Positions 1 through 64,000 of a DNA stretch of 64,000 nucleotides are shown here, in pieces. This DNA comes from Pseudomonadota bacterium (lineage in GTDB: Bacteria > Tectomicrobia > Entotheonellia > Entotheonellales > Entotheonellaceae). Made by a program: the position numbers and the translations under genes. The first letter of the stretch is position 1. Each line of letters begins with the position of its first letter. The notes under the pieces were generated by a model that saw only the letters and a program-made list of their open reading frames with translations, ran no database searches and was not told where the DNA came from. The stretch covers positions 1 through 64,000 of the forward strand of contig SXND01000234.1 in the NCBI GenBank assembly GCA_005777235.1. The letters are read 5' to 3'.

Positions 1-109
1 GCGCTGGGGGAGCTCCCGGTGGCGCGGAGAAGGCGCTGGTGAGCAGCGGGGAGGCGCCAGCGGGGAGGTGGCCAGGGGGCACGACACGGGGGTGGGTGCC
101 GCAGAGCTG

Positions 110-221
110 GTGGAAAAGGCCGTTTAATTTTCCTATACTCCCAGCACAAATCCTCCCCCCTGTCCACGTTATAATAAGTATGGCTGGCCGGTAGAAAAGG
201 CCGTGTGAATTGCCTATACTC
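110..221. repeat. Pair of ~31 bp direct repeats upstream of the first gene
   Basis: Positions 110-140 and 191-221 share a 31 bp motif (GAAAAGGCCGT core followed by CCTATACTC) at about 25-26 of 31 identical bases, with exactly 81 bp between the starts. Both copies lie 100-200 bp ahead of the monooxygenase gene. They could be operator or promoter copies (TATACT resembles a -10 box) or a chance duplication. The remaining sequence from 1 to 323 holds no gene I can recognise. Confidence 0.4.
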
Positions 222-338
222 TTCGTGATGATCTTCTGCGCCTTCTGTCGTCTCTGGGTGCCTGGCGTATATGGCAACGGCTGGCCCGAGCCAGCCTGTC
301 CAGTCTGAACTTCAAGCACACGAATGAGGAAAAACCCT

Positions 339-1433
339 ATGGATGTCGGCATGATGATGGTCTTCGCCAGTTACGGCTGGGACAACTGCCCTGATGATCG
401 CGTGTGGGACGAAGAAATCCGGCTGGCCCGGCTGGCCGCCGATTCAGGCTTCGACTGTCTTTGGTCGGCCGAGCACCATTTCAACGACTACTCGTTCGTA
501 CCTGACAACCTCCAACTCATGACCTACCTGACGGCGCTCTATCCCCACATTGATGTGGGCACTGCAGCCGTCATCCTGCCCTGGCACGATCCGCTCCGCG
601 TTGCTGAAAATGCCGCCGGACTCGACCTGTTGAGCACGGGCAGGCTGCGCTTTGGCATGGGGCGAGGGCTGGCGCGGCGCGAATTCGCCGCCTTCCGCCT
701 CAGCATGGACGAATCGCGGGGACGCTTCGACGAGGCGGCGCCGATGATTATCAATGCCCTCAAGACTGGCTACATGGAAGGTGACGGCCCGTACTACAAG
801 CAGCCACGCGTCGCCATCCGGCCGCGCCCGCAATATGCCTTCGACGGGCGCATCTACGCCGTGGCGTCCAGTGAGGACTCGGTCCGTTCCGCCGCCAGGT
901 GCGGGGCCCACATGGTGATGTTCGCCGACCGGCCCTGGGAGATGCGGATGCCGGTGATCGAGTACGGGCGGGCACTGCATTGCCAGTACCACGGCACCGA
1001 ACCGCCGCACCTGATGCTGACCGAGTTCTGCGTGTGCGGCAGCACCCTTGCCGAGACCGAGGCGGAAGCACGCCAGTACCAGGGCAAGTTTGTGGAGAGC
1101 AATTTCCACCACTATGAGTTCCTAGGTGAGCATTTTAAAACGGTGAAGGGCTACGACTCCTACCAGCAAAAGGCCGAGATCGCCCGGCAGAGTGGCCTGG
1201 AAGGCGCGGTGACTGGCTTTATGCAGGCAGCGAGCTGGGGCACACCAGACAAAATCCTGCGGGGGTTTGAGCAGCGCCGCAAGCTCATTGGCGACTTCGA
1301 GCTCAACGTCGCTTTCCGCTTCGGTGGGACCCCCTACGCCGTCGCGGAGCGGGGTCTGAAGCTCTTTGCCAAGGAGGTGCTGCCGGTACTCAAGTCATGG
1401 GAACCGGCGCAGGTCGTCAAGACGCCCGCGTGA
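339..1433 (+). CDS. LLM-class flavin-dependent oxidoreductase (luciferase-like monooxygenase)
   Basis: A 364-residue TIM-barrel protein of the bacterial luciferase-like family, expected to use reduced flavin and oxygen on an unknown organic substrate in the cytoplasm. The N-terminus starts at the first barrel strand (DVGMMMVFASYG), followed by WSAEHHF near residue 50 and the family motif ILPWHDPLRVAENAAGLDLL then GRLRFGMGRG near residues 85-115. Length is normal for the family. An ATG at 324 is in frame, but TGAGGA at 325-330 is well spaced for the ATG at 339, so I chose 339. The gene stands alone, convergent with the MmgE/PrpD gene. Family assignment is firm; substrate is unknown. Confidence 0.9.
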   Translation: MDVGMMMVFASYGWDNCPDDRVWDEEIRLARLAADSGFDCLWSAEHHFNDYSFVPDNLQLMTYLTALYPHIDVGTAAVILPWHDPLRVAENAAGLDLLSTGRLRFGMGRGLARREFAAFRLSMDESRGRFDEAAPMIINALKTGYMEGDGPYYKQPRVAIRPRPQYAFDGRIYAVASSEDSVRSAARCGAHMVMFADRPWEMRMPVIEYGRALHCQYHGTEPPHLMLTEFCVCGSTLAETEAEARQYQGKFVESNFHHYEFLGEHFKTVKGYDSYQQKAEIARQSGLEGAVTGFMQAASWGTPDKILRGFEQRRKLIGDFELNVAFRFGGTPYAVAERGLKLFAKEVLPVLKSWEPAQVVKTPA

Positions 1434-1497
1434 ACCCTGATCGGCCATGGGGGATCGTGTCATGTTCTGTATGGTCCTCCAGCGTCATAGCAATGCT

Positions 1498-2868
1498 TTA
1501 GACGCAGCAGAGTCCAATCAGTGTACTGATGTCGTCCGCGGCTTGGAGATTCTGCGCCGCTTTCAGGAGTCTTACAATCCGCTCCTGGCCTAATGCCAGG
1601 CCGGCATTGTCGCAGAATTTGCCCTGCACCTGCGCGGGTGTCATCGGGTTGGCGAGGCTGCCCCAGTTGTCGTCAATCACGCATTCTAGCCGTCGACCGT
1701 CCGTTGTATCGACTTGTACCCAGCCCTTGAAGTGGCCGGTGCCAGGGGCGTCGGGGTCGGGGATACAGTGAATCTTCTCCGCCAGCGATAGGATCGCCGG
1801 ATTGTGGATGTTCGCCTCGGTGAACGCCTCGACGCCGAGCCGCCCCTCACACAAGGTGGCAGCCATGGTGAAATAGAAGCTGAACTTGGCGTGGTAGGCG
1901 GTCTCGGGTGTGAGTTTGAGCGCACGCGGCTCACACATGATGGGGAGCATCCATGCCGCCGTTGGGCAGGTGATGCGTTGCACCTGATCGGCTCGCAAGC
2001 CCTCTTCACGGTACAGTGCCAGGATTGCGTCCAGAAACCCGTGCACTACATGGCCACAGGGATAAGGTTTGAATGAGGTATGGCGGCAGCTCCACTCCTG
2101 ACCTAAGCCCTCGGTCATGCGGTCGAACGCATGGGCGGCGCTGCCTAGATGCGCGTTGAAGAGGCCGTCGCGCCCTTCGAACACGGTGGCGGGGCCTGTG
2201 AACCCGTCTTGCGCCAGATAGGCCGCGATGATGCCGGCATGGGCGGCCCAGCCGGGATGCAACTGCTTCACGGCACTGCCGTCGCGGAAGCCTTCCAGCA
2301 GGCCAGCGGCCTGGCTGCCGGCAATGCCAATGGCATTGCGCAGTTGCACCGCGTTGTGGCCGAGCAGCTTACTGGCTATCACAGCCGCGGCAAACGTCCC
2401 CATCACACCTGTTGCATGAAACCCCCGCTTGTGGAACTCGCCCGGCGCCACCCGCCCAATGCGGCACCCTAATTCAGCCCCCGCCACCATGGCGGCGAGC
2501 ACCGTCTTGCCGTCCACGTGCAGGGCCTCCCCCAAAGTCAGCCCGGTAGTCACCACCGGGCTGCTGATGTGGACGACGGACTCATTATGGGTATCGTCAT
2601 AATCCAGCGCATGCGCCAGCGACCCATTCACCATCGCCGCCGTGGCCGCGGTGGTGCGGTCGCCATAGCCCCACATGCGGCTCTCCTCACTCGCTCCCAG
2701 ACGTAAGGCGGCGGCACGCACCGGTGCACTCGCCGGAAAGGTACTTGCTGCCAACGCCACGCCAAGGATGTCCAGGACGCGCCATTTTTCGTCGGCGATC
2801 ACCACCTCGGGAATATCGTCAAAGCGTAGTCCGGCAGCCCAATCGGCAATCTGCATGGCATAAGTCAT
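1498..2868 (-). CDS. MmgE/PrpD family protein
   Basis: A 456-residue cytoplasmic protein of the MmgE/PrpD family, which includes 2-methylcitrate dehydratase, cis-aconitate decarboxylase and many uncharacterised lyases. Diagnostic stretches are ALDYDDTHNESVVHISSPV near residue 87, HKRGFHATGVMGTFAAA near residue 145 and SFKPYPCGHVVHGFLDA near residue 265, the last holding the family's conserved cysteine-glycine-histidine. Full length. No prpB or prpC neighbour is present, so a methylcitrate-cycle role is not supported by context. The next ~140 bases toward the hydrolase gene carry nothing recognisable. Confidence 0.9.
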   Translation of the reverse strand: MTYAMQIADWAAGLRFDDIPEVVIADEKWRVLDILGVALAASTFPASAPVRAAALRLGASEESRMWGYGDRTTAATAAMVNGSLAHALDYDDTHNESVVHISSPVVTTGLTLGEALHVDGKTVLAAMVAGAELGCRIGRVAPGEFHKRGFHATGVMGTFAAAVIASKLLGHNAVQLRNAIGIAGSQAAGLLEGFRDGSAVKQLHPGWAAHAGIIAAYLAQDGFTGPATVFEGRDGLFNAHLGSAAHAFDRMTEGLGQEWSCRHTSFKPYPCGHVVHGFLDAILALYREEGLRADQVQRITCPTAAWMLPIMCEPRALKLTPETAYHAKFSFYFTMAATLCEGRLGVEAFTEANIHNPAILSLAEKIHCIPDPDAPGTGHFKGWVQVDTTDGRRLECVIDDNWGSLANPMTPAQVQGKFCDNAGLALGQERIVRLLKAAQNLQAADDISTLIGLCCV

Positions 2869-3009
2869 CGTAGTCTTCTTTCTGTAGCATGAGCCAGGTG
2901 GTATCAGTTGCCTGGATGGAGTGTAACGGAATCCAGGACTTCATTCGCCATAGCATCCCGGATGCCGCAAGCTCCATCCGGGCTACCCCAAGACGTTGCG
3001 GCCAATATG

Positions 3010-3858
3010 TTAAAGCACCTGCTGCCCAGCCACAGATTTCCCCTGCTCCAGGTTGCTCAAATACTCCTCAAAGCCGCTATTAAATGCCTGTGGACGCGCA
3101 TTCATGGAATCGTGCGGCGCCTCCTGAATCGACACAAAATGCGACTGCGGCAGGTGCTGGTGCAAAATCTCAGCCCCACGGTGCATGACATCTTCTGTCC
3201 CAGCGATAATCGCCACTGGCATTTTGAGCGACCGCGCCGCGTCGGTGAGCCAGGCTTCACGCCAGGGGAGGGCCTCGCCAACGCCCAGGTAACCATGCAA
3301 GGGCTGGTGCGCATAGCGCGTCACAAAGCGTTCTTGCTCCTGGGTATTCTCCGAAATAAAGCGTGGCACGGTTTTGTTGACGATTTGCTGGCGGGCATAA
3401 TCGGCCAGCCCGCGCACGCGCACCAGTTCCATTGCTTTACGACGCGTCTCGGCGGCTTCTTGATCAAGCACCGGGTCACTCGGCTGCTGGCCACCGTCAA
3501 TGTTGCAAATCAACGCAGCTCTGGTCATGGCGGGATAGCGGGCGGCAAAACCAGCGGTGGTGGCGCCGCCCATGGAATGGCCGGCAATGTAGGCTTGTGG
3601 AATCCCCAGATGCCGCAGCAGGGCGTGCATATCCTCCACCAGATGCGTCAGCGTATAGTGCTCCTTGCCGGCGGGCGCTGACGACAACCCGTGGCCACGC
3701 GCATCGTAGGCAATGACATGATAGCGCTGTGCGAGCAGTGGGATCTGATGCTGCCACAGGTTAATGCTGGTGCAATAGCCATGCGCTAACACCAGCGGCT
3801 CGCCTCGTCCATAAGTTTCGTAATACAAATCCACCCCATTGACACTGGCAACGGCCAT
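3010..3858 (-). CDS. Alpha/beta-fold hydrolase
   Basis: A 282-residue alpha/beta hydrolase. The oxyanion-hole region is LAHGYC, the nucleophile elbow is GHSMGG, the acidic residue is likely in AGTEDVM and the catalytic histidine is in EAPHDSM near the C-terminus. The start is set at 3858, where AAGGAG lies seven bases upstream, although the frame stays open to 3942. It reads away from the NHL-repeat gene. Substrate cannot be told from sequence; esterase, lactonase or dehalogenase-like activity are all possible. Confidence 0.88.
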   Translation of the reverse strand: MAVASVNGVDLYYETYGRGEPLVLAHGYCTSINLWQHQIPLLAQRYHVIAYDARGHGLSSAPAGKEHYTLTHLVEDMHALLRHLGIPQAYIAGHSMGGATTAGFAARYPAMTRAALICNIDGGQQPSDPVLDQEAAETRRKAMELVRVRGLADYARQQIVNKTVPRFISENTQEQERFVTRYAHQPLHGYLGVGEALPWREAWLTDAARSLKMPVAIIAGTEDVMHRGAEILHQHLPQSHFVSIQEAPHDSMNARPQAFNSGFEEYLSNLEQGKSVAGQQVL

Positions 3859-3998
3859 GGTAGTCTCCTTGACGCTAAGCGGTTGCTGCCTCGGCAGGCA
3901 TGTTGTAAGATGCAAATACTCCCGGTGGCCTATTATACACAAAGCTACGGCAGCATGTTGGGGACAGCGAAGAAAAGCCCTGGCGGGAAGTGGAAAGC

Positions 3999-5183
3999 AT
4001 GGCAGACGACATCGAGGTGTGGAAGGGAAAGTTATACAGGCACATTGTCAACCGGCAACCCGAGGCGTTGTCAGCCGTGCTACCAGGACTCAGAGCCAAC
4101 CCGACGAATTCCGACATGCTCCTTCTGGCCGCGGTTGCCGGGCTGTTGGACGAACGCCCGGAGGCCACCTTACAGTACCTCAATCGTTTTCCCAAACGCT
4201 ATGTCCCCTTGGCGGCTGAAGAACAGTTGCTGCGCGCCATCGCTCTGGCGCAACAAGGCCAACACGCCAAAATTTGCGACAGAACCCTCAGTCGTGGCAT
4301 TGAGGCCCCGGCACTGATGCCGTGCAAGCGCGTGACCGTCTGTACGGTCGATGAAGAGTACATTGGCCAATTCGGTCAAAAGGTGCTGGTGGAAGACGCC
4401 GGTCCCGCCGCCCCAGATGGCACCTTCATGTGGCCTGCGGCGATTGCCCTGGATCAACACGACAACGCCTACGTGGCCGATGAATGGCTCAACCGCATCT
4501 CGATTTTCAGTAAAGACGGTGACTGGCTCGGCAAATGGGGCACGCCGGGCGAGCGCGAGGGAGAGCTCAACCACCCGTCTGGGCTGGCCTTTGGGGCCAA
4601 TGAGCAGCTCTATCTGGTGGACAGCCGCACTAACCGCATCCAGGTCTTCACCACAGAGGGCAAATTCCTGTTCGCCTGGGGTCGCCAGGGCAGCGCGCCT
4701 GGCGAGTTCCAGCTGCCCTGGGGGATCACCACCGATCAGCATGGGGATGTCTACGTGGCGGACTGGCGCAATGATCGCCTGCAAAAATTCACCGCTGATG
4801 GCCAATTCGTGCTGCAGATCGGCCGCTCTGGACGGGGGGATGGCGAGTGTAAGCGGCCTACCGGCGTGGCCGTCGATCAAGACGGTTTCATCTACGTGAC
4901 GGACTTCCACAATGACCGCTCGCAGGTGTTCGACGCCGAGGGCACTTTTGTCACCAAGCTGGCGGGCGAGGCCACGCTGTCCAAATGGGGACGGGAACGG
5001 GTGCAGATTGATCCGATGATGTGGAAAGAGCGCAGCCTGGCCAAGGATCTGGAAGCGCGTGAGAAGCCGTTCCAGGGGCCAATCGCCGTTGCCGTGGATG
5101 CTGAGCAGCGGGTCTTTGTGCTGGAGTGTGCCCGCCACCGCTTGCAGGTGTTTACGAAGCAGCCAGCCCTCGCTACGGTCTGA
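3999..5183 (+). CDS. NHL-repeat beta-propeller protein with helical N-terminus
   Basis: About 394 residues. The first ~110 are helical and TPR-like (ALSAVLPGLRANPTNSDMLL, then EEQLLRAIALAQQGQ). The rest is a propeller of about five or six NHL blades, each with the repeating pattern P-x-G-(I/L/V)-A-x(3-7)-G-x-(V/I/L)-Y-V-x-D, for example DNAYVADEWLNRISIF, EQLYLVDSRTNRIQVF, GDVYVADWRNDRLQKF and GFIYVTDFHNDRSQVF. There is no signal peptide, so a cytoplasmic scaffold or ligand-binding role is likely. A GTG at 3990 is an alternative start. Function unknown. Confidence 0.85.
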   Translation: MADDIEVWKGKLYRHIVNRQPEALSAVLPGLRANPTNSDMLLLAAVAGLLDERPEATLQYLNRFPKRYVPLAAEEQLLRAIALAQQGQHAKICDRTLSRGIEAPALMPCKRVTVCTVDEEYIGQFGQKVLVEDAGPAAPDGTFMWPAAIALDQHDNAYVADEWLNRISIFSKDGDWLGKWGTPGEREGELNHPSGLAFGANEQLYLVDSRTNRIQVFTTEGKFLFAWGRQGSAPGEFQLPWGITTDQHGDVYVADWRNDRLQKFTADGQFVLQIGRSGRGDGECKRPTGVAVDQDGFIYVTDFHNDRSQVFDAEGTFVTKLAGEATLSKWGRERVQIDPMMWKERSLAKDLEAREKPFQGPIAVAVDAEQRVFVLECARHRLQVFTKQPALATV

Positions 5184-5254
5184 GCCGGCCGCTCGCTTGC
5201 GGGGCTGCGTGACCGTCACCGGCCCCAGGCTCTCTCGCATGGAAGGGACGTGTT

Positions 5255-5950
5255 ATGTCCACCTCTGGCACCGCAGTCGTCTCTGTCACCTACCCGGAAA
5301 GCGATGGACGCCCGATGGCCGACAACACCAAGCAATTTCGCTGGATCGTCACCATCCAGGGGGGCATTGATGCGCTGTGGCGTCACGATCCCCAGGTGTT
5401 CGTGGCCGGGGATTTGTTCTGGTATCCCGTGCAGGGCCATCCCGAGATTCGGGTGGCCCCGGATGTGCTGGTGGCGTTCGGGCGTCCAAAAGGCGACCGC
5501 GGCTCCTATCGGCAGTGGGAAGAGGCAGATATTGCCCCGCAGGTCGTGTTTGAAATGCTCTCGCCGGGTAATACCCCAGAGGAGATGCGCCGCAAGCTAC
5601 TCTTTTACCAGCGCTACGGCGTGGAAGAGTATTATCTGTATGATCCGGATACCGGGGCCTTGAGCGGCTGGCAGCGCCAGGGGACGACGTTGCACGCGAT
5701 CACCCCGATGAGCGGCTGGGTGAGCCCACGCTTAGGCATCCGCTTTGAGCTTGCAGACGACGTCTTGCACCTGTACCACCCGGACGGCAGCGAGTTTGCC
5801 ACCTATGTGGAACAGGCGGCCCAGCGCGAACAAGCGCAGCAAAGGGCCGAACAGGCCGAGCGTCAGGCGGCGCAGGCCGAGCAACGGGCCGCACGGCTGG
5901 CCGCACGGCTACGGGCTCTCGGCCTTGATGTCGATGACGAAGCCGTGTAG
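5255..5950 (+). CDS. Uma2 family (DUF820) PD-(D/E)XK nuclease-like protein
   Basis: A 231-residue protein of the Uma2 family, a restriction-endonuclease-like fold abundant in cyanobacteria and other large genomes. Family landmarks are VAPDVLVAFG near residue 70, VVFEMLSPGNTPEEM near residue 98 and LLFYQRYGVEEYYLYDP near residue 115; the Asp and Glu are the presumed active-site acids. The last ~45 residues form an Ala/Gln/Glu/Arg coiled coil (QRAEQAERQAAQAEQRAA), also usual in the family. Its stop codon lies inside the palindrome at 5947-5974. Biological role unknown. Confidence 0.88.
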   Translation: MSTSGTAVVSVTYPESDGRPMADNTKQFRWIVTIQGGIDALWRHDPQVFVAGDLFWYPVQGHPEIRVAPDVLVAFGRPKGDRGSYRQWEEADIAPQVVFEMLSPGNTPEEMRRKLLFYQRYGVEEYYLYDPDTGALSGWQRQGTTLHAITPMSGWVSPRLGIRFELADDVLHLYHPDGSEFATYVEQAAQREQAQQRAEQAERQAAQAEQRAARLAARLRALGLDVDDEAV

Positions 5951-5974
5951 GGGCGACCAGTTGGTCGCCCCTAC
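5947..5974. terminator. Perfect palindrome shared by two convergent genes
   Basis: GTAGGGGCGACC, loop AGTT, then GGTCGCCCCTAC: a perfect 12 bp stem with a four-base loop. Both the plus-strand Uma2 stop (5948-5950) and the minus-strand TPR stop (5971-5973) lie within it. A near-identical palindrome is at 57898-57925, so this is a dispersed REP-like element that may serve as a bidirectional terminator. There is no U-tract, so intrinsic termination is uncertain. Confidence 0.55.
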
Positions 5975-7841
5975 TTGAAACCCTGCCGCACCGCCTGCAC
6001 CTCGGCGAGCACCGCGTCCCGCGTCTCCGCCTTGAGCGCCCTGAAGAGCTGCAGCAGCCAGGGCTGGTACGGCGCCAGGCTGTCGTACTGGCCGATAAAA
6101 TGCGTCACCCCCTCAAAACTCCAGGTCCCCTGAAAATCCTCCGGCTGCGCTGTAATATGCGCCAGCAGGGCATCAAGCCCCGGCGACACCTGCGCCGCCT
6201 GCCCCAGGGCCAGCAGCGTCGGGATGCTGAGCGCCCGCAGGGCCGCGGCGATCCTAGGCTCAACGTCCGTGCGGGCCAGCAGGGCGCTGAGCCGGGCCTG
6301 CGCCTCGGCCAAGCGCCCGGTGGTCAAGTGCTTCTCGGCAAACCCGATCAGCGCGTTGAGGTCGTCCGGGTGACGCTCCAGCCACTGCGCGTTCAGGGCA
6401 AAGGCCTCGGGGAAGGCGAATAGCACTTCGTGGTACAGCCAACTGGCGCGCTGATACGCTTTTCCTCATCAGGATACAGTTGCAGGACGTTGGCATAACT
6501 GGCCGCCGCCGTGGGCCAATCCTTGAGCGCCAGTGCCGCGCGCGCCAGGTTGTTGTGCGTCATGGCCCAGTCCTGCGGCAGCGTCGCCCGCGTGTACACC
6601 TCCAGGGCCTGGCGATAGGCCGCCACCGCCTCAGCTAGCAGCGTGGTGCCGCCCTCGCCCGCCGTGCGCGCCCCTTACGCCTGCAAGACGAGGCCCAGGT
6701 TGTTGTGCGTCCCGGCCCACTGTTGCGGCAGCGTCGCCCGCGTGTACACCTCCAGGGCCTGGCGATACGCCGCCACCGCCTCGGCCAGCAGTGTGGTGCC
6801 GCTCTCGCCCGCCGTGCGCTCCCCTTGCGCCTGCAAGACGGCGCCCAGGTTGTTGTGCGTCATGGCCCAGTCTTGCGGCAGCGTCGCCCGCGTGTACACC
6901 TCCAGGGCCTGGCGATAGGCCGTGACGGCTTGCGTGAGATGCTGGTGGATGGCTTCAGCGGCGGTGCGGATGCCGAGTTCCCAGTGGGTATTGCCAATAT
7001 CCACCTGGAGCGCGGCCCAGAGTTGTGGGGCGTCGTCCCGCGTCATATAGGTCAGGGCGCGCTCGTAGGACTGCAGTGCCGCATCAAAGCGGCCCTCCTG
7101 GGACTGCGCATCGCCGGCCAGGCGGTAATCGCGCACGGTTTTCTCGACCAGGGAGCGCTCCTGGCTACGTACGGCTTCCAGTTGTTTGGCGTGCTGCTCG
7201 GCGGATTGCGTGAACAGTTCGCCAGCTTTGCGAAACTGCGTTTCGGCAAGGGCGGCCAGGCCAAGCTTGTGCCGGTCTTCTTCGGTGTTGGCCTTGACCT
7301 CAGCGATCCACTTGTCGATCTCCTCCTTCGCCTGCTGGGCGCTGAAACCATATTTCACGGCCCAGTCTTTGATGGCACGCCCAAAGTCCAGCGGCTCGGG
7401 GCGACCCTCCGGCGTGGTGGCGCGTTTGGCGTGCTCGGCGGTATCTTCAATGAATTTCACAATGCGCTCATGGCTCCAGAACAGCGGCGAGCCGGCCGGC
7501 AACAACTGCACTGTGATCACCTCGGCCAGGCTGGCCGGAATGCGCACCTCGCCATCGAGCGGATACTGCATCAGCCAGTCTTTTTTGACGACCACCAGGG
7601 TGACGCGCCAGCCGGCCTTGAGGTCGTCGGTGAGCTTGAGGCGGAACAGGCCATAGTCGTTGGTGGTGGTGTGGCCCACTTCTTTGAGGAGCACCTCAAG
7701 GCCCTGTTCGGGCGTTTTCTCACCCTAGGGGCCAAGGCTGAGCACTGCGCCGCGCAGAAAGCGCTCCTGAGCGCCCACGAGCGCGGGGACGCACAGGGCC
7801 AGCACGAAGAGTAGCACGGCGGGACGCTGGAGCAGAGGCAT
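5971..7841 (-). pseudogene. Periplasmic TPR protein with N-terminal beta-sandwich, broken by two stops and a frameshift
   Basis: The reconstructed protein starts at 7841 (AAAGGA upstream) with a signal peptide ending at LVGAQ, then a carboxypeptidase-regulatory-like beta-sandwich (GHTTTNDYGLFRL), a coiled helical part, and TPR repeats including three 50-residue copies (AYRQALEVYTRATLPQ, THNNLG). The frame is interrupted by TAG at 7725-7727 and TAA at 6675-6677, and shifts by one base near 6467 in GAGGAAAAGCG. The TAA replaces the CAA found at the same place in the neighbouring repeat, so it is a clear point mutation. Sequence after each lesion still reads as protein. It lies downstream of the TIR gene and shares its beta-sandwich type. 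It could be a real pseudogene or carry assembly errors. Confidence 0.8.
6544..6925 (-). repeat. Three tandem 150 bp repeats encoding 50-residue TPR units
   Basis: The anchor AGGTTGTTGTGCGT recurs at 6547, 6697 and 6847, an exact period of 150 bp, with strong identity across the unit. Each unit encodes one TPR plus a linker (THNNLG, LQAQGERTAGE). Such near-identical units usually expand and contract by recombination or slippage. The middle junction carries TAA at 6675-6677 where its sister has CAA. Confidence 0.85.
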
Positions 7842-7881
7842 CGTTGATGGTCCTTTCAGTAGACGGAAGCTCCTGGAGCAG

Positions 7882-7960
7882 CCTGGGAGCGCCATGCTCC
7901 AGCGTGGCCCCCGGAGCCAGGGTCGCCCCCAGAGCCGGGCTGGAGCCCGGCGTGCCCAGG
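7882..7960. repeat. Dispersed palindromic repeat of the TGGGAGCGCC family
   Basis: The segment opens with CCTGGGAGCGCC and ends with GTGCCCAGG; in between are GGAGCCAGGG and GCCGGGCTGGAGCCCGGC stems. The same family recurs at 31524-31584, 33800-33855, 46580-46639 and 62470-62529, with a partial copy near 59309. It sits between the TIR and TPR genes. Confidence 0.6.
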
Positions 7961-7966
7961 GTGACT

Positions 7967-9019
7967 TCATTCGGCGCGCATGTTCAACTGCAGATTCGTC
8001 GTGCCCATAGTAGCATCAATAGTACGTGGCGCAAAGCCGCTCTTGCGGGCTATCAGCCGTACCGCGCGCTCATGCGTGGCCGGCGCCTGCAGGGAGAAGG
8101 CGCCACGCGTATCGGTGATGGCGGTCAGGTGCAGCTCCGGCACAAACACCTCCACCCCGGCCAGGCCCCGGCGCTGTTCATCCCAGACCACCCCCGCCAG
8201 TGGCTGCAGCACCAGGCGCGCTGCCGCTGGCCCGTACCACAGTTCCTGCACCTTGCCCGGCACGTCGAGGGCCAGCGCCAGCACGGTGAGCAGCGCCACC
8301 AGCAGGGCGGCCCAGGCGTACCAGGTCTCTAGCCAGCCGCGTGGCGGCGGGAGCCCTGGCGCGGGCGCCATGGTGATGTGCATCGCGGTGGCCTGATAGA
8401 CATTGCCACCCACCTGCCAGCCTGGTTGCACAAAACGACTGCGCAGGGTCTGCGTTAAGGCCTCCGGCGTGGCCGGCGCCGTGCTGGGCAGCGTCGCCAG
8501 CACCTCCTGCTGATGCTCTAGCGACGCGGGCCGAGGGAGCGTTGGCAAGGCTTCCAGCAGGCGGCGCAGCGTGGTCTCACCCTCATCCCCTGGGATGCTG
8601 TGCACGGCCCGTAGCGACGGGGGAAACGGTGTGGCATCGAGATGGCACAGCAACAGCGGTTTGTGTAAGGCCAGGGCGGTGGTCCACTCCCATTCCACCC
8701 ACGGCGACTGCGCGGCACGCTGCGACCACATCAGCAGCAGTGCCTCCTGGCCGGCAATGGCCTCGCCAATGGCCTTGGGCCAGCGCTGGCCGCTGTACAG
8801 GTTGTCTTGATCGCGCCACACGCGCAGGCCCCTGGCTTCGAGGTCGCGGGCCAGCGCCACAACCTGGTCGAGATCCGCGCGGGCGTAGCTCAGGAACAGG
8901 GTGCTCACAGGGTGCTCATAGGTGTACAACTCCTGCAACAGCGCCGGGAACCGCAACACCTGCTGGCGGTTGCCCGTGCTGGTCAAGTGGCCAGCCAGGC
9001 GTGCTCCCAAGCGCAGCAC
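7967..9019 (-). CDS. Membrane TIR-domain protein with C-terminal beta-sandwich
   Basis: About 350 residues from a GTG at 9019, or about 313 if the GTG at 8908 is used. A TIR domain spans roughly residues 38-160 (TLFLSYARADLDQ, GLRVWRD, SGQRWPKAIGEAI, SPWVEWEW), with a Glu in WVEWEW at the position expected for a TIR NADase. VGGNVYQA near 203 resembles linkers seen in bacterial conflict proteins. A membrane helix lies near 231-251 (AWAALLVALLTVLALAL), followed by a carboxypeptidase-regulatory-like domain (ITDTRGAFSLQAP) predicted to be outside the cytoplasm. The adjacent broken TPR gene carries the same type of domain. A second, decayed TIR copy is at 40590-41075. An envelope-sensing NADase or defence role is inference. 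Confidence 0.82.
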   Translation of the reverse strand: MLRLGARLAGHLTSTGNRQQVLRFPALLQELYTYEHPVSTLFLSYARADLDQVVALARDLEARGLRVWRDQDNLYSGQRWPKAIGEAIAGQEALLLMWSQRAAQSPWVEWEWTTALALHKPLLLCHLDATPFPPSLRAVHSIPGDEGETTLRRLLEALPTLPRPASLEHQQEVLATLPSTAPATPEALTQTLRSRFVQPGWQVGGNVYQATAMHITMAPAPGLPPPRGWLETWYAWAALLVALLTVLALALDVPGKVQELWYGPAAARLVLQPLAGVVWDEQRRGLAGVEVFVPELHLTAITDTRGAFSLQAPATHERAVRLIARKSGFAPRTIDATMGTTNLQLNMRAE

Positions 9020-9025
9020 ACCTGT

Positions 9026-9778
9026 TCAGGCCCGAGCGAGTTGGGTGACGACCCACTGATAGGCCTGGGCCACATCTGTGACGTGGACGCTCTCTGGCAG
9101 CGCAGGGCGCTGGACCATGAGCACGGGGAGACCCAGCTCACGGGCCGCGTGCAGCTTGGCATCGGTGGCAGGCCCACCGCTGTTCTTACTGACGATGGCT
9201 TCGATGGCATGCGTGTGCAAGAGTTGCCGCTCATGCGCCAGAGTGAAGGGGCCGCGCTCCAGCAGCAGGAGGCCGGGCGGCATGGGAATTGTGGGCGTGG
9301 GTGGATCAATCATGCGCATGAGAAACCACAGTTCCGTCAGCGGCGCAAAGGTGGCCACTTCCTGACGGCCAATGGTCAGAAACACGCGCTGGGCGAGGCC
9401 TGGGAGCTGTGCGGCTGCGGCAGCGAGGCTGTCAACGGCCAGCCAACGGTCCCCCGCCACCGGCACCCAGGCTGGACGCACCAGCATGAGATGCGGCAGG
9501 CCACAGGCGTGAGCGGCGCTGGCGGCATAGAAGGAGATCTGGGACGCAAAGGGGTGGGTGGCATCGATCAACAGAGCAATCTGCTGTTCCCGCAGGTACG
9601 TGCGCAAACCCTCTATCCCGCCAAAACCGCCTACCCGGAGCGTGCCAGCGGGCGTGGCCGGTTGCCGGAGACGTCCAGCGAGCGATGCAATGACTTCTAG
9701 CCCTGGGAGCGGCGCGAGTTGCGTGACTAATTGCGCCGCTTCCTGCGTCCCTCCGAGAATGAGCAGCCGTGTCATCAT
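9026..9778 (-). CDS. cobK: Precorrin-6A reductase
   Basis: A 250-residue CobK/CbiJ protein that reduces precorrin-6A with NADPH in corrin-ring synthesis. The N-terminus has LLILGGTQEAAQL (nucleotide-binding loop), followed by IDATHPFA near residue 75 and the family signature VSKNSGG-(P)-ATDAK near residue 205. The start is at 9778, with AGGAGGGACAAAG directly upstream. The frame is open to 10018 without a good start. It is divergent from cobH-cobI across 242 bases, so this is a split cobalamin locus. Confidence 0.93.
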   Translation of the reverse strand: MMTRLLILGGTQEAAQLVTQLAPLPGLEVIASLAGRLRQPATPAGTLRVGGFGGIEGLRTYLREQQIALLIDATHPFASQISFYAASAAHACGLPHLMLVRPAWVPVAGDRWLAVDSLAAAAAQLPGLAQRVFLTIGRQEVATFAPLTELWFLMRMIDPPTPTIPMPPGLLLLERGPFTLAHERQLLHTHAIEAIVSKNSGGPATDAKLHAARELGLPVLMVQRPALPESVHVTDVAQAYQWVVTQLARA

Positions 9779-10020
9779 CTTTGTCCCTCCTGGCACTGGC
9801 CCGCTCCGACAGAGAGGCTGGAGACCCCCGCTCTGACGCAACAACCCTCGCGCTGGCCACAATGCGCCTGGCTGGGACTGCACACTCGGGGCTTGCGGCA
9901 GCGCCTGTGCTCTGTTAGAGTAACTTCCTATGGTCTCAAGATATACACATTCGTCATATCTGATGAGCCTGCCATACCCACACCGTGCGGCACAGGACTT
10001 CTCGAAGAGACAGCGCACCT
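9779..10020. other. Divergent intergenic region between cobK and cobH
   Basis: This 242-base gap must hold the promoters of cobK and cobHI. I searched by eye for the conserved boxes of a cobalamin riboswitch (GCCACTG and AGCCAGGAGACC-like) on both strands and found only weak partial matches, so no riboswitch is called. Confidence 0.4.
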
Positions 10021-10650
10021 ATGATTGATTACCTACGGAACGGTGACGAGATCTATCGCCACTCCTTTGCCACCATCCGTGCCGAAGCGCCCCTGCATAG
10101 GCTGGCGGCGGACCTCGCCCAGGTGGCGGTACGCTTGATTCATGCCTGTGGCATGACGAATATCGTCGATGATCTGGCCGCCTCACCCGACGCGGTGCAG
10201 GCTGGTCGGGCGGCCTTGCGGTCCGGCGCGCCCATCCTCTGTGACACGCGCATGGTGGCGGAAGGTGTCATCCGCCGACGCTTGCCAGCTACGAATCTGG
10301 TGCTTTGTACGCTGCAGCATCCCGAGGTGCCGGCGCTGGCCGCGACCCTGGGCAACACCCGTTCGGCGGCGGCCGTGGATCTCTGGCAGCCACATCTGGC
10401 CGGGGCCGTGGTGGCGATTGGCAACGCCCCCACGGCGCTGTTTCACTTGCTCGAATTGCTCGATGCGGGTGCCGCCAAACCGGCGTTGATTGTCGGCTTG
10501 CCGGTGGGTTTTGTCGGGGCGGCAGAATCCAAAGCGGCTTTAGCGGCTGACAGCCGTGGTGTGCCGTTTCTCACCGTGCACGGTCGCCGTGGTGGTAGCG
10601 CTATGGCCGCAGCAGCGATCAATGCCCTCGCCCGCGAGGAGGAGGACTAA
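10021..10650 (+). CDS. cobH: Precorrin-8X methylmutase
   Basis: A 209-residue CobH/CbiC protein that moves the C11 methyl to C12 to give hydrogenobyrinate. The catalytic histidine lies in VRLIHACGM near residue 40. Other family motifs are APILCDTRMVAEGV near residue 78, IGNAPTALFHLLEL near residue 133 and the end GRRGGSAMAAAAINAL. The ATG at 10021 is chosen over 9985 because it begins at the family N-terminus. The stop is two bases ahead of the next start, so it is co-transcribed with cobI. Confidence 0.93.
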   Translation: MIDYLRNGDEIYRHSFATIRAEAPLHRLAADLAQVAVRLIHACGMTNIVDDLAASPDAVQAGRAALRSGAPILCDTRMVAEGVIRRRLPATNLVLCTLQHPEVPALAATLGNTRSAAAVDLWQPHLAGAVVAIGNAPTALFHLLELLDAGAAKPALIVGLPVGFVGAAESKAALAADSRGVPFLTVHGRRGGSAMAAAAINALAREEED

Positions 10651-10652
10651 CC

Positions 10653-11369
10653 ATGCCGGCAGGGCGTCTGTACGGGCTCGGCATTGGACCGGGCGATCCC
10701 GAGTTGTTGACCCTCAAAGCACTGCGGCTCTTGCAAGCGACGCCAGTGGTCGCCTACCCGGTGTCGGAGCATGGCAACAGTATGGCGCGCACGATTGTCG
10801 CCGACTATCTCACGCATGCCCCGATTGAAGTGCCGATGTCTTTTCCCTTTAGCGCGGAACACTCGGCGCAACCCTCGTATGATCGCGCGGCGGCAGTGTT
10901 GGCGGAGCATCTGAGCCAGGGGCGGGATGTCGTGGTGCTCTGTGAGGGCGATCCGTTTTTCTACGGGACATTCATGTATCTCTTCACCCGCCTGCGCGAC
11001 CGTTTTGGCACGGAGGTCGTGCCGGGCGTGTCCTCGCTGATGGGCAGCGCGTCGGTCCTCGGCACCCCCCTGACCTATCGTAACGACGTGTTTATGGTGT
11101 TGCCCGCCATGTTGCCGGCTGAGACGCTGGCCACCCGCCTGGCACTAGCCGATGCCGCAGTGATTATCAAACTCGGCAGACATTTTCCCAAGGTGTATAC
11201 GGTGCTGCAACAGGTGGGATTGCTCGCACGGGCCCATTACATCCAGTGTGCCACTATGCCCGAGCAGCAGGTGCTGGCCCTAGAGCAGGTGGACCCCGCT
11301 CAGGTGCCGTATTTTTCCATGATCGTCATCCCGAGTCTGTGGCACACCGACCCTGGACTCCCGGCCTGA
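10653..11369 (+). CDS. cobI: Precorrin-2 C20-methyltransferase
   Basis: A 238-residue SAM-dependent tetrapyrrole methylase. The N-terminal P-loop-like motif is GLGIGPGDPELLTLKAL, followed by VVLCEGDPFFYGTFMYL near residue 91 and VVPGVSSLMGSASVLGTPL near residue 120, which point to CobI/CbiL rather than other methylases of the pathway. It starts two bases after cobH, indicating translational coupling. It converges on the thiolase gene. Confidence 0.92.
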   Translation: MPAGRLYGLGIGPGDPELLTLKALRLLQATPVVAYPVSEHGNSMARTIVADYLTHAPIEVPMSFPFSAEHSAQPSYDRAAAVLAEHLSQGRDVVVLCEGDPFFYGTFMYLFTRLRDRFGTEVVPGVSSLMGSASVLGTPLTYRNDVFMVLPAMLPAETLATRLALADAAVIIKLGRHFPKVYTVLQQVGLLARAHYIQCATMPEQQVLALEQVDPAQVPYFSMIVIPSLWHTDPGLPA

Positions 11370-11376
11370 CTGCGGG

Positions 11377-11407
11377 GGAGGGTGCGCCGCATCCCACAGC
11401 GCCCTCC
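11377..11407. terminator. Hairpin between convergent cobI and thiolase genes
   Basis: GGAGGGTGC at 11377-11385 pairs with GCGCCCTCC at 11399-11407 (one G-T pair). It lies eight bases after the cobI stop and just past the thiolase stop, a position suited to a bidirectional terminator. There is no strong U-tract. Confidence 0.45.
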
Positions 11408-11417
11408 CTCGCCAGCA

Positions 11418-12614
11418 CTAACGACGCTCAAAAATGGCTGCCACGCCTTGGCCACCACCCACGCACATGGTTTCCAGACCATAACGCGCATCACGCCGTT
11501 GCATTTCGTGCAGCAGCGTGGTGAGAATGCGGGCGCCGGTGGCGGCAATCGGATGGCCCAGCGAAATGCCGGAGCCGTTGACATTGAGCTTGTCCCAATT
11601 GTCGAGCTTCCATTCCTTCACCACCGCCAGTACCTGGGCCGCAAAGGCTTCGTTGAGCTCGATGAGATCCAGGTCATCCCACGTTAAGCCCGTCCGCGCA
11701 AACGCCTTGGCCACAGCGGGTACGGGCCCAATGCCCATGTACGCCGGATGCACCCCAGCGACGGCCCAGCCTTTGAGGAAACCCATCGGCTTCAGCCCCA
11801 ATGCGGCGAGTTTATCAGCCGCCACCACGAGACACACCGAAGCGGCATCGTTTTGCGAACTGGCGTTGCCCGCGGTGACCGTGCCCCCTGCCGTGACGGG
11901 CCGGAGCTTTGCCAACACCTCCATGGAAGTATCCTTACGTGGCCCTTCATCGACCTGAAAGAGCTTGGGATCGCCACGGCGCTGCGGGATAGTGACCGGC
12001 ACGATTTCTTCGGCAAACTTGCCGCTCTCGACCGCGGCCACGGCGCGTTGATGGCTACTGAGCGCATAGGCGTCCTGCTCTTCGCGGGGAATATGATGCC
12101 GTTCCGACAAATTCTCCGCAGTTTCGATCATGCCGGAGATAACGCCAAAACGTTCATCTGGAGAGGCCGTGGCGCGGGCCCGCGTCAAGCGGTCGTGCAG
12201 CGTCACCGAACCCATCCGGCTGCCGTTTCGCATGTCCGTGGTATAAAACTCCACCCGGCTCATGCTCTCGACCCCGCCCGCGAGCACGACATCGGCGTTG
12301 CCCGTTTGCACCATCATGCAGGCATTGAGAATCGATTGTAAGCCGGAGGAACAGCGGCGATCCAGCTGATAGCCCGGGACTTCAATAGGCAGTCCGGCTT
12401 TGAGGGCGCACAAACGCCCGATGGCCGGTTCTTCACCGCTGGGATAACCATGACCGAGAATCACTTCGTCAATTTTGTCGGGCTCAAGCCCTGTCCGCTC
12501 GAGGACAGCCTTGATGACCGTGGCCCCTAACTCGGCAGCCGAAATGTCTTTTAAGCCCCCGCCAAAACTGCCAACGGCGGTCCGTACGGGACTGACAATA
12601 GCGACTTCACGCAT
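11418..12614 (-). CDS. Thiolase family acetyl-CoA acyltransferase
   Basis: A 398-residue full-length thiolase, acting on acyl-CoA either in beta-oxidation or in acetoacetyl-CoA formation. The nucleophilic cysteine is in DRRCSSGLQS near residue 89, the active-site histidine is in GHPIAATGAR near residue 353 and the second cysteine is in ETMCVGGGQG near residue 384. AAGGAGG lies upstream of the ATG at 12614. Sequence alone cannot separate a degradative from a biosynthetic role. Confidence 0.92.
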   Translation of the reverse strand: MREVAIVSPVRTAVGSFGGGLKDISAAELGATVIKAVLERTGLEPDKIDEVILGHGYPSGEEPAIGRLCALKAGLPIEVPGYQLDRRCSSGLQSILNACMMVQTGNADVVLAGGVESMSRVEFYTTDMRNGSRMGSVTLHDRLTRARATASPDERFGVISGMIETAENLSERHHIPREEQDAYALSSHQRAVAAVESGKFAEEIVPVTIPQRRGDPKLFQVDEGPRKDTSMEVLAKLRPVTAGGTVTAGNASSQNDAASVCLVVAADKLAALGLKPMGFLKGWAVAGVHPAYMGIGPVPAVAKAFARTGLTWDDLDLIELNEAFAAQVLAVVKEWKLDNWDKLNVNGSGISLGHPIAATGARILTTLLHEMQRRDARYGLETMCVGGGQGVAAIFERR

Positions 12615-12712
12615 GCGAGCCTCCTTGCGAGGTAGGAGAATGTCTAGAGACGGAGACCTGCTCCATCCCCCTGTGCGCCTCTAGGGTAGCGAAACTTGGC
12701 GCGATTTGCCAT

Positions 12713-15208
<2,496 letters not shown>

Positions 15209-15217
15209 CCTCAGTAC

Positions 15218-15769
15218 TTAAGGTTGGGGCCGATATGCCAATTGGAGCAGTGTGGAACTCATCGTGAGTCCGGCCTGCTTAACGGCCTCGGCATTGATCA
15301 TAAACCATATTTCATCCTCAATGACCAGAAAATGAATCATTCCCCCATAGGGCCGGATATTTTCCTGCTCGCCTATGATTACTATTGGCATATTTTGTAT
15401 GGGGCTTATCACCTGCACGATCTCTTCGGCACGTACCACATGGATAAAGAGTATATGGCAGGCGTGCGCATCGTCGGCCGAAGTAAGCGGCTTCAGCACA
15501 AGGCGCTTCTCCTGCACGTTTTTCCCCTCAATGCTGGCAAACGCCTCGCGGACCAATGCCTGGGGAGGAATGCACAGCGTCAACTGCCCTGGGTCATGCG
15601 CAGAGGCATGAACGGGCCAGGCAATGAATTTCGTAAAATTGTAGATAAAAGCGGCTTTCATACGATAGACGTCTATCGATGAGAATTCTGCATGCGCCAT
15701 CATCCTATTCTGCAAGAGCATGGCGAGGCACGACGTGACGACCAAATACCTTCTTAATCTAGATTTCAT
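15218..15769 (-). CDS. YfiR family (DUF4154) periplasmic protein
   Basis: A 183-residue exported protein with an N-terminal signal sequence (LVVTSCLAMLLQ, cleavage likely near AHA). The YfiR/DUF4154 hallmark KAAFIYNFTKFIAWP is near residues 38-52, and the C-terminal segment MIHFLVIEDEIWFMINAEAV ends with SSTLLQLA. In Pseudomonas, YfiR is a periplasmic repressor of a diguanylate cyclase. Here it lies between a TonB receptor and a hybrid kinase, so modulation of the kinase sensor is a reasonable inference. Confidence 0.87.
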   Translation of the reverse strand: MKSRLRRYLVVTSCLAMLLQNRMMAHAEFSSIDVYRMKAAFIYNFTKFIAWPVHASAHDPGQLTLCIPPQALVREAFASIEGKNVQEKRLVLKPLTSADDAHACHILFIHVVRAEEIVQVISPIQNMPIVIIGEQENIRPYGGMIHFLVIEDEIWFMINAEAVKQAGLTMSSTLLQLAYRPQP

Positions 15770-15814
15770 AGGTATTTGTCAACAGTGGGCCCAAAACTGT
15801 CAGGTACGGCTCGC

Positions 15815-17891
15815 TTAAAAATGCCAGGTGAGTTTACCATAGACTGCACGTGGAATAGTCTCCGAGACGACTCCACGCTCCAGAAATTCTGCGTGATGGC
15901 CATGGGGCAAATTTTGTCCTACCAACGCCATGTCGAGCTGTGGCCAGGGACGCCAAGCCAGACGGACGTCGAACGTCGTATAACTGCGCACGCCGATACT
16001 CGGGCGCGCATTGACATAACGGCCCCAGAGATCAATAGAGAGATGCCAGGGCAGATCCCAGGAGGACCGGAGGGAGAACTGGTGCTGCGGACTGGCGGTA
16101 TTCAAGCTGAGCGAGCTGGTATCACGGCTTGCAGGCGCTAGGCGGAAATGGTGATTGAGGTACGTGTAGAGGGCACGCACGCGCCACCAGGCAAACGGCT
16201 GCCAATCGGTAACCAGCTCTACGCCAAACGTCTCGCCCTGCTGCTCGTTCGCAAACCGTAGAGGCAGGCTGAAAAACGGTTCTGGCGTCGTACGGTCGAG
16301 CGCAGGTTCCTGGGGTTCCAAAGTCGTGAGATGCCGGTAGACATTGTAAAAAGCACTGAGATCGAACGCCAGGGATGGCCGAGGATGCAGACGATACCCG
16401 AGTTCATACGCGCGCACCGATTCGGAACGTATGTCCCGATTGCCGACAATAGTGAAGGCCAGCGGCAGCGGCCCTGGATTGCCAGACACCCCAGGCGGTA
16501 TGGTGGCGATGCGCAGCCGAAAGTCTTCGTCCACACGCGCCGGAGCGCGTACGGCACGTGATAGCGCGGCCCACACCGTAATGCTGGGTCTGCGGCGTCC
16601 ACAGGAGCCGGGCGTTGGGCTGCACCTCCCAACCCGTGGCATCATGGTGTTCAAACCGCGCCCCGAGGGTCAGGCGGAGGCGTGCGGGCACGAGCGCGAT
16701 ATCGTCCTGCACGCAAGCACTCCAGAGTTGTGTGCTGCGGGCATCAGGCACAAACGCAATCGGGGAGCTGCCGCGTGTGTCATCCTGGGTCCAGCGATAG
16801 CCCAGCCCCATGACGAGGGCCGGGCGGTCGCCGAGCGTGTACTGGTATTGTGCATCGAGATCGACCGTATCACGCCGTTCCGCTATGAAGACGCTCTGGC
16901 GCTCTGTGCGGTCGTAAGACAGCTGGACGGTGCTCAGCGACGCGTCGGCAAACGTATAATGCCAGCGCAGCAGCGCATGCCCGCCAAAGAGGTCCGTGGG
17001 ATTGTCCTGCCTCTGCTGGAAAGGCGAGTGCAGCAGAGAGACCAAGCGTTGCTCGTGCAGTGCCCCACCATAGAGGTCGCCCTGCACCATCCAGGCATGC
17101 GGCGCAGATGGCTGCCAATCAAGCCGCACGCCCCCCCGGTGCATGTGCCAGCCATTGGGCATGGCGGTACCAGCTTCGTCCTGTAAGTCATCGCGGTGCG
17201 TACTCTTGGCATAGGCGCGGACGTATGCCGCCGTGCCGAGCTGGACCCCATAGCGTACGCTGCCAAAGGCCCATTCCTCCGTGCCCGCCCCAGCGGTGAC
17301 GAGGCCACCTTGCGTCTCTTTGGCGTGTTTGGTGATGATGTTGATGACGCCATTGACGGCGTTAGCCCCCCACAGCGCCGCCCCAGGGCCACGGATGACC
17401 TCAATACGTTCGATGTCCTCCAGCAAGGGGTCCTGCACATCCCAGTAGACGCCTGCAAACAGGGGCGTATACACACTACGACCGTCCATGAGCACCAGCA
17501 GCTTGTCGGTAAAGAGACGATTCAAGCCACGGATGGCGATGGCCCATTTGTTAGCATCAAGGCGTGCGACGTCCACCCCAGGGGCCAAGCGGAGGGCTTC
17601 CGGCAGGCTGGTCACCCCGGAGCGCTGGATGTCCTCCCGTGTCATGACAAAGACCGCGGCGGCGGCATCAGACCACTTCTGCACTTTTTTCGCTACCGAG
17701 GTAATCGGCAGATCCATCAATTCTTCAAGGCTCAAGACGGTGTAGTCAGGGAAATCAGCCGGTGCGCCAAGCGCGCTGTGTGCCAGTCCCAGTATAAGAC
17801 TCAGGGTATAGCACAGCCTCCTGCCGCCTCGACACCAGCGCCTCCGTCCAGCAGCGCAGTTTCGCCCCTCAACAATATCTCTGGCTCGCAT
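15815..17891 (-). pseudogene. TonB-dependent receptor, frameshifted
   Basis: The start is taken at 17891, with a signal sequence (LCYTLSLILGLAHSALG). The plug domain is clear: TonB-box region LSLEELMDLPITSVAKK, then MTREDIQRSGVTSLPEALR, IAIRGLNRLFTDKLLVLMDG and IEVIRGPGAALWGANAVNGV. The barrel follows, but near 16571-16580 the frame shifts: the protein reads as NARLLWTPQTQHY in one frame and continues as VWAALSRAVRAPARVDEDF in the next. One extra base would explain it. The C-terminus (VYGKLTWHF, terminal Phe) is intact. It heads a probable operon with the YfiR-like gene and kinase. Sequencing error cannot be excluded. Confidence 0.85.
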
Positions 17892-18080
17892 GGTCCATCG
17901 TTCCGCTTGGAGAAAGAGAATAGAGTGTTGCCTGCGCTCTGCAGCGTATATGATACGGGCTGTCCATCCGAGAGCCCCCTCCCATCGCTGGTGGTATCCT
18001 GTGGCACGAGGCCGCAGGGCGCATATCGATCGCACAGCCAGGAGACGGCACACTATATCACGGCCAGGAGACCGCACACC

Positions 18081-18458
18081 ATGGCATCACCCATCGTGCT
18101 CGTGATTGTCGACGACTTGTTCTTCCTCGCCAAAATTACGACGACCTTACAGCATCTCCACCTGTCCTCCAAGGTGCTGACCCAGCGCGCCGCCGTGCAG
18201 GACTATGCGAACACAGCGCACACGCCGCTCTTCGCGCTGGTCGATTTGACCTTGCGGGCCGATGATGCGGTGGCGGTGATTCGCGCGCTCCGAGCCAGCA
18301 CCAACACCGAACCCATCACCATTCTGGCGTTTGGCGCACATGTGGCCGTGGACACGCGCCAGCAGGCCCTGGAGGCCGGCGCGGACCGCGTGGTGGCGAA
18401 ATCGGTCTTTGCGCAACAGCTTCCGGAGTTGATTCAACAGGGGATGGCCCCACAGTAG
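18081..18458 (+). CDS. Single-domain response regulator (receiver)
   Basis: A 125-residue receiver domain with no output domain. Acidic residues VIVDD near residue 10, the phospho-acceptor Asp in LVDLTL near residue 56 and the lysine in VVAKSV near residue 112 are all present. It is divergent from the TonB receptor operon that contains the hybrid kinase. The kinase Hpt domain could pass phosphate to it; that link is inference. The frame is open far upstream, but ATG 18081 begins at the fold boundary. Confidence 0.75.
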   Translation: MASPIVLVIVDDLFFLAKITTTLQHLHLSSKVLTQRAAVQDYANTAHTPLFALVDLTLRADDAVAVIRALRASTNTEPITILAFGAHVAVDTRQQALEAGADRVVAKSVFAQQLPELIQQGMAPQ

Positions 18459-18803
18459 CGCCGTGGAGTGTTGACCCCGGCAGCCTACGCCCACACCAGC
18501 CACGCGGGCTCCCAGCGCCGCACTGCGCCATAGACATCGCCAGCATGCTTCCAGAGAAAAGATAAGAATTCTCTTGACCGCAGGCAGGGGCTCTGGTACA
18601 CAGTTGCACAGGGGTGGGGACGGCATCTGGGTAAGACCTGACAGCCTGGTATGGGGTGGAGAGTCTAATGGCCGCGGTGTCGTAGGAGGCACAGGCTGAC
18701 ATGTCCAATGCGTCTACCACGTACGCAGGAGAGGGTGATGTTCCGGAGTAAGCCAGGGCTGCACACGATGCAGCTCCCGGTGATGTCATAAAGGAGGGGG
18801 GAG
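18459..18803 (+). other. Intergenic region and probable long leader of the cold-shock gene
   Basis: There is no convincing gene in these 345 bases. Cold-shock mRNAs often have long structured leaders, and the region ends with a strong ribosome-binding site (AAAGGAGGGGGGAG) directly before ATG 18804. A small inverted repeat AGAGAA/TTCTCT lies near 18555-18577. No promoter can be fixed by eye. Confidence 0.4.
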
Positions 18804-19004
18804 ATGGCATTAGGGAAGGTCAAGTGGTTTAATGACCGTAAGGGCTACGGTTTCATCGAACAGCCGGGAGGGGAAGACGTCTTCGTGCATTTTTCGGTCA
18901 TTGAAGGCGAGGGTTTTAAGTCGCTCGACGAAGGGCAAGAAGTCGAATTCGAGGTCACTCAAGGCCCCAAAGGTCTTCAGGCCGCCAAAGTCGCCAAACA
19001 CTAA
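18804..19004 (+). CDS. Cold-shock protein, CspA family
   Basis: A 66-residue single cold-shock domain. It has the RNA-binding motifs KGYGFIE (RNP1) and DVFVHF (RNP2), the N-terminal GKVKWFND, and the end [17 protein letters not shown]. It binds single-stranded RNA/DNA as a chaperone. The ribosome-binding site is very strong. A perfect hairpin follows 20 bases after the stop. Confidence 0.95.
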
Positions 19005-19023
19005 CGACGGCATCTATGTGTGC

Positions 19024-19050
19024 GCCCCAGCGGCGACGTACCGCTGGGGC
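19024..19050. terminator. Perfect hairpin between convergent cold-shock and monooxygenase genes
   Basis: GCCCCAGCGG, loop CGACGTA, then CCGCTGGGGC: a perfect 10 bp stem 20 bases after the csp stop and 10 bases before the end of the convergent monooxygenase gene. It is probably a shared terminator, although no T-tract follows. Confidence 0.6.
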
Positions 19051-19059
19051 TCCATGGTC

Positions 19060-20268
19060 TCACGCCACGCTTACCGGCGCCACCTCCCGCAGTCTGGGGA
19101 GGACTTCCCGTGCGAAACGCTTGATCCCTTGCTCCGCCTCGGCATGCGTCATGAAGCCCGAGCGCCCGATCATCACCAGATGGTCAAAGCCGCCAACCGT
19201 GTCATAAAAATCCATGATCTGCTGGTACACCGTATCTGGGCTGCCCGCAAAGAGAATGCCCCGCTGCATGGCTTGGGCGGCGTTGATACCAATGAGCGCC
19301 CCGGTATTGCGCACGGTGGCAGCCCCGGCTGGCATTGCCCCGTCGGTGGGCGGTCTGGGGACCGTGCGGTAGACCTGCGGTGCCAAGGCTGGCGGCACGG
19401 CGCCCGGTAAAAACTTCGCGTACTGTGGCGCTGATTTGAGGCTGGTATTCAAGAACCACAGGAGTTTGCTGCCAATCTCCACCCCCGCCTCGTGCGTATC
19501 ACCCACATACACCAGGGCCGCATAGGCAAAGTGATCGGTCGTGACCGGCGGCAGGCCCGCCTCAACACGCGCCTGTCGATAGGCGGCCCAGGCGCGCCTG
19601 GTGCCCTCGGCGCCACGTAGCACCAGCACATTCACCATGCCACGACGCCCCACCTCTGCGGCGGTCTCAGGATCGCCCGTCGCGGCCCACATACGCGGAT
19701 GCGGCTGTTGCCATGGACGAGGCCAGATGTTGACATGGCGGTGCGTAAAGTGCTTGCCTTCCCAGCGAAACGGTCCTTCCTGATGCGTCAGCGTCTTGGT
19801 GATGAGATCAATGGCCTCCCAGTAGCGCGCCACGTTGGTTACCGGATTGGCGTTGTTGGAGGCCATCTCACTGCCACCCGACTTGACAAAGCCAATTTCC
19901 AAGCGCCCACGTGAGATGACGTCCGCGGTGGCGTATTCTTCGGCAATACGGACGGGGTCTGGACGCAGCGACACCAGTGTCCCCAGGCTCAGGATACGGG
20001 CCCGGCGCGTCTGCCGCGCCAGGATGCCCAAGATGAGCGGGTTGGCTCCAAAGAGGGAGTTGATGCCGGCATGGTGCTCGACCGCCACGACGTTGAGCCC
20101 CTCGTCATCGCAGAGCAGAAACTCGTCGAGAGTTTGCTCAAATAGATCTGCGGCAATGCGGGGATCGCAGTACTTGTTCGGCAGGCTGGCGCGCACGGAG
20201 TCCACGCGGTCCAGCACTTCCTGCGGTACGAAAGGATAGGTGTTCTCGTTGTGAAACCATGCGTCCAT
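19060..20268 (-). CDS. LLM-class flavin-dependent oxidoreductase
   Basis: A 402-residue luciferase-like monooxygenase with VVAVEHHAG near residue 61, LGTLVSLRPDPVRIAEEYATAD near residues 96-117, GRLEIGFVKSGG near residue 122 and the C-terminal IKRFAREVLPRLR. Longer than average because of an insertion near residues 280-320. It lies 33 bases downstream of a co-directional hydrolase gene, a common pairing in catabolic or natural-product loci. Substrate unknown. Confidence 0.88.
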   Translation of the reverse strand: MDAWFHNENTYPFVPQEVLDRVDSVRASLPNKYCDPRIAADLFEQTLDEFLLCDDEGLNVVAVEHHAGINSLFGANPLILGILARQTRRARILSLGTLVSLRPDPVRIAEEYATADVISRGRLEIGFVKSGGSEMASNNANPVTNVARYWEAIDLITKTLTHQEGPFRWEGKHFTHRHVNIWPRPWQQPHPRMWAATGDPETAAEVGRRGMVNVLVLRGAEGTRRAWAAYRQARVEAGLPPVTTDHFAYAALVYVGDTHEAGVEIGSKLLWFLNTSLKSAPQYAKFLPGAVPPALAPQVYRTVPRPPTDGAMPAGAATVRNTGALIGINAAQAMQRGILFAGSPDTVYQQIMDFYDTVGGFDHLVMIGRSGFMTHAEAEQGIKRFAREVLPRLREVAPVSVA

Positions 20269-20301
20269 GGTTCTGTCCTTTCCCGGTCGAAGTGTAGGGG
20301 G

Positions 20302-21096
20302 CTAGCGCGCTAAAAACGCCGTGAGGTGCTTGACGAACGCCTCGGGTTGCTCGATCTCGGGATGATGACCCGCGGCGGCAATGGTCTCAAAGCGGGCCTG
20401 GGGAATGAGCGCGCTATAGGCCCGCCCATACGCCGGGGTGACAATCCCATCGCTCGCCCCCCAGAGCACCAGCGTCGGGCAGGTGATGCGGTGCAACCAG
20501 CGTGGTAACTGGGGGTTGTACATGTAAGGCTGCCAGCCATAGAGGCACAACGCTTCCCAGTTGCGCGCCCGCACTACCAGGGCCTCGTCCTCCAGGGCGT
20601 TGACATCCGGCGCCCACAGCTCCGGCGCGTGCCAGCTCTGCCGCTGCACTTCCGCCGGGGAGGTGTTAAACACATCGAGGATGTCGGGCGTCTCGCGGTC
20701 GCTGGGTTTGATGCCAAAGGCATCCACCAGGATGAGCCGGTCAAGACGGTGGCAGCACTTCACGGCCAGCTCTGCGGCCAGCCAGCCCCCGAAGGACAGA
20801 CCCACGAGCGTCACCCGTTCATCGGGCAGGGCCTCCAGCACGTCGAGATAGAGGTGGACGAGGTCGTACACGGTATCAAATCCGGCGGGGCGTGGCGAGT
20901 GACCAAAACCGGGGTGCGACGGGACCAGCACAGTCGCCTGTTGACCCAGTAACTCCAGGAACGGCGCCTGCGGATCAATGGTGTGCATGCCGTGCAGGAG
21001 CAGGAGTGGCCTGCCCGTGCCCCGGCGGAGCACTTCCAGTGTGATGTCCCCAACCGCTAGCCACTCCTGCGGGCTGGACTCCGTGGCCTGCGTCAT
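20302..21096 (-). CDS. Alpha/beta-fold hydrolase
   Basis: A 264-residue alpha/beta hydrolase with LLLLHGMHT (oxyanion region), nucleophile elbow GLSFGG near residue 105, an Asp in LWGASDGIV and a terminal histidine in AAGHHPEIE. AGGAG is five bases ahead of the ATG at 21096; an in-frame ATG at 21111 is the alternative. It is probably co-transcribed with the downstream monooxygenase. Confidence 0.87.
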   Translation of the reverse strand: MTQATESSPQEWLAVGDITLEVLRRGTGRPLLLLHGMHTIDPQAPFLELLGQQATVLVPSHPGFGHSPRPAGFDTVYDLVHLYLDVLEALPDERVTLVGLSFGGWLAAELAVKCCHRLDRLILVDAFGIKPSDRETPDILDVFNTSPAEVQRQSWHAPELWAPDVNALEDEALVVRARNWEALCLYGWQPYMYNPQLPRWLHRITCPTLVLWGASDGIVTPAYGRAYSALIPQARFETIAAAGHHPEIEQPEAFVKHLTAFLAR

Positions 21097-21342
21097 GCCT
21101 GCTCCTGTCATGTCTGAGGATCATCGCGGGTGTGTCGCGAGGCAACCCACCTCGCGCGGCACGCTATTGTGCCATCATCAGCTCCATTGCGCTACTGCCC
21201 GATGCACGATATCCCTCGCGGAGAGTGCACATGGCACGACGACCATCACACGGATGGAATGTCCGTCGTGGGCCTGTGGGTTGTTTCCAGCGAGCCCCTC
21301 GTCTGCCTGGGGCAGGGTAGAACATCAACATGGGAGAGAAGC

Positions 21343-22035
21343 ATGCGACAAGGCCAGGCACTCCTCCTCGTGCTCGGGCTGTGGTGGGCAGCGCTGACGC
21401 CACTCGGGGCCGCGGCGCAAGACGGGGCGTCACGCCATAGTCTGCTGTCTCTGCGTGACAGCGCCTGTGTCGCCAGTGCTGAGCTGACCTATGCGCGGAA
21501 CACCCAGCACCCGAGTCGGCCACTTGACGCCACAGCACAACGCTATCTGCGGCCCTGGTTTGGCGTGCTGCTGGACAAAGTGCAGGTGATGTGGCGGGCC
21601 CGGCTCAATGACCACCTGGAAATTCTGCGCTATGTGCTCACCAGTGGCTCACGGGCGCAAACATACGGCTATACGATCTACGTTGCGCCCAGCCAGGGCG
21701 CGTCGGACCCTGGCAACACGCGACAATTGCTGCTCCTGGCCCATGAACTGGTGCATGTGGAGCAGTATCTGCGCGCTGGAGAAAGCCTGGCGCGCTTTTG
21801 CCAGGCCTATATGCAAGGCTGGGCGGAAGGGGGTGGGGTGTATCGGCGCAACCCGCTGGAGCAGGAGGCGTTTGAGAAAACGTTTGCCTTCGCCCAGTGG
21901 CTGGGGCAGCAGGTGCCTGCTGCCACCAAAGCGGATCCCATACCGTACCGGCACGAAGGTGAGAAAGGCACACCACACCAGACACTGGTGCCACGGCGCG
22001 TGCCGCTGACAGAGGGCGTCAAGCCGCGGCGTTAG
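21343..22035 (+). CDS. Exported zincin-like (DUF4157-type) protein
   Basis: A 230-residue protein with a signal peptide (LLLVLGLWWAALTPLGAAAQ). The zinc-binding motif HELVH sits in LLLAHELVHVEQYLRAG near residue 140, and a downstream glutamate in NPLEQEAFEKTF fits the third ligand of this class. The pattern resembles DUF4157 peptidase-like proteins. Its stop codon overlaps that of the convergent SDR gene. Substrate and target unknown. Confidence 0.7.
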   Translation: MRQGQALLLVLGLWWAALTPLGAAAQDGASRHSLLSLRDSACVASAELTYARNTQHPSRPLDATAQRYLRPWFGVLLDKVQVMWRARLNDHLEILRYVLTSGSRAQTYGYTIYVAPSQGASDPGNTRQLLLLAHELVHVEQYLRAGESLARFCQAYMQGWAEGGGVYRRNPLEQEAFEKTFAFAQWLGQQVPAATKADPIPYRHEGEKGTPHQTLVPRRVPLTEGVKPRR

Positions 22036-22844
22036 TAATAGACGGCTTGCCCAGCGCCGCCAGTGGCCACGACCAGTTCGCCGCTGACGGCCCAGGCTTT
22101 GTCTGAGGCCAAAAACACCGTGAGATAGGCAATTTCATCGGCATCGACCATGCGCCCTATGGCGTTGCCACGCGGGGAACCGGCGGCAAAATCGCGCTGC
22201 TCGACTTCCTCGGCCGAAATCCCCAGTTGCGCGGCACGTGCCGCCAGCAGTCCGGGGGTGCGCTCCGTGCGGGTGGTGCCAGGGTGGATGCAGTTCACGG
22301 TGATGCCATCGCGTCCGAGATGCAACGCCAGGGTCTTGGTGAAGTGCACCAGAGCCCCGTTACGGGCGCCACCGCTGAGATTGCCGGCCGTGCGGGCATT
22401 GGTGCCACTGATGTTGATGACGCGGCCCCAGCCCTGCGCTTTCAGGTAGGGAATGGCCGCCCGGGTGCAGCGCAATGTCCCAACATACTTGACGTTAAAG
22501 TCGTACAGTAACTCGTCATCGACCAGCGTTTCGATCGGTCCTGTGGCTGAGCCGCCGGGCATGGCGGCACTGTTGACCAGAATGTGCAGGCCCCCGAGTT
22601 GCTCGGCGGCCTGGGCCACCATGCGGTCGACCGCCTCTGTATTGGTCACATCCACGGCCAGCGGAATGATGCGCCGCCCCGTCGCCGCAGCCAGTTCCTG
22701 CGCCGTAGCAGTGAGCTGCTCTAGGGAACGGGAGGCAATCGCTACATCGACCCCTTCACGGGCCAGTTCGCGCGCAATGGATTTGCCAATACCACGTCCG
22801 CCGCCGGTGACGAGGGCCTTTTTACCTTGTAGTCCAAAATCCAT
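22032..22844 (-). CDS. SDR family oxidoreductase with non-canonical active site
   Basis: A 270-residue Rossmann protein. The cofactor loop is VTGGGRGIGKSIA near residue 12, followed by LAVDVTN near 64, LVNSAAMPG near 92 and VNCIHPG near 190. The usual YxxxK pair is absent: after NISGTNARTAGN comes SGGARNGALVHFTKTLA, with no tyrosine four residues ahead of a lysine. It may be a divergent reductase or a non-catalytic member. The start at 22844 matches the family N-terminus; the frame is open to 22925. It is the last gene after an ABC importer on the same strand. Confidence 0.8.
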   Translation of the reverse strand: MDFGLQGKKALVTGGGRGIGKSIARELAREGVDVAIASRSLEQLTATAQELAAATGRRIIPLAVDVTNTEAVDRMVAQAAEQLGGLHILVNSAAMPGGSATGPIETLVDDELLYDFNVKYVGTLRCTRAAIPYLKAQGWGRVINISGTNARTAGNLSGGARNGALVHFTKTLALHLGRDGITVNCIHPGTTRTERTPGLLAARAAQLGISAEEVEQRDFAAGSPRGNAIGRMVDADEIAYLTVFLASDKAWAVSGELVVATGGAGQAVYY

Positions 22845-22930
22845 CGTGTATGTTCCTCCGTGTGATGAGCCCCTGAGAGCGCGGCCATCCTCGGCACGCT
22901 CCCAGGGCACGCCTGGCAACAGCACCGCGT

Positions 22931-24247
22931 CTAGGCGTCTTGATGCCTGGCGTAGATTGTGACGGCTTTCTGATGCGCCTCCTCGACGGCTTTCTCAACC
23001 TCCCAACTTTCCACCAGCACGCGCTGGATCATCCGCGACATGACACTGGTCGCAATGACTTCGCCGGCGGCGGCATTCATGATGCCTGGTGCCGGGAAAT
23101 CGCGCCCGCGATCTAACATACCACGCCAGTGTTGGAACGCCGGGCGTTTCCAGAAATCCGACTCGTACATATTTTTATAGACCGGCCCCCAGCGGCCATC
23201 GCCTTCCTCAATCGTTACGCGATATTGTTCCGGAGCCATCCAGTACTCCACCAGACCTTTGGCTAATTCTGGATTGGGGTTGTGCTTGAACAGCAGCCAC
23301 TCCGCGGTGGACATTTCCTCAAACGCCCCCGCCGGGCCGGCGGGTATGGGGAGCAGCCGCGTCGCGTCATACAGCTCCTTATCCGAATCCGCCAGGTGGG
23401 CATAGATACTGGTCGGATTGAGCACGAAAATGACTTGTTTCGACTGATAGGCTTTATTATTCCCGGTGTTGTCCCAGCCGGTCGCGCCCTTGGGAATGAT
23501 CTTGTGCTTGGTGTACATATCCGCCAGCATTTGCACCCCGGCAATCGTGCCCTTCGAGTGCAGGACCACCGTCTTGTTGTCCGCTTCCACGAGCTTGCCG
23601 CCGTGGCTCCAGATCATGTTCATGATGTTATTGTCCGCGTCACTGTGCAGACCCAGGCAAGGGCCAAAACCCGTGAGCTTAGGCGGCTGCTGCAGCTTTT
23701 TACAGACGTCGATAAACTCGTCCCAGGTCTTGGGTGGCTCGACTTTGGCTTTGTCCAGGATACTCATATTGGTTACGAGCGGCCACGGGCTGATAGACTG
23801 TGGCACACCATAGATCTTCCCCTGGTGCGTCGTCGAATTGAGCGACGCCTGGAAGAGACCGCCAGCCGTTTTCTGCATCTTGTCGACCAGATCGGTCACC
23901 TCGAGGAGATGGCCCTGGGCGCGATAGCGCTGCACATCGCCCGAGCCCCGCCGCACCAGGTCCGGGGGACTCCCGGCTTCAAGAGAGGCGACGAGTTTGG
24001 GCAAGAGTTGTGCGGTGCCCATCACCGTGTAGTCCACCTCGTTCTCTTTGACGCCCGCTTGCTTGAGGAAGGCGTGGAATTGCTCTTCCATGATCTTGTC
24101 GACCTGGGGCGCCAGGGCCGAAGGATTCCATACCACCAGCTTGTGCTGGCGCGCCGCATGAGCCCGGCGTACCAACCACCACGGCGCCGTGGTAGCCAGG
24201 ACCGCAGCCGCCCCGGTCTGTCGTAAAACTGTCCGGCGTGTCCACAT
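22931..24247 (-). CDS. ABC transporter substrate-binding protein (family 1, Tat-exported)
   Basis: A 438-residue extracellular solute-binding protein. The N-terminus has a twin-arginine-like signal (RRTVLRQTGAAAVLA) cleaved near RRAHAA. The mature part follows the MalE/UgpB pattern (LLPKLVASLEAGSPPDL, GKIYGVPQSI, TWDEFIDVCKKL). ATG 24247 is chosen because AAGGAG lies seven bases upstream, overlapping the permease stop. It is last in a three-gene importer operon; the substrate is likely a carbohydrate or similar organic compound. Confidence 0.88.
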   Translation of the reverse strand: MWTRRTVLRQTGAAAVLATTAPWWLVRRAHAARQHKLVVWNPSALAPQVDKIMEEQFHAFLKQAGVKENEVDYTVMGTAQLLPKLVASLEAGSPPDLVRRGSGDVQRYRAQGHLLEVTDLVDKMQKTAGGLFQASLNSTTHQGKIYGVPQSISPWPLVTNMSILDKAKVEPPKTWDEFIDVCKKLQQPPKLTGFGPCLGLHSDADNNIMNMIWSHGGKLVEADNKTVVLHSKGTIAGVQMLADMYTKHKIIPKGATGWDNTGNNKAYQSKQVIFVLNPTSIYAHLADSDKELYDATRLLPIPAGPAGAFEEMSTAEWLLFKHNPNPELAKGLVEYWMAPEQYRVTIEEGDGRWGPVYKNMYESDFWKRPAFQHWRGMLDRGRDFPAPGIMNAAAGEVIATSVMSRMIQRVLVESWEVEKAVEEAHQKAVTIYARHQDA

Positions 24248-24257
24248 ACTATTCTCC

Positions 24258-25103
24258 TTAACCTTTGACTCCACCCAACGTCAACCCTTGCACCACCCAG
24301 CGCTGGAGCAGCAGAAACATGAGCACCGGCGGCAAAGCGCTCAGAATCGTCGAGGCCATCAACGGCCCCCAGACAAAGACGTCCTCATTCATGAAGATCG
24401 CTAAGCCCGTGGTCAGTGTCCGGGCGCTATTGGTGCTGGTAAACACGTGCGCATAGAGAAATTCATTCCACGCCCGCGTAAACGAGAAGAAGATCACCAC
24501 CACAATCGCCGGCAGCGACAGCGGCAAGACGATGCGTATCAAGGCAGTGACCCGGTTGCAGCCGTCCACCAGGGCGGCTTCCTCCAGCTCCACCGGCACG
24601 GAGCGAAAATAGCCCATGAGCAGCCAGGTACAAAAGGGCACGTCCGACCCCAGATAGACCAGCGTGAGGCCGAAGAGGCTGTTGGTCAGGTGAATGGCGC
24701 TCATCAGGGCAAAGAGGGGACTGAACAGCAGCGAGGGCGGCACAAGATAGGTCACCACCAGGCCCCGCGCTAAGAAATTCCTCCCCGGAAAATTGAGTCG
24801 TGCAATAGCATACGCCCCCAGGCAACCGGCGATGATGGAGAGTAGCGTGGAGCCGACCGCGACCGTGATACTGTTGCGCAGAAACACCAGATACGGCGTC
24901 TCGCGGAACACAGTGACGTAATTCTTCAGTGAGGGCGCTTGCGGGATCAGCGTGATCTCAGAGCCGTAGATTTCCGTATTGGGTTTGAGCGAGGTCACAA
25001 CCATCCAGTAGATCGGGATCACCGTCCACAGCACCATCAGCGCCAGCATCGTATTGCTGACGCCTTTCACGACACGACGCGAGGTGGTCATACTCAGCGC
25101 CAT
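24258..25103 (-). CDS. ABC transporter permease, MalG type
   Basis: A 281-residue inner-membrane permease with six predicted helices and a cytoplasmic EAA loop (EEAALVDGCNRVTALIRIVL) near residues 195-215 that contacts the ATPase. A strong AAGGAGG precedes ATG 25103, and the stop of the upstream permease is three bases away. No ATP-binding subunit is encoded nearby, so the importer must share one from elsewhere. Confidence 0.9.
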   Translation of the reverse strand: MALSMTTSRRVVKGVSNTMLALMVLWTVIPIYWMVVTSLKPNTEIYGSEITLIPQAPSLKNYVTVFRETPYLVFLRNSITVAVGSTLLSIIAGCLGAYAIARLNFPGRNFLARGLVVTYLVPPSLLFSPLFALMSAIHLTNSLFGLTLVYLGSDVPFCTWLLMGYFRSVPVELEEAALVDGCNRVTALIRIVLPLSLPAIVVVIFFSFTRAWNEFLYAHVFTSTNSARTLTTGLAIFMNEDVFVWGPLMASTILSALPPVLMFLLLQRWVVQGLTLGGVKG

Positions 25104-25106
25104 GAG

Positions 25107-26066
25107 CTACTCCTCCTTGTCGCGCAGCATGCGACGCGTCAACAGCACGATGCCGCACACCAGCACCGGGAAGAAGAACAACGAGACCGTAGCGCCCATC
25201 CCCAGGCGTTGGGCCCCGCCCAGGGCCAGATTGTAGGACAGCGTGGGAAAAATCTGCGTGCGATCCGCCGGGCCGCCATTGGTCAGGATGTAGACAAAGT
25301 TGACGCTGGCCGAGGTCCAGATGGCCGACAGCATGATCGCCGTAATGAAGATGGGACGCAGCCGTGGGATGGTGACATACCAGAACTGTTGTAGCATGGT
25401 CGCCCCATCAATCTCTGCTGCTTCATAGAGTTCCTTGGGGATGGACTGCAGTCCGGCCAGAAAACTCATGGTAAAAAACGGCGTGCCTTGCCAGACGACC
25501 ACGACAATGACCGAGAGCATGGCGAGCTTCGGGTCGGAAAGCCAGGAGATGCTCTCCGAGACGAGATCGAAACGCATCAAGATGTTGTTGATGAGCCCGC
25601 TGGCATCGTCATAAATCCAGCGCCAGTTCAGTGCCGTGATCACCGTTGGAATGGCCCAGGGAATGAGTAAGAAGGTGCGGAAGGCGTTGTTGGCCCAGCG
25701 CTCTTGATTGAGCACCAGCGCCATACTGAGGCCGACGAGAAATTTGAGCGCCACCCCCAGCCCGGTATACACGGCGGTGTTCCACACGGTGCGCAGAAAG
25801 ACGTCACTGTGCAGAAGTTCCCGGTAGTTCGCCAGCCCGATCCAGCGGCCTGGGGCGCCAGCGGTTTTTTGCTGAAAGGTCATGATAATGGCATTGAGAA
25901 AGGGGTAGGCGACCATGCCGAGAATGATAAGAATCGCCGGGAGGAGAAAGAGATACCCCAGCGTGCTATCGCGGAGCAGGAAGCGTGCAAGCCGCGGTCG
26001 CCAGCCACCATACGCCGGGCGCGACGAAGGGAGGGCAAGACCTGCGGTCGTCGTCGAGGTAGCCAT
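25107..26066 (-). CDS. ABC transporter permease, MalF type
   Basis: A 319-residue inner-membrane permease with an EAA motif YEAAEIDGATMLQQFWYVTI near residues 215-235, and helices such as GYLFLLPAILIILGMVAYPF. ATG 26066 has GGAGG nine bases upstream; the in-frame ATG at 26075 abuts that site and is unlikely. First gene of the importer operon. The beta-barrel gene upstream may provide outer-membrane passage. Confidence 0.88.
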   Translation of the reverse strand: MATSTTTAGLALPSSRPAYGGWRPRLARFLLRDSTLGYLFLLPAILIILGMVAYPFLNAIIMTFQQKTAGAPGRWIGLANYRELLHSDVFLRTVWNTAVYTGLGVALKFLVGLSMALVLNQERWANNAFRTFLLIPWAIPTVITALNWRWIYDDASGLINNILMRFDLVSESISWLSDPKLAMLSVIVVVVWQGTPFFTMSFLAGLQSIPKELYEAAEIDGATMLQQFWYVTIPRLRPIFITAIMLSAIWTSASVNFVYILTNGGPADRTQIFPTLSYNLALGGAQRLGMGATVSLFFFPVLVCGIVLLTRRMLRDKEE

Positions 26067-26261
26067 GTCCGTCATCCTCCATACAAGGGAGTGTCATAAC
26101 ACACCTGGAATGGGAGAGTGTGCAGAGTAGACCTACACGTGGATACCTACGCGTGCTACCGTCCCTCTCCCACAGGCCTGAGACGTGAAGGGTAGCGTAG
26201 CGTAGCATAATGTGCGGTCTGTTGCAAAAGATGCATGCAAAGGATGAGGCGGATTGATGGA

Positions 26262-26292
26262 CTCCCTCCCCCACAACGTGTGGGAGAGGGAG
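26262..26292. repeat. Palindromic hairpin between barrel and importer genes
   Basis: CTCCCTCCCCCACA, loop ACG, then TGTGGGAGAGGGAG: 14 bp arms with one mismatch, just after the stop of the barrel gene (26304). It may terminate that gene. A related half-copy (CCCTCTCCCACAGG) is at 26163-26176. The rest of 26067-26303 has no recognisable gene. Confidence 0.5.
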
Positions 26293-26303
26293 AGAGGGCA
26301 GGA

Positions 26304-28025
26304 CTAGAAGCGCGCCCGGAAGCGTGCTTCGGCCCGGAGAGCCGGGTCGTTACCGTCACAAGCCTGCGTCCCGGCGTTGGGATTACAGTCCGCCAACTTG
26401 GCGAGGTCTTTATAGCCTTCCCCTGGGATAGCAATTTCCCCGGAGAGGCGGATATCAAAGTGCGGATTGAGCGTCCACTGCCAGAAGCCGCCGACGCCGT
26501 GGTACAGGGTCTTGTTGATCTTGCCACCCCTGAGTTCCGGCGCAAAGGCCACGTCCAGCAGCTTCGAGCTTATCATAGCGCGATAGACGTACCACCCGGT
26601 GACCTCATGCCCCTTCATGGGAAACAGGCGGATCCCAACGGGAATAACGAGCGTGCCTGGATTCGAGTAGGTCGTCTGGATGCCGAGATGGGAGGTGACG
26701 CCAAGGCGGGAATTGTAGACGTTCGAGGTACTATGGGCACATTCGGTGCGGCCACCGCCCGCTCCTAACACCTCTCGGCCCACGGCATATGGATTGCGAG
26801 TCGTCCCCGCTGGCTGCGCCACGGGCGAAATCTGGGCCAGTCCTGGACACGAGTAGTCACGATGGGCAAAGGCCACACTCGTATCGAGGTGGTTCATGAA
26901 GCCGTTGCTGGCGATGGCGGTCGAGTCGCTGACATTTTGGGTCTGAAAACCATGCAGCTTGTTATCACGCGCATCCCCATCGCCCGAGCCGTAGACCAGC
27001 CCGACGAAGGGGCGTACCATGCCCAACTCGGCTTCGAGATAGGCAATGGCACTCGCCGCGAAGATGTCATACTCCCGCCGCAAGGGCACGACGGTCGGCA
27101 GACCTGTGGCCCCGGATCCACGCACGGTGCTGCCGCGTGCTGTACCCGCAAGCACGTTGCCTTGCACCAGACCCCGGATGGGTCCCATCTTGCCGCTCCA
27201 ACTGGCGTTGACCCACACGCTGTCGACCTTCTGCCCGGTCCAGCCGATATCTCGGTTGCCCGCGACTGCGGTATCCGCGCCAGCAAAGCGATCCCGGAAC
27301 CACACCACGTCCATACCGAATTTGTGCGGTTTCGCGTCGTAGGACCCGCCAAATACATAATACATTGAGTCATTGTCGTTTTGCAGCCCAAGCCGCTGTG
27401 ATTCGCGTTCGATCACCGCGGAGGCCCACACCTTGAGCTTGCCAAAGTCGCCGTCAACGGCGATCCGTGGGTTGTCATTGGCCAGAATGCCCGCCTGACT
27501 CACCTGCCAATAATCCGGGCCCACATGCAGGCGAATGGGTGTACCGGGGAACTGATACCGAATGTAGAAGCGTTCCACCCGAAAGCCCGGGTTCTCTGTC
27601 GAGGCCGACCGACCAAACACATCGGTACCGCCCGGGTTGCTGGTGTTGGCCCGGTCATCAATCAAGCTGCCATCGAACACCGATTGGTTTTCGAACAACA
27701 GGTGGAACGTTAAGTTCTTCTGATAGCGGAAATCCACCCCAAACCGCAACTCGGCATAGCTCAGATCGCCTTCCTGCTCGTGCTGTGCGGTGCTGGTTGG
27801 ATTTCTACTGAGAGTACGGTCGCGCACCCGGCTCTCAAAATCCGCATTTTGCGATGTCTTATAGCGGATATCCGCGGTCGCGATGATGTGCATGAACACG
27901 TCATTGCCGACTTCAATAAAGTTGCCCAATCTGACGACGGGCTGCGGGGTCTGCTGCGCGAATGCGGCGGACGCACTCACAAGCACCAGCCCGAATAGGC
28001 ACACGAACTGTACGACACGTTTCAC
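26304..28025 (-). CDS. Outer-membrane beta-barrel (porin-like) protein
   Basis: A 573-residue exported protein starting at a GTG at 28025 with GGAGGGGG six bases upstream; ATGs further upstream lack a site. The signal peptide (VVQFVCLFGLVLVSASAAFAQ) is followed by alternating aromatic strands (DLSYAELRFGVDFRYQ, FRVERFYIRYQFPG, LHVGPDYWQV) and a terminal phenylalanine (RFRARF), the assembly signal for barrel proteins. It resembles porin or alginate-export barrels without a clear family. It lies upstream of the sugar-type importer and may feed it. Confidence 0.78.
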   Translation of the reverse strand: MKRVVQFVCLFGLVLVSASAAFAQQTPQPVVRLGNFIEVGNDVFMHIIATADIRYKTSQNADFESRVRDRTLSRNPTSTAQHEQEGDLSYAELRFGVDFRYQKNLTFHLLFENQSVFDGSLIDDRANTSNPGGTDVFGRSASTENPGFRVERFYIRYQFPGTPIRLHVGPDYWQVSQAGILANDNPRIAVDGDFGKLKVWASAVIERESQRLGLQNDNDSMYYVFGGSYDAKPHKFGMDVVWFRDRFAGADTAVAGNRDIGWTGQKVDSVWVNASWSGKMGPIRGLVQGNVLAGTARGSTVRGSGATGLPTVVPLRREYDIFAASAIAYLEAELGMVRPFVGLVYGSGDGDARDNKLHGFQTQNVSDSTAIASNGFMNHLDTSVAFAHRDYSCPGLAQISPVAQPAGTTRNPYAVGREVLGAGGGRTECAHSTSNVYNSRLGVTSHLGIQTTYSNPGTLVIPVGIRLFPMKGHEVTGWYVYRAMISSKLLDVAFAPELRGGKINKTLYHGVGGFWQWTLNPHFDIRLSGEIAIPGEGYKDLAKLADCNPNAGTQACDGNDPALRAEARFRARF

Positions 28026-28848
28026 GAAATACCCCCTCCAGAATGTAAGCGTTCTCTCACTCGACTTGCAGGCAACATGGTTGTCTCTTGACGGTTGTGC
28101 TGCCCATGATGCGGTAACTCCTAACGCCCTCGTGACTGCTCGGAGAGTCAGGCAAGGCATCTGAGTTACACGTTGCACGTATACGACCTCTCCGGTTCAC
28201 CCTCTTGCAGTCCTGTGCTCCGCCAGTCTCATACAGCCTGGAGCTACGCTCTCCGTCCAGCCTTCTGAGATTGACGCACCCTCTCTTGTCACACCTGGAA
28301 TGCCCACCTCCTTTCTTTGGTGCCTAAAGAATGGTGGCGATACCAAGCCGATAGACAACGTCGGGGCTTGGTGTGGAGCCGCAGTATACGATATTTTACT
28401 TGCAAAAACCTACAGGAAAATTCTTGACAGGGCGCACTGGGGGCATATCGGCGAAGCAACCGAGAGGGAAATTCGTCCGCAAGTATTTGATATATATTTC
28501 TTAAGCAAATTGCTCTGGTGTAGAGACACTAGAGCCAAAACGCATGCCCTGAGCCCATGACGCACCCGCCCGGGCGAGAGCCCTGATGACACACAAGGTG
28601 TGACCGCAGGGCTGGAATCGGCAACCGCTGTTGTCTACAGGTACCACCTGGCTGGTAGGTCGGGCAGCGCCCGAGCCGAGGATGGCGACCGTAGACATCT
28701 CGGGGCAAGCTTTTCGATGACTATAGTTGTTTCACACGGGTAGGCCGTGCCAGGAGGAGAGACGCCATGGCTGTCTAAGGCATTGTTATAACGGTCGTTG
28801 ATAGCACAGAAATATTTTTTTGACCCCAGAGACAGCCGCGGGACTGCT
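28026..28848. other. Long intergenic region without recognised gene
   Basis: The ~820 bases upstream of the barrel gene are locally more AT-rich (28320-28530). Short frames there show no family resemblance. A TTGACA at 28423-28428 could be a -35 box, but no good -10 box follows at 17 bases. I see no RNA gene. Confidence 0.35.
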
Positions 28849-30408
28849 TCACTCGAGAAACAATGTGAAGCGCGGCGGGAGCAGGCCAACAGGCAGCGGC
28901 GTGGCGGTAATCTCGCGCGCGGTGGTCGCATCGAATATCCGGAGGCCTGGTGTCCGCGTCGTCACATCAGTGACAGCAAAATACACTTCCTGCTGGCTGT
29001 TAATGGCCAGGTGAGCGGCAAGACCAGGGGTGGCGCCAGTGAGCCGTGCCACCTGTTGCCCAGTCGAGGGATCAAACGTCGCCAGGTGATAGGCCTCCTG
29101 GGCCTCGCGCACCACGGCGAAGCCCTGGCTACGTGAGACGATCACGAAGGCCGTGATGTCACCCCCCAGAGCTGCCGCACGTACCACTGCCCGCGGGTCG
29201 AGTGTGTTGGTATCCGGGTGCAGGGCTTCGATCCCCCCGTCAAGACTCGCCGAGGTGCCCACGGTACTCACTAAAATACGGTTGAGCGTCGGACTCCACT
29301 GTAACTCAGAAGCCGGATTGCTGCCCTGTAACCGCAGGACCGTGACAAGGCGATCCGTCGTGGTATCGAACACCGCCACCGTGCCACGGGCAATCGCAGG
29401 TGGGGCCGCTTGCGTACGATCCAGATGCCGCAGCGCGATGTACAGCAGGCTGTTGTGTATCAACATGGCGGCGGGCTCTGGCGCGCCATCCGGGTCGTTG
29501 GGCTGCACCAGCGCACTGAGATCGATGTCGCGCAGACGCACCAGGGTCGTGGGATCAATGACCAGGAGTGTGGGGGACGCCAGGCGACTTACATACGCCT
29601 TGGTGGCACTGAGAAACACGATGTCCTGTGGCGCAGTATCGTTGCCTAGTGGGAACTCGCCGCTGGGTGGCGTGAGAAAACCCAGCGACGGCGTCAGGAC
29701 TTGGAGGCTGGAGTTGCCGGAGCGATTCACCACATACACTCGGTTCTTAAACACGCGGGCAATGGCATCCTGTTGCACCCCAGCGCGCCAGAGTTCCTGG
29801 AATACCAGGCGTGTGGCCAGATCCACGACTGTGTAGGAACCCGTGCGCCCATCGCTGGTGAGCACCAAGGCAACGTTGGTGCTGGGAAGAACCTGGGGCA
29901 CGAGGGACAACGCCGTCTCGCCATTGCCCACAGTGAGGCGCAGCGTCAGAGTGTCCCGATGCACGTCGCAGGGATCAATGGTAAAGGGCGTGTCGTTTTG
30001 GGGACCGCGCCCAGTGGGGAAGGTACTGCGGTCAAAGCGCAGGATGCAGGGACTCAGCGTGACCGTGCCGCTCGCCACACTGCCGCCGGCATTGAGGCTG
30101 ACCGGTGCGACGTTGGTGCCGCCAACACTGCCGAATTGCAGCGTGAAGGCTTCCCCAGCCGCTAACCCCAAGGCCGCCGCCAGCGTGGCCTTGGCCCCCT
30201 GGGCAAAGGTGAAAGAGCGATTGCTGATATTGTTGACCGTGGCCGGTGCAAAGGGATCGTCCGTATTACTGCCGCTACACCCCAGCAGGCTCATGGCGCT
30301 CATGATGAGCAGGAGCGTGAGCGCCGTCGTACGCCGTTGTGGCACGGCGTACGCCCGCACACCGGCCCCGCGTCGTGCGGGCAGGACGAGAGCATAGGGA
30401 TGGGACAT
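28849..30408 (-). CDS. Lipoprotein with beta-propeller (YVTN-like) repeats
   Basis: A 519-residue protein. The lipobox LLGC follows a hydrophobic stretch (LTLLLIMSAMSLLGCSG), so it is anchored by a lipid. A ~130-residue beta-rich domain follows, then repeats of the surface-layer/YVTN propeller type (YVVNRSGNSSLQVLTP, AYVSRLASPTLLVIDPTTL, GTVAVFDTTTDRLVTVLRL, LRIFDATTAREI). ATG 30408 has AAAGGAG upstream; the frame is open to 30480. Function unknown; propellers of this kind bind ligands or partner proteins. Confidence 0.8.
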   Translation of the reverse strand: MSHPYALVLPARRGAGVRAYAVPQRRTTALTLLLIMSAMSLLGCSGSNTDDPFAPATVNNISNRSFTFAQGAKATLAAALGLAAGEAFTLQFGSVGGTNVAPVSLNAGGSVASGTVTLSPCILRFDRSTFPTGRGPQNDTPFTIDPCDVHRDTLTLRLTVGNGETALSLVPQVLPSTNVALVLTSDGRTGSYTVVDLATRLVFQELWRAGVQQDAIARVFKNRVYVVNRSGNSSLQVLTPSLGFLTPPSGEFPLGNDTAPQDIVFLSATKAYVSRLASPTLLVIDPTTLVRLRDIDLSALVQPNDPDGAPEPAAMLIHNSLLYIALRHLDRTQAAPPAIARGTVAVFDTTTDRLVTVLRLQGSNPASELQWSPTLNRILVSTVGTSASLDGGIEALHPDTNTLDPRAVVRAAALGGDITAFVIVSRSQGFAVVREAQEAYHLATFDPSTGQQVARLTGATPGLAAHLAINSQQEVYFAVTDVTTRTPGLRIFDATTAREITATPLPVGLLPPRFTLFLE

Positions 30409-30484
30409 CGACGTCTCCTTTGGGCTGTGTGCGACTCGGTATGAGCGCGTTAGACTACAGCCCCCTGACACCGATGTCAAAAAA

Positions 30485-31321
30485 TCACCGGTCTGAGGCC
30501 CGCGCCATAAAAGCCCGCGCTGCCTCCTCCATGGTGTGGAACACCGCGCCGCCTTCCAGTAGCCGCAAGATCAACCGTTCAAGCATCAGCATGCGGTGAC
30601 CGCGACCAATGACATACGGGTGCATGGTGTAAGTGAGCACCCCCCAGTCCGTCACCCGTTGCATATAGATAAAATCGTCGATCCAGTTGGCCAGGACGTC
30701 CTGGGCATTCATGAGGCCTGGCAGGATCGTCGTCGGGGTGCGGAGGAACTCGAAATGCGGGTAATCGTCCAGCGTCCAGCTAATCGGCATTTCGATCAGG
30801 GACGTTGTTGGTCCCCACACACACGGTCCGTCGGGCAGAATTGTGTCACCCTGACGCGCATAATATGGCGTGTAGTCATCGCCCATCATGCTGCTGTCAT
30901 AGAGAAACTGCTGCGCCAGGAGGAGTGCCACCGTATGGGGACTGAGATCCCAGGACGGCGAGCGGTAGCCGCGTGCTGCCTGGCCGCTGAGCCGTTTGAT
31001 CATCTCGTTCCCACGCACGAGCCCTTCCTCTTCTTGGTCGCGTGCGAGGTTGGCGGGCGGGATATGCGTGTAGCCATGGTGGCCAATTTCATGACCAGCG
31101 GCGACGATGGCCTCACACGCCGCGGGATACATCTCAATCACCACGCCAGGAATGAACACGCTGGCCCGGATGCTGTACTTGCGCAGGAGATCGAGGATGC
31201 GGCGTACGCCCACCAGGCCGAATTCGCCGCGTGAAATCGGCGTGGGCGTGGTGAGGCCACGGGCAATAAACCCAGTCATGGCATCAAAATCAAAGGTCAG
31301 GCAGACAATATGGCATGGCAT
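30485..31321 (-). CDS. Polysaccharide deacetylase family protein
   Basis: A 278-residue NodB-fold hydrolase. The metal-binding Asp pair is in LTFDFDAM near residue 9, the HxxxH pair is in GHHGYTHI near residue 85, and the next motif is GYRSPSWDLS near residue 118. This pattern is nearest the PgdA/cyclic-amidase branch acting on N-acyl groups or ring amides. ATG 31321 has AAGGA six bases upstream. The frame runs on to 31498 by chance through a transposase relic. Confidence 0.85.
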   Translation of the reverse strand: MPCHIVCLTFDFDAMTGFIARGLTTPTPISRGEFGLVGVRRILDLLRKYSIRASVFIPGVVIEMYPAACEAIVAAGHEIGHHGYTHIPPANLARDQEEEGLVRGNEMIKRLSGQAARGYRSPSWDLSPHTVALLLAQQFLYDSSMMGDDYTPYYARQGDTILPDGPCVWGPTTSLIEMPISWTLDDYPHFEFLRTPTTILPGLMNAQDVLANWIDDFIYMQRVTDWGVLTYTMHPYVIGRGHRMLMLERLILRLLEGGAVFHTMEEAARAFMARASDR

Positions 31322-31372
31322 ACAGCATCCTTCGGGCATCAGGTAAAGTATCCAGGCTGGCATCGTCGGCGC

Positions 31373-31498
31373 CAGCTTCCAGCGACGATCTCGGTTGGTC
31401 GGCGTGCGGGAGAACGACCAACGTCCTGCCCAATCCCACCGTTGCAGCGTCTTGACACACACGCTCATCCGCTTGGCACACTGCTCTAGTGCCTTCAC
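31373..31498 (-). pseudogene. Relic of an IS607-type serine recombinase N-terminus
   Basis: In frame ahead of the deacetylase gene, 42 codons read ECAKRMSVCVKTLQRWDWAGR-like sequence, then RTPTNRDRRW. This matches the MerR-type helix-turn-helix that begins IS607-family TnpA (typically AKRLGVSVKTLQRWDREG then RTPTNRRY). Nothing of the catalytic domain follows. Its 5' end overlaps the terminal repeat of the MITE at 31486-31617, suggesting an insertion cut it. Confidence 0.6.
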
Positions 31499-31617
31499 CG
31501 AGCTGTTGTGCCAGTTGCTGCCCCCTGGGAGCGCCGGGCTCCAGCCCGGCTCCGGCAGCCACGCTGGAGCGTGGCGCTCCCAGGATATGTCTCACATGCG
31601 CTCGGTTGAGGCACTAG
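31486..31617. mobile_element. MITE copy A (132 bp, 19 bp terminal inverted repeats)
   Basis: The ends are CTAGTGCCTTCACCGAGCT and, inverted, GCTCGGTTGAGGCACTAG. Inside is a GC-rich palindrome from TGGGAGCGCC to GGCGCTCCCA (31524-31584). The overall structure and most of the sequence match the copy at 33759-33889. The CTAG at each end could be a duplicated target. It has no coding capacity, so it would depend on a transposase in trans. Confidence 0.75.
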
Positions 31618-31764
31618 CCTATAATCGGCGGAAGATGTGGAGAGCACGACGTTGTGCACTGCCAGTCTGCCACCGTCGTCGATGCCCCACAAGCCCGACA
31701 TCGCCGCGGATGTTGTCAGCCCTGGAGCAGACGCCGTGCGTATCCGCCTCTTGGCGTCAGACAC

Positions 31765-32511
31765 CTAGGCGGGCCCCTCGTCAGGGCGCACCGTGCTGGC
31801 CGCCTGGTAGGCCTCGGTGGCCGCCTCGGCGTAGGTTGCTATGCCGGTGAGGTCATACAGCGCTTGGCAGCTATTGCCCAACTCGCCTTGGAGCGCCGCC
31901 CAGAGTTCTGGGGTGTCCTGACGTTGCACCTGGGCCAGCAGCGTCTGACACAGCGCCTGCTGACGTTCCAGGCTGTGGCGGTCATCGTGTGCCTGTAACT
32001 CCACCAGCTCCTGCAACAGTTCCCGCAGCGCCGCCGGCAGGGCGGCCGGCATCACCTCGATCGTTGGCGCCGGAGCCGCTTGCGCCCGTTGGATGGCGTC
32101 TTCGGGATTCAAGCCCTGTTGCACCAGGGGTAAGGCGAGGCGGAACACCGGGGCGACTGCCAGCAGCAAGCCGATGGGCTCCTCCAGGGCGTCGGCCGTG
32201 AGGCTGGTGTTGGATACGGGCATAAGCCGGCGCAGGCGCACTTCCCCGTCGTGCGGCTCACGTGTGAGGTTCAGCGTCTCCGGTAAGTATTGATCGAGCC
32301 TGGCGAGCAGCGCGGTGTCGGCCGCGTCTAGCGTCCCCAGGCACAGGGCTTCGAGTCAGAGCGTCGTGGCATCCGGGGTGGAGAGCGCCAGGGACACGGC
32401 GCCCTGCGGGGTCTCGAAACTGATGCACAGGCGCTCGGGGTCAGGATGCCGGGTGTAGGTCCAGCCCTGCGCCTCGAACAGTGTCGCCAGTTGGGTCAGA
32501 AGAGCCGGCAT
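31765..32511 (-). pseudogene. Helical/TPR-module protein interrupted by one in-frame TGA
   Basis: It starts at 32511 (GGAGG upstream), 14 bases after the alcohol dehydrogenase stop. Residues 1-51 (LFEAQGWTYTRHPDPERLCI, FETPQGAVSLALSTPD) resemble a YbjN or chaperone-like alpha-beta fold. After TGA at 32356-32358 the same frame continues (LEALCLGTLDAADTALLARL) for 197 codons to 31765. The later part is helical and shares PELWAALQGELGN with the TPR gene at 5971-7841 (PQLWAALQVDIGN). It ends within what should be the first TPR, so the C-terminus may also be lost. CGA to TGA would explain the stop. Confidence 0.7.
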
Positions 32512-32524
32512 GCACACACCTCCG

Positions 32525-33607
32525 TTAGGGATAGACGATGATGCTGCGCCCATGAATACGCCCGGCGGACAGATCGGCGACAGCTTCGTTGATCTGCTCC
32601 AGGGTATAGCGCTGCGTCACCAGGGCATCGAGATCGAGCTGCCCACGTTGATACCAGCGCACAAACACGGGAAAATCGCGGTCGGGGCGGCACAGGCTCC
32701 CGCGTGTACCGGTGTAGGTGCGCTGCGTGATGCGTAATTCCTCCACATCAATGCGCCCGAGTTCCTGCACCGCGCCCACCAGGCAGGCGGTGCCGCCTTG
32801 CTTGAGGCCAATGCCACCGGGGCGAGCGGCATAGAGGATTTGCTCCTGGGTGCGTGCCGCGCCAATGGCGTCAATGGCGTAGTCCACCCCGCCGCCGGTG
32901 AGGTCGTGGATCGCTTTGACCGGGTCGTCGTGCGTCGCATTGACCCCATGCGTGGCCCCGAAACGCTGCGCAAAGGCGAGCTTGTCGTCACTGAGATCGA
33001 CGGCAATAATAGGATAGGCTCCAACAATACGGGCCGCGGCAATGGCGCACAGGCCGACGCCCCCGGCACCGAATACGGCGACGGATTCATTGACGCGGAC
33101 GTCTAAGGTGTTGAGAATTACCCCAGAACCGGTGAGCACGGCGCAGCCGATAATCGATGTGACATCGGTGGCGACCTCCTTGGGAAGTGCCACCACCAGG
33201 CGTTCGGAGAGCAAGGCGTATTCCGTCCACGTCGCCGGGCCCGCTGGCACGGCTTGCCCGTGCCACTGCACCGTGGCGGACGAGCGCGGCGCCGCACCCT
33301 CGACGGCCCCACGATCGACCCAGGTGGTAATGACGTGGTCACCTTCCTGCACATGCGTCACCTGGCTGCCGGTGGCCACGACCACCCCGGTGGCCTCGTG
33401 ACCTAGCAGGGAAGGGAACACCGCCGGCGTGCCGCGGTGCGCGGTCTGCGGCGTGCGATGCATCTGGTGCAACTGCGAGTGACAGACGCCGCTGGCAAAC
33501 AACTTGACCAGGACTTGATCCGGGGCCGGGTCGGGAAAGGTGACTTGATCAATCACTAAGGGCGCATGGGGTGCAACGAGAATCGCGGCTTTGGACGGTG
33601 TTGGCAT
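32525..33607 (-). CDS. Zinc-dependent alcohol dehydrogenase (MDR family)
   Basis: A 360-residue medium-chain dehydrogenase. Catalytic zinc ligands are the Cys in GVCHSQ and the His/Glu in LLGHEATG; the Rossmann motif is VFGAGGVGLCAIAAARI near residue 188. The four cysteines that normally hold the structural zinc are missing (the lobe reads VDRGAVEGAAPRSS), which is unusual for the NDMA/class III-like layout. ATG 33607 has AAGGGG upstream. It is probably co-transcribed with the broken downstream gene. Confidence 0.88.
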   Translation of the reverse strand: MPTPSKAAILVAPHAPLVIDQVTFPDPAPDQVLVKLFASGVCHSQLHQMHRTPQTAHRGTPAVFPSLLGHEATGVVVATGSQVTHVQEGDHVITTWVDRGAVEGAAPRSSATVQWHGQAVPAGPATWTEYALLSERLVVALPKEVATDVTSIIGCAVLTGSGVILNTLDVRVNESVAVFGAGGVGLCAIAAARIVGAYPIIAVDLSDDKLAFAQRFGATHGVNATHDDPVKAIHDLTGGGVDYAIDAIGAARTQEQILYAARPGGIGLKQGGTACLVGAVQELGRIDVEELRITQRTYTGTRGSLCRPDRDFPVFVRWYQRGQLDLDALVTQRYTLEQINEAVADLSAGRIHGRSIIVYP

Positions 33608-33758
33608 AGTGTGCCCCTTGGCGCGCCCCCACAGACGACGGCTCTCGCCGTGGCCCGCTGGATGGCGCTGGGAGGATAGCGACAACGCGCTGGCATGATC
33701 CGCAAGCCAGCACCTTAGCATAGACGGTTGTTTTGAAGCAAGTTACGTGCACGGAACC

Positions 33759-33889
33759 CTAGTGCCTTAACCGAGCTGTCGTGCCAGTTGCTGCCCCCTG
33801 GGAGCGCCGGGCTCCAGCCCGGCTCCGGAAGCCACGCGGCGCGTGGCGCTCCCAGGAGACGTCGCACATGAGCTCGGTTGAGGCACTAG
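33759..33889. mobile_element. MITE copy B (131 bp, 19 bp terminal inverted repeats)
   Basis: CTAGTGCCTTAACCGAGCT at the left and AGCTCGGTTGAGGCACTAG at the right are inverted repeats with a single mismatch. The interior carries the same TGGGAGCGCC...GGCGCTCCCA palindrome as copy A and the same CCAGTTGCTGCCCCC spacer. It sits between the alcohol dehydrogenase promoter side and the end of the export operon. Confidence 0.78.
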
Positions 33890-33902
33890 AGCACCCCGCC
33901 CG

Positions 33903-35126
33903 TTAAAAAAACAGCTCGAGCTGGGCCAGGTAGAGATGGGCCCGCGAGCCAAACTCGCTACCCGCCACGCCGCCGAACAGGTGGGCACCGACGGTGAGGG
34001 TGAGGCTGGCCGTGGCGGACCAGGCCAGGCGCGGTGCCACGAAGTAGCTGCCTTGCTCGAGATCCACAATGGCCAGGCCATCCACACGCCACAACGGCGT
34101 CAGGTCGTATCCAGCGGAGAAGCCCAGTTGATGCGGGGTGCGCGACTCGATGCGGTTGGTACTCGTCAGGCGCAGGCTGGAGGGCGGCAGGCTGCCCACC
34201 TGGGGCAGCGTGGGGAGACCCGTGGGCGTCGTACGCGTGACTGGTAGACGGAAATCCTGCGCGGCTCCGTTGTAAAAATACTCCACCAGGAGAGCCAGGC
34301 CATCGGGAAACAGGGCATTGGTGAGGGTGTAGTCGTAGCCCGCCACGGCTTGCGTATACGAGCGTGCCTCGTCAGGGCGGGCATGCAGGACTTCGAGTCG
34401 CACGGTGCCTTGCCACAGGTTGGCTGCCAGTTCACCCCCGAAGACGCGTTCTTGATCGAGCCAGCCGGCCAGCACGGCGTAGTCGGTCGCCCCAATGGTA
34501 TCACGCCAGCGCCCAGCGACTTTATCGCCTACGCCACGGGACGTCTTGCCGGGGGCGCCGATGAGTTGCAGGGCGCCAAACGGCCCGCGTTTGAAAGTCA
34601 GCAGCAGGGCATCAACGCCTGTCTTCTCGGTACGCTCAATGGCCGTCGGGTGCACCGGGTTGAAGCGATCGGTGGGATTCCACAAACGCCCGCTGCCCCA
34701 GGCCAAGCGCTGGCGCCCCAGGATAACATCGCCATACGGATGCTCCCAGTGCAGCGTGGCGCGGTGCAGCCGGTGACGCCAGAGATAGTCCCGACCACGG
34801 CTGATGGTGTCATCCACGTCGAGATACGTCGGACTGCGTACGGTCTGGAACAGGGCCAAGTCTGGACGGCGTACGAGATCGCCGACCAGCGCCTCGTGGT
34901 CGTAGACCAGATGCCAGGCCAGGGAGCGGTAGCGGCCCTGGAGCTCCAGGCGCAGGCGGTTGAGAGCGCTGGTGACTGGCTCGTCGCGGCTATCCTCTGT
35001 ATGAAACAGGAGATGCTTAGCACTGCCACTGAGCGCGCCCAGCCCTGCCAGGTCAAAAGCCTGGAGCATGCCGGGGCTGATGAGACTGAGGCTCAGACAG
35101 AGCCAGCGTAGCGACCAACAGTTCAT
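33903..35126 (-). CDS. Outer-membrane beta-barrel protein of an envelope export operon
   Basis: A 407-residue exported protein (signal LRWLCLSLSLISPGMLQA) with amphipathic strands such as LRLELQGRYRSLAWHLVYDH, GDVILGRQRLAWGSGRLWNP and LYLAQLELFF, ending in phenylalanine. Its ATG overlaps the ATPase stop (ATGA), so the two are translationally coupled. Position after LolA-like, two FtsX permeases and an ATPase suggests it receives or inserts material moved across the envelope. No family name is certain. Confidence 0.78.
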   Translation of the reverse strand: MNCWSLRWLCLSLSLISPGMLQAFDLAGLGALSGSAKHLLFHTEDSRDEPVTSALNRLRLELQGRYRSLAWHLVYDHEALVGDLVRRPDLALFQTVRSPTYLDVDDTISRGRDYLWRHRLHRATLHWEHPYGDVILGRQRLAWGSGRLWNPTDRFNPVHPTAIERTEKTGVDALLLTFKRGPFGALQLIGAPGKTSRGVGDKVAGRWRDTIGATDYAVLAGWLDQERVFGGELAANLWQGTVRLEVLHARPDEARSYTQAVAGYDYTLTNALFPDGLALLVEYFYNGAAQDFRLPVTRTTPTGLPTLPQVGSLPPSSLRLTSTNRIESRTPHQLGFSAGYDLTPLWRVDGLAIVDLEQGSYFVAPRLAWSATASLTLTVGAHLFGGVAGSEFGSRAHLYLAQLELFF

Positions 35127-35809
35127 GGCTGGGGCTCCTCCTCGACCACCCGGCCGTCACGTAGGCGAATGAGGCGCTGCGCGTGGGCGATCACCATGGG
35201 ATCATGCGACGAGAGCACAAAGGTGATGCCCTGGGTGCGATTGAGGCGCTCCATGAGGGCGACCAGCGCCTCGCCGGTGGTCGAATCCAGGCTCGCCGTG
35301 GGCTCGTCGGCCAGCACGATATCCGGGCGTGTGGCCAGGGCGCGGGCCACAGCGACGCGCTGTTGCTGGCCTCCGGAGAGCTGATCAGGACGGCGGTCAC
35401 CATGCCCAGCCAGGCCCACATCCGTCAGGAGTTGGTCTGCGACGGCGAGCCGGTCCCGTTTGGGCATGCCTTGTAACTGTAGCACGTAGGCGACGTTTTC
35501 CCGCGCCGTGAGCACGCCAATGAGGTTATGCGCCTGGAACACAAAGCCAATGTGGCGCAGGCGATAACTGGCCCGCTGGCGTGGCGACAGGTGGACAAAG
35601 TCTTCGCCCTGGATCCGCACCACCCCCTGCGTCGGGAGGTCCAAGGCGCCAATCAGGTTGAGCAAGGTCGTTTTGCCTGAGCCTGAGGGACCAGCCAGGA
35701 CGACAAAGGCGCCGGCCTCAATGCTGAGATTGACATCATGCAGGGCGCACACCTCCAGCGCACCCAGGTGGTAGATTTTGCTGAGGTGCTCAACGGTAAT
35801 CACGGGCAC
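35123..35809 (-). CDS. ABC transporter ATPase, LolD/MacB type
   Basis: A 228-residue ATPase with Walker A GPSGSGKTT near residue 39, Q-loop FVFQAHNL, signature LSGGQQQRVAVARAL near residue 142 and Walker B IVLADEPTASLDS. GTG 35809 is chosen because AGGAG lies eight bases upstream; the frame is open to 35905. It would drive the two FtsX-type permeases encoded immediately before it. Confidence 0.92.
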   Translation of the reverse strand: MPVITVEHLSKIYHLGALEVCALHDVNLSIEAGAFVVLAGPSGSGKTTLLNLIGALDLPTQGVVRIQGEDFVHLSPRQRASYRLRHIGFVFQAHNLIGVLTARENVAYVLQLQGMPKRDRLAVADQLLTDVGLAGHGDRRPDQLSGGQQQRVAVARALATRPDIVLADEPTASLDSTTGEALVALMERLNRTQGITFVLSSHDPMVIAHAQRLIRLRDGRVVEEEPQP

Positions 35810-35820
35810 AGCAGGATCTC

Positions 35821-37071
35821 CTAGCGCTGCCGCAACGCGGCAACGGGTTGCAGCCGCGTGGCTTTCCAGGCGGGGTACAGCGCGGCGAGCAGCGCGACAC
35901 CGCACGTCAGGCCAATGAGGTGCACCGCGCTCTGCCAGGTGACGACCGGGCGCAAGACCGGACTGAGGTACACGAAGGTGACGGCCTCTGCCGCATGGGT
36001 GAGGTCAATACCGGTCCGCTGCAGATACAGCGAGATGAGGGCGCCGAGACCATAGCCGCCCAGGCAGCCGCTCATCACCAGCAAGACGCTCTCCCACAAA
36101 ATCATCAGGAAGAGCTGGTCTTTGCGGGTGCCCAGGGCTTCCATGAGTCCGAGTTCGTGGGTACGTTCGTGTAACGCCATGAGCATAACGTTGAGGGCTT
36201 CGACGACCACAACGACCACGACGATGAGCAGCACAAAGGTGGCGAAGACGTCGCCGACTTCGAGTCGTTGCTGCAGCAGCGGATTAATCTCTGACCAGCG
36301 CAGCACTTCATACTCCGCCGTGGGCAGGGCACGCCGTACGTGCTCCCACACCACATCCGCCACGTCGTGACGCGTGGCCCGGATGACCACATCGGTGACG
36401 CCCTGGGCGAGCCCTAGCATGCGCTGCGCCGTGGCCAGCGGGATGACGGCGAGGGCGTGATCGACCTCAGGCACACCTGCCCGCAAGATGCCGCGCAGGC
36501 GGAACAGCTCGGATACCAGCTCCCCGGCTGGCGTCTGTGCCATGAGAATGACTTTATCGCCGAGGCGCACTCCGAGCATCTCCACCAGATGCTGCCCCAG
36601 GAGCAACCCCTGGGCATCCGCCGCCGTCAGCCAGGCCCCACTGACCACCGATGCGGCCAGCCGGGAGAGTTGGGGCTCACGGGCGCGGTCAATGCCGAGG
36701 AGTTGCACGCTGGTACTGGCCGTCGCCACGGAGGCCAGGCCCGACGTCTGGAGACGCGGACTCCAGGCGGCAATGTCGGGCAGTCCCTGCAGTGCCTGGA
36801 TGACCAGCCCTGGATCAGGGATGTGATGCTGTATCTGCGACGACAGCGCAAAGCCGGTGGCGTGCACCTGGAGATGGCCACTCAAGGTCAACAGGGCATT
36901 ATCGCGTAAATCGTTGTGCAATCCCTGCTGCACGGCACCTAGAAAGGTCAAGGCGGCAAAGCCGACCACTAAGGACACCAGCGTGAGCAGGGTGCGCCGC
37001 GGATGACGGCGCAGATTGCGCAGACCGAGCAGCACATAGGTGGCGCCCGCAAGCGCCGCCGTCTTAGTCAT
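35821..37071 (-). CDS. FtsX/LolC-type ABC permease (second)
   Basis: A 416-residue inner-membrane permease. The N-terminal helix follows LGLRNLRRHPRRTLLTLVSL, then a ~220-residue periplasmic domain, then three C-terminal helices (VLLIVVVVVVVVEALNVMLM, LWESVLLVMSGCLGGYGLG, LIGLTCGVALLAALYPAWKA) with the ELGLMEALGTRKDQ coupling segment. ATG 37071 overlaps the end of the upstream permease by eight bases. It acts as partner of that permease in a mechanotransmission-type transporter. Confidence 0.9.
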   Translation of the reverse strand: MTKTAALAGATYVLLGLRNLRRHPRRTLLTLVSLVVGFAALTFLGAVQQGLHNDLRDNALLTLSGHLQVHATGFALSSQIQHHIPDPGLVIQALQGLPDIAAWSPRLQTSGLASVATASTSVQLLGIDRAREPQLSRLAASVVSGAWLTAADAQGLLLGQHLVEMLGVRLGDKVILMAQTPAGELVSELFRLRGILRAGVPEVDHALAVIPLATAQRMLGLAQGVTDVVIRATRHDVADVVWEHVRRALPTAEYEVLRWSEINPLLQQRLEVGDVFATFVLLIVVVVVVVEALNVMLMALHERTHELGLMEALGTRKDQLFLMILWESVLLVMSGCLGGYGLGALISLYLQRTGIDLTHAAEAVTFVYLSPVLRPVVTWQSAVHLIGLTCGVALLAALYPAWKATRLQPVAALRQR

Positions 37072-38287
37072 ACGCCAGCGCCTCCACGGGTTGTAAGCGC
37101 ATGGCACGCCAGGCGGGATACAGTGCCGCCCCCGCCGTGGCGATGAGGCACGTGCACAAGGTGTGCAGCAAGTGCGTGGTGTTGACTTCAGGATAGATCA
37201 CGGCGTCTACGTAGAAGCGCGCCAATAAGGCGCTCATAAACGACAAGTCGAGGCCCACGTGCCCATAGATGCGCACCAGACTGAGCCCTAGCAGGCTGCC
37301 CAGCGTGAGGCCGCAGGCCCCGAGGAGCACGGCTTCCAGAGCGACGATGGCGCCAATCTCCACGTGCTGCGTGCCGAGGGCCATGAGGATGCCAAATTCC
37401 CGCTGGCGTTCGAGCATGGAGGTGAGGACGGTGTTGACCACCCCAGTGATGACCACCACCAGGACGACGCTGAGAAAGATGTAGTACATGCTGTTGTCTA
37501 ATTTTACCCACTCCCGCATGAGCGGAAAGAGTTCATCCCAGCGCAGCACGTCCACCCCGGTGTCCTGCAGGGCGGTGCGGAGGGCGTCGGTGACCTGCAC
37601 GAGGCGGGCCTCTGGGACCAGCAGCACGATCTGCGTCACCCGCTCCGGCATGCTCAGCATGGCCTGCACCGTGGCCAGCGGTGCCAGCACCATGCCGCGA
37701 TCAATCTCCTGGGAGCCCGTCTCCAGCAGGCCCACCAGGGTGCAGCGCTCCGCCGCGAGGCTGCCATCGAATCCCTGGGCCAACACGGTGACCGGCTCGC
37801 CGACCGCCACGTCCAGGAGGCGCGCACTAGCCGCGCCAAGGAGGCAGGCATCCGTGTCCTGCGCGGTGAGCAGCCGCCCCTGCACGACTTTGGCCGTGAG
37901 ACGACTGACCACCATGTCCTGTTGGGTGTCCACCCCGACCAGCAGCGTGCCGATGGACGTCTGCCCCCCGGCGGCGATGGCAGCGCTTTGTAAGCGTCTG
38001 GTCCAGGTGAGCCCCTGAAAACGCTCCAGGATGCTACGCAGCATCGGCGTGTCCTCGATGGAGTTGGCTAACGTGGGGCGGTAGCGAAAACCCTGGCGCT
38101 GGAGCTGTACGCTGCCGATAAAGGTCGCCTGGAAATTGCGGATCATGGTGTTATGTATCCCGTCGCTGATACCCCAGAGCAGCAAAAGAGCGGTGAGCCC
38201 TATGGCAATGGCTGTGATAGTCAGCAGACTGCGACGTCGATGGCGCAGGACGTTACGCTAGGCCAGCGGGAACACGGCGGCGGTCAC
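37064..38287 (-). pseudogene. FtsX/LolC-type ABC permease (first) with an amber codon at position 10
   Basis: GTG 38287 overlaps the LolA-like stop (GTGA). The frame reads VTAAVFPLA, then TAG at 38258-38260, then RNVLRHRRRSLLTITAIAIG and the rest of a complete permease (periplasmic domain; REFGILMALGTQHVEIG; ALYPAWRAMRLQPVEAL). Family members have tryptophan at that point (LAWRN), so TGG to TAG is the likely change. The other ~398 codons are intact. Either the gene is newly dead, it restarts at a later codon such as the TTG at 38185 (losing the first helix), or the base is a sequencing error. Confidence 0.8.
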
Positions 38288-39075
38288 GGGCCTCTCCGAC
38301 TCAGGTGGCTGCGCTCGAAGATGGCGGGCGGTATCTCGAGATTGAATTCGATGTGCTCAATGTGTAACTCGGTGCGCTGGGCAGGGTCCGCCGGGAGCAT
38401 AGTCCAGTGCGTCGGCAGGCTATGACCGTTGAAGGTTTGCACGCGCGCATACAGCAGACGGCGCACGAGGATGCCGTGCTCATCGTAAAACGCCGTCTCC
38501 AGCGGCATGCCTGCGCCGGTGAGGCGATGTTGCAGCTTGCCCCACACCACGGCCGCCTCGGGTTTCGGGAGCGAGACAATGGTCACCACCTCATCTGACC
38601 CGGCACCTTGGCGCTCGACTGTCTGGTGTGTATAGTCCTCGATAGTGGAGGCAACCTTGACCATATCATCATTGGTGAAATCCGAGCCCATCCAGGCATT
38701 GAGCATCATGGAAGGGGGAAGTTTGATGTCACGTTCCAGCTTGGGGAGGTAGGTCCACAGATTGACCCCGACTTTCAAAAACGTCGTATCTTTATCTTTG
38801 GCTGGGGCCAGGAGGCGGGTAAACGAGCGTTTCCGCACGACATCATCCCAGCTGAGGAAGGCCAGGGTGCGCTCCCAAGTGGGACGGACCAGCTGCATGC
38901 GATAGCGTCCAAAATTGGTTTGGCTGCGCAGAATGTCCTCGCGCTTCTGGATCAGGGCCAGCGCCGTTTCATCGGCGCGACTCAGCCCCGGCCCGAGGAG
39001 GCACAGCCCGCTCAAGAGCCACGCGAGCCAGAGGCGCACAAGAGACTGCCGCAAAGGCGAGCGGGCATCACACAC
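38284..39075 (-). CDS. Outer-membrane lipoprotein-sorting (LolA-like) protein
   Basis: A 263-residue exported protein: GTG 39075 has AGGAG seven bases upstream, and the signal sequence is LVRLWLAWLLSGLCLLGPGLSRA. The mature part follows the LolA-like pattern with WTYLPKLERDIKLPPSMMLNAWMGSDFTNDDM near residues 120-150 and QHRLTGAGMPLETAFYDEHG. It carries lipid or lipoprotein across the periplasm. First gene of the five-gene export operon. The TnpB element inserted just upstream; its ribosome-binding site survived but its native promoter may not have. Confidence 0.82.
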   Translation of the reverse strand: MCDARSPLRQSLVRLWLAWLLSGLCLLGPGLSRADETALALIQKREDILRSQTNFGRYRMQLVRPTWERTLAFLSWDDVVRKRSFTRLLAPAKDKDTTFLKVGVNLWTYLPKLERDIKLPPSMMLNAWMGSDFTNDDMVKVASTIEDYTHQTVERQGAGSDEVVTIVSLPKPEAAVVWGKLQHRLTGAGMPLETAFYDEHGILVRRLLYARVQTFNGHSLPTHWTMLPADPAQRTELHIEHIEFNLEIPPAIFERSHLSRRGP

Positions 39076-40174
39076 GCAGGCACTCCTGAATGTTAAGTAG
39101 GGTGTTGACGTCCTCCCCGCCCTCAAGGACGGGGATTCCCTTGCTTGGCGTAGCACGTCCGCTACGGAACGCGAGGATGTTCCGTGCCGCGTTGACATCG
39201 CGCTCATGCATGAGGCCACAGCACAGGCATACCCATGTTCTTACCCCCAGGCCACTCAGTCCACGCGGGCCACAGCGGGCGCCACAACCCGAGCAAGTGA
39301 CACTGGAGAAGGCTTCACGACCTGACACACAGACCCCAGCAAGCTTGATGGCTTTGTAGCGCAACTGGGTTCTGACGCGATGCCAGGCCGCATCATACGT
39401 TGATGTGGCGAAAGGCGTGTTGACGAGCTTGGCGCTGGAGACGTCCCCGATGATGATCAGCTGCGCCCGACGCGCAATCGCGGTGGTCGCCTTGTGGGTC
39501 AAGTCGCTGCGCCTGTTGGCTATCGTCGCCTGGACCTTCTTGACGCGCCGTCTCTTGTGGGCCCTCTGGGCCATGGCGAGAGCATCTTCATAGCGACGAG
39601 TCAGATTGGCGCGAGAGTATTGGACGCCATCAGAGCAGGTAATTTGATGGGTCAACCCCAGGTCAATCCCGAGGTCGAGCTGTCCAACCGGCGCCGCCGC
39701 GTCAGCCACATCACACTGGAGATTGACGTACCACAGGCCGCGAGCGTCCTGGGTGAAGCTGCCCGTCTTCACTCCCCCCTCCACGGGACGGGAGAGCCAC
39801 AGGCGGAAGCGGTGTCCACAGTACGTGATCGTGTCGTCTTCCAGGCGGATGTACGCGGCCTTAAAGGGTATCCATCCCAGCGAGCGCTTGCGGGAGCGCC
39901 ACGTGAGCTTGATCTTCTTGCACTGGCGGCGGCGCGTGGCATATTCGGTACAGACTTGCTGAATGGTATCGGCAGACAGGCGCAAGTCTTTCGAGGTGCC
40001 AGCGGTCAGCTTGTGTAGGTCGTAGGCCGTGAGCCAGGTCTTGTCTCTGCGGAACGCCAACAGGCTCACTTCCTTGCAGTAGTTCCAGACGTCGTGGATC
40101 GCCCCGGCCATCTGCCGCAGGTGCGTCCCGGAGGTCGCGTCTTTGATGCGGTAGCGATACGTCAGGATGGACAC
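39068..40174 (-). CDS. tnpB: TnpB-type RNA-guided nuclease of an IS200/IS605-family element
   Basis: A 368-residue TnpB from GTG 40174. RuvC-I is LDLGIDLGLTHQ, the RuvC-II region is LIIIGDVSSAKL, the zinc ribbon is CSGCGARCGP...CLCCG and RuvC-III is HERDVNAARNIL. In RuvC-II the usual catalytic Glu is replaced by Gly (IIIGD instead of xxxE), a variant seen in a large TnpB branch that may use a rearranged acid; activity is uncertain. The start overlaps the small upstream ORF by one base. The last ~10 codons run past the element end and overlap the first codons of the LolA-like gene. Confidence 0.88.
   Translation of the reverse strand: MSILTYRYRIKDATSGTHLRQMAGAIHDVWNYCKEVSLLAFRRDKTWLTAYDLHKLTAGTSKDLRLSADTIQQVCTEYATRRRQCKKIKLTWRSRKRSLGWIPFKAAYIRLEDDTITYCGHRFRLWLSRPVEGGVKTGSFTQDARGLWYVNLQCDVADAAAPVGQLDLGIDLGLTHQITCSDGVQYSRANLTRRYEDALAMAQRAHKRRRVKKVQATIANRRSDLTHKATTAIARRAQLIIIGDVSSAKLVNTPFATSTYDAAWHRVRTQLRYKAIKLAGVCVSGREAFSSVTCSGCGARCGPRGLSGLGVRTWVCLCCGLMHERDVNAARNILAFRSGRATPSKGIPVLEGGEDVNTLLNIQECLRV
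39088..39230 (-). ncRNA. Putative omega-RNA overlapping the 3' end of tnpB
   Basis: In TnpB systems the guide RNA is made from the right end, overlapping the 3' coding region, with the guide starting just outside the element. Here that region contains the GC-rich hairpin near 39116-39135. The guide would therefore begin around 39088 and run into the LolA-like gene's 5' region. This is inferred from position and structure only. Confidence 0.35.
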
Positions 40175-40320
40175 TAGCGGACGCCTGTGCGCTGCGCTTG
40201 CTCGCGTATCATGATTGCGAGCCCCGCCGTCATGGCCATGCCGGACGGCGGGGCCAGCGCTCGCACGAGGCGTTTGGCTTCTGAAGTGAGTCGAAGACTG
40301 CTTGATTGTTTGGTTTCCAT
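40174..40320 (-). CDS. Small ribbon-helix-helix-like protein ahead of tnpB
   Basis: 48 residues (METKQSSSLRLTSEAKRL, then TAGLAIMIREQAQRTGV). Short proteins with this SxRLTxEAKxL pattern are commonly encoded directly before tnpB in this branch and look like ribbon-helix-helix DNA binders. The stop TAG shares its last base with the tnpB GTG (TAGTG), a translational-coupling arrangement. It might repress the element. Confidence 0.6.
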   Translation of the reverse strand: METKQSSSLRLTSEAKRLVRALAPPSGMAMTAGLAIMIREQAQRTGVR

Positions 40321-40589
40321 GACGCAACTGTACATCATCGTAGATTGCAATGCAACTCTATTGCTCCTATGGAGCAAGCGGACTTTCCTCTCCGCCCTGA
40401 AGGACGGAGCCCCCAGTCCGCAAAATCTTGGTGGCGTGCAGCCAAGGTTCCTGTCTGATGCTGGCAGTGTAGCAAGCCCAGGCAGGAGCGACAAGGCGCT
40501 TTTCGCCGAGCGGCCTCATATCCAGAGCGCTGCGCGTGTCACAGCGCTGGGCGCTGGAAGTGTTGCCACAGGTGCATTGGTGAACAGCA

Positions 40590-41075
40590 GTGTATGATGG
40601 CACGTATCGCATTCCAGCCGCAGAAAGTGTTGCAAGCCGCGCTGCGCCACTCCATTGCCGGAGAACCACCCATTCCCGCTGCTGTTCCAGGGATTGTAAG
40701 AGCGGGGCCAGCCTGTTTCTGAGCTATGCCCGGGCAGATCGTGACCACGTTCTGCCCCTCATCCGCGACCTAGAGGCGCATGGCCTGCACGTATGGCGCG
40801 ATCCACATAGCCTGAACAGCGGCCAGCGCTGGCCTAGGGCGCTTGGCGAGGCGATTGCCACGCAGGAAGTGCTACTGCTGGCGTGGTCGCAACGCACTGC
40901 ACCGTCGCACTATGTGGAATGTCAGTGCATCATCGCCCTGGCCCTCTAAAAACCGCTTCTCTTGTGCCATCTGGATGCCACCAGGCTGCCGCCGTCCTTG
41001 TAAGCCATGCACAGCATTCCAGGGTACGTGGGCAAGGCTACCGTGCAAGGCCTGCTGCGGACCCTGCCAACGCTG
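40590..41075 (+). pseudogene. Decayed TIR-domain fragment
   Basis: FLSYARADRDHVLPLIRDLE, GLHVWRDPHSLNSGQRWPRALGEAI and QEVLLLAWSQRTAPSHYVE align closely with the intact TIR gene at 7967-9019. In-frame TAA codons at 40947-40949 and 41001-41003 interrupt a sequence that otherwise still reads KPLLLCHLDATRLPPSL and MHSIPGYVGKATV, as in the paralogue. The first TAA replaces the His of ALALHKPLLL. No good start is visible. The frame runs directly into a monooxygenase fragment. Confidence 0.78.
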
Positions 41076-41576
41076 ACCCTCATGCGGCGTCTGTGGAGCG
41101 AACCGAGTGTGGTGTTCCAAGGACGGCATTTTCAGCTTGAAGACGTCAGCCTGGGCCTGCGCCCCATCCAGCCCACCGGGATTCCGCTGTGGATCGCTGA
41201 CTCGGTCGCCAAGCAGCGTTCGCCCGCGTTTTTTGCTACGCAGTGGGAGCAGATCCAGGGCTTTGCACATGAGATGAGCCAGGACGTGCAGGCGCTGCCA
41301 CGCTGTGTGTCTACGACGCTGCACGTCAACAGCGATGTGCCCCAGGCGCAGCGGGAGGTGCAGGCTTGTATGGAAAATTACTCTGGCGCGCCCTACGAAA
41401 CGCTGTCACGCCAGCAGGGCGCCTGCGCCGGCACGGCAGCCAGCTGCGCCTCGTGGCTCAACGGCTTTGTGGCAGCTGGCGCGCAAATGCTGGTGGTGCG
41501 CTTTGGGGGGCCCGACCAGTTCGGACAGTGAGAGCGCTGTGCCACGGAGGTGCTACCGCACGTGCGGCAGGCGTGA
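41076..41576 (+). pseudogene. C-terminal fragment of an LLM-class flavin monooxygenase
   Basis: Directly in frame after the TIR relic, the sequence reads LMRRLWSEPSVVFQGRHFQL, GIPLWIADS and QMLVVRFGGPDQ, the C-terminal half of a luciferase-like monooxygenase. TGA at 41529-41531 interrupts it, after which ERCATEVLPHVRQA completes the family's usual end. The N-terminal barrel half is missing. The junction at ~41075 looks like a deletion that joined two unrelated genes. Confidence 0.72.
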
Positions 41577-41685
41577 CCACTGGACCTCACACCAGGCGGC
41601 CTGGCTGGATAAGGAGCAAGGCCGGGCAGTAGACGAGGCCCACCGGCGGCAGAGCCAAGGCGAGGCGGTGGGCTCCCGCGCCGTC

Positions 41686-42972
41686 TCAGGCAAACATATC
41701 GGACATGATGCTGTCGTACCATCCCACCGCATACTCTGCTTCGCGTTTGCGGAAGTCGGCAGGGGCATTGGCCGGGCTGACACCCCCAGAGCCCTGCACT
41801 TCCACCAGGCCGTCACTGGAGGGTTTGTAGACCCCGGCAATGGTAATGCCATAGTCAGGGCTAATGAGGCTGTAACAGGTATTGATCAACAGCGGTTCGG
41901 CTGGCGTGCCGCCCGCCAGTAAGGTGGCGATGGCCGCGGCACAAATTTTCGCCTGGTTGTTGGCCGCGAAACCGGATTTGGGCATCTTGCCGGCGATGCA
42001 GGCATCGCCGATGACGTGAATACCCTTGTGGATGGTCGATTCAAAGGTCGTTTGGTCGACCGGACACCAACCCTTGTCGTTCGCGAGCCCGGCCTGGAGC
42101 GCAATCTGTCCAGCGGATTGGGGTGGGATGACGTTGATCACCGCCCCGTGCTCCGCCCCGAGGTCGGTCTCGACGGTCATGGTCTGCGGATCAACCCGGA
42201 GCACCTTGCCTCCGGCCGTACCGGCGCGCCACTCGATCATCTGAGGGTAGACTTCTTGCCAGGCATTCATGAACAGGGCTTGCTTGGAAAAGCGTTCCTT
42301 AGCGTCCAGGATGAGAATTTTCGATTTCGGTTTGTGGGTCTTGAGATAATGGGCCATCAGACTGGCACGCTCGTACGGCCCTGGCGGACAGCGGAACGGG
42401 TCAGCCGGCGCGACAATGATCACCACGCCACCATCGGGCATGGCCGCAAGCTGCTGGCGCAGGAGGGTGGTTTGCGGCCCGGCCTTCCAGGCGTGGGGCA
42501 TGATCTGGCTGGCGGCTTCGTCATACCCTGGCAGGGCGTTCCATTTGAGATCAACGCCGGGCGATACCACCAGCCGATCATAACGCAGCGTCGTACCCTT
42601 GAGCAGCGTGACGGTACGGCTGGTCGCGTCAATCGCCGTGGCGGTGTCATGGACGATTTTTACGCCATGCTTCTTGCGCAGCTGGTCATAATGCTGGGTG
42701 AGGGAGTCGAGGCTACGGAAGCCCCCGAGGACGGCATTGCTGAAGGGACACGTGAGGAAACGTGTGTCACGCTCTACCAGGGTGACTTCCAGCCCGGGAT
42801 TGAGGCGACGCAGGTATTTGGCACAGGTGGCGCCACCAAACCCTCCGCCGATCACCACCACACGGCCTTTGGCAGCCCGGGCCGTGGCAGGGAAGCCGAG
42901 CGTCCCGAGTACTGACAGCGTGCCGGCAGCGCCGACCCAGCGGGTAAATGTACGGCGTGTCATAGGGGCCAT
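41686..42972 (-). CDS. fccB: Flavocytochrome c sulfide dehydrogenase, flavoprotein subunit
   Basis: A 428-residue FAD protein (SoxF/FccB type) that oxidises sulfide in the periplasm with a cytochrome partner. The Tat signal is TRRTFTRWVGAAG; the FAD loop is VVVIGGGFGGATCAKYLRR near residue 39; the redox-active cysteines fit FLTCPFSNAV and GWCPVDQTTF; the C-terminus has NTCYSLISPDYGI. Only three bases separate it from the upstream cytochrome gene, so the two are co-transcribed. Confidence 0.92.
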   Translation of the reverse strand: MAPMTRRTFTRWVGAAGTLSVLGTLGFPATARAAKGRVVVIGGGFGGATCAKYLRRLNPGLEVTLVERDTRFLTCPFSNAVLGGFRSLDSLTQHYDQLRKKHGVKIVHDTATAIDATSRTVTLLKGTTLRYDRLVVSPGVDLKWNALPGYDEAASQIMPHAWKAGPQTTLLRQQLAAMPDGGVVIIVAPADPFRCPPGPYERASLMAHYLKTHKPKSKILILDAKERFSKQALFMNAWQEVYPQMIEWRAGTAGGKVLRVDPQTMTVETDLGAEHGAVINVIPPQSAGQIALQAGLANDKGWCPVDQTTFESTIHKGIHVIGDACIAGKMPKSGFAANNQAKICAAAIATLLAGGTPAEPLLINTCYSLISPDYGITIAGVYKPSSDGLVEVQGSGGVSPANAPADFRKREAEYAVGWYDSIMSDMFA

Positions 42973-42975
42973 GGC

Positions 42976-43290
42976 CTATTTTCTCCCTCGCTTCGTCCCA
43001 AAATGGGTGGCAAGTAAGGCAATCTCGGCGTCGCTATAGCCTTTGGCCAGACGATTCATGACCGTACTAGAGCGTTGGTCTGTCTTGAACTCCTGGAGCC
43101 GTTGCGCAATGAAATCTGGCGCGCGGCCTTGTAAGGGCGGAATGGCACCAGGGCTTTGTCCGTCTGTGCCGTGACACGCGGCACAGGAATTGGCGAGCAA
43201 GGCCGCACGTGGATCAGCAGCCAGAACCTCCAGGGGGAGGCAGAGCCAGAGGACAACAAGGCTCAGAATGGGAATCAACAGCGCTGGCAT
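42976..43290 (-). CDS. fccA: Small c-type cytochrome, partner of FccB
   Basis: A 104-residue exported cytochrome with a signal (LIPILSLVVLWLCLPLEVLA) and one heme site, CAACH at residues 36-40. A methionine in STVMNRLAKGYSDAEI is the likely sixth ligand. It is of the short FccA/cytochrome c553-like size and directly precedes fccB, so electron acceptor for sulfide oxidation is the likely role. Confidence 0.85.
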   Translation of the reverse strand: MPALLIPILSLVVLWLCLPLEVLAADPRAALLANSCAACHGTDGQSPGAIPPLQGRAPDFIAQRLQEFKTDQRSSTVMNRLAKGYSDAEIALLATHFGTKRGRK

Positions 43291-43471
43291 ATGGTGGATT
43301 CTCCTTGCGTGGGGGAACCGTGAGACTCTAGACTGACTAGAGCAGGGCTATCATACCGGAATATGCTGACCACCACAAGCTGGCGCGCAGCGCGCTGCGC
43401 CCTTGAGGCGTCGCGGGCTCTAGCGTATAGTGCGCCATCTCATACTGCATCACGCGCAAGGAGAGTTGAGC

Positions 43472-43948
43472 ATGTCCGATGTGCCTATGGTCGCCTCACT
43501 GAGCCGACGCCAGATACTCCAGGTTCTCGGGGCGGGAGCGCTCGGAGTGGCAAGCCTGGGCGTCTCCCTGTCTCCCGCCGAGGCCACCCCGGAAGCCACC
43601 CGGCAGGCCATCACCAGGCTCATTGGTGCGGCGCCGGTCCAGGCGGGAAAAATCACCATCCAACTGCCCCAGGTGGCGGAAAATGGCCACACGGTGCCGC
43701 TGACCGTGAGCGTGGACAGCCCGATGACTGCCAGCCATTCTGTGCAGGCCATTCATGTCCTGGCCGAAGGCAATCCCAATCCTGAAGTGGCGTCCTTCTA
43801 TTTTTCCCGGCGTTCCGGGAAGGCGGAAGTGTCAACGCGGATACGGCTGGCCCAAACGCAGGACGTCGTGGCCCTGGCGGTGATGAGTGATGGGGCGGTC
43901 TATCAGGCCAGAACAGATGTCAAGGTGACCATTGGCGGGTGTGGCTGA
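43472..43948 (+). CDS. soxY: Thiosulfate carrier protein SoxY
   Basis: A 158-residue periplasmic protein with a Tat-type signal (SRRQILQVLGAGALGVASL). The C-terminus ends GGCG, where the cysteine on the swinging arm carries sulfur intermediates. PLTVSVDSPM and HVLAEGNPNPEVASFYF are typical of SoxY. CAAGGAGA lies ahead of ATG 43472. It is divergent from fccAB and followed by soxZ. Confidence 0.92.
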   Translation: MSDVPMVASLSRRQILQVLGAGALGVASLGVSLSPAEATPEATRQAITRLIGAAPVQAGKITIQLPQVAENGHTVPLTVSVDSPMTASHSVQAIHVLAEGNPNPEVASFYFSRRSGKAEVSTRIRLAQTQDVVALAVMSDGAVYQARTDVKVTIGGCG

Positions 43949-43971
43949 ATGATGCGGAAGAAAGGCTGCCC

Positions 43972-44295
43972 ATGGAACAAGCGCGTGTGAGTGTGCCTAA
44001 GACCGCCCGGAAAGGGGAGATCATCCAGGTGAAAACACTGATTTCCCATCCCATGGAGTCTGGACAGCGCCAGGATGCAGCGCGTGGAGGTGTGATACCG
44101 CGCAAAATCATTCCGCAATTTGTCTGTACGTACAATGGCGAGGAAGTCTTTCGGGCCGCCTGGTATCCAGCGATTGCCGCCAATCCCTATATGGCCTTTT
44201 ATCTGGTAGCCACGGAGTCGGGAGTGGTCGAGTGTCGCTGGACGGATGATGACGGCGTGGTATATACTCAGTCAGCCACTATCACGGTCAGTTAA
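43972..44295 (+). CDS. soxZ: Sulfur-oxidation protein SoxZ
   Basis: A 107-residue beta-sandwich protein that dimerises with SoxY. Landmarks are KTLISHPMESGQRQD near residue 22, IPRKIIPQFVCTYNGEEVF near residue 44 and IAANPYMAFYL near residue 70. It starts 24 bases after soxY. Its stop overlaps the tail of the convergent YeeE-type gene by eight bases. Confidence 0.92.
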   Translation: MEQARVSVPKTARKGEIIQVKTLISHPMESGQRQDAARGGVIPRKIIPQFVCTYNGEEVFRAAWYPAIAANPYMAFYLVATESGVVECRWTDDDGVVYTQSATITVS

Positions 44296-45409
44296 CGCCC
44301 TGCCTGGCCACCTTGCGGCTCCCAAGGTGTTGGCAGACCGCGCGCACACTGCCGTGCTGTAAGTACGCCAGACCACAGTAACCGCCTACGAGCAGGGCCA
44401 GCCAGGCCAGCACCGAGCCCAGGGCCAGCGTCGCCAGGCCCGTGATCCCTTGCCCAATGGTGCAGCCGAAGGCGAGCACTCCCCCAACGCCCATACAGGC
44501 GCCACCGACGAGGTGCCGCAGGAGTTCCGGGGTATCCCGAAAACCTTCGACGCGGAACTCGCGCCGCAGGAGCGCCATCACCCACGCTCCAAGCACGACG
44601 CCACCCACAGCCGCAATGCCAAAGTGCACCGTGGCCCCGGTAAACGTCATGAGATACTGCAAGCTTTCCCCCACCGGCGCCACAAAGGTAAACGACGCCA
44701 ACGGCGTTGGCTCAAACACATCCAGGCCCAGGACACCGGTAATGAGCCAGCCGGCGGGAATCAAGAGGCCTACCACCACGCCTCCCACGATGTCGCGGCA
44801 CGAGGTGCGGAAGGCTCTATCGCGGAAACAATACCACAGCAGGACGCCAGCGCTGGCCGCGGTCACTAGCCACCGCACCAGCAATCCTGGCATGCCTGTC
44901 CAGAGCGCCAGGAGGTCCACGATGCTCTGGGAGGCCAGACCAGCGCGGCTCAGATCAACATGCGTCGCGGTTTCGAGGTGCACCCGCAGCACGCCAGTGA
45001 GGCCGCGCAGCGTCATATAACTCCAGATGCCCATGGTCACGGCGGCAATCAACGCACGCAGATTGCCCTCGCCGACATGCACCAGCGTACGCTGAGCACA
45101 GCCGCCGGCCAGCGTCATCCCCCAACCGAACAACCAGCCCCCCAGCACAGCGCCCAGCCAGCCAACCTGCGGGCGCAGATAGATGGATTGGTACATGTCG
45201 ATCACGCCCGTACTGTGGAGTGCTTGCGTACCCAGCATAGCGACAGCAATGGCGAGGAGCCAGGCACGCCAGCGACGATAATCCTGGCGGAACACCATAT
45301 CCGCCAGCGCCCCCATGGTACAAAATCTGGTGCGTTGGGCCACGGCGCCAAAGACGACACCTGCCAGCAAGGCGGCACTGGCCACGAGCGTGCTAGTGGG
45401 TACGACCAT
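44288..45409 (-). CDS. YeeE/YedE (TsuA-like) sulfur-compound transporter
   Basis: A 373-residue membrane protein with many helices and the family's cysteine motifs: RTRFCTMGALADM near residue 27, LAGGCAQRTLVHVGEG near residue 101 and LAFGCTIGQGITG near residue 318. In TsuA such cysteines relay thiosulfate across the inner membrane. Next to SoxYZ and FccAB it probably imports thiosulfate or another reduced sulfur compound. Confidence 0.88.
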   Translation of the reverse strand: MVVPTSTLVASAALLAGVVFGAVAQRTRFCTMGALADMVFRQDYRRWRAWLLAIAVAMLGTQALHSTGVIDMYQSIYLRPQVGWLGAVLGGWLFGWGMTLAGGCAQRTLVHVGEGNLRALIAAVTMGIWSYMTLRGLTGVLRVHLETATHVDLSRAGLASQSIVDLLALWTGMPGLLVRWLVTAASAGVLLWYCFRDRAFRTSCRDIVGGVVVGLLIPAGWLITGVLGLDVFEPTPLASFTFVAPVGESLQYLMTFTGATVHFGIAAVGGVVLGAWVMALLRREFRVEGFRDTPELLRHLVGGACMGVGGVLAFGCTIGQGITGLATLALGSVLAWLALLVGGYCGLAYLQHGSVRAVCQHLGSRKVARQGVN

Positions 45410-45462
45410 GATGATGCCCTCCTTCCTGTCGCCGCCTCCCGGCGGTCAGCATGGTGCCAGGC

Positions 45463-46506
45463 TCAAGGCAGGCGATATGCCCGGCGCGCCGTGCCGCTGA
45501 ACAGGGCCAGTTTCTCGGTGGCGGAGGCGCTGGCGGCAATGCGCTTAAAGGCATTCCACAGCACGGCAAAGCCTGTACCCATCTTCTCGACCGGGAAATT
45601 GCTCTCGAACGTACAACGCTCCGCCCCGAACAGCGCAATACACGTTTCCATGTACGGGCGCCAGTAACCCGCCAGTTGCTCCGAGGTCGGTGGCACCGGC
45701 GCCGTCCCGTAGTCGAACGCCGCCAGGCGCATCATCATGCCGCCGAGTTTGACGAACACATTCGGACAGGCTGCCAGCTCGGTCATGCGCGCCTTCCAGA
45801 TCGGGAAAATTTCGGCGCTCTTGCCAGCATACGGCCCATAGCCCAATACCCCGCCGACATGGCCCAGGATAATAGTCGTGGCCGGAAAAGCCCGCGCCAG
45901 CTCGACCACATCCGCCAGCTGGGGATGAAACACCCAGGCATCCAGGGACAGGCCGAGGGCGGTCAAACGTGCCAGGCCAGCCCGGAAATCGGCCTGTTGC
46001 AGCAGATGCGGCCCATCCACCCGGCTGTTGCCGATGACTGGGCTGGCGTCCCAGGCTGCGGAGTGGCGCACGCCACGAAAGCGCCCGCCGCTGGCCTGGA
46101 TGTGCGCCGTTAACACCTCCTCGACGCGGTCGCCGAGGGTCAGGTCGGCAAAGCCCACGATGCCGGCAGCAACGCGGGTCGGGCCGTAGAGGCCGCTGGC
46201 GCTCATGGCGGCGACACCGGCGACGAACTCGGTCTCGCCCACCGGACGCAACGCCTCGGGGCCGTCGGCACGGTACATCGAATGGCATTCGGCAAACACG
46301 CTGGCCACGATGTTATGGCCGGTGTTGAAGTCGGCCAGCAGTTCGTCGAGGAGATAGCGGTGATTCGGACGCTGCCACAGGTGATGGTGCGTATCAATGA
46401 TCGGCAGGTCCGGCTCCAGAATCGGCTCCGTGGGTTGTTGCCCCAGCCAGGCCTCGTTAGGTGGATTGCTGCGGCCAAAGGGGGTCGGTTGTGTGGTCTC
46501 GCTCAT
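45463..46506 (-). CDS. Amidohydrolase (amidohydrolase_2 family)
   Basis: A 347-residue metal-dependent TIM barrel. The HxH motif is IDTHHHLWQRP near residue 38, a later histidine lies in ILGHVGG near residue 218, and the terminal acid is in CTFESNFPVEKM near residue 300. This branch includes lactone hydrolases and decarboxylases of aromatic compounds. Substrate unknown. Confidence 0.88.
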   Translation of the reverse strand: MSETTQPTPFGRSNPPNEAWLGQQPTEPILEPDLPIIDTHHHLWQRPNHRYLLDELLADFNTGHNIVASVFAECHSMYRADGPEALRPVGETEFVAGVAAMSASGLYGPTRVAAGIVGFADLTLGDRVEEVLTAHIQASGGRFRGVRHSAAWDASPVIGNSRVDGPHLLQQADFRAGLARLTALGLSLDAWVFHPQLADVVELARAFPATTIILGHVGGVLGYGPYAGKSAEIFPIWKARMTELAACPNVFVKLGGMMMRLAAFDYGTAPVPPTSEQLAGYWRPYMETCIALFGAERCTFESNFPVEKMGTGFAVLWNAFKRIAASASATEKLALFSGTARRAYRLP

Positions 46507-46579
46507 GCGGGGGCTCCCTGGGTATGAGATGCGGCTTAGATCATGGACTGGGCGCGTGTGGTGGGTTTACGGGCTTCCC

Positions 46580-46639
46580 CTGGGAACGCCACGCTCTAGC
46601 GTGGCTTCCGGAGCCGGGCTGGAGCGTGGCGCTCCCAGG
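46580..46639. repeat. Dispersed palindromic repeat of the TGGGAGCGCC family
   Basis: CTGGGAACGCCACGCT at the left pairs with the GGCGCTCCCAG at the right end; the core resembles the MITE interior but lacks the 19 bp terminal repeats. It lies after the stop of the ThDP enzyme gene and before the next gene, where it could form a transcript-end hairpin. Confidence 0.6.
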
Positions 46640-46671
46640 GGGACTCTGATGCAGGACTTCCAAAAGGAAGG

Positions 46672-48390
46672 CTAGCCGCGCAGCTTAAACTTCTGATGCC
46701 AGGTCGAATCCGCCCCAGCGCCCACCGGGGCAATGCGCACATCGAGCACATACGGCTCACCGCTGGCGGTGGCTTCGACGCCGCGTTGCAGGGCGCGTTC
46801 CAGGTCGTGCGGTGAGGTCACCTTGGTGCCATTAATCCCCTGCGATTTGGCCAGCATCACAAAGTCGATCTCCGGGTCGCCGAGATACACTTCCGGGTAC
46901 TTATTCTGCTTCACCATCTCACCACCCCAGGCGGCAAAGTTGGTGCGCACCGTCTGGTAGTTGAGGTTATTCCACACAATGGTCAGAATCGGCAGGCTGT
47001 AGCGCGCCATGGTCCAGAAACCAGACGAGCTGTACATCACGGCGCCGTCGCCCAGGCTACACACCACCGGGCGATTGGGGGCCCCGAGCTGGGCCCCAAT
47101 CGCCGCGCCAATACCGTAGCCGAGTGAGCCGCCGTAGGTGCGGATCAAGCGCCATTGGCCCTTATTAAAACCAAACGGCATGAGGTGATCGGCAGCGCGG
47201 AAGTTTTCCGACACCACGACGGTATCGTCCTGCAACACTTTGCTGGCGACGTGTGCCAGGTAGTGCGGGTGGATGGGGGTTTCCGAGGCCAGGGCGCCCA
47301 TCTCTTCCTGGGTCTGTCGGTCGCGCCATTCGCCTTGCTCGCGCAGGCTGGCGGTGCGGCGTTGGATGTGCGGCTGGCTGGCGTAGTCGGCCTGCCAGAA
47401 GCTGTTGAGGGCTTGCAGCAAGGGTTTCACATTCCCCCAGACGCTGATGTCGAGCGGGAAGGTGTTGCCGAGCTTGGTGTTGTCGTGGCCGATGCCGATG
47501 ATGGTGCCGGCTTTCTTAAAGCGCAGATCCGCCGGGACGCCGGCACCGCTCTGGCGGAAGCCGACGCAGCACACCACGTCGTAGGGTTCTTCGGACAGTG
47601 AAGTGACGGAACCCAGGTAGTTGGGATGATGCACTGGGAAGCTGCCGTAGTCGAACATATTGGTGGCGACCGGCAGGGCTAGGCGCTCGGCCAGTTCGAC
47701 GATCTCGCGCTCGGCGTGGGCGTAACGGATGTCGTTACCGCACACCAGCAGGGGGTTTTCGGCGTTCAGCAGGGCGTCAAAAATGCTGCGCAGGGTGCCT
47801 TCTTCAGGCAGGCGTCCCATGGCTGGAGCGGCACCGGCCTGGATCACACCCTCGACGCCGGGTGTATCCAGCGCCTGGCTGGCGTAGGCGATATACACTG
47901 GGGCGGTGGGCAGGGTCATGGCTTCCTGAAAGGCACGCCGGGTGACGGTGGGAATGCCGCGCGCATCCCAGATTTCCCAGCGGCGCTTGGTGATGTCTTC
48001 GACCACGCCCATTTGCGAATAGCCGCCGGTGGAGCCCAGGGTGACATGGTCGCCAAAGGAGCCGCTGTCGCGCATGGCCGCGGTGACGACCATCGGGGTG
48101 CCGTCAAAATAGGCGTTTTGCAGCTGGCCTGAGCCCTGGCGCGTGCCAGCGGCGAGGTGGACATTGACAAAGGCCGGCTTGTCGGCAATTTTGCCGTAGC
48201 CATCAGCGGCCGACAAGACCAGCGGCTCCATGAGCAGCAAGATGGGCTGGATGCCCGGCACGGCCAGGAGGCCGTTGAAGAAGCCTGCCTCGGCGCTGCC
48301 CGTATTGGTGAAGACGTACTCGACGCCCTGGGCGACGAGCTGATGCACCATGAGTTCGCCACCGGTGCCGACGACGGTTTTACGTTCCAT
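46672..48390 (-). CDS. Thiamine-diphosphate-dependent enzyme (acetolactate synthase/benzoylformate decarboxylase family)
   Basis: About 572 residues with the three-domain ThDP-enzyme layout. The catalytic glutamate is in LLLMEPLVLSAADGYG near residue 57; the ThDP-Mg motif is GDGAVMYSSSGFWTMARY, ending in ILTIVWNN, near residues 445-475. The ATG at 48390 has AGGA seven bases upstream; the ATG at 48396 is the alternative. Substrate specificity is open: decarboxylation or carboligation of a 2-oxo acid. Confidence 0.88.
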   Translation of the reverse strand: MERKTVVGTGGELMVHQLVAQGVEYVFTNTGSAEAGFFNGLLAVPGIQPILLLMEPLVLSAADGYGKIADKPAFVNVHLAAGTRQGSGQLQNAYFDGTPMVVTAAMRDSGSFGDHVTLGSTGGYSQMGVVEDITKRRWEIWDARGIPTVTRRAFQEAMTLPTAPVYIAYASQALDTPGVEGVIQAGAAPAMGRLPEEGTLRSIFDALLNAENPLLVCGNDIRYAHAEREIVELAERLALPVATNMFDYGSFPVHHPNYLGSVTSLSEEPYDVVCCVGFRQSGAGVPADLRFKKAGTIIGIGHDNTKLGNTFPLDISVWGNVKPLLQALNSFWQADYASQPHIQRRTASLREQGEWRDRQTQEEMGALASETPIHPHYLAHVASKVLQDDTVVVSENFRAADHLMPFGFNKGQWRLIRTYGGSLGYGIGAAIGAQLGAPNRPVVCSLGDGAVMYSSSGFWTMARYSLPILTIVWNNLNYQTVRTNFAAWGGEMVKQNKYPEVYLGDPEIDFVMLAKSQGINGTKVTSPHDLERALQRGVEATASGEPYVLDVRIAPVGAGADSTWHQKFKLRG

Positions 48391-48528
48391 ACCCATATCC
48401 TAACCCTCTCTCTCCAACTTGACTCTGCCGTGGGACACACGTTTACAAAAAGCATGCGGTCGTTATACTGTATTGCACGACAATGGTCAACGGGTGGTCA
48501 ACTGGTTTCGGAAGAAGGATAGGGGTCT

Positions 48529-50340
48529 ATGCCTGATACTCAACATCTTGCGACACGTTTAACCGCGTTGTTCCAACGCATGGCCGCCGTGCCGGTGGAT
48601 GCGTACCTGGTGCTCTCCTCCGATGCGCATCTGAGCGAGTACGTGCCCGTGTACCAGCGCCGCCGCGATGCCATTACCGGCTTCACGGGCTCGGCTGGTA
48701 ATGCGCTGCTGTGCCCCGAGGGCAGCCACGTGTTTGTCGATTCGCGGTACTATTTACAGGCCGAGCAGCAAATTGATCCGACCTATTTCCGCATCCATAA
48801 GCTCGGCATGGACGGGGTGAAGCCGCTAACGGAATATCTGACCGAGTTGGAGAAGGAGCGCGGCCCGTTGCGGGTGGGGTTCGATCCGTTTAGCATATCG
48901 ATGAAAACCCACGCCTCTTCCGTCAAAGCCCTCAAACAGGCGGGTTCGGCCCTCGTGCCGATGACGCCCGATCTGGTGGATGCGGTGTGGGACGATCGCC
49001 CGGAGGCCCCCATGCAGCCGATTTACCGCTTGCCGGACGACGTCACAGGACGCTCGGTGGCGGACAAGCTCACGGCCATCCGGGCTGAGATGACCACCGC
49101 CGGGGCCGAGGTACTCATCCTCACCAAGCTCGACGACATTGCCTGGGTCACCAACCTGCGCGGCAATGATGTGTCGCACAATCCAGTGTTTGAGTCCTAC
49201 ATGATCATTGAGCGGGAACAGGCCACCTGTTTTACCCGCGTTGCCCCGCCGGCTGCGGTGCAGCAGGTGCTGGGATCCGACGTGACTTTTGCAGCCTACA
49301 GCGCCTATCCCGAGGCCGTGCGGCGTATTGCGGCGACGCCCAGCCGCACCGTCTGGCTCGATGCCTCGGCAACGACCATGGGCACGCGCCTGTTGCTGGC
49401 TGAGAACCAACGCCTGCACACCGAGCGCCATCCCGTCGTGCTCATGAAAGCGCAGAAAAACGCCGCCGAGATTGCCGCCATGCGCAATGCCCATGTGCAC
49501 GCTGCCGCCGCGAAAATCCGCAGCCTGGCCCGTCTGGAGCGCCAGGTCGCCGCCGGGCAGCATGTCAGCGAGCTGTCCTACGCTGACATGCTGTACGCCG
49601 AATACGCCAGCGAGGCCGGTTTTCGAGATCTCAGTTTTGGCACCATTGCCGCGGCCGGCCCGAACGGCGCTATCGTGCACTACGGCGACGCCAGTGCCGC
49701 GGTGGCCTTGCGCGCTGGCGAGCTGTTCCTGGTCGATTCGGGCGTGCAGGTGCTGGGCGGCACCACGGATGACACGCGCACGGTGAGCATCGGTACACCC
49801 ACGGAGCGCCAACGGCAACTGTACACCCTGGTGCTGCGCTGCCATATTGCCCTGGCGCGCCAAAAGTTCCCGGAAGGCACCTCGGGGACGGTACTGGACG
49901 GCGTGACGCGCTCGCTGTTATGGAACGCTGGGCTGGACTACGGCCACGGCACCGGCCACGGCGTGGGGGCGTTTCTCAATGTGCACGAAGGCCCGCAGCG
50001 TATCAGCCCCAAGGGCAGTGATGAGGCCCTGCTGCCGGGCATGGTCGTATCGAATGAACCGGGATACTATGAGGAAGGCTGGGGCGGCATCCGCCTGGAA
50101 AACCTCTATGTAGTGACGACCGATGATGACATGCCACCGCATCCGAGCGGCAAACGCTGGTTGCAGTTTGACTCACTGACCCTGATTCCCTTTGATAAGC
50201 GGCTCATTGAGTGGTCGCAACTGTCAGACGGCGAGCGTGCCTGGCTGGCGCGCTATCATGAGCAGGTGGCGGCGAGCATGGGCCCGTTGCTCCAGACAGA
50301 TGATCGTCTCTGGTTGCAGGAGGCCTGTGCGCTGCCGTAG
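48529..50340 (+). CDS. M24 family aminopeptidase P-type metallopeptidase
   Basis: A 603-residue protein of the long (eukaryote-type) Xaa-Pro aminopeptidase class: two N-terminal creatinase-like domains and a C-terminal pita-bread domain. Metal ligands: Asp in LFLVDSGVQVLG, Asp in TTDDTRTVSIG, His in GTGHGVGAFLNVHEGPQ, Glu in VVSNEPGYYEEG and Glu in GIRLENLYVV. It removes N-terminal residues before proline. Divergent from the ThDP gene. Confidence 0.92.
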   Translation: MPDTQHLATRLTALFQRMAAVPVDAYLVLSSDAHLSEYVPVYQRRRDAITGFTGSAGNALLCPEGSHVFVDSRYYLQAEQQIDPTYFRIHKLGMDGVKPLTEYLTELEKERGPLRVGFDPFSISMKTHASSVKALKQAGSALVPMTPDLVDAVWDDRPEAPMQPIYRLPDDVTGRSVADKLTAIRAEMTTAGAEVLILTKLDDIAWVTNLRGNDVSHNPVFESYMIIEREQATCFTRVAPPAAVQQVLGSDVTFAAYSAYPEAVRRIAATPSRTVWLDASATTMGTRLLLAENQRLHTERHPVVLMKAQKNAAEIAAMRNAHVHAAAAKIRSLARLERQVAAGQHVSELSYADMLYAEYASEAGFRDLSFGTIAAAGPNGAIVHYGDASAAVALRAGELFLVDSGVQVLGGTTDDTRTVSIGTPTERQRQLYTLVLRCHIALARQKFPEGTSGTVLDGVTRSLLWNAGLDYGHGTGHGVGAFLNVHEGPQRISPKGSDEALLPGMVVSNEPGYYEEGWGGIRLENLYVVTTDDDMPPHPSGKRWLQFDSLTLIPFDKRLIEWSQLSDGERAWLARYHEQVAASMGPLLQTDDRLWLQEACALP

Positions 50341-50433
50341 GCGGATAGGCCATATCCACGGGATGGGCGCGCCCGTCCCGCTCCAGCGCCGTCCCACTGT
50401 GCCTCCAGCGCGGGCGACGCTCCCAGCATGAGG

Positions 50434-50898
50434 CTACTCGTCGCGTGGGCTACGCACGGCTTTGGCCCCGCGATTGCTGTGGCAGGTGACGGGTTTGTCC
50501 ATCCCGGCCAGGCGTACAGCGGTGCGCACGGCTTGCCACCGACTGCTGGCATCGAGGTGAGGGCGACGTGCGACACGCGTACGGTAATCCATCGAGCGGC
50601 TTTTGGCGGGAAACACGCCTTGCCAGCCCCACGCACGGTTAGCGTTGGGATATGTGCGCTCCAGGGCATAGGGGAGAGACCCCGCGCCGTAGCCCTCCAC
50701 AAGGTCAATGGCGTGCACCTGTTGCGCCCGCGTCAGATGCTCCGGTCACGGTGCCACCCCATGCTCTGGCAGCATCGTGCTCCGATCTTGTGCGCCTTGG
50801 CCATCGCGGCCAAGGCGCACAGGCTGTGCAACATTGACATCTTTGACCCACACACCCTCCAGATCCCGCACGCCGCTGCTATAGAGCAGTGTGGTTAT
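50434..50898 (-). pseudogene. Relic of an integron-type tyrosine recombinase
   Basis: In one frame the sequence reads LLYSSGVRDLEGVWVKDVNV, GRDGQGAQDRSTMLPEH, TGA at 50746-50748, then EHLTRAQQVHAIDLVEGYG, LPYALERTYPNANRAWGWQ and GVFPAKSRSMDYRTRVARRP, ending AGMDKPVTCHSNRG. This matches IntI/XerC-like enzymes of the integron branch ([56 protein letters not shown]). The box II Arg/His and the catalytic Tyr are lost, and an upstream stop lies at 50899-50901. No attC-like array is apparent. Confidence 0.78.
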
Positions 50899-50998
50899 TC
50901 ATCGCGGCACACCCACCGTGGTAGGACAGCCGATGTCTGGTCTCTTTTCTCCCTTGGAGAGGGCGTCGGGAACCCTCTGCCGGGGATTCCACCACGCC

Positions 50999-53900
50999 TC
51001 AGCCCTCCGTCTGCACACTCGGCGGCGCCGCCGCTGGCTCCGCCGGAGCCTCCTGGCGCCGCCGCTGGCGCCACAGCCCCCCTGTGCTAAAACACTCCCA
51101 GCCCCAGCGCAGCCAGCGCAGCAAGGCTAAAACCATCCACAAGGCCCAGGCCAGCATAGCCAGACGATAGACCCACAATGGCAGCGACCACACTGACGCC
51201 TGCGGCAAGTCCGCAGCCGCACGGTCTTGATACCAATGCAGCAGCAGATTGTGCGAGCCGTTGCCAGCGATGCGCATATCCGGCGTGCCGAGCAGACCCG
51301 CTTGGAGGGTGAAGAACAGCGCCCCCAGGGCCAGGGCTGTGAGCAGCACCAGGCCAAGCTGCGTGGCATTAAACAGCAGCCGGCGGTTCTCCGCGCCCAG
51401 GCGTTGGCGCAGGCCGAGGGCGAGGAGCCAGCCCACCACCAGGAAGGCCGTTTCCACCATAGTCGGGGCCAGGCCAATGCCCAGCACAATCCAGGCAGGC
51501 GTCCGGATGGGCGTCAGCGGCAGGCGGCCCAGCACCAGCGCCCCCAACACGATAATGGCCAGCAGGCTCCAGAACAATACCGCGGGTCCCAGTGGTGGCC
51601 CGCTGCACCACAGCACCCAACGATCCGACGGCATGAGCAGGCGGACGTGGGCGTTGACACTCGGCAACGTGGCGTTGAGCCGTGGCGAGGTAAAGCGGGT
51701 CGCGATACCGTTGGCTTGCCGCCAGCGTAATACCACTCGTTGCGTACCAGGATTGAGTGGCAGCGTCACCACACGGTTTTCCTGACGCTGCGCCTGGGTC
51801 TGGCCATTGCTACTCACCAGTTGCAGGGTGGCGTTGTCTGGCAAGGTGAGACTGTACTGCCCGCCGCGACTGCTGCGCAGTTCCAGCACGGCTTCGACGT
51901 CAGTGGCGCGGCGGCCAGGGGTGACGCTGATGCTGCTGTGGTCAATCGTTAAGGTGGCGCCTGGCACGCCCTCGGGGCGCGTGATCTGCACCTCCACGGT
52001 CTCGCCCGGCCACGGGTGCCACTCGGGAAACCAATGCCCGGCGCTGGGATGACGATGATGAATCACCGGAATGCCGCTGGGTTGCACGCGCCACAGCGGG
52101 CTGACATCGAGGCGCCAGATTTCCGTCCAGGACAGCGTCTCGGGGGCGCTGAGCTGCAGTTGGGGGCGTGTCTCCAGCACCGAGGTCCAGCGCGCTTCGC
52201 TCTCACTCGCCGCCATGTTGACCGCGACTTTGCCTTGCTCGACACGCACGCCAGGAGTGGTGACGGCTTCGCCAGCCAGCAGCGGCACGGCCAGCACCAC
52301 GGCGCTGCCAGCCGGGGAAACGCGCCACACACGTGTCTCCACGCTCCAGGTGAGGCCCAGGTGTAGGGTGCGCTCCACCCGCACGAAGGGCGGCAACGTG
52401 CCGGCCTCGATGGTAGCCGTGGCCGCCTGGGCCTCGGGACGCCGCACACGGCGCAACTGCAGTTGCGCCTCGACCAGCCCGTCTTCGTGCCGGCCCTGCA
52501 CCTCCCAGCCAGCGGACTGGATCTCGGCGCGGTACGGTTTGAGGGGCAAGGGCAATTCCACCGTGTCGCGGTTGGGCAGCGGCCCTTCCATGACGAGCTG
52601 ATAGCGCCCGGCGGGCAGATCAAGCCAGAGGTGGCCATTGGTGTCCCGTGACAGTCCCTCGGCCGGCATGCCGTCCAGTAAGACGGTGTGCGGTAGCCAG
52701 TGCCGCGCCTGGCCGGGCAGCGGCACGGCAACATGGGCGGTGGTGTGCAGCTCCTGGCGCAGGCGCAGGGTCTGTCCAGACACTTCCAACTGCAAGCGCG
52801 GACTGATAGCACAGTCGGGCAGGCAGCGCGGCGCCTCCTGGTGCGTCAGCCGTGTGCGTAATTCTTTGAGCAATTCTGGTGGCGGGAAACCGTCTTGCGC
52901 CTGGATCACGAGGGGCGTCAGTAGCAGGACGCCCGCCGCGCTGGCCCCGGCGGCCAGGGGGACGATGGCCCGACGCAGGCGCTGCCAGAGGTTCTCCGAG
53001 GCGCCCAGCCGGAGTACACAGGCGAGCAGCGCCGCAACGCAGAGGAGGCGCGCATAGGCGAATGCCCGGTTCATCCACGGCGGCAGTAACCACAGAGAGA
53101 GCTGTTGCGTGCGTACCACTGGACCACTCCAGCCAAGGGTCACTGTGGTCCATTGCCAGCGTGGCAGGCCAGGGCCTGTTTGAATGGCGGCGTTGGGATC
53201 GTACTGCTGTGGCCGTTGTGATGCCGAGGCGCGGGCGCTGAGGCTCCCGGCTTGACCACCAGCGAGGCGATCCGCCAGGTAGTCCCCGGATGCCGCTGCG
53301 GCATCCGGCTTTGGCGCTTCTGTTGCCGGTAGCCTTTTGGCCAGTGGCCTCGGAGAGTCTGCTTCGGACTCCATCCTCCTCCCCATACGCCCCTCCAACT
53401 GCGCGCCCTGCGGGGCTGGAGGCGGTGCCTCACTGACGACCTGCCACGGTCGTTCTAACTGGGGATGCAGCCCAAGCCGCGCTTGCTGGATCATGAAGGA
53501 CACCGCCACGAACAGGAGGCACGCCACCGCCGCCAGACGATACAGCCCCACCAGGCGCCGCATCCAGCCCACCGGCAAGACGCGCAGCAAGGCCACCGCT
53601 ACCAAGACGTGCAGCCACACGCTCCAGGGCGCCTCGGGCTCGTGCACCAGCAACACCAATGTCACCAGGGCCACGCCGCCCCAGGGCCAGCCCCAGAGCT
53701 TGCCGATGGACAGCGCCAGCAACAAGACCAGAAAGAGGTCCATCAAGGTCCACTGTTCCAGCCAGGCTTCTGGAATGCTGTCAACCCCCTGGGCCGTCAG
53801 CACGCGCCACCCGGGCGGCAAGTGCAGGGCGCCGCTCACCTGGTGGAAATCGTGCTCCCAACCCACCGCCGGCAAGGCGCTGCGCACGCCTTCGAGGCGA

Positions 53901-55174
53901 CTATCCGCCACGAGCTGCACGTGCCCGTGCCGCAACTCGACTCCAGCCCGTCCCTGCTGTGCGGCGGTGGTGATAAATTGCTCCTGCCCATCCACCGCCA
54001 CCCGGCCCAGTCTCGCCGGGGTATGCAAGTCCAGACGCCAGCCGCGGGTCATGCTGCCGCTGATCTGATCCTGCACCGTGTAGCCGGTGCCGGCGAAATC
54101 CAGCCACCACCGACGATGCAGCACCAATTGATCGGGGGCGGGGTCCGGGTCGCCGCGCCGTTTTTCGATGAGTTGCATGCTGTCACCAGCCCGCAATTGG
54201 TAGGCCGGTAGCGTGCGCCATTCCTGCGGCAAGGTGGTCTGTTGCGCATCGATGGGGGCCACGCCGTCGATCTCCACATGGCGCAAGGGCGGGCGCAGCT
54301 CCACGGTCCAGATTTCGTCTGGCGGCCACGGCGCCTCCACCCCAGACGGTAACGCCAGGGCGCTCAGGCGCACGCCGGTGTGGCGCATCTGCAGGACGAT
54401 GCTCCAGGCCCCAGGGCGCACCTGGGCACGCAGGCGTCCGTCGGCTTCGAGGCGGGCTGGCAGGGGACTGGTGAGTACCAGAGGGATAAAGTCGGGGCTC
54501 AGCACTGGCCCGAACACCACCTCGCGTTGCTTGCCGGAGACGTTGACGTCCATCCTGACCGTCACCAGCAGCGGGATGTCATCGGTGATGCGACGATAGA
54601 CGCGTAGCTCCAGGCTGTCCTCGGCTTGCTCCTGCTCCGCTCCCCCGCGCCGCAGCCAGAGTTGCCCCGCCTGGTCCAGGTCTGGGAACTCGACTGTCTG
54701 GCCCTCCAGCGTGAGCCCCACCAACCCGGTGGTGGCCGGGATGGCCAGGGCCTGCGGCAGGGTGTCCCAGACGAACGTCCCCGTGATGCTATGCGTCCCC
54801 GGCGGCACCAAGAGCGCCGGTGTGCCAGCGCGGGCGCTCACCGCCACGGGCTGGCCGTTGCGCTGTACGTCTTGCGGCCAGTGCTCCGCCCCGCCTGGCA
54901 GCGTGATCCATGCTTCCGTGAAGGTGACCCAGTGCTGCGCGAAGGTGCCGCCCTGGGCGGTGAGTTGGAGGGTGAGGCGTGATGGCCACAGGCAGCGTAG
55001 TGCGGGGTGCTGGTTGTAGACGAAGGGGCAGTCGTGCGGCTGGTGGTTGTACAGGGCCCAGGGAATCCACGGCTGCAGCGCCGGTGGCACCTCTGCGACG
55101 GGCAGCGGCCCGGCGCCCACGGCGGCATATTGGAGCAGGCATAGCCACAGGACCAGCCAGGTTCGTCGCTTCAT
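50999..55174 (-). CDS. Very large membrane protein of unknown function (1391 residues)
   Basis: ATG 55174 follows AAGGAG and starts a signal-like helix (WLVLWLCLLQYAAVG). About 470 beta-rich periplasmic residues follow, then a helix cluster (~475-565), a linker (~570-690; APPPAPQGAQ), two helices (~703-722, ~739-757), a second ~420-residue beta-rich region with cysteines near residues 784-788 (CLPDC) and four C-terminal helices (~1180-1360; LLAIIVLGALVLG, TAFLVVGWLLALGL). The duplicated layout of beta-rich periplasmic part then helices suggests internal duplication or fusion. I do not recognise the family. It is monocistronic and the frame is intact over 4.2 kb, so it is under selection. Confidence 0.8.
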   Translation of the reverse strand: MKRRTWLVLWLCLLQYAAVGAGPLPVAEVPPALQPWIPWALYNHQPHDCPFVYNQHPALRCLWPSRLTLQLTAQGGTFAQHWVTFTEAWITLPGGAEHWPQDVQRNGQPVAVSARAGTPALLVPPGTHSITGTFVWDTLPQALAIPATTGLVGLTLEGQTVEFPDLDQAGQLWLRRGGAEQEQAEDSLELRVYRRITDDIPLLVTVRMDVNVSGKQREVVFGPVLSPDFIPLVLTSPLPARLEADGRLRAQVRPGAWSIVLQMRHTGVRLSALALPSGVEAPWPPDEIWTVELRPPLRHVEIDGVAPIDAQQTTLPQEWRTLPAYQLRAGDSMQLIEKRRGDPDPAPDQLVLHRRWWLDFAGTGYTVQDQISGSMTRGWRLDLHTPARLGRVAVDGQEQFITTAAQQGRAGVELRHGHVQLVADSRLEGVRSALPAVGWEHDFHQVSGALHLPPGWRVLTAQGVDSIPEAWLEQWTLMDLFLVLLLALSIGKLWGWPWGGVALVTLVLLVHEPEAPWSVWLHVLVAVALLRVLPVGWMRRLVGLYRLAAVACLLFVAVSFMIQQARLGLHPQLERPWQVVSEAPPPAPQGAQLEGRMGRRMESEADSPRPLAKRLPATEAPKPDAAAASGDYLADRLAGGQAGSLSARASASQRPQQYDPNAAIQTGPGLPRWQWTTVTLGWSGPVVRTQQLSLWLLPPWMNRAFAYARLLCVAALLACVLRLGASENLWQRLRRAIVPLAAGASAAGVLLLTPLVIQAQDGFPPPELLKELRTRLTHQEAPRCLPDCAISPRLQLEVSGQTLRLRQELHTTAHVAVPLPGQARHWLPHTVLLDGMPAEGLSRDTNGHLWLDLPAGRYQLVMEGPLPNRDTVELPLPLKPYRAEIQSAGWEVQGRHEDGLVEAQLQLRRVRRPEAQAATATIEAGTLPPFVRVERTLHLGLTWSVETRVWRVSPAGSAVVLAVPLLAGEAVTTPGVRVEQGKVAVNMAASESEARWTSVLETRPQLQLSAPETLSWTEIWRLDVSPLWRVQPSGIPVIHHRHPSAGHWFPEWHPWPGETVEVQITRPEGVPGATLTIDHSSISVTPGRRATDVEAVLELRSSRGGQYSLTLPDNATLQLVSSNGQTQAQRQENRVVTLPLNPGTQRVVLRWRQANGIATRFTSPRLNATLPSVNAHVRLLMPSDRWVLWCSGPPLGPAVLFWSLLAIIVLGALVLGRLPLTPIRTPAWIVLGIGLAPTMVETAFLVVGWLLALGLRQRLGAENRRLLFNATQLGLVLLTALALGALFFTLQAGLLGTPDMRIAGNGSHNLLLHWYQDRAAADLPQASVWSLPLWVYRLAMLAWALWMVLALLRWLRWGWECFSTGGLWRQRRRQEAPAEPAAAPPSVQTEG

Positions 55175-55360
55175 ATGTTGTCTCCTTGTGCGGGCGATTT
55201 CTGGTAACGCTTCTCTGCACTGCCTCCCCTCGCTGGGGGAAGGTATGCCGTGCGGAAATCGCCTGACGCAATGGACATTGGGCACGTGCGTACGAGGAGT
55301 GTATCGTCTGCAGATCTGGCGGGCCCATGCGACTGTGCGTCCTGCCCCCCCCTCCCACGC

Positions 55361-56269
55361 TTACCGCTCGCAGCCGAGAAACGCGCGCACGACACGCTCA
55401 AAATCCACCGGATTGTCCCCCTGCACGAGATGTCCAGCCCTGGGCACTTCCGCCAGGTGGCTGTGCGGCACCATGCGGTGCATTTTCGCCGCGGTCTCAC
55501 GTGACAACATATTACTCTCGGCCCCACGGATGATCAGCGTCGGCGCGGTGATGGACGCCAGTTCAGCCCACGCCTCTTCGGTCATCTCGCCACCACGGTC
55601 GCGCCGAATGCCCCGACGTCGGTCGTGCTTCCAGGTCCAGCTTCCATCCGGCAGTTGCTTCAGATTGTTCAGCAGACTGCCGCGAATCTGCGCTTCCGGG
55701 CGGCGCGGGTTATAGCGCCGCACGCGCTCGACCAGCCAGTCAAAGGAGTCAAACGTTTCGGTGCCTTCGAGAAACTCGCGGATGTGCTGGCGTCCCTCGG
55801 CCAGGATGTCAGGCCCCACGTCAATCACAATGAGGCGCTCCACTTGCGCCGGATGGGTGGCGGTGAAGCTATAGGCATTGCGCCCGCCCATGGAGAGGCC
55901 CATCAACAGAAAACGCTCGAAGCCAATGGCCTCCGTAAAGGCGTGAATATCCGCCACGTGGAACGCCGTATCGTAGTCGCCCGCCTCCGACCACTCACTA
56001 TCACCATGGCCGCGTTGATCGAGAGCGATAATATGGAAGTGGTCGCGCATGGCCAGCGCGAAGAAATCCCAGCTATGGGCAGCTTGCGCCCCGCCGTGCA
56101 GGAGGAGCATCCGGGGTTTGTCCCGATTCCCCCAGTCGCGGTAGTGCAAGCGCAGGCCATTGGCCTGCACGAAGTGATCTTCTGGGGTGATTTCCGTGCT
56201 GAAGGTGATGCCGGCAGCCCGCGCTGCGTCAAATAACGACATGCCACCCATGGCTTCGGCGGTGGTCAT
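55361..56269 (-). CDS. Alpha/beta-fold hydrolase
   Basis: A 302-residue hydrolase with LLLHGGAQAAHSWDFFA (oxyanion region), ALDQRGHGDSEW near residue 83, nucleophile elbow GLSMGG near residue 122, an acid in IIRGAESNML and a histidine in AGHLVQGDNP near residue 280. GGAGGAG lies upstream of ATG 56269; the frame is open to 56629 without support. Divergent from the amidohydrolase gene. Confidence 0.88.
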   Translation of the reverse strand: MTTAEAMGGMSLFDAARAAGITFSTEITPEDHFVQANGLRLHYRDWGNRDKPRMLLLHGGAQAAHSWDFFALAMRDHFHIIALDQRGHGDSEWSEAGDYDTAFHVADIHAFTEAIGFERFLLMGLSMGGRNAYSFTATHPAQVERLIVIDVGPDILAEGRQHIREFLEGTETFDSFDWLVERVRRYNPRRPEAQIRGSLLNNLKQLPDGSWTWKHDRRRGIRRDRGGEMTEEAWAELASITAPTLIIRGAESNMLSRETAAKMHRMVPHSHLAEVPRAGHLVQGDNPVDFERVVRAFLGCER

Positions 56270-56627
56270 ACAGAGCTCCTCCTGTGGTGCAAGGCGTATC
56301 GAGAGTGATGTCGTGGGGCTGGCCAGGTCCGTACCGAGTCCGCGACTCGTGCCCGTCCAGGCCAGCGCCGGGCCCAGTGTATAGAGCCTGGCGAGACCAT
56401 GCAAGAGATGCCAACAGTTTCTGCGTCCGGCGCGAGCCCGTGCTGGCCAGGCTTGTACCAGCCTACTCTGTCGTGCTATCCTCGCCTCAGGGTAGCCAGG
56501 GCTCCGGGCCACGACGATGCTCCCGGCAGACGGACAAGGCCATGCCGGCGTGGCAGCGGTAGCCGCGTGCAGGCGTAGATGCTTGAGGCCGACGAGACAC
56601 GTCGTGCACTCAGGGTGGAGGTGGATC

Positions 56628-57854
56628 ATGGCGAACGTCTATCCCATGCTGTCCAGTGATGGGCACCTCGAAGTCCTCCCAGAGCGGTGGACGAACCGGA
56701 TGCCGGAGAAATACCGCGCACTCGCTCCACACACGATAACCCTGCCGGATGGAAGCGACGCCATTGTCATGGCAGGCGCCGGGCCTTTCAAGGTCAACTA
56801 CATTGACTTGCGAGGGGGCCGCAAGGCCGACGACTGGCAGCCGGTGGGGGTGAAAGTCGAGAATACGCCGGGCATTGGCCCCCCAGAGCAACGCGTCGCC
56901 GAGCAGGATGTCGACGGCCTGTTAGCCGAGGTGCTGTTTCCCAACATGACGGCAGGCCCCACGCTCTGGCGCAATATGGCGGATGATGCCGCCTACAAGG
57001 CGGCGGTGCGGGCCTACAACGATTGGCTGGCGGAAGAGTATTGCCCGGTGGCGCCGGAACGTTTACTGGGCATGGGCGTGATCCCGTGGACCAATATCGA
57101 CGATGCGCTGGCCGAGCTGACGCATGCCGCTGAGATGGGCTTAAAGGGTGTCGTACTCGGGGTGTTCCCGAGTGGGAAATCCTATCCTACCCCCGAGGAT
57201 GACCGTTTCTGGGCTGCGGCCCAGGCGATGCACATGCCGGTGACCGTGCATGTCGGGTTCAACCGCACGGGCCCGCGCGCCAACGAGCCGACGTTCCTGT
57301 TCCCGCATGCCGATCCCGAGCTCCTGAAATCAACCAGGCACATCGTCGACTACGTGGCGCGTTGGGGCATGGATGCCGCCAAGAGCCTGGCACCGCTAGT
57401 GCTCTCGGGCGTGTTTGATCGCTTCCCGGACTTCAAGATCTTCTTTGCCGAGACCCGCGTCGGGTGGATTCCCTTCTGGCTGGAGATGGCGGATTACTGG
57501 TATGACAAGCATCTGAGCTGGAACAAACGCCTGCTCGGCTTCCAGCCCCCGCAGCGCAAGCCCAGTGAGTACATCCGCGACCACATTGTGCTGAGCGTGC
57601 AGCACGTGGAGCGCACCGCCATTGAGATGCGCCACCACCTCGGTGTGGACCATTTACTGTTTGCGACGGATTTCCCGCATATCGAATGTGATTGGCCGGA
57701 GACCCGGTCGTACGTGGACCGCATGTTTGCTGGCGTACCGTGGGAGGAGGCCTATCCTATCCTGGCGGGGAACATGCTACGGTTCTTCCATCTGCAAGAC
57801 ACGGCCATGGCGCACCAGGTGGAGGCCCAGGCGAAAGTCGCCGTGTGGGCTTAA
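56628..57854 (+). CDS. Amidohydrolase (amidohydrolase_2 family)
   Basis: A 408-residue metal-dependent hydrolase or decarboxylase. N-terminal SSDGHLEV supplies an Asp/His pair, VTVHVGFNR near residue 205 holds the next histidine, and the terminal Asp/His are in LLFATDFPHIECDWP near residue 345. This pattern matches the ACMSD-related branch acting on aromatic or amide substrates. GGTGGAGGTGG precedes ATG 56628. Confidence 0.88.
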   Translation: MANVYPMLSSDGHLEVLPERWTNRMPEKYRALAPHTITLPDGSDAIVMAGAGPFKVNYIDLRGGRKADDWQPVGVKVENTPGIGPPEQRVAEQDVDGLLAEVLFPNMTAGPTLWRNMADDAAYKAAVRAYNDWLAEEYCPVAPERLLGMGVIPWTNIDDALAELTHAAEMGLKGVVLGVFPSGKSYPTPEDDRFWAAAQAMHMPVTVHVGFNRTGPRANEPTFLFPHADPELLKSTRHIVDYVARWGMDAAKSLAPLVLSGVFDRFPDFKIFFAETRVGWIPFWLEMADYWYDKHLSWNKRLLGFQPPQRKPSEYIRDHIVLSVQHVERTAIEMRHHLGVDHLLFATDFPHIECDWPETRSYVDRMFAGVPWEEAYPILAGNMLRFFHLQDTAMAHQVEAQAKVAVWA

Positions 57855-57897
57855 GCTCCCTGCTGTAGTGCCCACCCCAGGGCACGTCCGCATCAAC

Positions 57898-57925
57898 GTA
57901 GGGGTGACCGGCCGGTCGCCCCTAC
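57898..57925. repeat. Second copy of the GTAGGGG palindrome
   Basis: GTAGGGGTGACC, loop GGCC, then GGTCGCCCCTAC: the same element as at 5947-5974 with one arm mismatch. It again touches the stop codon of a minus-strand frame, here a monooxygenase remnant ending at 57922, and lies 44 bases past the amidohydrolase stop. Confidence 0.6.
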
Positions 57926-58020
57926 TGGAAGCGCGGCATCACCTTCTTAGCAAACAACTCTAAGGTTTTTAGGCACTTATCGCGTGCCAATAGCCCCTGG
58001 CCGCAGAGCAAAAACTGTCC
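57922..58020 (-). pseudogene. C-terminal remnant of an LLM-class flavin monooxygenase
   Basis: The last 32 codons read CLKTLELFAKKVMPRF, the standard C-terminal helix of luciferase-like monooxygenases (LELFAKEVMPRF). Upstream codons lose the resemblance quickly. Nothing of the barrel remains. Confidence 0.55.
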
Positions 58021-58221
58021 ATGCCGCGTTCCTGGACCATTGCACCGAAACGTGCGTGAAGCCCCTGGATGTATCCATGGGGAGGTCAGCACGTTGGTCC
58101 GTCTGCGGACCAACGTGCTGACGATACCACTATGGTAGCCACACTCCCTGCCGAGGGGCAAGGAGTGTGCCTGATACAGTAGACATTATCGGGCAGAAGA
58201 AACGTGAGGCTTACCGACACT

Positions 58222-58330
58222 CCTCCCCCCAGCGGGGGGAGGTTGGGAGGGGGGCACAGGGCGGCCAGGAGTTCCCCGTCTCCTCACCCACCGTCGTTTC
58301 CCCTTCCTGCCTCCCCCCGCTGGGGGGAGG
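58222..58330. repeat. Inverted pair of CCTCCCCCC palindromes
   Basis: CCTCCCCCC-AGC-GGGGGGAGG at 58222-58242 and its reverse complement CCTCCCCCC-GCT-GGGGGGAGG at 58310-58330. Each is a perfect 9 bp hairpin, and the two are oppositely oriented, so they can also pair with one another across ~67 bases. It is intergenic, amid decayed genes. Confidence 0.6.
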
Positions 58331-58429
58331 TTCCAGATCCCAGGAGGGGGCAGCGTGGCCGAGGCAGCTCCTGCATGAGCCCATCTTCTATTCCCGATAA
58401 TGTCTAGTCCTGGACCGAGCGGAGAGGCC

Positions 58430-58933
58430 ATGGCCATTCGTATCCTGACTGCGCCTGATCTCGCCGAGTTTACTCGGCTCCGCATCGAGGCTTTAAGCTA
58501 GGAGCCCTATGCGTTTGCCCGGGCCCCAGACGATACGCCCTTGTGGCCCGCAGACAACGTGGCGGCCCGTATGCGTGCCGTGTCTGCGGGCAATTTCCTG
58601 GTCGGGGCGTTCTCCGGCGTGCAGATAGTCGGTCAGGCCGGGTTCGTACGCCATGACGGACGCAAAATGTGTCATAAAGGACACATCTGGGGAGTCTATG
58701 TGGCGGCGGTGGCGCGAGGCCACGGGCTGGCCAGGGCCATGCTCACCCAGATCTTGAACCGGGCGCGGAGTTATCCTGGGTTGGAGCAAGTCTCGCTGGG
58801 CGTATCGGTGTCCCAAACCGCGGCGCGTCGTCTCTATAGCACTTGAGGCTTCGCGGTCTATGGGTATGAGAAGCATGCGCTGAAAATTGGCGACACCTAC
58901 ATGGATGAGGAGCACATGGTACTGTGGTTGTAG
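58430..58933 (+). pseudogene. GNAT acetyltransferase with two in-frame stops
   Basis: From ATG 58430 (GGAGAGG upstream) the frame reads AIRILTAPDLAEFTRLRIEA, then TAG (58499-58501), EPYAFARAPDD, GNFLVGAFSGVQIVGQAGFV, the acetyl-CoA motif region VAAVARGHGLARAMLTQIL, VSLGVSVSQTAARRLYS, then TGA (58844-58846), then GFAVYGYEKHALKIGDTYMD to a normal stop at 58931. All 168 codons stay in one frame. Family members have YxxLGFxxYG at the second lesion. Two point mutations explain it. Confidence 0.82.
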
Positions 58934-58971
58934 GGATGCCCCGCGCCTGCTGGGCCGGCGTCGCCGCGTCG

Positions 58972-59193
58972 CTACGCTAGAGAGTCCGCGCCGTTGCCAT
59001 GGATCAACTGGCCAATGCTGTACCGCGCCTCATCGGTGGCCAGGAAGACCATTACGTCCGCGATGTCCTCCGACTCGGCCAGACGCCCCACCGGCAGTTA
59101 CCGCGCCAGTGCCGCGACACCCTCTGCGGTGTTGCCCAGGCGGGGCATGGCGGTATTGGTCACGCCATGGGCAATGGCCTTGACGCGCATACC
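58972..59193 (-). pseudogene. C-terminal remnant of an SDR oxidoreductase
   Basis: GMRVKAIAHGVTNTAMPRLG, then TAA (59098-59100), then LPVGRLAESEDIADVMVFLA, TDEARYSIGQLIHGNG: the last third of a short-chain dehydrogenase (GIRVNAIAPG...RLAEPEDIADVVVFLASDEA). The N-terminal two thirds are gone. The rest of the stretch up to 59542 has no gene; it includes a partial TGGGAGCGC repeat (59309-59338) and a perfect ACCAGGGG/CCCCTGGT hairpin (59424-59444). Confidence 0.7.
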
Positions 59194-59542
59194 GTGACGC
59201 TTTGCTGGGCAGAACGCCTACGAAGCCTCTCTCGGTTGGGGGTGGACTGCCTTGACGGTCACACGGACTGGTCGGCGCGTGGTCTGCGGCGCGCTGATGG
59301 GCTTTGTGCCTGGGAGCGCGGGCGTCCCACCCGCTCTGACAAACGGCCCGGCGGGCCGCGCTCCGAGAGCGGGTCCATCTACATGTTCTGTCAAAAATTT
59401 GACACAAGGAAAAAATATCGCGGACCAGGGGCACATCCCCTGGTCTCTCTGCCGACAGGGCTCTGCCCTCCGGGCCTAGAGTCCGGTCGGCTCCCCACAC
59501 ATGCAAAACCCGTCAAGAGTAAAAGGGTAAAAGGGCAAAGGG

Positions 59543-61213
59543 TTAGGGGACTGCCCTCAGCAGGCGAAAGCCCAGGATGTCGCTGCGGCCGCCCGGGACG
59601 ATGTGGCCGCGGCCCGCCGCCCGGCAGTCGCCGGCACCGTTGCCCCAGCTCCCGCCCCGGATCACCCGATAGGCGCCTGCTGCTGCAGCCCCCGCAGCAC
59701 CCACTGCAGGATCGACTGCAGCAGTTCCTGCAGCAGCTCTCTTTTTATACGCCTCGCTATCGTATATATCCTGCACCAACTCCCACACGTTCCCATGCAT
59801 GTCATGCAGTCCCCACGCGTTCGGCTGCAGCGTGCCTACCGGATGTGTCATCCAGCCAGCATTCGCGTGATACCACGCATAGCGCGCGAGCTGGCGCTCA
59901 TCATCACCATAGCAGTACGCTGCTGAGGAGCCAGCTCGCGCCGCGTATTCCCACTCGGCTTCTGTTGGCAGACGATACCCTGCGCCAGGTTCGCGGGTAT
60001 TGAGCTGCTGCAGAAAGTGCTGCACATCCTCCCAGGATACCCTCTCGACTGGACGTCGGAGATCTCCAACAAAGCAACTGGGGTTATCCCCCATGATGGC
60101 CTGCCACTGCGCTTGCGTCACCGGATATATCCCCATGGCAAAGGGCTGGCTGAGGCGCACCGTATGCACGGGCTTTTCATCATCAGACCCCGTCGCTGAG
60201 CCCATACGAAACTCCCCGGCGGGCAGCGTGGCGAAGACCAAGCCCAGGCTGTTCGTCCAGACGTGCTGCAGGCGTTGCACTTGCGCTACGGGCACGGCCA
60301 GGAGGCCATAGCGCGTCTGCACCGGCAGCGGATCGGGCGCCGTGATCGTGCCAGTCTGTGAGCTGCCATCATCAAGGCCCAGGCGTCCATCCACTAGTGC
60401 GACAATTTCCGCACTGTCAAGCTGCAGCGTCTCCACCGCGGTGGTAAAGGTCAACGGCACCTCGATACGGCCCATGAGGCGCTGTCCGCCCTCCAGGCTG
60501 AGGCACAGCGCGGCGCTGGCCTCCTGGGACTGCGCTGCCGCCTGGTAGGCCAGCGGCTGCAGCTGCTCGACTGGCAGGCTACGGTCGCGGCGTGGCGTGT
60601 GCACCGTGAGGGTGTCATTACTCAGCAGGCCGTGCAGCACCGTACCATCGGCAAACGTCCAGCGTTCGCCGTGTACGCTGACCAGTGCGCCCTCGGGCCC
60701 CTCCAAGCGCCCGCCGAGGGGCGAGGCCAGAGTGAGCGGCTGCGTCACGTCCCCGCGCACCGTGTCGCCGCTGCGCAGGGTGAGGGTGAGATCGCGCAGC
60801 GGCACCACCAGCTCCACCTGGCCGGGCGGCGGGGCCGTGGTGGCCGGGCGGGGCGCCGGCGCGGGACGCACCCCGGACTGCCCTGGCGCGGGGGACGCGC
60901 TCGGCAGCAGCCCCAGGGCCACAGCCCACGACTCCACGGCCCACCGGGCCGCCTGCGCTTCGAAAGGTGCCTGGTCTAGCAGGTTCTGCGTCAGCCGGGG
61001 CAGCAGCAGCGCCACCGGCTGCTGCTGTACGCCATCCATCAGGGCCTGGTACAGGCCATGCTCCAGAGCCCAGAGCAAGGCGGTGCGCTGACGCTGGCTC
61101 ATATCCTGCGGATGATCGCTCAGCAGGCTGCGACAGCGTTTCGGGTCAGTCGCCAGCGTGTGGCCATATTGGGTGATGAGTTGCACGAGCAGGTATCGGG
61201 GACGGTCATCCAT
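59543..61213 (-). CDS. DGR target: FGE-sulfatase (C-type-lectin-like fold) protein with variable C-terminus
   Basis: A 556-residue protein from ATG 61213 (GGAG nine bases upstream). The N-terminal ~95 residues form a conserved helical domain (YLLVQLITQYGHTLATDPKR, LLSDHPQ, FEAQAARWAVESWAVALG). A Pro/Ala linker and ~190 beta-rich residues follow, then the formylglycine-generating-enzyme-like domain from ~325 (PAGEFRMGS, YPVTQAQWQAIMG, RLPTEAEWEYAARAG, WGLHDMHGNVWELVQD). The last ~40 residues (RVIRGGSWGNGAGDCRAA onward) are the variable repeat. An Ala-rich insertion lies just before it. No signal peptide. The domain is probably a ligand-binding scaffold, not an enzyme. Confidence 0.88.
   Translation of the reverse strand: MDDRPRYLLVQLITQYGHTLATDPKRCRSLLSDHPQDMSQRQRTALLWALEHGLYQALMDGVQQQPVALLLPRLTQNLLDQAPFEAQAARWAVESWAVALGLLPSASPAPGQSGVRPAPAPRPATTAPPPGQVELVVPLRDLTLTLRSGDTVRGDVTQPLTLASPLGGRLEGPEGALVSVHGERWTFADGTVLHGLLSNDTLTVHTPRRDRSLPVEQLQPLAYQAAAQSQEASAALCLSLEGGQRLMGRIEVPLTFTTAVETLQLDSAEIVALVDGRLGLDDGSSQTGTITAPDPLPVQTRYGLLAVPVAQVQRLQHVWTNSLGLVFATLPAGEFRMGSATGSDDEKPVHTVRLSQPFAMGIYPVTQAQWQAIMGDNPSCFVGDLRRPVERVSWEDVQHFLQQLNTREPGAGYRLPTEAEWEYAARAGSSAAYCYGDDERQLARYAWYHANAGWMTHPVGTLQPNAWGLHDMHGNVWELVQDIYDSEAYKKRAAAGTAAVDPAVGAAGAAAAGAYRVIRGGSWGNGAGDCRAAGRGHIVPGGRSDILGFRLLRAVP
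59547..59668 (-). repeat. DGR variable repeat (VR)
   Basis: This 122 bp segment matches the template repeat at 62241-62362 at a fixed offset of 2694. Across the mutagenised core 13 of 14 differences fall on template adenines (11 A-to-G, 2 A-to-T on the coding strand); the other is one C-to-T. Two further differences near the gene's 3' end (59554-59555) fall in the presumed homing region. Nine AAC/GAT/GAC codons have become Gly, Asp, Val, Ser or Ile. It ends at the target gene's stop codon, the usual position. Confidence 0.92.
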
Positions 61214-61248
61214 ACATTGCGTCTCCTCAGTCAGTACGATCGCGGGCC

Positions 61249-61782
61249 TCATCCCCGGCGGCACGCTGACTGGCTTCGCGGTGCGCTTGCTTCTAAAGCG
61301 CGTTCACACAGCCGAGCGCTAATCCAGAGGTCAGGACGCCGCTTGATGGTCTCCATGAGCTGGCCGAAGGTGTGGAACGAGAGGTGGTGGTGACGCCAGG
61401 CAGCGAGCAAGAGACCCACCGTCCCTTTGAGAGGTAGTCCGAGTCCACGCGCCGCGTGTCGCGCGTGTTCATTGTCGATCAGCACCCAGTCGGTGACCTG
61501 CTGCTGGGCCAGGACAAGCACTTCGATCTCACCAGCATCCAACGGCTGTGCCCAGTTTGGGAGGGATACGGGCATGGCCACGTCCACCACCTGGATCGCG
61601 GCCTGACGCACGAGGGCCTCAACGGCTGGCGCCTCAGCAGCGCCAAGACGCAAGCCGTTGCTGACCACTTCGTGATAGACCTCCCGTGGGATGCGGATCA
61701 TGCCATAGAGCCTGGCCAACAGCGGCAGGTGGCCCAGCTTGCCCAGGGCAATGAGCGGGCCAGCGTTACTCACTACGTTCAT
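61249..61782 (-). CDS. DUF3368 PIN-like toxin
   Basis: A 177-residue PIN-fold RNase-like protein, with the family start VVSNAGPLIALGKLG (first Asp replaced by Asn, as is common in DUF3368), PREVYHEVV, LDAGEIEVLVLAQQ near residue 95, VLIDNEHARHAARGLGL near residue 115 and KGTVGLLLAAW. Its ATG overlaps the antitoxin stop (ATGA). The pair lies between the DGR template and the target gene. Toxicity is inferred from family and partner. Confidence 0.85.
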   Translation of the reverse strand: MNVVSNAGPLIALGKLGHLPLLARLYGMIRIPREVYHEVVSNGLRLGAAEAPAVEALVRQAAIQVVDVAMPVSLPNWAQPLDAGEIEVLVLAQQQVTDWVLIDNEHARHAARGLGLPLKGTVGLLLAAWRHHHLSFHTFGQLMETIKRRPDLWISARLCERALEASAPRSQSACRRG

Positions 61783-62042
61783 GCCAACTCCTCGCCGATG
61801 GTCTCATCCCCCACCAGCGCTTGCACCCCATGGGCCACCGCATACTGCATCATCTCCCTCAACGACACGCCGGCCAGCCGGGCGGCTTTCCAGAGGGAGA
61901 TCTCCCCATGCTGATAACGTGTCAGGCTCTGGGCTTTGTGCACTTCCTGCAAACCGAGACGAAGTACCTCCGGCAGGGTGTCATGATACGGAGCGAGTTG
62001 GGCAGAGAGTTCGTCAGGGATGGCAATGGTCACCGTCGGCAT
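61779..62042 (-). CDS. UPF0175 family antitoxin
   Basis: An 87-residue protein: TVTIAIPDELSAQL at the N-terminus (ribbon-like strand), then LRLGLQEVHKAQSL and the helix-turn-helix signature GEISLWKAARLAGVSLREMM. AGGAGG lies upstream of ATG 62042. It overlaps the DUF3368 toxin gene by four bases; UPF0175-DUF3368 is a recognised toxin-antitoxin pairing. The frame upstream to 62690 is open by chance through the template repeat. Confidence 0.87.
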   Translation of the reverse strand: MPTVTIAIPDELSAQLAPYHDTLPEVLRLGLQEVHKAQSLTRYQHGEISLWKAARLAGVSLREMMQYAVAHGVQALVGDETIGEELA

Positions 62043-62240
62043 AGGTTGGCCTCCTGGTGTGTGAGAGGGCGTCAAGATGGCAACCCGCAGGTACCGCGAC
62101 GGCCGTCGTACTGTCTCGCACAGCCTACCAGACGTCGCGGCCATAGGCTCTTTGGCTGGCCAGTGGCCAGCGCCGGATGCCGCACCTGGACAGATCCTTG
62201 GGCGCACAGGGGCCGTCCGTAGACGTCCCCTTCTGGCCAC

Positions 62241-62362
62241 GGGACTGTGCTCAGCAGGCGAAAGCCCGGGTTGTCGTTGCGGTTGCCCGGGTCGATGTGG
62301 TTGCGGTTCGCCGCCCGGCAGTTGCCGGCATCGTTGTTCCAGCTCCCGCCCCGGATCACCCG
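62241..62362 (-). repeat. DGR template repeat (TR)
   Basis: The 122 bp donor copy. On the minus strand it reads as the FGE C-terminus with many AAC codons (SWNNDAGNCRAANRNHIDPG, NRNDNPGF), the pattern that lets adenine-specific mutagenesis reach many amino acids. No FGE gene precedes it. It lies between the toxin-antitoxin pair and the HigA relic, ~835 bases downstream of the reverse transcriptase stop. The flanking 62043-62240 and 62363-62714 hold no gene apart from the palindrome at 62470. Confidence 0.92.
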
Positions 62363-62469
62363 CTGGGCACCTGCACGGTGGGCACCCTGGCGGAGAGGAT
62401 AGCGTATCACGTGGCGGGAGGAAAGGCCCTGCAGGAGACCCAGCGCACTGTGATGATGCAAGGCCTTGT

Positions 62470-62529
62470 CCTGGGAGCGCGGGCGTCCCGCCCGCCTCCG
62501 GAGCGGGCGAGACGCCCGCGCTCCCAGGG
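62470..62529. repeat. Palindromic repeat of the TGGGAGCGCG family
   Basis: CCTGGGAGCGCGGGCGTC at the left is the inverse of GACGCCCGCGCTCCCAGG at the right, with inner GCCCGC/GCGGGC arms. It is a near-perfect 18 bp stem located between the template repeat and the HigA relic. Related copies are scattered through the window. Confidence 0.65.
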
Positions 62530-62714
62530 TCGGACAAGCCAACAACCAACAACTGAATGACCCTGGGAGACCTTGCGCACCGTCGACGTGCGGTCGCAGC
62601 GTGCGGCACAGGTCTCCGCGACAAGGCCATGGTCCTGGCACAGGCCTGCACGCGCTGCCTGGTGGCAGACGTTCCAAGCTGTCGACCCACGCCCGGTGCG
62701 GTACTGCGTCAGTG

Positions 62715-63095
62715 CTACTTGATCAGCAGATCGGCTGGAATGCCTCAGTGCTCTCGCAGTTGCGCAATTTGTGGCAGTGACAGACTACCGGTCCCTTGCA
62801 AAAAGGTCCGCAGTGGGTTTTCGCCTCCCAACCATTGCCTTAAATCCGCCTGTGAAAAACCTTTTTGCTCTAACATAAAGGTCACGACATCTTGCGGCGT
62901 TGTGAGCTGCCCAAGGGGAAAGGATGCCTCTTCATAGGCGTGTACGAGCACCGAGAGAAATTCTAGCCGCTCGTAGTCCTCGGAACAGGGTGGTGGATCC
63001 AGGTCAAGAAGCTGGTCAATTTCCACCACGGCAGCCGTATATTCGGTGGCGTTGCGTAAAACATGCGGTTTGGTAAAGTCAAGCAGTTCAGCCAT
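62715..63095 (-). pseudogene. HigA-type antitoxin with a premature TGA near its C-terminus
   Basis: From ATG 63095: TKPHVLRNATEYTAAVVEID, LLDLDPPPCSEDYERLEFLS, FPLGQLTTPQDVVTFMLEQK (start of the XRE-like helix-turn-helix), GFSQADLRQWLGG, then QIAQLREH, TGA at 62745-62747, then GIPADLLIK and a normal TAG at 62715. Family members end LREHFGIPADLLI or similar, so one codon was hit ten codons from the end. The truncated 116-residue product keeps the whole DNA-binding part and might still work. Confidence 0.75.
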
Positions 63096-63102
63096 GCTCG
63101 CC

Positions 63103-63165
63103 TCACGTGCCGTGATGTTGTGGGGTGTGGCCGTGCTGTAAGCGCTGCCGTGTGATCACGTGCAT
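63103..63165 (-). pseudogene. Remnant of a HigB-type toxin gene
   Basis: Just ahead of the HigA relic, ATG 63165 opens a 20-codon frame beginning MHVITRQRLQ, which matches the N-terminus of HigB mRNA interferases (MHVISRKRL), then degenerates and stops at 63103. The rest of the ~100-codon toxin is absent. An internal deletion that kept both ends of the gene would produce this. Confidence 0.5.
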
Positions 63166-63196
63166 CGGTCTCGAGGCTCCCGCTGCCCTGCGCCCC

Positions 63197-64000
63197 TCAC
63201 TCCCACAAGCGCCGCCGGGCTGTCAGCGTATTGGCATGCTGTGCATGCCCTAGCCGACTGGCCACAGAGCGGCGCAACGTGTCTTGGTCCATCCGCCCGG
63301 CCTGATACGCCGCTTCGCGCCGCCGGATACGGCGCTGCCAGCGCGCCCACTTGCGCCCATCCACCCGCAGCAGGCCGGGAAAGATGCGCAAGCCAAGAAA
63401 CGGCAGGCCCTGTGTCACTGGCATGACGCGCACCACTTCGTCTTTGAGCTGCAGATGCAAGTCGTCATGCAGAAAGGCGCGCACCACGGCCAGCGTCTCA
63501 TGCAAAAACGGCTTGTCCGGCGCAAACAGCAGCACATCGTCCATATAGCGCACATAGCCCGGACAGCGCAGACGGTCTTTGACCAGATGATCGAGGGGGC
63601 TCAAATACAGGTTGGCAAAATACTGACTCGTGAGGTTGCCAATCGGCACGCCCTGGCCGGGGGCGCCCGTGGGCAGAGGGTGGTCGATGATGTGATCGAG
63701 CAGGGCCAGCAGGGCAGGGTCTTTCAAGAAGCGCCGTAGCAGGCGCTTCAAGACCGCGTGGTCGATGGTCTCGAAGTAATGGCGCATGTCTCCCTGCAAC
63801 ACATAGGGCCACTGGCGGGCAAAGTGCTGGGCACGGCGCACCGCGGCGTGGGTGCCTTTACCACGCCGGCAGGCGTAGGTGTCGTGGATGAGGGTGGCCT
63901 CGAAGAGTGGATCGAGCACATGGCAGATGGCGTGCTGCACCACGCGGTCGCGGAACGCTGCAGCGCAGATCTGACGGCGCTTGGGTTCAAAGATGGTAAA
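63197..64000 (-). CDS. DGR reverse transcriptase (partial; N-terminus beyond the window)
   Basis: The C-terminal 267 residues are in the window and the frame is open through base 64000. Visible motifs: FEPKRRQICAAAFRDRVVQH, motif A LQGDMRHYFETIDH (catalytic Asp), motif B QGVPIGNLTSQYFANLYLSP with the IGxLxSQ form typical of DGR enzymes, motif C RYMDDVLLFA (two catalytic Asp) and downstream QGLPFLGLRIFPG. It copies the template RNA with adenine infidelity. No avd gene is visible on this side. Confidence 0.93.
   Translation of the reverse strand, partial: FTIFEPKRRQICAAAFRDRVVQHAICHVLDPLFEATLIHDTYACRRGKGTHAAVRRAQHFARQWPYVLQGDMRHYFETIDHAVLKRLLRRFLKDPALLALLDHIIDHPLPTGAPGQGVPIGNLTSQYFANLYLSPLDHLVKDRLRCPGYVRYMDDVLLFAPDKPFLHETLAVVRAFLHDDLHLQLKDEVVRVMPVTQGLPFLGLRIFPGLLRVDGRKWARWQRRIRRREAAYQAGRMDQDTLRRSVASRLGHAQHANTLTARRRLWE

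Follow-up and report, generated by a model that had tools for sequence, protein, structure and literature searches.

A cellular diversity-generating retroelement with at least six FGE-domain targets and a phased array as the proposed mark of its target sites

Introduction

How the cDNA of a diversity-generating retroelement (DGR) finds its target genes is the least understood step of the DGR cycle, and work on it comes mostly from one phage, BPP-1, in which the target carries a stem-loop. The locus described here raises that question for a cellular element. The window, a stretch of 64,000 nucleotides, comprises bases 1 to 64000 of contig C219 (70,269 bp) in a draft genome of 6.03 Mb in 284 contigs (89.7% complete, 6.7% contamination). 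A sequence-only reading of the window had proposed a DGR at its 3' end, and the element runs beyond the window end. Our comparison indicates that it is very probably a cellular DGR of the Avd plus HRDC kind, with at least six FGE/CLec-domain targets and with an array behind the targets that we propose as a mark for an Avd-bearing complex. The DGR itself is a fresh example of a well-known class.

Results

The element occupies the minus strand of C219 in the order VR2 gene, HRDC, Avd, reverse transcriptase (RT), 116-aa open reading frame, template repeat (TR), UPF0175/DUF3368 pair, and VR1 gene. Its features are as follows.

59514..59545, minus strand: stop codon (59543-59545) and 8-bp-period TACCCTTT array (TAACCCTTTGCCCTTTTACCCTTTTACTCTT) of the VR1 gene
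59543..61216, minus strand: VR1 target gene, 557 aa, N-terminal part without known family, C-terminal FGE-sulfatase/CLec domain with VR1 at its end (open reading frame plus PF03781, E value 8e-47)
59547..59668, minus strand: variable repeat VR1
61249-61782, minus strand: DUF3368 gene (E value 5e-4)
61779-62045, minus strand: UPF0175-like gene (E value 3e-6)
62124..62240, minus strand: 3' tail of the TR RNA, structured and conserved among DGRs from several phyla
62241..62362, minus strand: TR, with the IMH* end GAGCACAG versus GAGGGCAG in the VR
62363..63196, minus strand: interval between RT and TR, about 0.83 kb, with the 116-aa open reading frame (62745-63095) and an inverted repeat (62472-62526)
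63197..64000, minus strand: C-terminal part of the RT inside the window (whole gene C219 63197-64192, 331 aa)
C219 65243-66697 or longer, minus strand: VR2 target gene, FGE (PF03781)

The protein beside the RT matches Avd families (bAvd PF22296, 2e-18; DivGenRetAVD NF033474, 3e-30), and an HRDC protein (PF00570, 1e-17) completes the cassette. The interval between RT and TR is 0.83 kb long, versus tens of base pairs in most relatives; its 116-aa open reading frame had no match in Pfam or NCBIfam, and an Rfam search near the TR and RT gave no credible match. The UPF0175-like and DUF3368 genes between TR and VR1 are probably a toxin-antitoxin pair and lie outside the DGR proper.

Realignment of the repeats returned exactly the TR and VR1 coordinates proposed from sequence alone. 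TR and VR1 differ at 16 of 122 positions, 14 of which are adenine in the TR (12 A>G, 2 A>T); the other two differences, from TR to VR1, are C95T and C114G. With 26 adenines in the 122-bp TR, a binomial model gives a probability of 3e-8 that 14 or more of the 16 mismatches fall at A. The count given earlier, 13 of 14 mismatches at A with 11 A>G, is true of the repeat without its last 9 bp, which form the IMH end. That end carries the expected IMH/IMH* difference (GAGC in the TR, GAGG in the VR), as it does in many relatives.

A genome search with the TR, which the sequence-only reading had recommended, gave five further VRs, so that the TR matches six: VR1, VR2, and one each on contigs C271, C194, C168, and C205. 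Mismatches lying away from adenines would have spoken against a DGR; of the 99 mismatches in the six VRs, 84 fall on TR adenines, with G in the VR in 55 cases, T in 22, and C in 7, and the concentration is seen in each VR. VR1 had also been described as strongly glycine shifted, a claim that we dropped: the A>G share is 12/14 in VR1 versus 43/70 in the other five VRs (Fisher P = 0.07). Compensatory changes among 10 sequences occur at 13 of the 25 base pairs predicted for the 3' tail of the TR RNA.

The IGNLTSQ and YMDD motifs reported for the RT are both present, and extension past position 64000 completed the gene to 331 aa. In a tree of 103 RTs, every one from a locus with a TR/VR pair, the C219 RT lies inside the DGR RTs, where it groups with the RT of Prosthecochloris plasmid pPAES01 (SH-aLRT 89). 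The best 80 relatives kept have RTs about 40 to 55% identical to that of C219, and most have their own TR/VR pairs; they come from Bdellovibrionales, Elusimicrobia, Deltaproteobacteria, Planctomycetes, Treponema, and others. Together, the adenine-focused mismatches in six VRs and the placement of the RT support the DGR reading. Of the two outcomes that the sequence-only reading had named as refuting it, mismatches spread away from adenines and a complete RT grouping with group II introns or retrons, neither was seen.

Two of the six targets adjoin the RT, and four are on other contigs. The FGE domain is C-terminal in the target proteins, as it had been read in VR1, and PF03781 was found in the VR1, VR2, C271, C194, and C168 genes; the C205 VR lies in a short truncated frame that is probably broken. 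The N termini differ: a transmembrane stretch in the VR2 protein, a coiled coil in that of C271, a protein kinase in that of C194, and a signal peptide plus QP repeat in that of C168 (transmembrane, coiled-coil, and signal-peptide assignments were made by eye). Contig C92 carries a sister cassette made up of HRDC, Avd, a TR, and an RT that is missing roughly its first 170 residues. Its TR has five VRs, namely C92b, a TIR-FGE gene on C92, C93, a caspase-FGE gene on C158, and C54, the last a weak match with 18 of 40 mismatches at A. Domains of the kind seen as effectors in conflict systems occur in targets of both TRs, a kinase for the C219 TR and TIR and caspase domains for the sister TR. Two further cassettes, C147 and C39, come with TR/VR pairs of their own. 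Several targets resemble one another in the linker upstream of the VR.

Past mutagenesis at adenines is demonstrated by the repeats themselves, and one TR codon argues against recent copying. At TR positions 94 to 96, before Gly-Phe-Arg, the codon is CCG (Pro); five of the six VRs have CTG there and the sixth has CAG. In about 50 TR/VR pairs of relatives, Leu, Ile, or Val predominates at this codon, and TR and VR never differ there at a non-adenine base. Three explanations fit: a substitution in the TR later than its latest copying into the six VRs, a failure of Pro copies to be kept, or an error of assembly at this base. Since a Pro codon is absent from all six VRs, the TR may not have been copied recently. 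It is a real possibility, if not the one toward which we lean, that the element is dying, its TR having mutated with no copying since. The Pro codon, the 0.83-kb insert that separates RT from TR, and the loss of the N-terminal half of the sister RT would all agree with decay, but RT, Avd, HRDC, IMH*, and the folded TR tail appear intact in C219, and one changed base could reflect a recent substitution, a polymorphism, or a fault in the assembly.

Alignment of VR 3' ends revealed TAACCCTNTGCCCTNTTACCCTNTTACCCT just 3' of VR genes and missing 3' of the TR. Directly past the stop codon, all 11 of 11 targets have an imperfect 8-bp array with the consensus TACCCTTT, and the sequence past the array is unrelated from target to target. 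A genome-wide search for TAACCCTNTGCCCTNTTACCCTNTTACCCT with up to 3 mismatches gave 11 matches, every one behind a VR gene, and a reversed control pattern gave 0 matches over the 6-Mb genome. This search gave two targets missed by the TR search, the C158 gene and the TIR gene on C92. No array follows the caspase-FGE gene of C250, which is not clearly a target.

The array was then examined in other DGRs. TR/VR pairs were called by script in 80 RT-related loci and the VR 3' flanks were inspected; flank calls rest on BLAST ends. The VR flanks of the nearest 27 loci contained 36 CTT pairs at 8-bp spacing, and their TR flanks contained none. Because this grouping was drawn after the flanks were seen, it was retested on new loci with a weight matrix (consensus TACCCTTT, four units, spacing 7 to 9) that was trained on the first set and then frozen, with significance taken as P ≤ 0.01 against dinucleotide-Markov resampling. 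The second set came from a search of 386 genomes plus plasmids, cyanobacteria included. The frozen matrix was significant in 15 of its 21 held-out cellular-type and phage-like Avd DGRs, two of the 21 being phage-like elements without the array. Most cellular Avd DGRs, over many phyla, have the array behind their VRs. It was significant in 0 TR flanks, 0 of 38 HRDC-only DGRs from both sets, and 0 of 11 viral Avd DGRs; among viral loci with neither Avd nor HRDC, 2 of 51 had the array, and these two are near-identical.

Of CTT arrays with at least 4 units in 3.36 Mb, 31 of 59 begin between 10 nt before and 80 nt past a VR end. Unit spacing is 8 bp in 56% of cases, 7 bp in 32%, and 9 bp in 12%. 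CTT, which was the search seed, and the 8-bp phase are kept over phyla, while the CCC of the unit is kept at 0.67/0.56 per position. A stem-loop follows the array in 12 of 40 cases. Pairing of the array with the TR RNA of its own locus was no better than with the TRs of other loci (Wilcoxon P = 0.31), and this candidate was rejected.

Both Avd-less RT groups are without the array, including a small group (L049, L051, and L055) that is nested among Avd plus HRDC elements. This suggests a link of the array to Avd, for which the RT tree provides few independent changes (2 to 4 contrasts on independent branches, no power). A tie to HRDC is out, because HRDC-only DGRs are without the array.

Discussion

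By analogy with its family, the C219 element would work as follows. Together with Avd, the RT would reverse transcribe the TR RNA, whose folded 3' tail is conserved, and would make errors at adenines; the resulting cDNA would replace the corresponding 3' ends in at least six genes with FGE/CLec domains. The array, we propose, would mark the target for the Avd-bearing complex, either as DNA or as a ribosome-free mRNA tail, and would do the job of the phage stem-loop or work with one. The targets, likewise judged from their family, may act as sensors and would fit the "antigen sensor" proposal made for DGR targets (PMC10907252).

The closest layout is that of the DGR on Prosthecochloris aestuarii pPAES01 (L294), which has the order FGE, HRDC, Avd, RT, TR, FGE, as in C219; the RTs are 55% identical, and an array past the VR is visible by eye (CTT chain 2). 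It differs from C219 in that it resides on a conjugative plasmid, has two targets seen, and lacks a large RT-TR gap. The clade-5 DGRs of multicellular bacteria, as in Thiohalocapsa PB-PSB1 (PMC10907252), resemble those of the C219 genome in number (several DGRs), in remote targets, in degenerate sister loci, and in fusions of FGE/CLec domains with kinase, TIR, and caspase-like domains. Thiohalocapsa is a different organism; the main text of that study names no target 3' element.

The BPP-1 DGR (PMC3240598, PMC12875486) shares with C219 the RT, Avd, TR, VR, IMH/IMH*, and an element just 3' of the VR. In BPP-1 this element is a stem-loop that raises homing (PMC3240598, PMC12875486). BPP-1 needs such an inverted repeat, whereas the C219 VRs have a phased array and no clear stem-loop: a search for a BPP-1-type target site (GC-rich stem of 7 to 10 bp, 4-nt loop, within about 35 bp of the VR) found a best stem of 2 to 3 bp in the 45 nt past the VR1 and VR2 arrays. 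We infer by analogy that the array is the counterpart or the partner of the stem-loop. Cyanobacterial DGRs (Nostoc, Fischerella, Acaryochloris, and Microcystis plasmids; PMC7517822) are like C219 in having Avd, FGE targets, and TACCCTTT arrays, and unlike it in that they have no HRDC and often have a GC-rich stem-loop past the array. The array was absent from the DGR literature searched; coverage was incomplete, and an earlier description is possible.

In our judgment, the array has about an even chance of being a target-site mark for an Avd-bearing complex, as DNA or as a ribosome-free mRNA tail. The wider proposal, held slightly less firmly and a little short of even, is that cellular Avd DGRs of many phyla mark their targets by an 8-bp-phased TACCCTTT array, which the Avd-RT complex would read to choose among genes and leave the template untouched. 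Some Avd DGRs, roughly a third, do not pass the array test in its strict form, which counts against a target mark.

The position of the array bears on how it might act. The array lies a median of 5 nt past the stop codon (sd 6.7, 85% within -6 to +12), versus an sd of 21 when measured from the VR end, and in three loci (L059, L096, and L254) about 70 to 100 nt of coding sequence follow the VR with the array still behind the stop. Since the stop codon, more than the VR end, sets its position, the array may work in RNA that ribosomes do not cover, or it may be a DNA element for which a place within coding sequence is impossible. The same placement fits a termination or mRNA-stability element and in that respect speaks against a target mark. 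The main rival is that the array is a transcript element of the targets, for example one like a Rho-utilization site, C-rich and G-poor, which ends transcription or makes the mRNA more stable without taking part directly in homing. The C- and U-rich composition with regular C clusters agrees with such a role. We nevertheless consider it unlikely, since all 11 of 11 genome matches are behind DGR targets despite about 40 FGE genes and thousands of others in this genome, and since the HRDC-only DGR targets, which encode a like kind of protein, lack the array.

An array without function, a remnant copied along with VR ends as target genes multiplied, is another reading: VR, stop codon, and array could have spread as a single block in this genome, and the similar upstream linkers agree with it. 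This is quite improbable, given that flanks past the array are unrelated between targets and that the phase is kept over phyla though the letters of the unit differ.

In Neisseria, the pilE G4 serves antigenic variation. An antisense-strand G-quadruplex that holds the sense strand open for cDNA is the explanation we credit least, hardly at all: several arrays of this genome (e.g., C271 and C92b) fit an antisense GGG-N4/5-GGG pattern and a 2026 study favors single-stranded target access (PMC12875486), but the pattern occurs in 1 of 70 flanks, CCC is less well kept over phyla than CTT and the 8-bp phase, and conservation of GGG is confined to this genome, which removes the quadruplex as a general element. 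The literature searched held no paper that joins DGRs with quadruplexes.

For the family, a phased array that marks most cellular Avd DGR targets and is absent from Avd-less RT groups would make the target-finding step testable. The array would also offer a simple way to find remote target genes, as it did for the two found here beyond the TR search. If it is true that Avd reads the array, Avd would have a second role, at the target.

Additional DGR cassettes and associated genes

The source genome carries further diversity-generating retroelement (DGR) cassettes.

C92:1-4600, sister cassette (L014) with an RT bearing an N-terminal deletion, an intact-looking TR and a TIR-FGE target
C39:60879-61814 and C147:4456-5487, two additional Avd DGRs

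The RT on C219, the contig of the window, perhaps supplies function to the sister cassette in trans. The C39 and C147 DGRs have TR/VR pairs of their own and array-like flanks.

Probable toxin-antitoxin pairs (UPF0175/DUF3368; PIN-like) were observed inside and alongside DGRs.

window 61249-62045 and L008 8836-10320, probable toxin-antitoxin pairs

Sequences around the variable repeats

A common Ala-rich linker (e.g., YKKRAAAGSAAVDPAV) is found upstream of the VR in the VR1, VR2, C168, and C205 targets, whereas other FGE genes of the source genome have a shorter loop. A separate repeat was found at two places in the window.

window 59311-59334 and 62472-62526, repeat TGGGAGCGCGGGCGTC(C/T)CGCCCGC

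It occurs once as an inverted pair between the RT and the TR. Within the C271 target, a sequence resembling it apparently forms part of the reading frame (GSAGVSPAQ).

The VR 3' flank of HRDC-only DGRs (L072, L073, L080, L089, L099, L100, and other HRDC-only loci) is of another type: it is purine rich with GCARG repeats and contains GC stem-loops. At least two GCARG repeats were present in 12 of 38 VR flanks but in 0 of 38 TR flanks.

A conserved RNA tail 3' of the TR

The TR RNA has a 3' tail (window 62100-62262, minus strand) that is conserved across phyla, 3' of the TR in DGR loci L030-L042. The stems of this tail covary, and it also carries a loop with the sequence GUYYAYGGAY and a CCAGG box. 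The window 62100-62262 stretch had no match in Rfam, and the tail could serve as a new RNA family model.
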